Origin: a virus
IMG/VR virus record: IMGVR_UViG_3300032265_000967
Coordinates: 1 to 44,656 of that record
Reading direction: 5' to 3' (one strand)
Length of the DNA stretch: 44,656 bases
This document shows positions 1 to 44,656 of this stretch, piece by piece. Positions within the stretch are counted from its first letter, which is position 1. Each line of letters starts with the position of its first letter. The notes under the pieces are model-generated. The model did not search any database. It had not been told where the DNA came from and saw nothing but the letters and a program-made list of their open reading frames with translations. The position numbers and the translations under genes were made by a program.

Positions 1-1
1 A

Positions 2-598
2 AAACTTGAAACACTCAAAGTACGTTTCGTAAAAGAAAGTGCCGAGAAAATGAGTCAGGCTGTGAGCCGTCATCTAAAGACAGAACTTTCACAATTGCAA
101 GAAGACATCCGAATTGCTCGCGAGAACAATTTTGGTCGTCGTATCTTTGAAGCATACGCAAGTGAATTCGGTGCTACTCATCTAAATGAGAAAGCAGAAG
201 TTCGCAAGTTGTATAGTGCATTGTCCAAGAAGGACAAGCAATTGGCGGAAGCCATCAAACTCGCGCAACGAGCCAAAGTCGTTGTAGAGTCAAAAGAACG
301 TGAAATACGTATAATCAAAGAATCCAATGAGCGAGAAAGCACCATGGAAATGTTGCTTGCACCTCTCAACCGAGAGAAGCAAGATGTTATGCGTAATTTG
401 CTTGAAAGCGTACAGACAACCCGTTTGAAAAACGCATTCGAAAAGTATCTGCCAGCAGTATTGGAAGACCGCTCTGTAAAAGCCACCAAAGTGATTACAG
501 AAAACGTTTCAGTAGCAACTGGGGATAAATCTGTTCCAAGTGGTCAACAGGAAGATCGTAGTAATGTGATCGACCTCAAGCGCCTGGCAGGGTTATAA
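2..598 (+). CDS. 22: Prohead core (scaffolding) protein gp22, C-terminal part
   Basis: The reading frame is open from base 2 and continues into the Met codon at 50 with no stop, so the true start lies left of the window and Met50 is internal. The 198 visible codons are rich in Lys, Glu, Arg and Leu and look largely helical or coiled coil, as expected of a T4 gp22-type internal scaffold that is degraded by the gp21 protease after head assembly. The segment RENNFGRRIFEAYASEF resembles the conserved stretch of gp22 proteins from T4-like aquatic phages. Its position directly before the major capsid gene matches the T4 order 22-23. The function is inferred from family and position; the N-terminal part cannot be judged. 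Confidence 0.85.
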   Translation, partial: KLETLKVRFVKESAEKMSQAVSRHLKTELSQLQEDIRIARENNFGRRIFEAYASEFGATHLNEKAEVRKLYSALSKKDKQLAEAIKLAQRAKVVVESKEREIRIIKESNERESTMEMLLAPLNREKQDVMRNLLESVQTTRLKNAFEKYLPAVLEDRSVKATKVITENVSVATGDKSVPSGQQEDRSNVIDLKRLAGL

Positions 599-616
599 TT
601 AAATAAGGAGACTTAA

Positions 617-1822
617 ATGTCACAAGAACTATTAGAAAGCCGCTGGGGCGAGACCAAAGAAGCATTGCTCGAAGGTCTTAACGGCTCAAAGCGCAACAGC
701 ATGGGCGTTATCCTTGAGAATACACGCAAGTATTTGAAAGAAAACGCAACTGCTGGTTCCACAGCATCTGGCAACATCGCCACACTTAACCGTGTGATTC
801 TGCCAGTTATCCGTCGTGTTATGCCAACCGTTATTGCTAACGAATTGGTAGGCGTTCAGCCAATGACAGGCCCAGTTGGTCAAATCCACACTCTGCGTGT
901 TCGTTACGCACAGTCATTGACTGACAACTCTGCTGCCGCCACAAGCGTGTCAGCCGGTCAAGAAGCATTGTCACCATTCACGATTGCTCAAGCATATTCA
1001 ACTGTGCCACAAGCAACAAGCACTGCTACAAACTACACTGGTAACAACACTGCTACCATGGAAGGTACTGGCGGTAAGCAAATTTCTGTACAGATCTTGA
1101 AACAAGCTGTTGAAGCTCGTACACGTAAATTGCAAGCACGTTGGACTTTTGAATCTGCACAAGATGCACAAGCCATGCACGGTATTGACGTTGAAGCAGA
1201 AATTATGGCTGCTTTGGCTCAAGAAATTACTGCTGAAATCGACCAAGAGATCATTGCATCATTGATCACATTAGCTGGTACTGCTAGCTACACATATGAT
1301 CAAGCAAGCGTTTCAGGTACAGCAACATTCGTAGGTGACGAGCATGCTGCCTTGGCAGTTATGATCAATCGCGTAAGCAACTTGATCGCTCAACGTACAC
1401 GTCGTGGCGCTGGTAACTATGCTGTGGTTAGCCCATTTGCATTGACCATCCTACAAAGTGCTACAACATCTGCATTTGCACGTACAACTGAAGGCACATT
1501 CGAAGCTCCTACAAACACTAAGTTTGTTGGTACATTGAATAACGCAATGAAGGTATATGTAAACAGCTACGCAAGCGACTCAACTGATATTCTTATCGGT
1601 TACAAAGGCGCAAGCGAGTCTGATGCTCCTGCATTCTACTGCCCATACATCCCATTGATGTCAAGCGGTGTTGTATTGGATCCATCAACATTTGAACCAG
1701 TAGTATCATTCATGACACGTTATGGCTACGTAGAACTAAGCAATACTGCTTCTTCTCTAGGTAACGCCGCTGACTACTTAGGTCGTGTTGCTATTACTTC
1801 ATCAAACGTAAAATTCCAATAA
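617..1822 (+). CDS. 23: Major capsid protein gp23
   Basis: This 401-residue protein belongs to the T4 gp23 major capsid family (HK97 fold), which forms the head hexamers. Supporting segments are NRVILPVIRRVMPTVIANEL and the following VGVQPMTGPVGQI near residues 58-95, and the block EAEIMAALAQEITAEIDQEI near 192-211; both are characteristic of gp23 proteins. It is shorter than T4 gp23 (521 residues), as in many marine relatives. The gp21 protease prefers (L/I)xE; candidate N-terminal sites are LLE7, LLE19 and ILE34, with ILE34 lying just before the conserved mature region. The ATG has a strong AAGGAG ribosome site 7 bases upstream, and a strong terminator follows the stop. Confidence 0.95.
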   Translation: MSQELLESRWGETKEALLEGLNGSKRNSMGVILENTRKYLKENATAGSTASGNIATLNRVILPVIRRVMPTVIANELVGVQPMTGPVGQIHTLRVRYAQSLTDNSAAATSVSAGQEALSPFTIAQAYSTVPQATSTATNYTGNNTATMEGTGGKQISVQILKQAVEARTRKLQARWTFESAQDAQAMHGIDVEAEIMAALAQEITAEIDQEIIASLITLAGTASYTYDQASVSGTATFVGDEHAALAVMINRVSNLIAQRTRRGAGNYAVVSPFALTILQSATTSAFARTTEGTFEAPTNTKFVGTLNNAMKVYVNSYASDSTDILIGYKGASESDAPAFYCPYIPLMSSGVVLDPSTFEPVVSFMTRYGYVELSNTASSLGNAADYLGRVAITSSNVKFQ

Positions 1823-1844
1823 TTTTACATTGTGTAACAAAAAC

Positions 1845-1872
1845 AAAGGGCTCTTCGGAGCCCTTTTGTTTT
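1845..1872 (+). terminator. Intrinsic terminator after the capsid gene
   Basis: A perfect stem AAAGGGCTC / GAGCCCTTT with the stable tetraloop TTCG (1854-1857) is followed by TGTTTT. It lies 22 bases after the gp23 stop, with a late promoter box immediately downstream, so it separates capsid transcription from the next gene. Confidence 0.93.
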
Positions 1873-1874
1873 GA

Positions 1875-1882
1875 GTAAATAT
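1875..1882 (+). promoter_or_regulatory. T4-type late promoter box (GTAAATAT)
   Basis: TAAATA at 1876-1881 matches the core of the T4 late promoter TATAAATA. It sits directly after the terminator and 19 bases before the ATG at 1900, like several other boxes in this window. The ribosome site is weak (TGGAA). Confidence 0.6.
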
Positions 1883-1899
1883 ACTTACTGGAATACATC

Positions 1900-2637
1900 A
1901 TGCAAATATATGTTAATTACAATGGAAAGATAATTACCCTTGAGGTAGAACCATCGGATAGTATTGAAAATGTCCAAGCCAAAGTTCAAGATAAAGAAGG
2001 AATCCCTCCAGTCCGACAAATTTTAACATTTAACAATCGAATTCTTGAAACTGGCCGTACATTAGATGATTACTCTATTATACGTAATTCAACAATTATT
2101 TTAACGTTAATTCTCCTTGCACTTACTACTACAGATTTTATTACTCCCGGAACAGTATCACAAGTTAGTGTAGACACAGGTATTGCGTGGAATCATCCTC
2201 TAGCTAGTATAGGTCGAGATGGTTATCGCTATGCTGTTTCAGCTAGACCTTTACATACTATTTCAGGCCTATGGCAAGAACGTTTTGCCTCAATGACTAA
2301 CCAATTATGGTTTACTAATTTTAGTTTCGCTCCAGCTGGTACTAGACTACTAGGTGTCGAAGTACAGATTAATGCTATTCGTAGTGCTCGAATACAAGAT
2401 TATATTGTACAGTTAGTTATAAATGGCTCTAGAGTCGGAGATAACCTAGCGGATCCGGACACTAGCAACTACAAAATTTATGGCACTAGTACAAATTTGT
2501 GGAACAGTGATCTAACTATTATAGACACTATAAATCCCACGTTTGGAGTAGTTATTGCACAACGCAGTAATGTTTCAATACCGCATACTGACCTTGCCTA
2601 CATTGATAACATAGCCATGCGAATCACTTACAGCTAA
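1900..2637 (+). CDS. Ubiquitin-domain fusion protein, probable virion protein
   Basis: This 245-residue protein has two parts. Residues 1-72 align with eukaryotic ubiquitin at about 46 of 72-73 positions by hand count, with one residue deleted in the first hairpin. It keeps [29 protein letters not shown] and DY.I. The RLRGG tail is replaced by hydrophobic residues (ILLAL) that run into the second domain. Lys48 and Lys63 equivalents are Arg47 and Arg62, Lys6 and Lys27 are Asn6 and Gln26, and Ile44 and Val70 are both Thr. Residues ~80-245 form a beta-rich domain with patterns seen in phage and bacterial surface proteins: [47 protein letters not shown]. The gene lies alone between the gp23 terminator and its own late promoter on one side and another promoter on the other, so it is expressed late. 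A capsid decoration or fibre role is inferred, not shown. Confidence 0.85.
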
Positions 2638-2641
2638 ATAC
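2634..2641 (+). promoter_or_regulatory. T4-type late promoter box (CTAAATAC), overlapping a stop codon
   Basis: The box overlaps the TAA stop (2635-2637) of the ubiquitin-fusion gene. It precedes the 880-residue gene by ~90 bases, unlike most late boxes here, and the intervening leader is structured. Confidence 0.6.
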
Positions 2642-2649
2642 ATTGTGGG

Positions 2650-2712
2650 ACTTGCATGGTGCAAGTTTTATGCGGAAATCCAACCGCGTACGGCCTAGAA
2701 CGCCGTGTTTTT
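2650..2712 (+). promoter_or_regulatory. Structured 5' leader with three hairpins
   Basis: Three successive hairpins lie between the late box and the ribosome site. The first has stem ACTTGCA / TGCAAGT with loop TGG (2650-2666). The second is GCGG / CCGC (2672-2687). The third is ACGGC / GCCGT with a 7-base loop (2690-2706) followed by GTTTTT. The third hairpin plus T-run could attenuate transcription; otherwise the leader may stabilise the mRNA. The ribosome site AAGGAG follows at 2716-2721. Confidence 0.5.
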
Positions 2713-2729
2713 CATAAGGAGAAAACAAA

Positions 2730-5372
2730 ATGGGACGTCCTTTAGCAAGAAGATTTTTCGGTAGAACAAACACCGACACAAGCGGTCTATATAGCCAAAA
2801 TGCATTAACAAGCGATGCAGAACTAGGTGGTCAACCACTAGCTAGTGTTACAGTAAACACAGCTGGTTCATATACTCAAGCACAAGCAGTTGCACTAGTA
2901 ACAACAATTCCAGCTCCATTACTAGCATCAGAAGGTGCAGTAACAGCAACAACATCAGCGGCAACATTTGCTTATCTAAGCGGTGGTACACTAAGTGGCA
3001 CACAAACAGTTGCATATCTAGGCGGTGCGGGTAATCCATTAGTGACACAAACTATCGATGGTAGTGCTATTACACTAACACCAACGCTAACAGCAACAAC
3101 TACATCAGGTGCTTTAAGTTTTAACACATCAACAGCTATTACCTATACAACATCAAATACATACTTACCAGGTACTAGCGTAACACTTACAACAGTTGGT
3201 ACAGGTACACTAACAATTGGTGGTACAGCATTAGCCTCAATCCCAGTAAACACAACATACTATGTTGCCGCTTACCCAGCACCAACATCAACATCAGTTG
3301 GTCTAAGCTCAACATACGCTCTAGCAGTTGGAGCTACATCAGGTAACGTAGGTACTAACGTGCTAACAATCGTAACTGGTACAACAACAAGTGCAGTGTT
3401 TACATTTGGTTCAACATACAACTCAATCGCATCTGTAGCACTGGCTACCAATGGCGGTGGTGCGTTCTTACAAGCTGGTATGGCTACAGTAACCGGCGCA
3501 TTAACAACAACACAAGCAACTAGTTCAGGCGCTGGCGCAACTTTTACAGTTACATCAGCTGCCTTTGGTGTTAACACTATCGGTATTAATAATAAAGGTG
3601 ACGGCTACTTGCCAGCAACAGTTGGTACTGGAAATATTACGTCAGCTGCCGCAACAACACAAGCAACTTCAATTACATCAAGTACAACAGCCGGTGTTAT
3701 GACTGTTACCGCAGTAACTGGTACAATTACCAACGGTATGATCATGAGCGGTGGTACTGGTACAGCCGGCGCATACGTTGTTCAACAATTGACTGGCTCT
3801 TCAGGTGCTTTAGTTGACACAGCAGTAGCGATAGCAGGCGGTGCATTTGACACACGTACAGTTTCAGTTAACAACGGTAATACAAGTATTGTTACTGGAC
3901 TAATTGTAAGCGGTACAGGTATTCCAGCAGGAACAACAGTTAACGCAGTTACACTTAACACCACAGTAGTTACCGGCGCAACTGCTCTTACTGCTAACAC
4001 AGTAACAGTAACTGGTTTCCAAACTATTGCTAACTATCAACAGTTAGTAGTTGGTGGTAGTACAGGTAGTGCTACATCTAACCTAGCAACTGGTACATAC
4101 TACATCTATAACGTACAAACAACTAGCGGTAACACTGTTACAACTACATTTAACTTGGCAACAAGTTATAGCAACGCTGTAGCAGGTACACAAAGCACAT
4201 TTACAGCTGGTACAATTGGATCTCTTACATTTACTCTAAGCACAAGCGCAGATATTACATTAACTAACGTGTTTACGGGTAACGTAACTGCTCTAGGCTC
4301 AACTTTAAGTTTCTACACTCCAGGCGGTGTTGGTACATACTCATTGGGTATTAATGACACTACTAAAGGTACTGCAATTTCAGCAGCCACCCTAACTGGT
4401 ACTTATACAACTGGTACATTGAATCCAATCAACGTTACACAAACAGTTGATATGAGCCCAGGTTCAGCATTTACTCCACAGGTAAACGTTGGTGGCTTAA
4501 CTGGTGGTACAACTTATTATATTACCACTGTTCAAGGTCCGACTAGTATCCAGGTGGCTACAACACCAGGTGCGACAAGTAACCAATCAACTAGTGCAAC
4601 GGCAGCTGCCACAGGAACACTAGCATCGTTTGCTTATGCTTCAAGTACAACAGTTAGCTTTACTACTACAACAGTTGCTATTCCAGTAGGTACTCCAATC
4701 ACAGTTAGCGGTACAGCTACTGGTACAGGTACAATTAATGGATCAGTTCCAACAGCAGGTACAGTATACTACGCAGGTGGTACAAGCACTACTGGTGCAA
4801 CATTGTATACATCAGTGGCGCTTGCTATTGCCGCTGGTACTGGTTTAACTATTGTTGCTGGTAACGGATTTACAGGTTTAACATTTACCTATGCAATCGG
4901 TGTTTCTGCTCCTTTTGGTCAGAACTTAACATTGACATTAACAAGTGCTGGTTCAACAGCAGGTACTGCTACAGCAGTTCGAGCAACAGCTAATACAAGT
5001 GCAGTCGGTCAAGCAGGTCAAAATGCTTACCCAGCGATCCAAGCAACTGCATTCCTAAACGTTGCAGACGGCGGACTTCAGCCACGTCAGTTGTCAGATA
5101 TTATTCAACAGAAAGGTTCACGTCGTTATCGCGTTGAAAATATTGATGGTTCAGGCATTGTTAACCTAACAGATGTTACACCAATCAGTGCAGGATTTAT
5201 GACGATCCAAGCTACTGACTCAGCTGGCGGAACATACTATATTACTAAGTTGACCAAGAACGGTGCAGTGCTAACACAGCGTACAGGTACACAGTTTGCA
5301 ACAGGACAACGTGTAATTTGGACAACAGGTACAGCAGTTCTAAACACATCAGTTACTATTGATAATCAATAA
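2730..5372 (+). CDS. Repetitive Thr/Ser/Gly-rich virion structural protein
   Basis: This 880-residue protein has a basic start (MGRPLARRFFGRTN) and a distinct C-terminal block from about residue 770 (GLQPRQLSDIIQQKGSRRYR, then TIQATDSAGGTYYITKL and TGTQFATGQRVIW), a head-and-tail pattern known from uncharacterised structural proteins of T4-like marine phages. Between them lie several hundred residues of Thr, Gly, Ser and Ala-rich beta sequence with short modules shared with the fibre genes downstream, such as GMIMSGGTGTAGAYVVQQL near residues 333-351. It contains almost no charged residues in the middle and no recognisable catalytic motif. A strong ribosome site (AAGGAG) precedes the ATG. A surface or fibre role is inferred. 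Confidence 0.75.
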   Translation: MGRPLARRFFGRTNTDTSGLYSQNALTSDAELGGQPLASVTVNTAGSYTQAQAVALVTTIPAPLLASEGAVTATTSAATFAYLSGGTLSGTQTVAYLGGAGNPLVTQTIDGSAITLTPTLTATTTSGALSFNTSTAITYTTSNTYLPGTSVTLTTVGTGTLTIGGTALASIPVNTTYYVAAYPAPTSTSVGLSSTYALAVGATSGNVGTNVLTIVTGTTTSAVFTFGSTYNSIASVALATNGGGAFLQAGMATVTGALTTTQATSSGAGATFTVTSAAFGVNTIGINNKGDGYLPATVGTGNITSAAATTQATSITSSTTAGVMTVTAVTGTITNGMIMSGGTGTAGAYVVQQLTGSSGALVDTAVAIAGGAFDTRTVSVNNGNTSIVTGLIVSGTGIPAGTTVNAVTLNTTVVTGATALTANTVTVTGFQTIANYQQLVVGGSTGSATSNLATGTYYIYNVQTTSGNTVTTTFNLATSYSNAVAGTQSTFTAGTIGSLTFTLSTSADITLTNVFTGNVTALGSTLSFYTPGGVGTYSLGINDTTKGTAISAATLTGTYTTGTLNPINVTQTVDMSPGSAFTPQVNVGGLTGGTTYYITTVQGPTSIQVATTPGATSNQSTSATAAATGTLASFAYASSTTVSFTTTTVAIPVGTPITVSGTATGTGTINGSVPTAGTVYYAGGTSTTGATLYTSVALAIAAGTGLTIVAGNGFTGLTFTYAIGVSAPFGQNLTLTLTSAGSTAGTATAVRATANTSAVGQAGQNAYPAIQATAFLNVADGGLQPRQLSDIIQQKGSRRYRVENIDGSGIVNLTDVTPISAGFMTIQATDSAGGTYYITKLTKNGAVLTQRTGTQFATGQRVIWTTGTAVLNTSVTIDNQ

Positions 5373-5386
5373 TAACTAACTTGATA

Positions 5387-5402
5387 GGGGGCGCAAGCCC
5401 CC
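5387..5402 (+). promoter_or_regulatory. Intercistronic GNRA-loop hairpin
   Basis: The perfect stem GGGGGC / GCCCCC closes on the stable loop GCAA. There is no T-run after it, so it is more likely an mRNA processing or stability element than a terminator. It lies 14 bases before the next start codon. Confidence 0.6.
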
Positions 5403-5415
5403 TTGAAGGATTATA

Positions 5416-6378
5416 ATGTCAAGAGTTTTAAAAGTAAGCCAATCAAATTATAGACTCCAGACTCAGTCTGGAGGTACTATCACCTTGGACACTGGAACAG
5501 CAACAGGCACAGTGGTCATTACAGGAAACCTTGATGTTAAAGGAACGACAACAACGGTAGAGTCTACCAATTCCACTATCGCAGATAATATAATTCAATT
5601 AAATTATGGTCAGACTGGTAATGGAATTAGTAGTGCTTTAAATTATCAAGCAGGTATAGAAGTAGAACGTGGTAACTATTCAGCCGCACAGATAATATTC
5701 AATGAACAGATAACACACTACAGTTCATTGACTAGTAGTAATGCTTCAGGTACATTTGTGGCAAAAACAGCAGATGGTACACTGAATGGTCTTCAAACTG
5801 GCAGTATTGGTAATGACGGTACAACAGATTTTGTTATTGACATGCAGAACGGTTCGCATGCAGTATTGATAGCTAATAGTCCAAATTATCAAAACTATGT
5901 TACCTTAGATAATCACTTAATCAATAAAAAATATCTAACTAACTATGTGTTAGCCGCCAATGGAAACGCAGTAGTTGACAAAATATATTATTATACTGGC
6001 GGTTATATTCCCGGAACAAGTCCAGCAGTAGTTCAAACAGTTTCAACTGGTATGCAGGTTTTAATTAGCCAAACTGTTAAAGCTTCAATTACTTCTAGCG
6101 GTTTCACACTGAATAACATTAACATCAACAGTGATACAATTACCAATACTAGCGTTAATAATTTAACCTTATCAGCAACATCAAATAACGTTGAAGTCAA
6201 CGCTATATTAAACTTAGATGATCAAGGTTCAACACCTACTAGCACTGGAGGTAAGACAAAAATTTATTCCAGCGCAACTGCCGGACCAGGAAGAACAGGA
6301 CTATATATAACAAACGTAAATACTTCAGACGAATTAATCAGCAGAAGCCGTGCGGTACTCTTAAGTATTTTATTATAA
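5416..6378 (+). CDS. Fibre-like virion structural protein
   Basis: This 320-residue protein starts with a beta repeat segment: VVITGNLDVKGTTTTVEST (residues ~35-53) followed by DNIIQLNYGQTG. This is a pattern common in T4-like cyanophage tail-fibre proteins, and a related version (NLTVTGTATFNGTTTYV) occurs in the 979-residue fibre protein of this window. The C-terminal end, TSDELISRSRAVLLSILL, looks like a conserved short tip. No enzyme motif is visible. It is co-oriented with the following fibre genes at short spacing (10 bases to the next start). A tail-fibre or baseplate-attached role is inferred. Confidence 0.7.
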   Translation: MSRVLKVSQSNYRLQTQSGGTITLDTGTATGTVVITGNLDVKGTTTTVESTNSTIADNIIQLNYGQTGNGISSALNYQAGIEVERGNYSAAQIIFNEQITHYSSLTSSNASGTFVAKTADGTLNGLQTGSIGNDGTTDFVIDMQNGSHAVLIANSPNYQNYVTLDNHLINKKYLTNYVLAANGNAVVDKIYYYTGGYIPGTSPAVVQTVSTGMQVLISQTVKASITSSGFTLNNININSDTITNTSVNNLTLSATSNNVEVNAILNLDDQGSTPTSTGGKTKIYSSATAGPGRTGLYITNVNTSDELISRSRAVLLSILL

Positions 6379-6388
6379 GGATTAGAAA

Positions 6389-6715
6389 ATGGCAATAGCA
6401 AACATAGTAGTAGGAGCATCAAACAGTACACTTTATACAAGTAGTGTCACTGGAACACAAATTGGTAACGCTATTACCACTATGATCATCTGCAACACAA
6501 CACCTTCAACTAGTGCAAATTTAACATTGTATGCAGTTCCAAGCGGTGGCACAGCCAATGCAGGCACAATGATCGTAAACGCATTAACAATTCCTCCAGG
6601 CGAAACTGTAAGTTTAGATCAAGAAAAAATGGTTTTAGGATCAAGTGATACAATACAGGGATTTAGTTCGCAAGCAACTACACTAACATTTACAATTAGT
6701 ACACTACCAGTATAA
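6389..6715 (+). CDS. Small beta-sandwich virion protein
   Basis: This 108-residue protein is predicted to be almost wholly beta. Its pattern (NSTLYTSS, IICNTTPSTSANLTLYAVP, LTIPPGETVSL, KMVLGSSDTIQGF) recurs in the small proteins at 11791, 31848 and 44266, which form one family. The members sit just before or after large fibre genes. The stop overlaps the next start (TAATG), so translation is probably coupled to the downstream LamG protein. The role is unknown; a knob or adaptor on a fibre is possible. Confidence 0.7.
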   Translation: MAIANIVVGASNSTLYTSSVTGTQIGNAITTMIICNTTPSTSANLTLYAVPSGGTANAGTMIVNALTIPPGETVSLDQEKMVLGSSDTIQGFSSQATTLTFTISTLPV

Positions 6716-8904
6716 TGAGATATTTAAAACGTCAAACTTTAGATAGAAGAAGCGCAAACAATACAACTTTGTATTCAGACGCCGCTCGAGCCAACGTCTA
6801 TGTAAGTCCAGTAGGGCAAGGTAGCCTTGTACTACCAACAGGTCCAACCGGCAATCAACCTAGCAGTCCTGTAGTTGGTATGATGCGTTATGATACTACA
6901 TTAGATCAAGTTATGGTTTATCAATCTGGTACATGGAGAGCATTACGTTTTAAAGAATCATCAGGAGTAACTCAACAGAACCTAGGTGCGGGAGATGGAA
7001 CTACTGTATACTTTGGACCGTTAAGTCCGGCACCCCCTGCTACTGTTCAAAGTGGCACAACTTGGGGTCCACAAAATATTCTTGTTGTAGTAGAAAATGT
7101 ACTACAACTTTCTGGATTAAATTACACAGTTCAACAAAATCCAACTATTGGTGCTGAAACATATTTAGGCTATCTAAGCTATGCCGCAACTAGCGGAGTT
7201 ATAACACTATACTTTAATAGTGATGTTTATGTAACTGGTGGTAGCTGGACTAGTACAACAGCAACATTAACATTTGCTACAAAAACGCAAACACCATTCG
7301 CTATAGGATCAACAATTACAGTATCTGGAATTGCCCCAAGTGCGTATAATGGCGCATATACTGTTACAGGTTCAACAACCGGCAGCGTTAGTTACACACT
7401 AGCTAGCAATCCAGGAACTTATCTAAACGGTGGCGAAATAATTGCCACAGGTGCATATCCAGCAGTATATCCCGCAGTAACACTTAATGGTGCTACAGTT
7501 TCAGCCAGCATCGCAGGCAGCGGTGGATCTTTATATTTTAACAATGCAGGTGCCTCGGCTACCATTACACTAAGTGGAAATATTGCTGGTACTACAATGA
7601 CAGTAAGTACAGCAACCGGAACAATATTACCAGGTATGAAACTAACTGGTAGTAGTGTAACAGCTGGAACGTATATTACTAGTCAAGCCAGTGGTACCAC
7701 AGGCGCCGCAGGTGTTTATAATCTAAATCAATCAGCTAGTTCAACTGGCACATCAATTACTGGCACAGTTACAGCTAACACAGAATATTTGGTCAGTTCT
7801 AACGGAATTACCATTGGAGCAGCCAACTCTGCAGGCGCATTTACAGTTGAGTGTTTTGTCTATTGGACCACAGTTCCAACTAGCATAACTGCAATTTGGG
7901 CATCAACTGCTCAAGCTAGTGGAGGAGCATTTACACTAGGTGTAAGTAACGCAACTACTATTGCTCTTGACTCTAGCGGAGTAAGTCAGATAACATTTAC
8001 AGTTCCTACTATGACTACTGGTGTTTGGTACCATATTGCAGTGTCACGTGATGCTAACTCTAACATAACTGTTTTCTTAAATGGAACACGTAGTTCAACT
8101 GGTTCAGTAACATCATCGCAAAACTTTGCCGGCGCTAGCAGTTATATTGGTAATTTTGGTAACGGCGGTCCTGCATGGAACCCAGCAGGTATGTACTTGA
8201 CTAACCTACGTGTAGTTACCGGACAAAATGTGTATGATCCTACAGCGAGTACAATAACAGTTCCAAGTACACCATTAGCTACTATAAGCAGTCTAAACGT
8301 TGGTGGTGGTACAGTAGGAACTATCGCGGGAACAGGTCCGTGGACAGCAGTTATAACAGGAATTACTAGCACCGCTGGGTTAGCTGTTGGCAACTCAATC
8401 ACAGCTACCGCAGGAGTTGGCACTCTATATGGCGGAAGCCCGACTAAAGTTGTAATTACCGGACTTACAGCCAACACAATTAACTATACTGTAACCGGAG
8501 GTACAACGCCAACAGCAGGCACAGTTACATCAATTACAGCCAATTATAATACCCGTTTACTAATGACAGTAGCATCAAGCGGTGCTTATTTGACAGATAC
8601 TACCGGCGGCGGTACAATCACTCAAGCAGGAGTTACTGGTTATGTAACCTATAACAGTAATTATAATCCAAGTTCTGTATCATTATCGACTACTGTTTCT
8701 AGCTATGTTGTTGATTCAAATACTGGCGCACTAGTCAGTATAACATTAAATCCATCTGGACCAAGCGGAACATTGCCGGTTAATAGTACAATTACTATTG
8801 TAGAAAACACGCAAGTTATTTCTAGCAACGGGTACTATTTAAAATTTAGCTCACCAGTACCTTACGGTAAAACAGTCATAGCCCTGATCGGCTTCGACAG
8901 CTAA
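6715..8904 (+). CDS. Fibre protein with interrupted LamG-like lectin domain
   Basis: This 729-residue protein has, in order: a phage fibre segment (residues ~29-80: RPSSP-type SSPVVGMMRYDTT, YQSGTWRALRF); a segment with FGPLSPAPPATVQSGTTW and ILVVVENVLQL (~100-135) typical of cyanophage structural proteins; a module with YNGAYTVTG (~178-243); then a concanavalin A/LamG-like lectin domain from ~273. The lectin signs are GSLYFNNAG, FTVECFVYW, GVWYHIAVSRDANSNITVFLNG, YIGNFGNGGPAWNPAGMYLTNLRVV and the final strand TRLLMTVASSGAYLTDTTG. Two stretches inside that fold, ~283-355 and ~527-609, do not belong to it and look like inserted modules. Host glycan binding is inferred from the fold. The start overlaps the preceding stop. 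Confidence 0.75.
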   Translation: MRYLKRQTLDRRSANNTTLYSDAARANVYVSPVGQGSLVLPTGPTGNQPSSPVVGMMRYDTTLDQVMVYQSGTWRALRFKESSGVTQQNLGAGDGTTVYFGPLSPAPPATVQSGTTWGPQNILVVVENVLQLSGLNYTVQQNPTIGAETYLGYLSYAATSGVITLYFNSDVYVTGGSWTSTTATLTFATKTQTPFAIGSTITVSGIAPSAYNGAYTVTGSTTGSVSYTLASNPGTYLNGGEIIATGAYPAVYPAVTLNGATVSASIAGSGGSLYFNNAGASATITLSGNIAGTTMTVSTATGTILPGMKLTGSSVTAGTYITSQASGTTGAAGVYNLNQSASSTGTSITGTVTANTEYLVSSNGITIGAANSAGAFTVECFVYWTTVPTSITAIWASTAQASGGAFTLGVSNATTIALDSSGVSQITFTVPTMTTGVWYHIAVSRDANSNITVFLNGTRSSTGSVTSSQNFAGASSYIGNFGNGGPAWNPAGMYLTNLRVVTGQNVYDPTASTITVPSTPLATISSLNVGGGTVGTIAGTGPWTAVITGITSTAGLAVGNSITATAGVGTLYGGSPTKVVITGLTANTINYTVTGGTTPTAGTVTSITANYNTRLLMTVASSGAYLTDTTGGGTITQAGVTGYVTYNSNYNPSSVSLSTTVSSYVVDSNTGALVSITLNPSGPSGTLPVNSTITIVENTQVISSNGYYLKFSSPVPYGKTVIALIGFDS

Positions 8905-8914
8905 GGAGTTAATT

Positions 8915-10144
8915 ATGTCTCAATTGGGACGTATAGGTGGCGCATTACTAGCAGGAAATCTCCTGCGCAACGGCACAGATCTTGCTTTTGAAAACACCCT
9001 CCTTTATCTAAATGTAAACAGCAAATACATTGGTATTAACTCTAACGGTCCTAGTTCAGATCTTACTATAGGAACAGCATTAGATAATGGCGGCACCGGA
9101 ACTAGCTCACTACGCACTGTTAATTTAGTAGCTACAAGTACTAATATTGGCAACTTTGTTATTGGTACAAATACTATTCAACATTTAACAGGCAGTATCA
9201 CAGTACAGCCTAATCAGTCTAGTAATCCTACTATTGTTACTCCGGGTCTAAGCACTGCTAATTTATATTTTTATGGCAATACCTTAAGTGATACAGTTAC
9301 AAATGATACTGTAAATATTTCACCTAACGGAACTGGGGCTATTAATTTTGCCAATGATGCAGGTAGTGTACAAGTTACTGTTAACGCAGGACTGCATGCT
9401 ACGGGAAATATTACTTGGGACGGCAACATTACTCTCGGAGATGCCAGTACAGATCGTATTACATTTGCCGCAGAAGTTAATAGCGACATACTGCCAACTG
9501 TAAATAATTCTTTAATTACTCCTGTTAGTCAACCTTTAACAGCCCAAGATGGCTCTGTTTTTGTAGCTAATGATGGAGTTACTGTATTATATTCTAACCC
9601 TCAGGCACCCTACTATCAAACTACATATTTGTGGGATTTAGGTAGTAGTTCGTTGTTATGGAATAATTTGTATACTAGAACATTAACAGCAGTCAGTGGA
9701 ACTCCCAGTATAGTAACAGCAACAAATAATACTATAGGTAACTTTAGTATTACTGGAAATAATATCAGTAATGCTAACAACGATATCAGTTACACTACTA
9801 CTGGAACCGGTCAAGTTAAGTTCAATACTTGGCCATATATTCAGGGCAGTAATATTGTAAATCCAAATCAATTAAACTTTAACCTAAATTCTACAGCCAA
9901 TGGTTATGTTAAATTTGCAGGTTCAAATGGATTTGTTCTCCCCACCGGAACTACATCAGGTGCAACTAATGGCCGCCCATTGCGTCCCGAAGAAGGAACA
10001 ACTCGCTGGAATTCTACAGCCAGTTATATTGAAATTTATAGTAGTACACTTGGATGGATTCCAGTATATGGAACAGCTTCTAACGCTACTATCAATGATG
10101 TCACTGATCTTTCCACCCTTTATACTATTGTCTTCGGCTACTAA
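8915..10144 (+). CDS. Fibre protein, paralog of the 501-residue protein downstream
   Basis: This 409-residue protein has an N-terminus (LGRIGGALLAGNLLRNGTDL, then LAFENTLLYLNV) shared with the protein at 10282 (RISGPLLKDNLLRNGVNL). The repeat NISPNGTGAINF and the block LHATGNITWDGNITLGD are also shared. The C-terminal part, with GYVKFAGSNGFVLPTGTT, RPEEGTTRWNSTASYIEIY and GWIPVYG, is a typical fibre-end pattern. In the middle, TTYLWDLGSSSLLWNNLYT matches the phage fibre motif seen elsewhere as YDLGSPSKRWRSLYVG. The ribosome site GGAG is good. The common N-terminus suggests that both proteins attach to the same partner on the virion. Confidence 0.72.
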   Translation: MSQLGRIGGALLAGNLLRNGTDLAFENTLLYLNVNSKYIGINSNGPSSDLTIGTALDNGGTGTSSLRTVNLVATSTNIGNFVIGTNTIQHLTGSITVQPNQSSNPTIVTPGLSTANLYFYGNTLSDTVTNDTVNISPNGTGAINFANDAGSVQVTVNAGLHATGNITWDGNITLGDASTDRITFAAEVNSDILPTVNNSLITPVSQPLTAQDGSVFVANDGVTVLYSNPQAPYYQTTYLWDLGSSSLLWNNLYTRTLTAVSGTPSIVTATNNTIGNFSITGNNISNANNDISYTTTGTGQVKFNTWPYIQGSNIVNPNQLNFNLNSTANGYVKFAGSNGFVLPTGTTSGATNGRPLRPEEGTTRWNSTASYIEIYSSTLGWIPVYGTASNATINDVTDLSTLYTIVFGY

Positions 10145-10156
10145 AATCCAAAACAG

Positions 10157-10164
10157 CTAAATAC
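10157..10164 (+). promoter_or_regulatory. T4-type late promoter box (CTAAATAC)
   Basis: The sequence CAGCTAAATAC is the same as at the 2634 box, but here it lies in the intergenic space 13 bases after a stop. It is followed by a ~115-base structured leader before the ATG at 10282. Confidence 0.6.
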
Positions 10165-10173
10165 TAATACTGT

Positions 10174-10264
10174 AGTGCTTGACCAAGCATTACGATATCA
10201 AACTGTGGTAAACCCGCAAAGAGCCGTCAAAGCGGCTGAAAGAGTGGTTATCCGTGAAACTCGG
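10174..10264 (+). promoter_or_regulatory. Structured 5' leader of the second paralogous fibre gene
   Basis: Hairpin 1 is AGTGCTT / AAGCATT with loop GACC (10174-10191, one G-T pair). Hairpin 2 is AGCCG / CGGCT with loop TCAAAG (10222-10237). A third weaker stem (GAGT 10242-10245 with ACTC 10259-10262) competes with CCG/CGG pairing (10252-10264). The segment is visibly GC-richer than its surroundings and non-coding. The overall plan (late box, hairpins, then ribosome site) repeats that of the leader at 2650. Confidence 0.45.
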
Positions 10265-10281
10265 TGTATAAGGGAGCTAAA

Positions 10282-11787
10282 ATGGCTGTTGGTCGAATTT
10301 CAGGTCCGCTCTTAAAGGATAATCTACTTCGTAACGGAGTAAATTTAGCTTTTGAGACGAGTCTACTATACCTAGATGTTGTAAACAGCCGCGTGGGCAT
10401 TAATACAACAAGTCCTCAATACGACTTAGACGTTAACGGTACTACTCGTTCAACAAACTTATACACAACTACTCAAGCACAACTAGCAACTTTTACCATA
10501 AGTGGTAATACGATTGCCAGCTCAAGTAATACAATTAATCTAACACCTAATGGTGTTAATCCCACAGTATACTCTGGTAAGATTAATGTTGGTAATCTTA
10601 ACCTCAACGGCAACGTACTAAGCTCAACAAATACTAATGGTGATATTAACATTACCGCTAACGGTACTGGCGCAATTAATTTAAATTCAAATGTACTAGT
10701 TACTGGTAACCTACACGCTACCGGAAATATCACTGCTGACGGAAATATTCAGTTAGGTGATCAAACTACTGATACGATTAGCTTTGCCGGCGAAGTTAAT
10801 AGTAATATTTTGCCTTCGACAACTAACACATACAATTTAGGTAGTGTTAGTTTACAATGGAATAATGTTTATGCACAGAACGTAAATGCTACTAATTTAA
10901 ATCTTACTAATTTTACAGCAACTAGTTTAACTACTAGCGGAACCCCTAATTTAACTATCAGCGGAAATACTATTAGTTCCGGTGGAACGAACGCTGATCT
11001 TAACTTTACTACAGTAGGAACCGGTGGCGTACTATTAGGAAATTTTAAATTTTATCAAAATACTATTACCAATACCGTGGCAAATAGTGTTACTCAATTT
11101 ACAGAACCTACTTATGGATTTTCCGCATACATAGCACCAGCAGGGCTTTCTGCTAGTTTATCAGGCGCTACAATAACTGGAACAACACTAACATTCTCAT
11201 CAAGCAGTGGTCCTACTGTTGGCATAGGAATGGTGCTAAGTGGCGGTACAGTTACCGCTGGAACTTATATTGTTAGCGGCTCAGGCCTTTCATGGACTGT
11301 AAATGCTTCGCAAACTGCCGGAACAACATGTACTACTGCTACATCAATAACAATGACAGTGACTAGTTCAACTATTGGGACACTAGATCAAGGTATATAT
11401 ATTACTAGCGGTGCATCATCAAATACAGTAATTACAGCTACTAACAGCCAAAATTCAACAGTATCCGGTACGGGCGGCCTAGGCACTTACCTAGTAAGCC
11501 CAAGTCAAACAGTTGGCTCTAGCGGTAGTCCAGTAGCAATGACCGGAGTCGGTGGAGGATATGTTAAGATACCAGGCTCATATGGTGTTGTAATTCCAGT
11601 TGGTACTGGCCTAAATCGTCCATCGTTAGCTTATACAGAAACTGGTATGATTCGTTTTAATACTGATAATCAGTATGTTGAAGTTTATAATGGTACAGCA
11701 TGGACCAGTGTTGCTGGAGCCGCAAGTGGTATTAGTATTAGCACTGCAAGTGATATAGCGTTGGGACTAGTTATAAGTTTAGGATAA
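10282..11787 (+). CDS. Fibre protein, paralog of the upstream 409-residue protein
   Basis: I choose the ATG at 10282 (501 residues) over an in-frame GTG at 10264. AAGGGAG lies 6 bases before this ATG, and the protein then begins like its paralog at 8915. The shared N-terminus is followed by YDLDVNGTTRS (~residue 40), TANGTGAINLNSN, NLHATGNITADGNIQLGD, and YNLGSVSLQWNNVYA, all fibre-type repeats. Two copies of the GMVLSGGTVTAGTYIVSG-type module (~residues 295-420) are present here and absent from the paralog, so they look inserted. The C-terminal end has GMIRFNTDNQYVEVYNGTAW, a conserved fibre-end motif. Confidence 0.72.
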   Translation: MAVGRISGPLLKDNLLRNGVNLAFETSLLYLDVVNSRVGINTTSPQYDLDVNGTTRSTNLYTTTQAQLATFTISGNTIASSSNTINLTPNGVNPTVYSGKINVGNLNLNGNVLSSTNTNGDINITANGTGAINLNSNVLVTGNLHATGNITADGNIQLGDQTTDTISFAGEVNSNILPSTTNTYNLGSVSLQWNNVYAQNVNATNLNLTNFTATSLTTSGTPNLTISGNTISSGGTNADLNFTTVGTGGVLLGNFKFYQNTITNTVANSVTQFTEPTYGFSAYIAPAGLSASLSGATITGTTLTFSSSSGPTVGIGMVLSGGTVTAGTYIVSGSGLSWTVNASQTAGTTCTTATSITMTVTSSTIGTLDQGIYITSGASSNTVITATNSQNSTVSGTGGLGTYLVSPSQTVGSSGSPVAMTGVGGGYVKIPGSYGVVIPVGTGLNRPSLAYTETGMIRFNTDNQYVEVYNGTAWTSVAGAASGISISTASDIALGLVISLG

Positions 11788-11790
11788 AAA

Positions 11791-12342
11791 ATGACAACAG
11801 TATTTAAAAATCAACTACAAAATAATATTAGTCCTGCACTAGCCGTAACTACAGTTACACCTAGTAGTCCTACTACTGGATCAGTTACATTATCATTTGC
11901 TACACAGACTAGTACGCCATTTCCTATAGGAACTTATATTAATGTATCCGGAGTAAGCGTCTCTGGGTATAACGGAACATTTACAGTAACAGGGGCAACA
12001 GCTAGTTCGGTAACATTTGCTAATGCTACGACCGGCGCCGCAACAGGTGGAACCATTACTACAGTACTATGGATATCAAATGCATCTGCAAAAACTACTG
12101 TGATTGGCCTAAGTCTTACCAACACTACAATTAATGTAGTATTGGTTTCAGTTCAATTGCAAGACACTATAGCGAATACATCGGCCTACTATGCCAACAA
12201 TGTTGTAGTTCCAGCAAGTCAAAGTTTACGACTAGTGTCAGCCGGTGAAAAATTAATCCTTGGCCCTAGTACAAATGTATTAGTATCTACAAACACTAGT
12301 GCAGCCATTGACGGTATATTAAGTTTTGTTGAAATTAGTTAA
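11791..12342 (+). CDS. Small beta virion protein carrying an extra module
   Basis: This 183-residue protein belongs to the small beta family seen at 6389, 31848 and 44266 (ISNASAKTTVIGLSLTNTT, VVVPASQSLRLVSAGEKLIL, LSFVEIS). It is ~70 residues longer than they are. The excess is a stretch at ~24-92 containing FPIGTYINVSGVSVSGYNGT and FTVTGATASSV. A near-identical pattern occurs in the LamG protein (ITVSGIAPSAYNGAYTVTG) and in the 3651-residue fibre ([19 protein letters not shown]). The start lies 3 bases after the previous stop with AGGA within the preceding codons. Function unknown. Confidence 0.68.
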   Translation: MTTVFKNQLQNNISPALAVTTVTPSSPTTGSVTLSFATQTSTPFPIGTYINVSGVSVSGYNGTFTVTGATASSVTFANATTGAATGGTITTVLWISNASAKTTVIGLSLTNTTINVVLVSVQLQDTIANTSAYYANNVVVPASQSLRLVSAGEKLILGPSTNVLVSTNTSAAIDGILSFVEIS

Positions 12343-12353
12343 GGAATAATAAT

Positions 12354-12734
12354 ATGTCATACTATGTAGGCGGAGATACAAATTCTAGCGATATGCTAGG
12401 AGAAGGTAATGCTAGATATTTTTATGGTTTGCGCCGTCAGGATGACGGAACACTATTGTTTAGTAGGATCGATCAATTGTCATCGACTACTACAATAACA
12501 TTAAATGTTCCAGGACCCAACACCGGTAACTATGAATCGTTCGAATACGGTGTAGATTTCTTTGACGGACGTTTGGCTACAGACCATAGTCGTCCTTATC
12601 CAAATTTATATTTTGATCAATATCGCTGGGACAACAAGAATTGCTATTACTATTTAGATAGTCAGGGACAACTTGTAGTTAGAATTAATCAACCTTATAC
12701 ATATACCTTAGCACAAACAGTTAGTGCAACATAA
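12354..12734 (+). CDS. Conserved-looking virion protein of unknown function
   Basis: This 126-residue protein (MSYYVGGDTNSSDML) is unlike its neighbours: it is rich in Tyr, Asp and Arg and has no Thr/Gly modules. Visible segments are RYFYGLRRQDDGTLLFSRID and YESFEYGVDFFDGR. I recognise no named family. It sits in the fibre operon 15 bases before the first giant fibre gene with a good ribosome site (AAGGAA), which suggests a fibre-attachment or assembly role. This is inference from context only. Confidence 0.6.
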   Translation: MSYYVGGDTNSSDMLGEGNARYFYGLRRQDDGTLLFSRIDQLSSTTTITLNVPGPNTGNYESFEYGVDFFDGRLATDHSRPYPNLYFDQYRWDNKNCYYYLDSQGQLVVRINQPYTYTLAQTVSAT

Positions 12735-12749
12735 CAGGAAAAAGATAAC

Positions 12750-15700
12750 ATGGCAGCAGAATTTAAAATTGGTAGATTACGTTTTACATGGAACGGTACA
12801 TGGACCGCGGCCACTTTCTATAATAGGGACGCTGTAGTTAATTATCAAGGTAAAACCTATGCTTGCATGACCCCAAACACTTCCAGTGCAAACTTTTACA
12901 CTGATCTCAATAGCGGTTACTGGAGTTTAGTTGTTGATGGAAAAACATGGCAAGGTCCGTGGGCTACTTCTACATTCTATAGTTTAGGTAACATAGTAAT
13001 ATTTGGTGGTAAAGTCTATGCCTGTATATCATCGCACACTAGTACAACATTTGCATCAAATGCTAGCAACTGGACACAATACACAGAATTCGCCAATTGG
13101 AATACTACCTGGTCTATTAGTACAGCATATGGACAAAATGATGTAGTCAAATACGGCGGCATCGTTTATAAATGTATTGCAAATCATACTTCATCAGCAT
13201 CTACTACACTAGGACTAGAAGCTAACCAAGCGGCATGGACAGTATTTTATAGTGGTATTGAATATAAAGGTACCTGGAGCGGCTCATCATTTAGATATAA
13301 AACTAATGATGTAGTAAAATATGGTCCTGATCTATGGATCGCAAACAGCGGCCATACCAGCACCAGCACATTCGATCCAACTAAATGGTCAACATGGTTA
13401 CCTGGTTTTGAATTTGCCGGAACTTGGACTGTTAGCACAGTATACCAGCCAGGTGACACTGTAGAGTACGGTGGATATCAATATGCAAGTTTAACCGTAA
13501 ACAATACAGGTAATGTACCTTCAATAGATGCTATCGATTGGCAACTAATGACGGCTAGCTATGAATGGAAATCTACATGGAACGTTGGTACTAGTTACAA
13601 GATCGGTGATGTAGTAACGAAAAACGGTATGGTGTTTTCTGCCACAGCAGATAATTTGGGACAGGATCCTTCAGTGGCCAGTATTAGTACTACCTACACT
13701 GCAACAGGTAGTTCGGGCACAACTTTAAAAGTTGCTAGTACTGCTAACATTGTTGCCGGTATGAATATTATTGGTGCAGGTTTTCAAGGACAGTATGTTG
13801 TTTCTAAAACCGACAGCGTGACTCTAGTCATCAGTTCAGCACCAACAGGGATATTAACTGACACACAAGCATTATCATTTGTCGGTGTAAACTATGTCTA
13901 TTGGAGCATTGTATCACCGGGTACATACTGGACAAAAAATTGGATAACTTCTTCTAGTTATTCTGTGGGTGACCTAGTGGTGTGGAGCAATGGCACCTAT
14001 GTTTGCGTACAAAGTCATACTGCAACTTTTGCCAACAACGGCGGAGTGCTTACCGGCAATAGACCAGACTTAGACACTACAAACACCTATTGGGTATTTT
14101 ATATTCCACATTCAAGATTTAACGCAATGAACAGCTATGGTGATATTGAAACATACGGTTCAACGACAGTTGCAGGCGTGACTAGCACTGCGTCACGTCA
14201 AGCAGTTCCAATTGGAACATCACAATATGTCTTACGCAATACAGGCGGAACACCTACATGGACTAAAATTAACATTGTTCCACAAGTGTACTATGTTTCA
14301 AACACCACAGGAACTGATCGTTCTGACTACGGAACAACATGGGATCAACCTTGGAAAACAATTCAATATGCTGTAGGTATCTTGGGAGCCGGTACAACTA
14401 ATCTAAATGCCGCGGCTAATATTAGAAATAATAAATCTTGGATTACTACAGAAATGATACAGTGGACTCTGTATCAAATGGCTAACAGTTTAAACGGCTT
14501 TACTCCTAGTTATTCATTAGATCAAACTAAATCTGTACGCGATGCTGGATATATTATTGATGCTATTATATATGATCTGACAAGAGGTGGTAACAGTCAG
14601 ACAGTCGCTGCCGCCCTAAGTTATTTTGCGTTTGGTAGTAGTAATACATTCTTCAGTACCGCAGTTCAAGTAGATGTGCCTTACTATTTGCCTATGTTGT
14701 CAAGATTAGGAACGCTTATGATTGCGGCATTGACTAATACACCGCCGGCACAAAACTATCAGACAATCAACGGTATAACATTGCCCGTATTACAAATCAC
14801 ATCTGGTGGCGCCGCTGAAAATGGCGCCCAGACCAGCGTAACTAATTTGTTAAGCATAATTACTACAGCACTAACTAATCAAAGTACTGCACTAGTTCCT
14901 ACACAAAATTCAGGATTGACTTATACATTAAATGTTAAAACTGGAACATACCCAGAAACATTACCTATTATTATTCCCGAAAACACAGCTATTAACGGAG
15001 ACGAACTACGCGGAGTAACAGTATCGCCCGCTATCAGCATAACAACTAATTGCACAGCAACTAATTCTGTTACAAATTTATTCACGGTCACAACGACAAT
15101 TAATCTAGCAGACCAAATGCCAGTTCAGTTTGTTGACCCAACCATTAGTTCAACATTTGCATATATCGCACCATTTACAGCTATTACAGCAGGTAAAACC
15201 TACTATGTTGTTGGATCAACTATAACATCAACACAATTTGCTGTTACAACAAGCACTGGCACTTATTCACAAGTTACAACAACTAATGTAACAGGAACAG
15301 GAGCCTATGCTGAATTTAATGTTACACCAAGTGCCGCTGGCACATACAATGTATCTTTATATTATGGTGGCACTGGATATGTATTCAATAATGTAATTAA
15401 AATTTTAGGAACTAGCGTTGGCGGAGCATCTCCTGCTAATGATATAGCTATTCAAATTACTGGAGTTACCAACGGAGTTATAACATCATTCCAAGTTAAC
15501 AGCGGCTCAACAATATTTCCTTTAACTGCTACAGCTACTGGTATAATGACCATGTATGCAGGTGATTGCTTGAAAGACATGTTCCGCATGCGTAACGGAT
15601 CTGGATTACGTAATATGACACTAGTGGGACTACTAGGTACTCTAGGGGCACCAGATGCTTACTTTGTACAAAAACCGACCGGTGGAAACTATGCATGTTT

Positions 15701-18700
15701 AGATCCCGGCACAGGACCAAATGACACCACAGTGTGGATTTTCCGTCGAAGTCCTTATGTACAAAACGTTACAGCATTTGGCAATGGATGTACCGCTCTT
15801 AAGATTGACGGTACATTGCACAATGGCGGTAACAAATCTATAGTTGCTAATGATTTTACACATATCGTGAATGACGGTATCGGAGTATGGTGTACTGGCC
15901 CAAGCTCACTTACTGAAGTTGTTTCAGTATTCTCATACTACGGCTATACTGGTTACTTTGCCGAAAACGGTGGACGTATTCGTGCTACTAACGGTAACTC
16001 ATCATATGGTACATATGGTGTTATTTCATCTGGATATGACGTTACAGAATCTCCTGCAACTGGCATTATATTCAATCAGTCATCACAAGTCCAAGCTACA
16101 GTTCAAAGTGCGTTTGGTGTTAGCAGTCAGCTGTTAAGAATGAATTATTCTAACGCTGGCTCTGGATACGGGACAACTACGACAAATTATCTCAGTTATA
16201 GTAATAACTTTTTAGGCACTGCCTGGACAAGCGATTCAAATGTTACATTTGCTAAAGTAAATTTAGCACCAACAGGATTATCAGAAGCATGGACATTAGC
16301 AGGAACAGGTAGTACAAATTCTAGCTACATCTACCAAAACATAGCAATTCCATCAGCGGGAGCCACTTATACTGCTGTTACTCCTACTAATATTAGTGGT
16401 GGCGGCGTAGGTGCAACATTTAATATAACAGTTACTAGTACAGCCTACACTATTATTGTTAATAATGGCGGTAGTGGTTACGCTGTTAGTAATCAACTGC
16501 TTGTACAAGGATCTGTCTTAGGAGGAGTTAATAGCGTAAACGATTGTATCATTACAGTTACCGGTCTAGCTGGTAGTGTAATTAGTAACGTAACAGTTAC
16601 AGGTACTGTGCCGACGAACAGCGCATTAAATTATACATGTAGTCTGTTTGTAAAACAAGGAACGGCTACAAGTATTGACTTACAAGCAATATATTCTGGG
16701 TCAAGCACAGTAACCAGCGCAATTAATTATAACTTTACAACCGGTATTACTACTCCATCAAATCCCGGTGGCGGCTTCTTACCAGTAAACTACGGAGCTC
16801 AAAATCAACAATTATCAACTACGAGCCCAACAGCTGGATGGATTCGAATCTGGATGGCGGCCAACGACACAACAGGATTAAACACACAACTTCAATTTAG
16901 AATTTATCCAAAAGGAATTTCTGGAACAGCTAATACCTATAATTTATTATATGGTGCTCAAGTTGAATTATCAAAAGCTACATATTCACCAAGTTTCTAT
17001 CTTGAAGTAGCTGGTACAAGTAGATACACATCCTCCGCAAATTTTAATATTACAGGTGCTGGAACAGGCGCAGTTGCAGTCGGTGACGAAACTCGAAATC
17101 AATCAGTATTTGAAACTCGTGTTGTTACTGATTCAAACGGTATCACCGGCGGCGCCGGCTATCTAACAGCTAGTAATAATTCTCAAGGCGGAACAACAAG
17201 TTACGTAATTCTTGCGCAGTCGGACAGCAATACCAATGCTAATTATACAGGTATGCGAGTGTTTATTAACAGCGGAACAGGTGCTGGACAATACGGATAC
17301 ATTTCTTATTATAATACAGTAAGCAAGTATGTATATGTCTTACAAGAATCATTCACTCCATTGACTATAACATCAACCACAGGTAGTGGTACTAATACAT
17401 TTACACTAGGCGGTTCAAGCACAACAACGACCTTATATCAAGGTATGCCGGTTCAATTTATTCCAACCTACTATACAACATCAGTAACTTCAACAAGTTT
17501 ACAGACTATTAATGTAACGGCATCAGTTGGCGGCACCAGTAATTATTTTACGGTATCTAGTACTGTAGGTTTATCAATTAACACCCTAGTTACATTTACA
17601 GCTGGCAGTGGTGCAATTTTTGGCGGCGTAAGCTCAAACTATAACTTCTACATCTATTCAATTAACCCAACTATTAACGGTGTAGCAACTACTAACACTA
17701 TACAGGTTACACAACAACAGTACGGTACGTTGTGGTCGTTGTCAACAGTAGCTAGCGGTAACATGACTATGAACTTTAGTTCAAACAATAGCTATTTGCA
17801 AGGTACTACTGCTAACATGGTAGTAAACTATCCTATACAATTCACAGGCACCTCAATAGGTGGTATAAGTATTGCTACTACTTACTATATTAAAGATGTA
17901 ATTGATGCTGGTAATTTTACTATCAGTGGTTCTCTGGTAACAGTAACAGCATCAGCAACTACAGCAGGAACCGTAGCTGGACTAGCAAATAACTATTGGA
18001 ATACTACACCCCCGACTATCACTGCAACTGCTACATCATTAATAGCACTTAGCCCAATAATTTTTACCAATGTGGTCGGCGGCGTTACAGATAGTCAAAA
18101 ATACTATATCAGTACTATCCAAGGAAGTAACTCATTTAGTATTGCAACAAGTATAATTTCAGTTACGGCTACAGCAACATCTGCAAATCCAATTAACTTG
18201 ATTACTGTCAGTTCAACGACAGGATTCCAAGTAAATTATCCTATAAAATTTGTAGGCATTACATTTGGCGGTGCAAACATTGTAGCTGAAACAATTTATT
18301 ATATTTTAGTTGTTAACGACGCAACAACATTTACTATTAGTACAACACCTGGAGGTAGTGCTGTGCAATTAACAGCTGGTACAGGATCAATGACAGTGAT
18401 AACTTGCCCAGCGCACTTTGCATTAACCACTGCTGGCTCAGGTATGGTCGGTACTAGTACAGGAGCAAAAACTTCTGTAACATTATCTACCGGATCAAGC
18501 ACTATGACCGGTACATTCTCGACTAACTTGTTTGGTAATGTGGTGTTAGGAACTACATATTTCATTAATGGTATAACAAACTCAACTACCTTTACAATAA
18601 CAGCATCGTTACCGGTTGGAACACCATTCGCACTAGTTAGTAAAACAGGCGCTATGAATATTGCGGCTGTTGGGTGGGACCATATTAATCAAGGTACGCC

Positions 18701-20828
18701 AATTTCTACATCATTAGATGCATCGTCAGTTTACTACATTGAACCAAGAATATCATATTCGGCACCAGCATTTACACAAACTAATGCGATTTCTCCCATA
18801 ACACTAGCACAAGGTTCAACTTGGAATGCTATAGCCTATGGTAATAATTACTGGCTGGCGGTAGCTGGAATCAGCTCAACTGCGGCCAGCACAACCGATG
18901 GTAGTACATGGACTAGTATTGCTATGCCAAGCTCACAAACTTGGTCAGGAATCGCTTATGGAAATGGTTATTGGGTAGCTATCACAACCAGCAACGTGGT
19001 CGCTGTGTCAAAATCTAACGGACAAGGTTGGATTACTAGCACGTTGCCAAGTAGCACAACTTGGAAATATATAGTCTATGGAAACGGTATTTTTGTTGCG
19101 GCAGCTTCGGGACAACTTTCTAGCACTAATGTAGCGGGATATAGTAATGACTTTGGAAAAACCTGGGCCGGATCTACACTACCGAGTAGTACTAACTGGA
19201 TTAGTCTAGCCTACGGTCTAGGTGTATTCGTGGCAATAGCTGGCGGAGTTGGCTCAACTATTGCCGCATGGTCGTCTAATGGACAAACTTGGTCGGCAGC
19301 TACATTACCAGCCGCTAACTGGCAAAGTGTTGCCTACGGTAACGGACAATTCCAAGCTGTGGCTGTGGCCGCAGGCGGCACAATAACTGCTTATAGTTTA
19401 GATGGAAAGACTTGGACTAGTTCAAACTTATCAAACATATCAGCAAATATTGTTGTATATGGTAATGGCACATTCTTAACTTTATTAAATTCAGGAAGCG
19501 CAAACTCCTTTACTAACGAAGGCGGCGGAAATTGGAAGCCACAAACTGTATCTAATATACAGTACAATGCCGCTTGTTACGGAGTATTGCCATCAGGTGT
19601 TGGAGTATTTGTAACACTCGGCGGTGTTGGTACTGGAACATATATCAGTTATGGTGCTACCACAAGAGGCCGTCCGTCGGTTACATCTGGAACTATTACG
19701 ACTGTTAATCAATTTGAACAAGGTGGCGGATATACATCAACGCCAACAGTAACGTTTACTGATCCTAACGTAACTACTCTAGCAGTGGTTACACCTAGAG
19801 TTGGTAATGGAGTATTAGGTAGTCCAACATTTGTTAATAGGGGTCTAGGATATAATACGACATCAACCTCGGTTATATTAACAGGTAACGGATATGCTGA
19901 CATATATCAAACCGGACTGACAATTATTGTTAACAATTTAAATAGATTACCACAACCTGGCGACAACCTAACGATTACCGGTATTAGTCAAATTTATAAA
20001 GTTACCAGTGCCTATAGTGTTTATAATACTGCGGTACCTAATTTAGAAGCGAACGTAAGTGTGAGCCCGGCCATAACCGCATCAAATGCAACAGCTAACG
20101 GAACAGTGATCAGTATTAGAAGCAAATATAGCCAGTGTCGATTAACTAATCATGATTTCTTAAACATCGGTTACGGCGACCAAGCTAACAGTAACTATCC
20201 AGGATTCCCGTTAGCAGGTTATGTAGCGTTGTCGCAAAATCAAACAGTTGAAGTAAACTATGGTCGCGTATTCTACACGTCAACTGACCAGGACGGTAAC
20301 TTTAAAGTTGGCGGATTGTTTGGTGTTCAACAAGCAACTGGTATTATCACATTAAGTGCCAGTCAGTTTGGATTAAGCGGATTAAGCTCACTAGCACTAG
20401 GTGGTATCAGTGTTGGTGGATCTAGCGTAACTGTTACACAGTTTTCACCAGATGCTACATTTACTGCAAACAGCGATTCGATACTTTCTACACAGAAAGC
20501 TATCAAAGCCTATGTGGCTAGTCGATTAAGTCAAGGTGGTGCTAATACATTTACCGGACAGTTAATTGCAGGATCTGTTTCAGTAGGGGCTCCAAACTTT
20601 ATTTCATCATCGGTGCCTAACGGAAATCCAGGATCCAAAGTACAGATGGGCGGCACGTATGCGGCTGGTGTAAGTCCTAACACTACTAATAAAACACTTT
20701 TTGCAGGACCTACTGGAAATAATCCTCCTACCTTGCCAAATTTTGGTAGTTATGGTGGCGGCGGAGTTGACGGGCAGATGGCAGCCATGTGTTGGTGGTT
20801 CCAGCACATTAGCAAGAAGTCGTTTTAA
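12750..20828 (+). CDS. Giant fibre/adhesin protein (2692 residues)
   Basis: Domains in order: N-terminus FKIGRLRFTW shared with the two other giants; seven ~45-residue repeats of CBM5/12-like pattern (W..Y..GD.V.Y.G..Y, ~14-450), the sixth interrupted at ~311-380; linker RQAVPIGTSQYVLRN; beta-helix start VYYVSNTTGTD and DQPWKTIQYA (~512); a helical segment with SVRDAGYIIDAIIYDL (~585); parallel beta-helix core (~729-1100: [36 protein letters not shown]); a carbohydrate-binding-like domain (~1143-1427); six ~65-residue beta modules (~1541-1970); a predicted seven-bladed propeller (~2022-2304) with Asp-box motifs such as SNDFGKTW; and the C-terminal block (~2454-2594: [34 protein letters not shown]). 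It probably forms a trimeric tail or whisker-type fibre that binds surface glycans. The fold assignments are by eye. Confidence 0.82.
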   Translation: MAAEFKIGRLRFTWNGTWTAATFYNRDAVVNYQGKTYACMTPNTSSANFYTDLNSGYWSLVVDGKTWQGPWATSTFYSLGNIVIFGGKVYACISSHTSTTFASNASNWTQYTEFANWNTTWSISTAYGQNDVVKYGGIVYKCIANHTSSASTTLGLEANQAAWTVFYSGIEYKGTWSGSSFRYKTNDVVKYGPDLWIANSGHTSTSTFDPTKWSTWLPGFEFAGTWTVSTVYQPGDTVEYGGYQYASLTVNNTGNVPSIDAIDWQLMTASYEWKSTWNVGTSYKIGDVVTKNGMVFSATADNLGQDPSVASISTTYTATGSSGTTLKVASTANIVAGMNIIGAGFQGQYVVSKTDSVTLVISSAPTGILTDTQALSFVGVNYVYWSIVSPGTYWTKNWITSSSYSVGDLVVWSNGTYVCVQSHTATFANNGGVLTGNRPDLDTTNTYWVFYIPHSRFNAMNSYGDIETYGSTTVAGVTSTASRQAVPIGTSQYVLRNTGGTPTWTKINIVPQVYYVSNTTGTDRSDYGTTWDQPWKTIQYAVGILGAGTTNLNAAANIRNNKSWITTEMIQWTLYQMANSLNGFTPSYSLDQTKSVRDAGYIIDAIIYDLTRGGNSQTVAAALSYFAFGSSNTFFSTAVQVDVPYYLPMLSRLGTLMIAALTNTPPAQNYQTINGITLPVLQITSGGAAENGAQTSVTNLLSIITTALTNQSTALVPTQNSGLTYTLNVKTGTYPETLPIIIPENTAINGDELRGVTVSPAISITTNCTATNSVTNLFTVTTTINLADQMPVQFVDPTISSTFAYIAPFTAITAGKTYYVVGSTITSTQFAVTTSTGTYSQVTTTNVTGTGAYAEFNVTPSAAGTYNVSLYYGGTGYVFNNVIKILGTSVGGASPANDIAIQITGVTNGVITSFQVNSGSTIFPLTATATGIMTMYAGDCLKDMFRMRNGSGLRNMTLVGLLGTLGAPDAYFVQKPTGGNYACLDPGTGPNDTTVWIFRRSPYVQNVTAFGNGCTALKIDGTLHNGGNKSIVANDFTHIVNDGIGVWCTGPSSLTEVVSVFSYYGYTGYFAENGGRIRATNGNSSYGTYGVISSGYDVTESPATGIIFNQSSQVQATVQSAFGVSSQLLRMNYSNAGSGYGTTTTNYLSYSNNFLGTAWTSDSNVTFAKVNLAPTGLSEAWTLAGTGSTNSSYIYQNIAIPSAGATYTAVTPTNISGGGVGATFNITVTSTAYTIIVNNGGSGYAVSNQLLVQGSVLGGVNSVNDCIITVTGLAGSVISNVTVTGTVPTNSALNYTCSLFVKQGTATSIDLQAIYSGSSTVTSAINYNFTTGITTPSNPGGGFLPVNYGAQNQQLSTTSPTAGWIRIWMAANDTTGLNTQLQFRIYPKGISGTANTYNLLYGAQVELSKATYSPSFYLEVAGTSRYTSSANFNITGAGTGAVAVGDETRNQSVFETRVVTDSNGITGGAGYLTASNNSQGGTTSYVILAQSDSNTNANYTGMRVFINSGTGAGQYGYISYYNTVSKYVYVLQESFTPLTITSTTGSGTNTFTLGGSSTTTTLYQGMPVQFIPTYYTTSVTSTSLQTINVTASVGGTSNYFTVSSTVGLSINTLVTFTAGSGAIFGGVSSNYNFYIYSINPTINGVATTNTIQVTQQQYGTLWSLSTVASGNMTMNFSSNNSYLQGTTANMVVNYPIQFTGTSIGGISIATTYYIKDVIDAGNFTISGSLVTVTASATTAGTVAGLANNYWNTTPPTITATATSLIALSPIIFTNVVGGVTDSQKYYISTIQGSNSFSIATSIISVTATATSANPINLITVSSTTGFQVNYPIKFVGITFGGANIVAETIYYILVVNDATTFTISTTPGGSAVQLTAGTGSMTVITCPAHFALTTAGSGMVGTSTGAKTSVTLSTGSSTMTGTFSTNLFGNVVLGTTYFINGITNSTTFTITASLPVGTPFALVSKTGAMNIAAVGWDHINQGTPISTSLDASSVYYIEPRISYSAPAFTQTNAISPITLAQGSTWNAIAYGNNYWLAVAGISSTAASTTDGSTWTSIAMPSSQTWSGIAYGNGYWVAITTSNVVAVSKSNGQGWITSTLPSSTTWKYIVYGNGIFVAAASGQLSSTNVAGYSNDFGKTWAGSTLPSSTNWISLAYGLGVFVAIAGGVGSTIAAWSSNGQTWSAATLPAANWQSVAYGNGQFQAVAVAAGGTITAYSLDGKTWTSSNLSNISANIVVYGNGTFLTLLNSGSANSFTNEGGGNWKPQTVSNIQYNAACYGVLPSGVGVFVTLGGVGTGTYISYGATTRGRPSVTSGTITTVNQFEQGGGYTSTPTVTFTDPNVTTLAVVTPRVGNGVLGSPTFVNRGLGYNTTSTSVILTGNGYADIYQTGLTIIVNNLNRLPQPGDNLTITGISQIYKVTSAYSVYNTAVPNLEANVSVSPAITASNATANGTVISIRSKYSQCRLTNHDFLNIGYGDQANSNYPGFPLAGYVALSQNQTVEVNYGRVFYTSTDQDGNFKVGGLFGVQQATGIITLSASQFGLSGLSSLALGGISVGGSSVTVTQFSPDATFTANSDSILSTQKAIKAYVASRLSQGGANTFTGQLIAGSVSVGAPNFISSSVPNGNPGSKVQMGGTYAAGVSPNTTNKTLFAGPTGNNPPTLPNFGSYGGGGVDGQMAAMCWWFQHISKKSF
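12786..14100 (+). repeat. Seven CBM5/12-like repeats in the 2692-residue fibre
   Basis: Protein-level repeats of ~45 residues have the pattern W..tY..gD.V.y.G..Y.c...HtS..........W. Examples are DAVVNYQGKTYAC, NDVVKYGGIVYKC and GDLVVWSNGTYVC. They resemble chitin/cellulose-binding modules (CBM5/12 type). The DNA copies have diverged, so the array is old. Confidence 0.65.
16176..17030 (+). repeat. Inserted carbohydrate-binding-like domain with a nested module
   Basis: The domain opens with NYLSYSNNFLGTAWTS and closes with AQVELSKATYSPSFYLEVAG, a pattern typical of phage carbohydrate-binding-like beta-sandwiches (compare SLFVKQGTATSIDL and GWIRIWMAAND). It splits a junction (YSNAGSGYG ... FETRV) that is short and continuous in the 3651-residue paralog (YSNAGSNYT ... 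FETRL). A further module (GGGVGATFNITV to VTVTGT, ~16369-16620) interrupts it. Confidence 0.6.
17370..18660 (+). repeat. Tandem array of about six ~65-residue beta modules
   Basis: Each unit follows the pattern ST..l..g.PI.F.G...GG...GTTYYI....n.TTFTIS....G..V. Examples are NYPIKFVGITFGGANI, TIYYILVVNDATTFTIS and GTTYFINGITNSTTFTIT. The equivalent position of the 3651-residue paralog holds only about three units (28010-28720). Confidence 0.6.
18810..19660 (+). repeat. Predicted seven-bladed beta-propeller
   Basis: Seven repeats of ~40 residues carry the core W..iaYGNG.FvA.a.g. Instances are WNAIAYGNNYWLAVAG, WSGIAYGNGYWVAI, WKYIVYGNGIFVAA, WISLAYGLGVFVAI, WQSVAYGNGQFQAV, NIVVYGNGTFLTLL and YNAACYGV...GVFVTLGG. 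Most are followed by a sialidase-type Asp-box-like turn (DGSTW, DFGKTW, DGKTW). Confidence 0.6.
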
Positions 20829-20845
20829 TCTATAAAAATGAATAA

Positions 20846-20854
20846 GATAAATAC
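20846..20854 (+). promoter_or_regulatory. T4-type late promoter box (GATAAATAC)
   Basis: ATAAATA at 20847-20853 lies 18 bases after a stop codon and 20 bases before the ATG of the largest fibre gene. A GAGGA ribosome site is at 20860-20864. Confidence 0.7.
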
Positions 20855-20872
20855 TATCAGAGGAACTGAAAA

Positions 20873-23800
20873 ATGGCAGAATTTAAACTAGGTAGAATTA
20901 AGTTTGTTTATCAAGGTACGTGGGCACCTAGCACTGCGTATGTGGTAGACGACGTTGTAACAGTTGGCGGAAAAAGCTACATTTGTACGACAAGCAATAC
21001 GTCATCCGCATTGTTTTCAACAGACTTAACTTCAAATTATTGGAGTGTAGTGTCCGATGGATCAAAATGGACTGGTACTTGGACCGCATCTACTTACTAC
21101 AACGTTGGCGATCAAGCACTATACGGCGGAATTGTTTATATTTGTAAAACGGCTCATACATCTGCTACCTATACAAGTCCGACATATCTAGGACTTGAAA
21201 ACGATCAAAGTAAGTGGGACGCATTTGCCGCTAACTTCAATTGGTTAAGTGCATGGGCTGTTAATACTCGTTATAAAGTTCGCGATTTAGTTTCCTATAA
21301 CGGTTACACCTATGTATGTAATGCTTCACATATTTCAGCTGCCACAACTAGTTTAGGTCTAGAAAATGATCAAAGCAAGTGGGATACGTTTAATGCTGGC
21401 ATTTCTTATCAAGGAATATGGAGCGGATCAAGCGTTCGCTATAAATTAAATGACATAGTTACATATGGTGCTAATCTTTATATCTGTACTACTCAACATA
21501 CGTCAACTGGTACAACATTAGATGCAACTAAATTTAGTTTGTTTGTTACCGGATTTGAATTTAAAAATTCTTGGAATTCGACGACTAACTATATCTTAGG
21601 TGACATGGTAACCTACGGAGGTTACACTTATACTGCGATACAAAGTAATATCGGCCAAACACCGAGTACAGCTACATCATACTGGCAACCATTTACAACA
21701 GGATTCAACTACCGCAGTGCTTATAATAGCGCCAACAGTTATAGAACTGGTGATGTAGTTCAACTTGGCGGATACACTTATCTAGCTCTAACAGATAATT
21801 CTATTACAACTGTGGGAATTATTGGCACAACAATTTCATCTGATGGCACTCGTCCTAATCAAGTATCATTGGCAAGTGTTAGCGTATCAACTGCGTCAGC
21901 TAGTGGCGGCACAGCTACCCTAAACTTTACTACAACACAACCAAATGCTCCATTTGTTGTGGGACAAACTATTGTAGTTAGTGGATTTGCACAAACAGCA
22001 TTTAATGGAACATTTACAGTAACCGGTACTCCGAGTACTAGCCAAGTCCAATATGCATTGACTGGAACATATAGTGGACTGACTGGTACTGTATCAGGTA
22101 CGACTGCTGGATTAACAGCAGGTATGCCAATTACATTTAGCGGAACAACCTTTGGTGGTATTGTCAGCGGCACAGTATACTACATATATGCAACACCTCC
22201 AGACAGCACACACTTTGTTTTAGCTTCTTCTCTTGCTAACGTTGGTGTAACTGCTTTTACATTAACTAGTACTGCCGCAGGTATTGCTTCAGGTGCAACT
22301 AATCCAACTCCCCCAGTAGCTGGAGTTTGGTCAAGATTAAATTCAGGCATACGTTGGTATGACAATCAAAGGACCTATAGTGCCTTAAGTGCTACCAACG
22401 TAAGTAGCAGTGGAGCTTCAGCAACATTTAACGTTACTGCTAGAGGAACAACATATTCTGTAACAGTTCAAGCAACTGGCTCTGGATATGCCGGCAGTGA
22501 CACACTAAAAATCCTAGGTACAAGTCTAGGCGGAACTTCACCAGCTAACGATCTAAGTATCACAGTAAGTACAGTTACCAGTGGAGCAATCGCAACGATC
22601 AGCATTTCTGGTATCAGCACAACATGGTACTCAGGTATTAGCTATGTTGCCGGTGACGCAGTATTCTACGGCGCCAGCAGTTATATTTGCGTACTAGCTC
22701 ATGCTTCTTCAAGCGGTAATAATCCTGCTGCCGATACCTCAGCAACATATTGGAACTTACTAGCCAGCGGAACTGAACAGGCTGTTCTTACTACTACAGG
22801 CGATATGTTCTACTATGGAAATAGTGGCGCTACTCGCTTGCCAATTGGAACTAACGGACAAGTTTTACGTGTTAATAATTCGTTGCCTTCATGGCAGTAC
22901 TATGGACAGATTAATAATATTGTATATGTTTCAACAGCAGGAACAGATACATTAACTAACGGTCAGGGTACTACAGTAGATACTCCGTGGAAAACGATTA
23001 GATATGCTTGTCAACAAGTTGAAGCAGGCTATCTAAACACTAATGCAGGTTCTTTACTAACTGTTAACAAACAGTTTATGTTAAAAGAAGTTAACAACTA
23101 TGTTCAAAATCAATATAGTGTGAATGTAACAGGTACAGCAACAACAACAATTACCGTTGGTGGATCTAGCACTAGTTCTCAAGTGGTAACTTCAAACTTG
23201 TTTCAAGGCATGCCAATTAGCTTTTCAACAAGCTCTGGTAATATTGTAGCAGGAACAACTTATTATGTTGCACAAGTACTAACCAGCACAACATTTAATA
23301 TTGCCGCAACGTATGCAAATGCCACAGCTGGTAGTCCTAGCTTATTTTCAGTTGGTACAGGCTCAGCTAATATAGGAACCTATGCGTACGATGCAACTAA
23401 AACAGAACGTGACACTGGGTTTGTTATTGAAGGAGTTATATTTGACCTAACACATAACGGCACATTAAAAACAACTACTACCGTTCAAACATATTTTAAC
23501 TCAACAGGGTCTGCTCTAATCTCTGGAGTTAACACATACGATATTATACCGTTTGTTGCGGCTCTTAATTATCTTAAGAATACATTGTTTACATCAGTGT
23601 TGGCTAACTCTGCACCAACTAACAACTATCAGGCATTAAATGGTATTAGTCTAGGCAGCCGCGCTATACAAAATACAACTAGTGGTTATACAGCTGAAGC
23701 ACTTACTCCTACAATCACTCAAAACTTAGTAACACTATTAACTGGCGCACTAAGTCTAGGAAATACAACTCAGCTACCGATTGCAATTACACCTGCAACG

Positions 23801-26800
23801 AGTGTTATGGTTAAGACAGGTACATACAATGAAATATTACCAATCATTGTACCGGCTTACACAGCTATTGTTGGTGACGAATTGCGTAGTGCTGTGGTGC
23901 AACCAGCAACGGCTGTGTTAAATCTAGTTAACGATAAACCAAAATCAGTTGCGTCACTACAACGAATTTCAGCAGTTCTTCCTAACTTATTAACTAATGC
24001 AACGGTAACTGCTACCACCGGTAATACTCAGTCTCAAGTGACTACCTTACCAACTGGCGATACAGGAAGTCAGACAGCCGTTAATACAGTACTAACTGAT
24101 ATTGCTTTGATCGAAGATATGATCTACAACGGTGCTCAACAAGCGCCGACTACATTTACTATACCTTCATTAACTGGATACAACACAGTATTCCTAGTAG
24201 GATTTGGTGATGGCATAGCTCAGATCAAACAAAACTACAATTTTATCAAAGGCGAAGTTGCTAATTTCTTGAATGTAAACTATAGCTCTGCATGGTCGGC
24301 ATTTGGAAGTGCTACACAAATATCTACCTTACAAACTATCGGATATATTTTAGATGGCTTGCAATATGATATGGCCTACGGTTGTAATAATCAAAGCATT
24401 ATCAATGGTAGCAGTTACTATTCTTTAAACATAAATCAAATTCCTACCGCCAATCAAGCCGCGACTGTGGCTGGTCTACAGCGTCTTTCAGCAATTATTG
24501 GACAAGTTGTGACAGCTACTAGTGTAACGACTAGTTCACAAACTGCACCTTATACAATCGCACAAGTAACGTCAGGCACAGCAGGTAGTGCATCATCAGC
24601 ATCATTTGCATCGGCTCGTATACAAGACGTTATCTATTGGATACAGAATGGCGCCGCTAATTCTAGCACACCGTCTGTGACTGGATCAATTGGCGCATCA
24701 AGCACAACAATGACTGTGACTGCGGTAACCAGCGGCGTATTAGTTCCTGGAATGTTAATTACTGGTACTGGTGTGACTACTCCAACATATCTAGTAAATC
24801 AACTCACAGGTGTTACAGCAGTAGCAAGCCCAACATATTCAAGCGGTGGTGCAGGCGGTACAAACACATTTGTAGTTGGTAGTGCAACTGGTATTGTCGC
24901 AGGGCAATTTGTAACTGGTACAAACATTCCAGCAGGTAGTTATGTTATTTCAACATATACAAGTGGCACAACAATTACTCTAGTAAACTATTTTGGATAT
25001 CCAAACAATTTTGTAAGTACCCCAAGTGGTACCATCAACTTTTATACAGCAGGTGGAACAGGTACGTATACAGTTAGTGTAAGTCAAACGGTATCGAGTA
25101 CAACTCTAACAGGTAATGCAACGATTACTCCTGTAGCTAGTGGAGCATACGCACTTGTCTCAAGTACAGCGTTACAGACTGCCTATACACAAGTGGTTGC
25201 ACGTAATAGTGAAATTGCTAGTGACGCACAGGTGTTTGTGACAAAATTCTATCAAGCATATCCTATTAGCCAAACATTAAGCAATAGAGATGCTGGTTTA
25301 ATTTCCGCTGGTTTAGCTTGGGATATTTTATTCAGCAGTAACTTTAATGCTATTGTAATTGGCCGCGCATTTAATAGATCCAATGCTAGTGCTCAAGCCT
25401 TACTAGCCAATACTATACAAGAATTAAATGCTACAGTTGGTGCTATCAATTTAATTGCATACAAGGTTAAAGCAATCGCCGCCAGCGGCTCAGTAATCCG
25501 TGCGCAAACTATTATTAATGATGCAGTACAAACCATTTATGGACAAAAAGTTACTACTCTAACAACTGCGACTACAAGTACTAATTTGTTAACAGTTACA
25601 AGTACAACTAATATGGTAGTTGGCATGCCTATCAGCTTTACTGGGCTACCTGCAAACATTACAACCACAGTTTCAAGTACAACAGCTAGCACAAACTTAA
25701 TTAACTTGCCCGCCACAGCCACTAGTTTAGGAATCGTAGCCGGCCAACAGATATATTTTACAGGTACAGTGGCTTATCCTATCGTACCAAATCAAATGTA
25801 TTATGTAATCAATCCGTCAGCAAGTACTATACAAATTAGTTTAACAGCAGGCGGAAGTGCAGTAGCATTGGCCAACGTTACGCCGGCTTCTACTATGAAT
25901 GCCATTGTTAATAATGCTGCCAATTTATGGAATAACAATGTATATTACATTGCCAGTGTTCCTGGTACAACAACACTAACTATTAGCACATCATTTAATG
26001 GTTCAGCTTACACAATACAAAATACTGTGACAAGTATGACAGCCACTGCAACAGCAGGTATTAGTAACTCAACTGGATCAGTGAGTAGTTTTGCTACTAC
26101 ATGTGGTTCATTAACTTACGATAATACACGTACTACAATACAGGGTATTGAAGTACTACGTGCTAATACTAACTTTTTAGCTTATGAAGCCAGTGCTTAC
26201 ACAGCAGCCACATATGGCGGTACTTACTATCAATCATCAAATACAACAACTGCCAGCGGCACTTCAAGTACTATCAGCGGTCTAACACTTACAATTGGCG
26301 GATCAGTAACAGGTACGTTTGTTGTAGGTATGGTACTTACTGGTAACGGTGTAACCCCAGGAACATTCATTACAGCATTAGGAACTGGTACAGGAGGAGC
26401 TGGTAATTACACAATCAGCACTGCTCAATCTGTAAGTTCAGCAACAACTATTACAGGCACTAGCAACTTGTTTAGTACAGTATCAGCTCATAATTTAAGT
26501 GTAGGTGACCCTGTACAATTTACTGCTACGACTGCTACTACAACTATTACCGGCACAAATACTAACGGTAATATTACTGTTAGATCTACAACAGGCATTC
26601 TAGTAAACATGCAGGTGCTAATAAGCGGTGGTAGCATCAGTACATTAACGTCTGGTACTTATTATGTGTTAAGTGCTAGCGGAACTACTGTTACATTAAG
26701 TACTACATACAACGGATCATTGTTTACTCCCGGAGCTACAGCAACTGGTTCACTAACTGCATCATTTGGAGGTATTTTTGGTGGAGCATCAACACTTACA

Positions 26801-29800
26801 CCTTACTATGTACTGTCAACTCCTTCAACAACTTCAGTAATTTTAAGTCCTATTCAATCTGGACAAGGAACACAGAGTGTGCTAACGGCAGTTGCTGGTA
26901 ACGGTACTGCTACCTTAACCTACTATTATAACACAGCATCATGCTTACGTGATACAACATCGTTTGTTAACGCTCTCATATACGATATCCAGTATCCAGG
27001 CAATTATAAAATGATGCGAGCTGTAGAATTATACAATAATGCAGTCAGCGGATCAACAGCTAAAAACATGTATCAAGTGCGCAACGGTACTGGTCTACGC
27101 AACATGACCTTAAACGGTATTACAGGTACATTAGGTTCAGCAAATAGCTTTGGTACAAAACGACCAACAGGTGGTGCATACGCTAGTCTTGATCCAGGAT
27201 ACGGACCAAACGACAGCAACTCATGGATTAGTACAAGAAGTTGTTATACACAAAACTGTACTATGTTTGGTTATGCCGCAGTAGGAGCAAAAGTAGACGG
27301 AGCCTTGCATAACGGTGGTAACCGTTCAATGGTTGCTAACGACTATACAACAATTTTAGGTGACGGCATTGGTTACTGGGTAACTGGTTCTAATGCTCTT
27401 GCTGAATTAGTTTCAGTGTTTAACTACTATGGTTATGCTGGTTACCTAAGTGAACTAGGTGGTAAGATCCGTGCTACTAACGGTAACTCATCATATGGTA
27501 CATACGGTGTACTAGCCGAAGGTGTTGATACATTTGAAACACCAATCTACGCTAATTTAAACAACAGATACAATCAAGCACTAATCACAAACGTAGTTAC
27601 AGATGCTACAAGTCAAATACTACGTTTAGAATATTCTAACGCTGGATCCAATTACACTAATAGTGTACCTACAATTAGCGGTAGTGGTTATAATGCTCAA
27701 GCATCACAAGACGAATACAGAGATGCGGCCTTGTTTGAAACACGATTGATCGACCTTAACGACAGCAAAGGCGTTGGCGGATCGAGCTACGTATCAACAG
27801 CTAACACAGGACAGAGTAATGCATCAATCACAGGTGGACCAATTGGCCAGTTTGTAATCGCTAATACTGATACAGCACTAACCGGTGCGTATGTGGGTAT
27901 GCGCATACAACTTACTGCTGGTACAGGAGTCGGACAGTATGCTAATATTTTAACCTATTCAAACGGTAGTAAAACTGCTAACATAGTTAAAGATTCAGTT
28001 GCTCCATTAATCATTACTTCTGCCGCAACAACAAATAACTTGTTTACAGTGGCTAGCACTGCTAACTTATATGCAGGTATGCCGGTATTAGTATACACTG
28101 CATTTAGTACACTACTAGCGACCAGCACAGTTTACTATGTTAACTCAGCAAACTTTAGCAGTACACAGTTTCAATTGAGTTTAACTGGTGGCGGTAGCGG
28201 TACAGCAGTAACAGTTGGTTCAAATATTGCATCAGTTACTATATCAGTGACAGCAACAGCTATTACTAATAACTTATTAACTGCTACAGCAACTACTGTA
28301 ACTGTAAACTCAAGTAGCGGATCAACAATTACATTAAGTGCCAGTGCAAGTTTAACTATTGGTGCACCAATATCATTTGCCAGCGCGGTTGGTACAGCAG
28401 GAGCAGGCACAACATATTATGTACAAGCCAGTTCAGGTACAAGTTTAAGTATTTCCTTAACACCGGGCGGTACAGCATTAAGTATAGGTACAACAACTGG
28501 ATTAACTGTAACAGCTACAGTTTCAGTATTGGCTGCAGGTAACGCTATCACATTTAATAGTGCGTTTAACGGAGTTGATGCTAGCACCGTTTACTATATT
28601 GTGGCAGCAAACTTATCACCAACAACTTTTTCAATATCAACCACACCATTTACTAGCACCGCTGTAACTATCACAGCAACAGGAAGTGTAAGTGTAACCG
28701 GTACAGTTGGCACAGCAATGTTTGCCGCTGGTTGGGATCATACTGTTCCTCAAGTAATTGCAAATACAAGTCTTGCCAACACAACAGACTTAACAACTAC
28801 ATATATTATTGAACCTAGAATTAGCTACAGTAGTCCAGGTTATAATCCTGGTACGGTTAGAAGCTTAATCGGTACAGCAACTTGGTCAGCAGTAACTTAT
28901 GGAGCTCAACGTTATGCGGCTATTGCAAGTGGTAGCACTACAACTAGCTATTCAGTAGATGGTAAAACATGGTCAGCTGGTGGAGTATTACCAGCAAGCA
29001 CAACATGGCAAAGTCTAGTGTATGGAGGCGGCCAAAACGCAAGAGCAACCGCAGTAGTAGGTGGTTTTGGTGGACAGGGCGCAGTACTTACAGCAATAGT
29101 TGGCACTGGCGGAAGTGCTACCCAGATCGTAGGTATTACTGTTGTCAGCGGTGGCTACAACTATACCACTGCCCCAACTATTGTAATTACCGGTGGCGGT
29201 GGTTCTGGAGCAACTGCAACATGTACCGTACTAAATGGTGTAATTCAATCAGTAACAATGACTATCAATGGTAGCAGTTACTCAAGTACACCGACTGTGA
29301 CAGCAGTTACTAGTGCATTGACCAGCGTGACAGTTAATGCGTGGGGTAGGAACTATCCAGGCTCACCACAGATTACTATCGATCAACCACAAGGATTAAC
29401 ACCGTCAGCATTTGCTTTGAATACTTCAGTTAGTTTAAATGCATATATCCAAACTACTGCTGGAAGGATCTATCAAGTAACTCAAGCAGGTACAACAGAT
29501 GCTTCAGTTACTCCAGCATTTGATTATACTAGTACAACCTATACTAACGTAACTAACGGTACAGCCAAATTAACTTATATCGCTACTCAAGCACAAGTAA
29601 GTTCAACTATTACCAACGGTGGAGTAAGTGCAATAGCACTGACTGTAAACGGGTACGGATATACCGCAGTACCGGCTGTGACTATTCTGGATACTACTGC
29701 GGTATTTTTAGCAGTAGCTAATAATGCTAGCACAGGTACACAGATTGCCTATAATACAGCATCTGGTTTAAATTCAGCGTGGACTGCTATCACTGGTACA

Positions 29801-31828
29801 ACTATTGCGGTGCTTAATCTAAGATCAGTTGCTTATGGCAACGGACTTTATGTTGCAGTAGGTGGCGCAAGCGGCACAGCAACAGCGGCATCAAGTTCAA
29901 GTCCAACAAACTCAGCTAACTGGATTTCAAGATCGATATCTGCACTAAGCGCAGGTTACTATTCATCGATATGTTATGGTGCTACTGGTGCTACCACTGG
30001 AACATTTATGGCTGTTAATAACGGCGGCCTAGTTACTAGCTGGTCTAATAATGCAGTTTCATGGACACAAGGTGCTAACTTACCTTCAGGATTTACTAGT
30101 GCAATAGCAGTTGCCTACGGTAACGGACGCTTTGTTGTATTAGGATCAGACGGAAAACTTGCCTACAGTATTAATAATGGCGGAACTTCAAGTCCAGCAG
30201 TTGCTGGATGGACAGCAGTTCCAAACAGTACTGGAACAACTACTAGCGTTCTAAGTTCTAGTTTGACTTGGTCAGGACTAACATATGGTCAAGGATTGTT
30301 CTTTGCCATAGCAAGTGGTACGTCTGTTTGTGCTACAAGTCCAGATGGTATTAACTGGACTGTAAGAGCTATGCCAAGCAGTTCAGCATGGACTTCAATC
30401 ACATTTGGTAACGTGCTAAGTTCAACGATCGGTGCGCAACCATTGTTTGTTGGAGTAAGTGCTACAAGTGGAACAATAGCCGCAAGTATTAGAACTGGCG
30501 CAACTACTTTGGGACGTATGAAGGCAGCCGGCGGTATAGTTACCGAACTACGGGTTCTTGAACCAGGCAGTGGATATCCAAAAGGTAACGTAACTGCTAC
30601 CACTGTATCAACTAATTTGATCACAGCAGACGATACTACAAACTTGTCAACGAGTTTAGCTAACAATCAACCAATAGAATTTACTGGATTAGATAGCGTT
30701 GGTCTAGTTACTAATACAACTTACTATGTAATTGGTTCATCTGTAACTAGCACACAGTTCAGTGTTACTGCATCAGCAGGTAGCACTACAGCAGTAACAC
30801 TATCAACAGGTACATCGTCAACGGCAGTATATCGTGCAGGTCCTATACCTACACAAATTGATCCAAATCGTGTAAACACTGCGGCGCTACGTGTGCGCAT
30901 GGGTGACGGCGCCCTAGGTAATCCAAGTTTCATTAACAGAGGTACTAATAATGCCACTGCTACAGCAACTACACTAGGCGACGGTTTCTCAGATGTTTAT
31001 CAAAATTCAGCATATATTAATGTGTCTGGATTGTTTAGTATTCCACAAGCTGGAGCAAACGTACAGTTTGCAACAATTACTGGTACAAGTCAGTGGTATA
31101 AACTAGTGGCTATTACTAATCAGTTGGGCACAGCTGGTAACTACACAGCACAATTCCAAGTTAATCCGGCATTGACAACACTACTAGCACCAGCACATAA
31201 TACACTTATTACTACAAGGTTAAAATATAGTCAGGTTCGCCTAACAGGACATGACTTCTTGTATATCGGTACTGGAAACCAAACACAAACTAACTATCCT
31301 TATGTTAATGCGGCCACAGCAATACAGGCTAACCAAACATATCCAAACGGTGGCGGGCGTGTGTTCTTTACAAGTACTGACCAAGACGGTAACTTCAACG
31401 TTGGTAATTTGTTTGGAGTTCAACAGTCAACTGGTACTGCTACATTAAATGCTAGTGCATTTAACCTAGCTGGACTACAATCGTTGACACTCGGTGCTGT
31501 AACATTGGGTATTGGATCAGCTACTATTACACAATTTAGTACAGATCCTTACTTTACTGCTAACAGCGACAACATATTACCAACACAAAAAGCTATTAAG
31601 AGCTATATTACAGCCCAAATTGGTGGTGGACAAAGCGTGTTAAACGTAAATACCATTACAGCAGGCCAGATTTATATAGCTGGTAATACGATAAGTAATA
31701 CGAACGGAACGCAAATATACGTGGGATCAAAGATGTATTTTGCAGGTGGTGGAGGTGCTGGTATTACTCCAGGAGGCGGCGGCGTCGACGGAGCACCAGT
31801 AGCACTTTGGTATTTTGGTCAGAAATAA
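20873..31828 (+). CDS. Giant fibre/adhesin protein (3651 residues)
   Basis: This is the largest gene in the window and a paralog of the preceding giant. Domains in order: [15 protein letters not shown]-terminus; six CBM5/12-like repeats (~14-310) and a seventh further on (~585-630); linker [25 protein letters not shown] and [10 protein letters not shown] (~683); helical segments ([43 protein letters not shown]) separated by inserted beta modules; beta-helix core (~2065-2220: [42 protein letters not shown]); three tandem beta modules (~2380-2615); seven-bladed propeller (~2666-3213), with blade 2 split by ~220 residues; C-terminal block (~3445-3582: [34 protein letters not shown]); and a Gly-rich tip ([18 protein letters not shown]). 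Late promoter and strong ribosome site upstream. Role: surface-binding fibre, inferred. Confidence 0.82.
20900..22770 (+). repeat. CBM5/12-like repeat array in the 3651-residue fibre
   Basis: Six contiguous units (to ~21800) carry motifs such as [60 protein letters not shown] and [15 protein letters not shown]. After ~500 bases of other beta modules a seventh ([17 protein letters not shown]) appears. The unit upstream of it is broken by an inserted [14 protein letters not shown]-type module (~22390-22620). Confidence 0.6.
28010..28720 (+). repeat. About three tandem beta modules, homologous to the six-unit array
   Basis: The units include [15 protein letters not shown] with [30 protein letters not shown] with [17 protein letters not shown], and [15 protein letters not shown] with [18 protein letters not shown]. 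The array lies between a block with [18 protein letters not shown] and the anchor [10 protein letters not shown], the same anchors that flank the array at 17370-18660. Confidence 0.58.
28870..30510 (+). repeat. Predicted seven-bladed propeller, blade 2 interrupted
   Basis: The blade cores are [27 protein letters not shown] plus (after a gap) [74 protein letters not shown] and [16 protein letters not shown]. About 222 codons (29036-29701) separate the halves of blade 2. They include [20 protein letters not shown]-type modules. Confidence 0.55.
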
Positions 31829-31847
31829 AATAATTGGAGAAACATAA

Positions 31848-32180
31848 ATGGCAACAGGAAGATTAAATTACGGCGGAGTAGGTATACAGCTTGGTACAGG
31901 AAATACTACCCTATATACAGTTCCAAGCGGATACTACGCAGTATGTAACGTTAGTTATACAAACACTACATCAACATCAAAGACAGTGACGTTAGCATTG
32001 GCTAGTACAACATCACCGAGTGCAAATGAAATTATCGAATCACAAACAACTATCGTAGGTTACGGTGTGTTTGAACGTACAGGTCTAGTACTACAAGCTG
32101 GTTACAGCCTAGTAGGAACAGCCAGTGCCGGTAGTGCTATTAACGCTACAGTCTACGGTTTTGAAACTGCAACATCATAA
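31848..32180 (+). CDS. Small beta virion protein
   Basis: This 110-residue member of the small beta family has segments NTTLYTVPSGYYAVCNVSYT, TKTVTLALAS-like STSKTVTLALAS, VFERTGLVLQAGYSLVG and a short C-terminal strand (INATVYGFETA). It is predicted to be a compact beta-sandwich. It follows the largest fibre gene with a good GGAG ribosome site and precedes the S74 fibre gene. Its role is unknown. Recurrence next to fibres suggests a fibre-associated knob or adaptor. Confidence 0.7.
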   Translation: MATGRLNYGGVGIQLGTGNTTLYTVPSGYYAVCNVSYTNTTSTSKTVTLALASTTSPSANEIIESQTTIVGYGVFERTGLVLQAGYSLVGTASAGSAINATVYGFETATS

Positions 32181-32196
32181 TTAGAGAGATAATAAT

Positions 32197-33090
32197 ATGG
32201 CTCGTTATAATACCGTAGTAACGTCAACGATTAATACTGGAACAGTAACTACAATTCCAGCACCAGGCACAGGTCAATTTACAGAATTTACAGGTGTTGG
32301 CGGATATACTATTACACTACCGGATCCAACACTGTATTTAGGTACTACACAAACATTCTGGAACAATACTTCCGGTAGCGTTTCATTAGTTACTCCCACA
32401 GCGGGTCAATACTTTAAAGGTCCTGGACAAACTGGATCGAGTAACACTTATGTTTTAGGTTCTGGTAATACTACGATCCTAGCATCAGACGGCAATACTT
32501 ATGCAGTGGTTTTAGGTTCAGGTGGACCAGTAAGTGCTACAACACTAACAGCTAGTTCAACTGTTACACTAAGTCCAAGTGGTGCAAGTGTTACAATTAG
32601 TCCAACTGGCGGTTTGACTATAGCTCCAGCTACGGTTGCTGGTACTATCAATAATACTAGTATTGGTGCGACAACAGCAGCCACCGGCCGTTTTACAACA
32701 CTTGTCACTACTGATATTACACAAGGTACTCTTGCAACATCAGGCCAGTCAGTATTGATCGGTGGCGGCGTTGGTGTTAACGGTACGATTTACACCGTTG
32801 GTCTAGTTGAAACATCTAGCATCGCATTTAAAGAAAATGTACAACCTTTGGTTAATCCTTTAGACAAGGTATTAAGCATGATGGGCGTTACCTATGATCG
32901 TAAAGATGGTCACAAGCAAAGCGAAGTTGGGTTAATTGCTGAAGATGTTTATAAGATAGCACCCGAGCTAGTCACACTAGACGAACACGGCAAACCATAC
33001 GGTATCCAATATACCAAAGTTACTGCATTTTTAATTGAAAGCGTTAAGGCACTAAAAGCCGAACTTGATTTTTTAAAAGGTAAGAAATAA
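32197..33090 (+). CDS. Tail fibre protein with C-terminal S74 self-cleaving chaperone
   Basis: This 297-residue protein has an N-terminal beta-rich stalk (residues 1-~200) with fibre patterns such as TGVGGYTITLPDPTLYLG and NTSIGATTAATGRFTTL. The last ~90 residues match the peptidase S74 intramolecular chaperone, which helps fibres trimerise and then cuts itself off. Signs are the proposed catalytic Ser207 and Lys212 (S-x4-K spacing, as in SDxRxK of the family), VLSMMGVTYDRKDG, VGLIAEDVYKIAPELV, GIQYTKVTAFLIESVKALKA and a final helix. The canonical Asp and Arg after the Ser are replaced (SSIAFK), so cleavage activity is plausible but not certain. The stop overlaps the next start (TAATG). Confidence 0.85.
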   Translation: MARYNTVVTSTINTGTVTTIPAPGTGQFTEFTGVGGYTITLPDPTLYLGTTQTFWNNTSGSVSLVTPTAGQYFKGPGQTGSSNTYVLGSGNTTILASDGNTYAVVLGSGGPVSATTLTASSTVTLSPSGASVTISPTGGLTIAPATVAGTINNTSIGATTAATGRFTTLVTTDITQGTLATSGQSVLIGGGVGVNGTIYTVGLVETSSIAFKENVQPLVNPLDKVLSMMGVTYDRKDGHKQSEVGLIAEDVYKIAPELVTLDEHGKPYGIQYTKVTAFLIESVKALKAELDFLKGKK

Positions 33091-33617
33091 TGGCATCACT
33101 AGTCACTGGATCAACAGCAGGCGGCAATCCTATTACAGCATGGCCGTCTAATACTCGTTGCTTATTCAACCAGACAGCTTCTCCAACTGGCTGGACTAAA
33201 GACACTACATACGATAATCATGCTGTTCGTGTAGTTAATGGAACAGTTGGCGCAGGCGGCAGTGTGGCTTTTACTTCAGCATACACTGGGTTCACTGTAT
33301 CAGGTAGTATCAGTGGTAGTACACAAAGTACAACACTGGCAACTAATCAAATTCCAAGTCACGTACATTGGTATTCAGGAGCACCGACTGATGATAACAA
33401 TTGGACAGGTACGGGCGGTAACGGCCAGATGTATGGTCTAATGTCTGATGCTCCACCGTATGTATCAAATGACCCTAACTACGGTTACGGCCGCTACATG
33501 TTAGCGCAAGGTGGCAGTGGCGCACACGATCACGGCTCGATCAGTGCTAGTTTTGGCGGCAACTCATTCAACCTAGCTGTAAACTACGTAGACCATATTA
33601 TTGCCTACTTAAACTAA
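33090..33617 (+). CDS. Fibre-tip (tail-collar-like) protein, copy 1
   Basis: This 175-residue protein belongs to a fibre-tip/collar-like family. It has ASPTGWTKDTTYDNHAVRVV near residues 30-49, NGTVGAGGSVAFTSAY, IPSHVHW, a late HxH pair in GAHDHGS and a C-terminus NLAVNYVDHIIAYLN. HxH motifs bind metal along the tip of T4 gp37; the same is possible here. Two more copies follow (33627, 34427). Translation is probably coupled to the S74 fibre gene through the TAATG overlap. The protein likely forms an interchangeable receptor-binding tip. Confidence 0.78.
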   Translation: MASLVTGSTAGGNPITAWPSNTRCLFNQTASPTGWTKDTTYDNHAVRVVNGTVGAGGSVAFTSAYTGFTVSGSISGSTQSTTLATNQIPSHVHWYSGAPTDDNNWTGTGGNGQMYGLMSDAPPYVSNDPNYGYGRYMLAQGGSGAHDHGSISASFGGNSFNLAVNYVDHIIAYLN

Positions 33618-33626
33618 GGAAAAAAC

Positions 33627-34151
33627 ATGGCACAGTTACAAGCATCAACAGTTAATAGCGTAAAGGTAATAGCGTTGCCCTCGGGAACTGCCATGGCATT
33701 TAGGCAGTCAACAGCTCCAACAGGTTGGACAAAATCATCTAGTTACAGCGATCACCACATGCGTGTGGTTAATGGCACAGTGGGTTCAGGCGGCAGTGTG
33801 GCATTTAGTAGTTGCTTTACTTCACAAGCAGTAGGCGGGTCTGGCACGGTTAACATCGGTGCAATGACACTGGCCACTAATCAAATTCCCAGCCACGCTC
33901 ATTGGTGCTCAGCATCCAACATTGACGACTACAATTTCTCAGGTAGTTCGGGCAACGGCCAAAATCACGGAGTAGTATCAGACGCTGGTGGTTATACACC
34001 TAATGATCCTAACTACGGTAACGGACGATATGGACTAGGGACAGGATCGGGAGGCAGTCATAGTCACCCGTCAGTCGGTGTATCACTATCTGGTAACGCA
34101 GTCAATCTTGCTGTACAATATGTTGACTGTATTATAGCTTCAAAAAATTAA
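33627..34151 (+). CDS. Fibre-tip (tail-collar-like) protein, copy 2
   Basis: This 174-residue paralog of the gene at 33090 keeps TAPTGWTKSSSYSDHHMRVV, NGTVGSGGSVAFSS, LATNQIPSHAHW, HSHPS as the late HxH, and the C-terminus NLAVQYVDCIIASKN. The central loop region differs from the other copies, as expected if the tips contact different receptors. A ribosome site (AGGAAA) precedes the ATG. It is followed 5 bases later by a small partner gene, forming a two-gene cassette that is repeated once downstream. Confidence 0.78.
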   Translation: MAQLQASTVNSVKVIALPSGTAMAFRQSTAPTGWTKSSSYSDHHMRVVNGTVGSGGSVAFSSCFTSQAVGGSGTVNIGAMTLATNQIPSHAHWCSASNIDDYNFSGSSGNGQNHGVVSDAGGYTPNDPNYGNGRYGLGTGSGGSHSHPSVGVSLSGNAVNLAVQYVDCIIASKN

Positions 34152-34156
34152 TTAAA

Positions 34157-34414
34157 ATGAAATTTACTGTGTTAGTCAACGATCAAACAGCATATATTAA
34201 TAATGTTCCATTAGTAGTGGAGATGTCTCAAGTACCTACAGGCATACACGCTCTACAGTTTGATACAGACCGCAGTATAGGCTGGATTGAATTTGTCGAA
34301 AATAGCGACTATCAGAGACCAGATAATTTAAATATAACAGAACTGCCAAGCTGGGCAACTGATATCATTAAACGATATCAATGGAAACAGCTAGCAGGCG
34401 AAACATATAACTAA
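34157..34414 (+). CDS. Small fibre-tip partner protein, copy 1
   Basis: This 85-residue protein has a beta start (MKFTVLVNDQTAYINNVPLV), GIHALQFDTDRSIGWIEF near residues 35-52, and a helical end (ELPSWATDIIKRYQ). The gene at 34980 is a clear paralog (NVHALQF, GWIEFKEG, QLPDWAVAIFAHY). Each copy follows one fibre-tip gene. Small proteins with an ALQ(F/W)...G.IEF...LP.WA layout often sit after phage fibre genes; a fibre-assembly or chaperone role is a guess from position. Confidence 0.65.
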   Translation: MKFTVLVNDQTAYINNVPLVVEMSQVPTGIHALQFDTDRSIGWIEFVENSDYQRPDNLNITELPSWATDIIKRYQWKQLAGETYN

Positions 34415-34426
34415 GAGCGATTAAAC

Positions 34427-34954
34427 ATGGCAACCCTACAAAGTTCAACAATCGGCGGAGTACCAGTAGACGCATTTGCAAGCGGAACTGCTATTGTATT
34501 CCAACAAACAGCGGCTCCAACTAGTGATTGGTCTAAAGTAAACACATTTGGTGATCATGCATTGCGAATCGTATCAGGCAGTGTGGGTAATGGAGGCAGT
34601 GTGGCTTACAGTTCCGTTTGGGCTAATCAAACTTGGTCAGGATCTGTTAGTAATCCAGGATCTGGTTCAACTACTTTGGATACTAACAATATTCCTAGCC
34701 ATGCACATTGGTGCTCTGCTTATCCAGTAGACGATAATAACAGAACAGGTACACAAAGTAACGGGCAAACACACGGCGTAGGTAGTGACGCTGGTGGTTA
34801 TTCAGCTAACGACCCTAACTATGGCGCAGGCCGCAATATTCTAGGCCAGGGCGGCGGCGGTAGTCATAATCATGGATTAAGTTTGAGCTTTAGCGGTGGC
34901 ACTTTTGACCTCAGAGTTAAATATGTAGACACTATTATAGCGTCTAGAAACTAA
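34427..34954 (+). CDS. Fibre-tip (tail-collar-like) protein, copy 3
   Basis: This 175-residue paralog of the tips at 33090 and 33627 has FGDHALRIV, GSVGNGGSVAYSS, NNIPSHAHW, GSHNHGL as the late HxH, and the ending DLRVKYVDTIIASRN. Its conserved frame matches the other copies while the middle (WANQTWSGSVSNPGSGSTT) differs. The ribosome site is weak. A perfect late promoter box begins 3 bases after the stop. Confidence 0.78.
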   Translation: MATLQSSTIGGVPVDAFASGTAIVFQQTAAPTSDWSKVNTFGDHALRIVSGSVGNGGSVAYSSVWANQTWSGSVSNPGSGSTTLDTNNIPSHAHWCSAYPVDDNNRTGTQSNGQTHGVGSDAGGYSANDPNYGAGRNILGQGGGGSHNHGLSLSFSGGTFDLRVKYVDTIIASRN

Positions 34955-34956
34955 TA

Positions 34957-34964
34957 TATAAATA
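34957..34964 (+). promoter_or_regulatory. T4 late promoter, perfect consensus (TATAAATA)
   Basis: This is an exact match to the T4 late promoter core. It lies 16 bases before the ATG at 34980, with an AGGAA ribosome site between. Expected initiation ~6 bases downstream would give a leader of only about 10 bases. Confidence 0.75.
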
Positions 34965-34979
34965 TCAACAGGAAATATT

Positions 34980-35261
34980 ATGAGACATACAATAATTATT
35001 GAAGACAAACTAGCATATAAGAATGGAAGTGCTCTAGAAGTTGATGTATCTGGAGCTCCTACTAATGTTCACGCACTCCAATTTAATTCTGCAACCAACA
35101 AAGGTTGGATTGAATTTAAAGAAGGCGAAGACGATATTAGACCTGCTAACGAACCTATCAATCAACTACCCGACTGGGCAGTGGCCATTTTCGCACATTA
35201 CGATGTTGTCGAAAACTTAAATAAACAGCCACTAACTGGTAATCCAGTATTGGGAAGTTAA
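34980..35261 (+). CDS. Small fibre-tip partner protein, copy 2
   Basis: This 93-residue paralog of the gene at 34157 shares the beta start with ..AYKNGSALEVDV, NVHALQFNSATNKGWIEFKE (~37-56), RPANEPINQLPDWAVAIF, and has a slightly longer polar C-terminus. It has its own late promoter. Role unknown; probably acts with the tip protein encoded just upstream. Confidence 0.65.
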   Translation: MRHTIIIEDKLAYKNGSALEVDVSGAPTNVHALQFNSATNKGWIEFKEGEDDIRPANEPINQLPDWAVAIFAHYDVVENLNKQPLTGNPVLGS

Positions 35262-35277
35262 TTCGATAAGGAAAAGC

Positions 35278-35607
35278 ATGGAAATCAAACCTGGAAAATT
35301 TTGTCCACTAATTAAAAAAGACTGCATAGAGCTCAAATGCTCATGGTTTACACAGGTAAGAGGTAAAAATCCTAACACAGGAAAAGATGTAGACGAATGG
35401 GGTTGTGCAATAGCATGGATGCCTGTGCTAACTATTGAAACTGCACAACAGTCACGTCAAGCAGGAGCCGCGGTTGAGAGTTTTAGAAATGAAATGGTCA
35501 AAGCTAACCAAAGTAATTTAGAAGTATTGCTAGCAGTAGCTAATCAAGAACCTACTAAAGTATCAGCTACGATACAAGACCCTAATATTAAAAAATTAGA
35601 AAACTAA
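35278..35607 (+). CDS. Small cysteine-containing phage protein of unknown function
   Basis: This 109-residue protein has an N-terminal half with four cysteines, Cys9, Cys16, Cys21 and Cys43 (FCPLIKKDCIELKCSWF ... WGCAIAW), which could bind zinc or an iron-sulfur cluster. This is followed by a helical segment (QQSRQAGAAVESFRNEM) and a polar tail. I recall similar proteins in aquatic phages without a known function. It is the last plus-strand gene before the convergent minus-strand operon, with an AAGGAA ribosome site upstream. Confidence 0.65.
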   Translation: MEIKPGKFCPLIKKDCIELKCSWFTQVRGKNPNTGKDVDEWGCAIAWMPVLTIETAQQSRQAGAAVESFRNEMVKANQSNLEVLLAVANQEPTKVSATIQDPNIKKLEN

Positions 35608-35612
35608 TTTTT
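35591..35612. terminator. AT-rich palindrome between convergent genes
   Basis: AAAAATTAG / CTAATTTTT with an AAAA loop overlaps the end of the plus-strand gene and the last bases of the minus-strand Nudix gene. It could act as a weak terminator in both directions, but the stem has only one G-C pair. Confidence 0.35.
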
Positions 35613-36051
35613 ATATTAAATCTATTAGATCAAACACAGTCTGAAGTTTAGTACGAATAATTTTATTTGAGAAACTATTCCTTAGCCCTTGATGTAGGGG
35701 CTTTGGAGCTCTATCTATTATAGCCCAAGCCCAAGCACTATGCTCATCACTGAGAGTAGGTACAAATTCTTCATCAATCACACACAAGTATGTGTGGAAA
35801 TTAAACACAGTATCATTTGACACAAATGTTTCAAGAGGTATTGTTTTAATTATTGTAGGGCAATGACCAATTTCTTCAACTATTTCACGCTGAAGTCCCT
35901 GCCAGGGAGTTTCACCTTCAATTGTAGTACCGCCAACTAGCCCCCAAGTTCCTTCGTGTTTACCTGTGGCTTTTTGAAGCAACAAAATCCTGCCTGTAGA
36001 CTTAGCATAAAATAATGCTCCACTACAGATGATTTTTTCTGATGTTTCCAT
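35611..36051 (-). CDS. Nudix hydrolase
   Basis: This 146-residue protein has a complete Nudix box: Gly41, Glu47, Arg55-Glu56, Glu59-Glu60, Gly62, fitting GX5EX7REUXEEXGU. WGLVGG precedes it and a beta strand with YLCVIDEEF follows (~87-104). Nudix enzymes hydrolyse nucleoside diphosphates linked to another group; the substrate cannot be told from sequence. It is the last gene of the minus-strand gp14-gp15-oxygenase-Nudix operon and starts 1 base after the oxygenase stop. Nudix genes are common accessory genes of T4-like aquatic phages. Confidence 0.88.
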   Translation of the reverse strand: METSEKIICSGALFYAKSTGRILLLQKATGKHEGTWGLVGGTTIEGETPWQGLQREIVEEIGHCPTIIKTIPLETFVSNDTVFNFHTYLCVIDEEFVPTLSDEHSAWAWAIIDRAPKPLHQGLRNSFSNKIIRTKLQTVFDLIDLI

Positions 36052-36052
36052 A

Positions 36053-36577
36053 TTAGAAATAATTTAAATTTATTACACAGCGTACTTTTTGATCAGTACA
36101 ACTGGTACCTACGTGTTTAATATCAGAATCAAAACAAACTAGTCTGTTGGCCACGCTGTTTATTTCTGTTCCATCTTCAAATATAGTGACTCCGTCATTA
36201 GAGTTTACATAAAATATTGCAGTTTTACATTTTATATTTTCAACATCCACATGGAATTTATGTGTAATTCTTTTTTCAGTAACAGTTTGTAGATTAGCCT
36301 TGATTCTAATTAGCGCAGCCGGTTTAAGTTTAAACAGCATTTCTTCTAATAAATGAAATCTATCACTACATGGCCTAGCATTTATATAAAATGTATGAGT
36401 AAACTGGAAATTATTTAGGTAATCGTTAGCAGGATCAATATAGTCAACGCTACTGCTATAAAACCAGGGGATAGGATTTGTACAGGTAATCTCAAGCATG
36501 GCATCCTGAAGTTTTTTCAGTGATTCCGGTGACAAAAAATTGTCAATTACTTGATATTTTAAAGTTCTAGTCTCCAT
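36053..36577 (-). CDS. 2-oxoglutarate/Fe(II)-dependent oxygenase
   Basis: This 174-residue protein carries the facial triad of the prolyl-4-hydroxylase-like 2OG oxygenases: His109-x-Asp111 (KFHVDV) and the distal His155 (IKHVG), with Arg166 (KVRCVIN) as the likely 2-oxoglutarate binder. The core strands FYVNSNDGVTIFEDGTEI and VANRLVCFDS fit the double-stranded beta-helix. Such enzymes are frequent in cyanophage-like T4 relatives; the substrate is unknown and may be a virion protein, a host protein or a nucleic acid. Its start overlaps the end of gene 15 by 19 bases, so the two are co-translated. Confidence 0.85.
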   Translation of the reverse strand: METRTLKYQVIDNFLSPESLKKLQDAMLEITCTNPIPWFYSSSVDYIDPANDYLNNFQFTHTFYINARPCSDRFHLLEEMLFKLKPAALIRIKANLQTVTEKRITHKFHVDVENIKCKTAIFYVNSNDGVTIFEDGTEINSVANRLVCFDSDIKHVGTSCTDQKVRCVINLNYF

Positions 36578-38295
36578 GATCCTGGCGTATATTCTCCCTC
36601 GAAGCTCTTAACCCATGAAATTCCATTCCATTTGTATTGAACCCCAGTGTATATATTAGTTTGCCATACCATAGTAGTTGTTTCTTGAGCATGTGCAAAT
36701 ATAACTTTCCATTGAGTGCCAGTATATTCTATAATGTCGTTAGCTTTTGCTACCAACGGTCCCCATGCAGTAGCGTAGTTAGTAGCAGGCTGACCAACAA
36801 ACGAGCCGGTGATAGTTTGTGATCCTGTACCGCCACCGTAGCCATGTGTGTTACTTACAGTCCAAGTTCTAGCATTGCCATCAGTGATACGAGTTCCCGG
36901 CAAAACATTAGTGCCACTTAGATACATACCTACTTGGATTTGACCAGATATTAGTCCATTAATAGTTAGTGTAGTGCCATTAATTGAAGCACCTGACATT
37001 GTTATAGTAATACCGTTTGATGTAGTCCACTGACTGTCTACAAGATTAGCAGTTGACCCAATGTCTTCAATGATTAGATATCGTGTTCCAGCAACTGCGG
37101 CAGCTGGCACAAAGGTCTGCGGATTAATAATAGCATCAAATGTTCCAGGACTACCCTGACTACCTGTTTGACCGTTTCGATAAGCAGGCGCTGTATAACC
37201 TACTTCATAATCAAAAATACCATTGCTGTCGATACCTGTGTTAGTAACTAGAGTATCTGGATCCCAAGTTACTAGTAGTAGTGTTGAATCAGCAGGATTA
37301 ATAGCCACTGTTCCTACAACTTCTGCACCATTACTTTGTACTAGATAGAGTCTGCTCGAACCTGCTGTAAATTTTCCAGGATACAAGTTGATAGCATTGT
37401 GCCAGTCTATTGGTTGCCCTTGTCTAACGGGAATATCCAGTGTAGGTTCACGTGGAATATATCCCTCTGTAGGGCTTAGAATTATAGCTTGGCTGTTATA
37501 TACCTGTAGAGTATAGTCAGTAATGGTGGTAATTTCCTGAGCTAGTAAATCTGAATAACCAGGAGTTCCAGTTGGACCAGCTAGATCTTCACCAAGACCT
37601 TCAATATAACCGACTGGGCTAGTATCTGTGGCGCCCCATAAGCTGGTAATAATCTTAGTAATAACACCAAGATGTTTAACCTTAACAGGCGGGCTGATCC
37701 AAATTGGGGTTTCTAAGCTGAGAGAACTAACACTAAGCGGAGTATCATTTCCAACTGGCACTGTTTTGCTGTCCCAAGTAATGCCGTTTAGATTAAGAAC
37801 AGTTAAACTGGTCCAATCAATGTAATTATCAGTAGTTTGTAGTTCTAAACTTGGATTAAACAAGACTAAGATTTGCTCTAATACTTGCAATTTTTGTTCA
37901 GTGCTACTGGTCCATATATCAACTGTAAAATCAAGTTTAAATGGAGTAGGCATTAGACGTTCTACAGTATAGTTACGTCCTTGCCCATGAGTATAGGACT
38001 GTCCAGTAGTGTCAATATCTCTTTCACGAAAATGCATTTTGCTAACAAATGTAGCATCACTAGTGCGATCTCGATCTAAACTAAGTTGTTTAACATAGAT
38101 GGAAATACGTGGCACACTCATAGCTTTGTTTTCTGAGTTATTACGTATGATGCTAGCTACGGCACGATCAGGATCTCCGTACATGACCGGTATGCGATGA
38201 AGAGTTCCGTCTCCGTATTTGACTACAAAATTACTAAACACACGAATAGTCTGTGTGATGTAACGTCTTATCTGTCCGTCATAGAAAAATTGCAT
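36559..38295 (-). CDS. 15: Tail sheath terminator/stabiliser gp15 with long C-terminal extension
   Basis: The protein has 578 residues, against 272 in T4. The N-terminal ~210 residues match gp15, which caps the contracted-tail sheath and joins the tail to the head: FFYDGQIRRYITQTIRVFSN, IPVMYGDPDRA, LPRI-like VPRISIYVKQL, PTPFKLDFTVDIWTSS, LEQILVLFNPSL, and PIWISPPVKVKHLGVI. The extension ends with NDIIEYTGTQWKVIF and TGVQYKWNGISWVKSFEGEY. At about residues 425-500 it contains a Gly-rich module (LISGQIQVGMYLSGTNVLPG, TWTVSN, GSQTITGS) of a kind otherwise seen in the fibre genes. The start overlaps the gp14 stop by one base. Confidence 0.83.
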   Translation of the reverse strand: MQFFYDGQIRRYITQTIRVFSNFVVKYGDGTLHRIPVMYGDPDRAVASIIRNNSENKAMSVPRISIYVKQLSLDRDRTSDATFVSKMHFRERDIDTTGQSYTHGQGRNYTVERLMPTPFKLDFTVDIWTSSTEQKLQVLEQILVLFNPSLELQTTDNYIDWTSLTVLNLNGITWDSKTVPVGNDTPLSVSSLSLETPIWISPPVKVKHLGVITKIITSLWGATDTSPVGYIEGLGEDLAGPTGTPGYSDLLAQEITTITDYTLQVYNSQAIILSPTEGYIPREPTLDIPVRQGQPIDWHNAINLYPGKFTAGSSRLYLVQSNGAEVVGTVAINPADSTLLLVTWDPDTLVTNTGIDSNGIFDYEVGYTAPAYRNGQTGSQGSPGTFDAIINPQTFVPAAAVAGTRYLIIEDIGSTANLVDSQWTTSNGITITMSGASINGTTLTINGLISGQIQVGMYLSGTNVLPGTRITDGNARTWTVSNTHGYGGGTGSQTITGSFVGQPATNYATAWGPLVAKANDIIEYTGTQWKVIFAHAQETTTMVWQTNIYTGVQYKWNGISWVKSFEGEYTPGSWRLEL

Positions 38296-39848
38296 TATAA
38301 ATCTGCCCTTGGTTTAAGTGCTGTTGACAAGCTCTGGCGTTGACTTTCTCTGTAGTTCCACAATGTAACTGTCCATGCGCCAGCAAACGGAATGGTCTGT
38401 TGTGGAGCATCGTCTAATATATTGTCCGGTGTTACTGATTGACTGTATGCTGTACCGCCATCATCAACGTTTGTAGGTTCGTAATTCTGACTTGCTGATC
38501 CTGCATCTAAAGATTCTATATTAGCAATGTATGGCAAGGTAATTCTTACGCAATTTGATATAATACCAATCGGACTAGTGTGCTGATAGCTTGAAATAAG
38601 TGTAGGATATGTGGCAAGATCATATTCTAATTGCGTTGTTTGATATTTGATAGTCACATACGGTGCTGTTACATATGGTATCGTGGTATTAATAATAGTA
38701 GCACCCACAGCTAGCTCTACATAATCCACAGCCACTTGATCATTATAAGTGTTATAGTTGTTGTTGATAAATCCAGTTTTAAGAGTACTACGTGAGTCAT
38801 TATTAGTCATATTCATACGAACAGCATCTTCGACTTTAACCCAACGAGTAGCATCAAATCGAAATAGTCTATTAGGTAAAAAATCTGTTCTTAGGAAAAA
38901 ATCGTTCTCAGCCGGAGCACTTGGAAATTGTATTCCAAATCCAAAATCATATCCATTGACTGGAAATCCGTCACCTACTAGATAACCAGTGTAGCCAGTA
39001 CGATTAGGTACAGCATCATTAGCACCGGCAGCAACGCCACCTACGTTACTAGCATCTAAATCTGCTTGGTCTGCTGTGTTAAGCACAGCTTTACCTTGTG
39101 TGTCTACTGCTAGAGTGTAAAACTGACGAGTTTCGTAACCGCTCTTAGGAGCATCTGCTTCAGCTTGCGCCACAACTTGATCATTGATCTGTAGTTCTTT
39201 AGAGTGAGTACTTAGTAGATCACGGAGTGTAGTGCCGTCCGCCATTGGATCTCCGTTAGCGTCTCTGGCAGGCTGATTAAAAATCTCGGCAAATTGTTGA
39301 TTGTCTGCAACTTTCTTGCATTTTAATCTGTATAAATGCGGATACCAAGTGGCACTAAATCCCTCACTAGCACGACCTACATCTTCGATAACGTAATAAC
39401 GCGGCAGTCCTACTGAAAAATCATTAAGTGCAAAATTATCACGCAAATGCGGCAATTCAAATACGTCCCCGCTAACGGGTTTACGACCGATCGTATGTAT
39501 AATATCATTAATATGTACAGTCATATAGATCGTATCATTATCAATAAAAAGTCCAAATTGACTAAGATTAAAATCTATATTTGACACGCTATAATGGCCC
39601 CGTAATCTGTAGATTTCAGTGTCATATTTACGATCACGATTTTCTAAAAACAGCAGATCTTGTATATTAGTTACATTAACAGCACCGTATACAGGCTGGT
39701 CGCTTGTTCCGGACGTTTTAAGCTCGGGTCCTAGGTACTTGTGTAGGTAAAGATCAGTACCGCCAACTTGAAACATTTCGCTGGCTGTGCGATCCATGAA
39801 CTTATAATCATTACCTTTTTCTGGTTTATAGAGGGAGAGTCTTGGCAT
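38295..39848 (-). CDS. 14: Neck protein gp14
   Basis: I start this gene at the ATG at 39848 (517 residues, MPRLSLYKPEKG). A longer frame from 39932 would overlap gp13 and run through the divergent promoters, and the MPRLSLY start fits what I know of cyanophage relatives. Segments NDYKFMDRTASEMFQVGGTD, DLLFLENRDRKYD, FNLSQFGLFIDNDTIYMTVH and SGDVFELPHL correspond to the T4 gp14 core (compare its region with GDLIYFP). gp14 with gp13 forms the neck that completes the head. It is about twice the T4 length (256). It is the first gene of the minus-strand operon, and its late promoter lies only 5 bases upstream. Confidence 0.8.
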   Translation of the reverse strand: MPRLSLYKPEKGNDYKFMDRTASEMFQVGGTDLYLHKYLGPELKTSGTSDQPVYGAVNVTNIQDLLFLENRDRKYDTEIYRLRGHYSVSNIDFNLSQFGLFIDNDTIYMTVHINDIIHTIGRKPVSGDVFELPHLRDNFALNDFSVGLPRYYVIEDVGRASEGFSATWYPHLYRLKCKKVADNQQFAEIFNQPARDANGDPMADGTTLRDLLSTHSKELQINDQVVAQAEADAPKSGYETRQFYTLAVDTQGKAVLNTADQADLDASNVGGVAAGANDAVPNRTGYTGYLVGDGFPVNGYDFGFGIQFPSAPAENDFFLRTDFLPNRLFRFDATRWVKVEDAVRMNMTNNDSRSTLKTGFINNNYNTYNDQVAVDYVELAVGATIINTTIPYVTAPYVTIKYQTTQLEYDLATYPTLISSYQHTSPIGIISNCVRITLPYIANIESLDAGSASQNYEPTNVDDGGTAYSQSVTPDNILDDAPQQTIPFAGAWTVTLWNYRESQRQSLSTALKPRADL

Positions 39849-39852
39849 AATA

Positions 39853-39861
39853 GTATTTATA
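39853..39861 (-). promoter_or_regulatory. Minus-strand T4 late promoter (TATAAATAC) for gene 14
   Basis: The minus strand reads TATAAATACTATTATG, where ATG is the gp14 start. If initiation occurs ~6 bases after the box, as in T4, the transcript begins at or next to the start codon, leaving no room for a ribosome site. Confidence 0.7.
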
Positions 39862-39866
39862 GTCGG

Positions 39867-39874
39867 ATAAATAT
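39867..39874 (+). promoter_or_regulatory. T4-type late promoter box (ATAAATAT) for gene 13
   Basis: It lies back to back with the gp14 promoter within the 43-base divergent space. AGGAG follows at 39878-39882 and the ATG at 39892, the same compact spacing as other late starts here. Confidence 0.68.
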
Positions 39875-39891
39875 CATAGGAGAACAAAATA

Positions 39892-40680
39892 ATGGCAGAT
39901 CCAGTACCATCAACACCCCAGAGCAACAGCACTATAGAGCGTAACGCAGTATTTGACTATGTTAAACTCATGCTTGCCGATGGAATTGTAGACGTAGAAT
40001 TAGACCCTAAGCACTACGAAATAGCACTAGATCGTGCTCTAGCACAGTATCGCCAGCGCAGTCCTAACGCAGTTGAAGAAAGTTATATGTTCCTAGAACT
40101 AATACAGGATCAAAATGAATACAGACTGCCCGATGAAGTTATTACTGTTCGTCAAGTATTTCGCAGAGCTATTGGTAGTCGTACTGGTATGGGTGCTGGC
40201 GGCACACTATTTGAACCTTTCAACTTGGCATATACAAATACCTATTTAATGTCGGGCTCTATGATGGGCGGGCTAGCAACTTATGATATGTTTGCCGGCT
40301 ATCAAAAACTAGTTGGACGTATGTTTGGTAGTTTTATTGAATTTAGCTGGAAATCAACTACACATATTCTTAATATCCTACAACGCCCTTTTGCTCAAGG
40401 CGAGCAAATTCTTATACAAAGCTATAACTATCGTCCTGACTGGGTGTTACTACAAGACCTTTATGCCAAACAGTGGTTACGCAACTACACGCTAGCGGTA
40501 TGCAAACAGATACTAGGACAGGGCCGTAGCAAGTTTGGATCAATTGCCGGACCGCAAAGTGCTATACAACTTAACGGCACTGCACTTCTAGCAGAAAGTA
40601 AAGAAGAAATAGAAAAATTAGACAAGGAAGTTACTAGTTTAGCCGCTGGCGGAACTGGTTATTATTTTGTAATAGGATAA
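39892..40680 (+). CDS. 13: Neck protein gp13
   Basis: This 262-residue protein matches the T4 gp13 family (309 in T4): DYVKLMLADGIVDVELDPKH near the N-terminus (T4: RRLGAPIINVELTPDQI), ALDRALAQYRQRSPNAVEES, FRRAIGSRTGMG, PFAQGEQILIQSYNYR, and the C-terminal part QWLRNYTLAVCKQILGQGRS followed by a helix (AESKEEIEKLDKEVTSL). gp13 joins gp14 in the neck that closes the filled head for tail attachment. In T4 the order is 13-14-15 on one strand; here gp13 is divergent from gp14. It is followed 3 bases later by a fibre-like gene. Confidence 0.85.
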   Translation: MADPVPSTPQSNSTIERNAVFDYVKLMLADGIVDVELDPKHYEIALDRALAQYRQRSPNAVEESYMFLELIQDQNEYRLPDEVITVRQVFRRAIGSRTGMGAGGTLFEPFNLAYTNTYLMSGSMMGGLATYDMFAGYQKLVGRMFGSFIEFSWKSTTHILNILQRPFAQGEQILIQSYNYRPDWVLLQDLYAKQWLRNYTLAVCKQILGQGRSKFGSIAGPQSAIQLNGTALLAESKEEIEKLDKEVTSLAAGGTGYYFVIG

Positions 40681-40683
40681 TAA

Positions 40684-41283
40684 ATGACTGTAAAGTTTAC
40701 CGATCTCCCAAGTACCAGTACGCTAACTGGCGCAGAAATAACTGCGATTGTTAAAAATGAATCGGGCACCTTAACCAGCGAACAAACTACACTAACAGTA
40801 GTTAAGAATTTTATACTTGCAGGCAATGCGGCCACAGCGACCAAGTTGGCCAACTCGGTTACCATTAACGGTGTAAGTTTTGATGGCTCTAGTAATATAT
40901 CGATTACTGCACCGATTGCCGCTGCCACTAACAGCCTACTAGGCGGAGTTAAAATTGGCTCTGGAATTAGTGTTGCAGGCGACGGAACGATTTCAGTTAC
41001 CAGCACTCCTGTAGCAACTAGCTCAGTTTCAGGCAGTGTGATAGTACCTGCTAGTGGTGGCTTAAAAGTAGACGGTTCGGGAAATATCAGCGGAAATACT
41101 CTGGTACACGCTTTTAGTTTTGATGCTAACTACAACTTGATTTATAGTAAAATTGATGATACAAATATAACAATGACCACAGATGGTGTTAACAGCACTT
41201 ATGTCACCTACGATGTGGGCAATAGTCAATACGCATACAGTCTTGACAGCAACGGAAACCTTATAGCTACGTTTTCCAGCTAA
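40684..41283 (+). CDS. Small fibre-type structural protein
   Basis: This 199-residue protein has an N-terminal KFTDLPSTSTLTGAEITAIV and the phage fibre repeat pattern LAGNAATATKLANSVTINGV, FDGSSNISIT and LLGGVKIGSGISVAGDGTIS. The C-terminal ~60 residues (HAFSFDANYNLIYSKIDD ... YAYSLDSNGNLIATFSS) form a separate small beta domain. It sits between gp13 and the third giant-family fibre. Role: virion fibre or spike part, inferred. The ribosome site (AGGA) lies in the preceding gene's end. Confidence 0.68.
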   Translation: MTVKFTDLPSTSTLTGAEITAIVKNESGTLTSEQTTLTVVKNFILAGNAATATKLANSVTINGVSFDGSSNISITAPIAAATNSLLGGVKIGSGISVAGDGTISVTSTPVATSSVSGSVIVPASGGLKVDGSGNISGNTLVHAFSFDANYNLIYSKIDDTNITMTTDGVNSTYVTYDVGNSQYAYSLDSNGNLIATFSS

Positions 41284-41287
41284 ATAT
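41280..41287 (+). promoter_or_regulatory. T4-type late promoter box (CTAAATAT) overlapping a stop codon
   Basis: CAGCTAAATA is found here for the third time (also at the 2634 and 10157 boxes). The TAA at 41281-41283 is the stop of the preceding gene. The ATG of the 979-residue fibre is 20 bases beyond the box. Confidence 0.62.
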
Positions 41288-41305
41288 TAGAATAATGGAT
41301 CTAAC

Positions 41306-44245
41306 ATGAGTATAACCACAATAAATTTAGGAAAACTAAGAGTTAACTGGCGCGGTGCTTGGACAACCAGTACTGCTTATCAGATTAACGATGCTGTCAG
41401 CTTTAGCGGATCAAGCTATATCTGCGTAGTTGCACATACTTCAGGAACTTGGGCCACAGACCTAGCTGCCGTAGATTGGCAGATAATGGCGCAAGGTCAA
41501 AACTCGAATACTACTACAGGTGATATTACCTACTATGGTGCTAGTTCAAATCAGAGACTAGCAGTTGGGTCAACCGGACAAGTATTAACAGTAGCAAGTG
41601 GCGTTCCTAGTTGGGCATATCCTAATGTAACTGGTGCTGTATTTTATGTAACTCCAGAAGGTTCAGATACTAACTCGGGTACTAGCATGAACAATGCATG
41701 GGCCAGTTTACAAAAGGCCTGCGCAACAGTATCAGGTCCAGCAACAATTTACGTTAAAGCCGGTAACTACTTAGAAACATTACCTATCACAGTTCCAGCT
41801 AACGTTAGTGTTATCGGTGACGGCATGCGTGATACTAAGATTTTACCAAAAACAGCTACAACAACTGCAACTTACACTGCTAGCGGATCGAGCGGAACTA
41901 CCTTAAAAGTCAACAACACTGCTAGTGTTCAAGTTGGAATGACTATCACTGGTACAGGTTTCACTAGCGGACAAAAAGTTTCAACTGTAGTTGATAGTAA
42001 TACATTGATTATTTCAGCAAGTCCTGATACAACACCAAGCGGAACACTGACATTTACGTTTAGAAGTTTAGATGCTAGTCCAGTACTTAATAATCTAAGT
42101 ACTATGTTCTTGCTCAGCGACCAAAGCATGGTACAGGGATTGTTATTAACAGGTATGACTGGTTTTACTGCCGGCAGTCCTGCAAACGATATTACTCAGG
42201 CAACGATAGGCGGGGTATATTTCCGTCTCAATCCTGCGTCAACGATTACAAAAAGTCCCTATGTTAAAGATTGTACAGCACAAAGCTCAGGCGGTGTTGG
42301 TGCTATTGTCGACGGAAGCGTACAAGCAAGTGGCAACAAGAGTATTGTATTCTGGGCTTACAACTGTATACTAGACCTAGGTGTTGGTCTATGGGCCAAA
42401 GACGGCGGTCGTGTTGAAGCAGTTTCAGTGTTTACCTACTATTGCTATTTTGGCTATGCTACTACAGGTGGTGGTAAGATTCGTTCACTATCAGGTAATA
42501 ACTCATACGGACAGTATGGTGCAGTATCAAGAGGATATGACACTACAGAATCGCCAGTAACTGGTACCGTGTATGGTAACATGTTGACTATCAACACAGC
42601 AACATTATCTGGGTCATTCCAAGTTGGTGAAACAATTACTCAGGCAACCAGCAATGCAACTGGTACTGTAACTAGTGTACAAACAGGTTACATTTATTAC
42701 AAGGGCGTTAGCGGAACATTTAACGGAACCAACGTGATTACTGGCGGCACAAGTAACGCAACAGCTACAGTAACAGCGGCAACTGGTCAATCAAACTACC
42801 TACTGGTCCTTAGCAGTCTAACAGCGGCACCAACAGTTGGTGCAAGTTTACAGTTTACTAACGGTGCTGATTCAGGTGGCGCTTATGTTATCCAAGCAGT
42901 GTCGGGCAGTTGGATCAATACCGGTAGCGTTATTACAGTTACACTAGCAGGACAAAAAACAACTCCAAGCGTAGACGGAAATGCACTGCAAATTCGCTAC
43001 AACTTTAGTCAGGTACGACTAACTGGACACGATTTCCTAAGTATTGGTACTGGTAGTATTGCTACTACTAACTATCCTGGCGTTCCAAGTCAAAGCCCGA
43101 CACCTGCTAATCAAACAGTCTACGCACTACCAGGTCGTGTTTACTATGTGGCCACCGACCAAGATGGTAATTTTAGTGTAGGTCAATATTTTAGTGTTAA
43201 CCAAGCAACTGGTGCCGCAACACTTAATGCGTCAGCGTTTAATTTGAGCGGTTTGACCAGTTTGAAACTAGGTTCAATCGGCGCACAGCTTGGCGCACAA
43301 GTAGATGAATTTTCAACAGACGGTACAATAAGTCAAAACTCGGATACAAAAGTTCCGACTCAACGTGCGGTACGCACATTCTTAGGTGCAAGTTATCAAA
43401 CTATTGCACCAGCAACTGACATTACCTATGACCTGGGTAGTCCTAGCAAACGTTGGAGAAGTCTATATGTTGGTCCTGGTTCAATCACAGTTGGTACAGT
43501 CACTCTAACTGATAACTCAGGTACACTGGCAATTTCAAGTACTGGTGCTGGTAACGTAACCGTTCCAGGTAACTTGACTGTTACAGGAACGGCCACATTC
43601 AACGGTACTACAACATACGTTCAAGGTAACAACACAGTCTACACTGACAACTTGATCGAGCTACATGCACCAACAGGTGGCGTAGGTGGAACATGGGGAT
43701 CGAGTGATGGTAAGGATATCGGTTTACGATTCCACTACTATAACGGCGCTGATCTTAATGCCGCTCTGGTATTATCTAATGCAACAAACTATCTAGAATG
43801 GTTTGTAAATGGTACAGAATCTGGTAACACCTTCTCAAGTGGTACTTATGGTACTATCAAGACAGCTACATTCCTAGCTACCACTAACATTAATACCCCG
43901 GCTATCGTAGCATCTGGTACTACATTTAACCATGCTACCAGCAACGCAACTACTGTAAACGAGTACAGTGCGGCAACTAGCATCAACGTAGCGACCAGCG
44001 CGGCCAGTGCTACAACTTGGATTTTAGGTAATCCTACTTACAACAACATCTTAAGCGTATATGGTAACGGCACTAGTGGTACAGCTTCGATAACTACCAA
44101 CGTAACTAGTGGTATACTAAACGTAGGTGCCGGTGTTACAGGTACAATTAACATTGGACAAGCCGGAACAACAGTGTTTGTAGGCGGAATCAAGCCAGCG
44201 AGCACTGGTAAAGCAATTGCCATGTCGATGGTTTTTGGCGGATAA
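41306..44245 (+). CDS. Fibre protein of the giant family, short form (979 residues)
   Basis: This is the third member of the giant-fibre family. It has one CBM5/12-like unit (LRVNWRGAWTTSTAY, NDAVSFSGSSYICVVAHTS, residues ~10-58), the linker GDITYYGASSNQRLAVGSTG, the beta-helix start VFYVTPEGSDTNSG (~113), and YVKAGNYLETLPITVPANVS. A TYTASGSSGTTLKV-type module (~190-250) is followed by the beta-helix core (SGNKSIVFWAYNC, RSLSGNNSYGQYGAV), the conserved C-terminal block (~562-692: GRVYYVATDQDGNFSVG, KVPTQRAVRTFL), YDLGSPSKRWRSLYVG, and NLTVTGTATFNGTTTYV. The tip KAIAMSMVFGG is typical of such fibres. It lacks the propeller and the tandem modules, so it may approximate the basic form. Surface binding is inferred. 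Confidence 0.8.
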   Translation: MSITTINLGKLRVNWRGAWTTSTAYQINDAVSFSGSSYICVVAHTSGTWATDLAAVDWQIMAQGQNSNTTTGDITYYGASSNQRLAVGSTGQVLTVASGVPSWAYPNVTGAVFYVTPEGSDTNSGTSMNNAWASLQKACATVSGPATIYVKAGNYLETLPITVPANVSVIGDGMRDTKILPKTATTTATYTASGSSGTTLKVNNTASVQVGMTITGTGFTSGQKVSTVVDSNTLIISASPDTTPSGTLTFTFRSLDASPVLNNLSTMFLLSDQSMVQGLLLTGMTGFTAGSPANDITQATIGGVYFRLNPASTITKSPYVKDCTAQSSGGVGAIVDGSVQASGNKSIVFWAYNCILDLGVGLWAKDGGRVEAVSVFTYYCYFGYATTGGGKIRSLSGNNSYGQYGAVSRGYDTTESPVTGTVYGNMLTINTATLSGSFQVGETITQATSNATGTVTSVQTGYIYYKGVSGTFNGTNVITGGTSNATATVTAATGQSNYLLVLSSLTAAPTVGASLQFTNGADSGGAYVIQAVSGSWINTGSVITVTLAGQKTTPSVDGNALQIRYNFSQVRLTGHDFLSIGTGSIATTNYPGVPSQSPTPANQTVYALPGRVYYVATDQDGNFSVGQYFSVNQATGAATLNASAFNLSGLTSLKLGSIGAQLGAQVDEFSTDGTISQNSDTKVPTQRAVRTFLGASYQTIAPATDITYDLGSPSKRWRSLYVGPGSITVGTVTLTDNSGTLAISSTGAGNVTVPGNLTVTGTATFNGTTTYVQGNNTVYTDNLIELHAPTGGVGGTWGSSDGKDIGLRFHYYNGADLNAALVLSNATNYLEWFVNGTESGNTFSSGTYGTIKTATFLATTNINTPAIVASGTTFNHATSNATTVNEYSAATSINVATSAASATTWILGNPTYNNILSVYGNGTSGTASITTNVTSGILNVGAGVTGTINIGQAGTTVFVGGIKPASTGKAIAMSMVFGG

Positions 44246-44249
44246 ATAT
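44242..44249 (+). promoter_or_regulatory. T4-type late promoter box (ATAAATAT)
   Basis: It starts inside the stop codon region of the 979-residue fibre gene (GGATAAATAT) and lies 18 bases before the ATG at 44266. AAAAGGAA between them is the ribosome site. Confidence 0.65.
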
Positions 44250-44265
44250 ACAAAAGGAATAGATC

Positions 44266-44640
44266 ATGGCAGCTCCAAATATAGTAAACGTACAAACAAT
44301 TACAGGCACAACTAGTGTGTCTAGTCTAAGCACAACTAGCAATACTAGCATTGTAAGTAATGCCGCTAGTAGCAACCAAGTGTTGAAAATTAACAACGTG
44401 ATTGTGGCCAACGTAAACGGTACAAACGCTTGTAACTTCAGCTTGTTTTACAATAGTGCGGCAGCAGGTGGTGGATCAAATACTGCAATGGCCAGCACCA
44501 TTAGTATTCCAGCTAATGCTTCGCTAATTGCACTGGATAAAAGCACAGCAATTTACTTGCCAGAAAACACTAGTTTAACAGTTACAGCTGGTACAGCCAA
44601 CGTTCTAACAGTTACAGTCAGCTACGAAATAATCAGCTAA
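44266..44640 (+). CDS. Small beta virion protein
   Basis: This 124-residue member of the small beta family (6389, 11791, 31848) has VLKINNVIVANVNGTNACNF, SLFYNSAA, ISIPANASLIALDKSTAIYL and a final strand TVTVSYEIIS. It again follows a giant-family fibre gene, which supports a fibre-linked role. It is followed by TAAGGAG, the ribosome site of the next gene. Confidence 0.7.
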   Translation: MAAPNIVNVQTITGTTSVSSLSTTSNTSIVSNAASSNQVLKINNVIVANVNGTNACNFSLFYNSAAAGGGSNTAMASTISIPANASLIALDKSTAIYLPENTSLTVTAGTANVLTVTVSYEIIS

Positions 44641-44652
44641 GGAGCCCGAGAA

Positions 44653-44656
44653 ATGG
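44653..44656 (+). CDS. Start codon of a further gene, cut by the window edge
   Basis: An ATG lies 9 bases after a strong GGAG site (44641-44644) that follows the preceding stop. Only the first codon is inside the window, so nothing can be said about the product. Confidence 0.4.

Follow-up and report, generated by a model that had tools for sequence, protein, structure and literature searches.

The DNA analysed here (the window), a linear fragment of 44.7 kb from IMG/VR, contains the gene for a T4-like major capsid protein, gp23, followed by an open reading frame whose product begins with ubiquitin and continues into a second domain, which we call the carrier (Table 1). An earlier note on this DNA had placed the fusion gene in a T4-like virion region, and that placement holds: gp23 lies upstream, the genes just 3' of the fusion gene are fibre-like or virion-like, and tail sheath, head-tail adaptor, tail fibre or baseplate genes are found farther downstream. 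Of the T4-like head-gene order the window has gp23, and two related contigs, L185 and L186, show the full gp21-scaffold-gp23 order. After the ubiquitin gene, positions 2730-5372 and 6715-8904 encode long, low-complexity, Thr/Gly/Ser-rich beta-type proteins that are probably virion fibres; a Pfam search with the 2730-5372 protein gave no match. The isolates nearest to the window gp23 are the large T4-like phages Vibrio 2.275.O and PA5oct (65-66%). In isolated large phages (PA5oct, Vibrio 2.275.O, GAP32) what follows gp23 varies from phage to phage before fibre genes are reached, and no annotated counterpart of the fusion gene was found after gp23 in these three.

Table 1. Features of the window around the ubiquitin-carrier fusion gene.
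Feature	Position	Strand	Basis
gp23, major capsid protein, T4-like	617..1822	+	Pfam PF07068 E 1.4e-97; PHROG 138 E 1e-99
Intrinsic terminator-like hairpin 3' of gp23, GGGCTCTTCGGAGCCC plus T run	1848..1872	+	Read from sequence
Late-promoter-like motif TAAATATA	1876..1883	+	Consensus match only
Short leader with SD-like TGGAAT	1882..1899	+	Alignment of L197 (no ubiquitin) with L199/L200 (ubiquitin)
ORF, ubiquitin-carrier fusion	1900-2637	+	ATG start, 245 aa
Ubiquitin domain	1900..2124	+	Residues 1-75, equivalent to human 1-76 minus one residue at position 8
Carrier domain (residues 76-245), predicted jelly roll, CBM/galactose-binding-like topology	2125..2634	+	AlphaFold2, Foldseek, orthologues
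Late-promoter-like motif of the next gene, TAAATAC	2635..2641	+	Overlaps the fusion-gene stop codon

The signals between gp23 and the fusion gene are shared with relatives to different degrees. The terminator-like hairpin stands at the same position in related loci, and the late-promoter-like motif before the carrier gene is conserved in relatives with and without ubiquitin, while the SD-like leader occurs only together with the ubiquitin segment. The late promoter that the earlier note had assigned to this gene corresponds to a late-promoter-like TAAATA motif, identified by its match to the consensus; the window has 13 such motifs, of which 8 directly precede a gene.

The N-terminal part of the window protein is a true ubiquitin domain, a member of PF00240. 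It scores 56.2 bits against the Pfam profile (curated cut-off 25.4; E 3e-15), with other phage copies at 46.5 and 70.3 bits, and a phmmer search against PDB aligned residues 1-71 with ubiquitin repeats that score about 70 bits each (i-Evalue about 3e-18). A hand alignment had put the likeness at about 46 positions, or 63%, and had singled out the runs TLEVEPSD and QDKEGIPP. Both points stand: MAFFT gives 63% identity to human ubiquitin (46/75 when the diverged tail is counted), and the two runs are identical in the window protein and ubiquitin. PHROG returned no match of the protein to a ubiquitin family. Structure prediction, which had been proposed as a check, gave a confident AlphaFold2 model of a ubiquitin beta-grasp followed by a jelly roll (alignment input from the window and locus proteins; mean pLDDT 93.5, mostly above 90 in residues 1-70), and Foldseek matched predicted residues 1-75 to ubiquitin structures at 0.7-1.1 Å. 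Despite the high pLDDT, pTM is 0.72 and the placement of ubiquitin relative to the jelly roll is unsure. The two domains are joined without a linker in the window and through a short Pro-rich linker in a related fusion (L200). Codon use in the ubiquitin segment lies at the 6th percentile, which is low but inside the phage range.

To describe what has changed in this domain, we compared four phage ubiquitins (window, L199, L200 and L095) residue by residue, using human numbering. The C-terminal LRLRGG of human ubiquitin reads LILLAL in the window, and the GlyGly position, AL in the window and PP, PP and TI in the others, is lost in 4/4. The I44 patch (L8/I44/H68/V70) is deleted/T/I/T in the window and likewise lost in the other three; across the four copies L8 is deleted, I44 is T or K, H68 is I or V and V70 is T. 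R42, R72 and R74 are changed in every copy, and K48 and K6 are replaced in the window ubiquitin. The hydrophobic core is kept at 12-14 of 14 positions, as against 1-2 of the 14 positions that we take to be the ubiquitin partner interface (8, 42, 44, 47-49, 68 and 70-76) and 26-37 of the 48 remaining ones. Fisher p-values for interface loss ranged from 3e-6 to 2e-3 per sequence, and the four sequences share ancestry and are not four independent tests. Because the I44 patch, R42/R72/R74 and the C-terminal GlyGly are lost, tagging, deubiquitination after Gly76 and ordinary recognition through the I44 patch appear very unlikely for the phage ubiquitins, judging from their residues and general ubiquitin biochemistry. 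Searches for ThiF-type E1 or Prok-JAB proteins in the five ubiquitin contigs, which are fragments, gave no match, and controls were positive.

The suggestion that ubiquitin is fused to a phage-type beta-sandwich is also supported: the carrier is a predicted jelly roll and has orthologues without ubiquitin in phages. Its fold is predicted to be of the carbohydrate-binding or galactose-binding-like jelly-roll kind: the best Foldseek match, at E 2e-3, is to carbohydrate-binding modules, and comparison with VIA gave Z 9.5 and rmsd 3.5 Å over 125 residues at 9% identity, matches that fall in the range of common arrangements. The orthologues are free-standing genes directly 3' of gp23 in related phages, and they begin MTTTxF exactly at the end of the window's ubiquitin. 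IMG/VR holds 80 carrier-bearing contigs, 77 of them with gp23 directly upstream; three fusion contigs and L217, which has another N-terminal extension, are the exceptions to a carrier with no N-terminal domain. Among 80 close gp23 relatives, five copies of the C-terminal half, all lacking ubiquitin, directly follow gp23. A ubiquitin profile that detected known positives found no match in 50 records with a ubiquitin-less carrier, and a carrier search of GenBank phages gave one weak match, to the start of a 'tail tubular protein A' gene. In six contigs (L063, L072, L077, L079, L081, L197) the ubiquitin-less carrier gene starts a few bases after the TAAATA motif. From their sequences, late mRNAs of such carriers look as if they were leaderless; the ubiquitin cassette brings an SD-like leader of its own.

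The same two-domain layout, which the earlier note had proposed to look for in other phages, follows gp23 in three further IMG/VR contigs of 103-223 kb (L182/L200, L185/L199 and L186/L201). L185 and L186 carry gp21-gp22-gp23-ubiquitin-carrier in one piece, and L182 carries gp23-ubiquitin-carrier. These relatives were found by a degenerate DNA pattern scan for ExGRTLxDYxI; a pattern search with the window's own peptides recovered no relative, and degenerate patterns were required. In a fifth contig, L095, ubiquitin is fused to a different, unrelated small protein (9068-10144, reverse-complement coordinates), of which a 79-aa paralogue without ubiquitin is the preceding gene; this contig has phage primase and helicase genes. 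Human ubiquitin searched against 50,697 GenBank phage records gave no match at E up to 1. Several other candidates were rejected as phage virion fusions: L008-L010 resemble giant viruses of eukaryotes, the ubiquitin of L006 is eukaryote-like and ends in RLRGG, and L002, L007/L092 and L094/L096/L097 have bacterial-type ubiquitins with a signal peptide.

Comparison of L200 with L197, the closest contig lacking ubiquitin, reveals an empty site. Their DNA is 86.8% identical across the 5.8 kb that end at the promoter motif and 80.6% identical past the insertion. What L197 cleanly lacks is a cassette of about 255 bp, comprising the SD-like leader and ubiquitin, which in L200 separates the late-promoter-like motif from the ancestral start codon. 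The carrier tree groups the window with L196 and L199/L200 (100/100) and places the window as sister to (L196,(L199,L200)) at 99/89. Given that L196 lacks ubiquitin, this pattern would fit either one gain followed by loss in L196 or two gains. One gain is favoured because the leaders of the window and L199/L200 are alike (TATACTtACtGGAATacATc / TATACTaACaGGAATttATt).

The window itself changes lineage at the 3' end of gp23. Up to about position 1750 (gp22-gp23) it is 88% identical in DNA to L014, whose following genes differ, and from the gp23 end onward it resembles L196/L200. By gp23 its nearest relatives are L011, L012 and L014, unlike its carrier gene, so either the gene moved by recombination between lineages or the window has an assembly join. 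This switch speaks for an assembly or binning artefact as the source of the fusion, an explanation that we nonetheless consider almost certainly wrong. L185, L186 and L182 each carry gp23-ubiquitin-carrier, and the ubiquitin is too diverged, at 63% and with its GG lost, for stray eukaryotic DNA. The earlier note had named an assembly chimera of the ubiquitin segment as a finding that would overturn its reading; three further fusion contigs and a precise empty site refute it.

Where the ubiquitin came from was addressed with a scan of GTDB, in which 309 bacterial or archaeal stretches across many phyla encode near-canonical ubiquitin. The closest 80, which were picked because they resemble the phage query, are on average 84% identical to human ubiquitin, so the view that bacterial ubiquitins are far more diverged than the phage copy was wrong. 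Within these 80, GG is kept in 6, S22 is present in 54 and most copies follow a signal peptide. Copies on long contigs of cultured strains come from Paracidovorax, Dyella, Pseudomonas protegens and Iodobacter; other matches are on short metagenome contigs and are possible contaminants. The distribution is sporadic, as 1 of 298 other genomes in an even Pseudomonadota sample matched, and weakly. The near-canonical ubiquitins behind signal peptides in L098-L177 span many bacterial phyla and are far more widespread than the published B. fragilis case; they often precede a large surface domain or an autotransporter-like region. In freshwater actinobacteria (L121, L128, L144 and L158) the same locus recurs with tandem genes for ubiquitin plus a beta-rich domain, with no signal peptide.

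The sequences nearest to the phage ubiquitins are bacterial, the L095 copy being closest to Iodobacter ubiquitin at 75%, and S22 and in part T/K44 are common to phage and bacterial ubiquitins. In a tree built on 74 alignment columns the phage copies sit on long branches, and neither phage monophyly nor a phage-eukaryote clade is rejected (p-AU 0.18 for phage plus eukaryote). Direct acquisition from a eukaryote, as first proposed, is therefore compatible with the trees and unproven. A bacterial donor appears at least as likely from these comparisons, and is the simpler reading because donor and phage would share one cell.

We propose that certain large T4-like phages, a group known from metagenomes, acquired a ubiquitin segment together with its short leader, which entered 3' of the late-promoter-like motif and 5' of the start codon of the gene after gp23. 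The outcome is a single late protein with N-terminal ubiquitin joined directly to the jelly roll, in which ubiquitin keeps its predicted fold and very probably has no capacity to act as a conjugation tag. The sequences themselves show the fusion, the place of insertion, the coming and going of the domain among near relatives and the loss of the features needed for conjugation. The jelly roll would be a virion component, of the head or of a head-proximal fibre or decoration; the location, late-promoter-like motif and fold of the carrier point to a virion protein, and we consider a virion location quite probable. Ubiquitin would then be an exposed, stable and exchangeable domain that remodels the outer surface of the jelly-roll protein, and it probably binds something on the bacterial surface or stabilises the protein. 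It has the look of an added surface module because it is N-terminal and dispensable, its partner face is changed and it occurs on two different proteins. Between these roles, exposed binding rather than mere stabilisation is close to an even call, tilted slightly against binding. Taken whole, a late virion protein with non-conjugatable ubiquitin as a display or binding module is the reading towards which we lean.

The ubiquitin-less sisters L196-L198 count against this reading, as they show that the phages can do without ubiquitin, whose addition could be neutral. A domain that binds no partner and merely helps folding or solubility, or is an almost neutral extension of the N-terminus, would fit the very stable fold, the near absence of linkers, the coming and going of ubiquitin between close relatives and the loss of its interface face. 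We nevertheless consider it rather unlikely, since the sequence has diverged strongly with the fold preserved (window and L200 ubiquitins are 50% identical, with the core intact) and a second fusion arose on another protein. Bacterial ubiquitin-like conjugation defence systems target virion proteins, and a conjugation-dead ubiquitin, delivered late or with the virion, would suit a dominant-negative decoy or inhibitor of such antiphage systems (E1/E2/JAB type). Against this, the surfaces touched by E1, E2 and JAB enzymes are those lost, the ubiquitin-likes of bacterial defence are much more diverged from ubiquitin, and the late-promoter-like motif and capsid-gene linkage suit a structural gene better; we find a decoy very unlikely.

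Action on a eukaryote, either a grazer or the bacterium's host, through receptor binding or a signalling block is highly improbable. The 63% identity and the trees' tolerance of a eukaryotic origin favour it, but none of the four phage sequences retains the I44 patch through which most ubiquitin receptors bind, and near-canonical ubiquitins in bacteria make a eukaryote unnecessary. We give as little credence to a secreted antibacterial factor against competitors, or a mimic of one, on the model of BfUbb: secretion is seen in the bacterial copies, one of which kills related strains (PMC5705921), but the phage protein has no signal peptide (it starts MQIYVN, and its ubiquitin-bearing relatives also start at ubiquitin) and its fusion partner is a capsid-adjacent protein.

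True ubiquitin has been regarded as almost exclusive to eukaryotes and the viruses that infect them, apart from a few secreted copies in bacteria. The phage copy shares with the eukaryotic and eukaryotic-virus PF00240 proteins the beta-grasp fold, its level of identity to human ubiquitin and a score above the cut-off. It differs in having no LRLRGG or I44 patch, in its replaced K48 and K6, in a deleted first-loop residue, in its fusion to a phage protein and in the lack of an E1-like gene in the contigs. Tail-assembly ubiquitin-like proteins of the lambda gpI type, which act in tail-tip assembly, share the beta-grasp in a phage setting but are distant from ubiquitin, whereas the window domain is a true PF00240 member. 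Decoration proteins of the T4 type (Hoc) and other phage virion proteins likewise gain and lose a small stable domain, in their case an Ig-like one; the likeness to these is one of mode of working, as the fold differs and surface display of the phage ubiquitin is a prediction.

Secreted ubiquitins of bacteria, of which BfUbb from Bacteroides fragilis is an example (PMC3352274, PMC5705921), resemble the phage copy in being near-canonical in a prokaryotic setting, with S22 common, GG mostly absent and, at times, a place N-terminal to a beta-rich surface domain. The phage copy differs in having no signal peptide, in lying in a virion gene cluster, in being more diverged and in having a partner jelly roll that exists alone in other phages. 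BfUbb, secreted and without a terminal glycine, has a non-tag function and potent activity on bacteria (PMC5705921), and its authors left open how ubiquitin genes spread among bacteria. We offer as speculation, and regard as unlikely, that phage particles display ubiquitin, which would serve as an exchangeable receptor-binding module directed at the same bacterial targets as the secreted bacterial ubiquitins, and that phages ferry ubiquitin genes between bacteria.

The open-access papers searched contained no report of ubiquitin encoded by a phage. Bacteria and eukaryotic viruses are known to have ubiquitin; what appears to be new is its occurrence as a polymorphic domain in a phage gene linked to the capsid gene. 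The presence and absence of ubiquitin in this gene among close relatives, with two different proteins carrying it, amount to a natural experiment and provide a testable case of ubiquitin as a pure protein module without tagging chemistry, as well as a way in which ubiquitin genes may pass from one bacterium to another.
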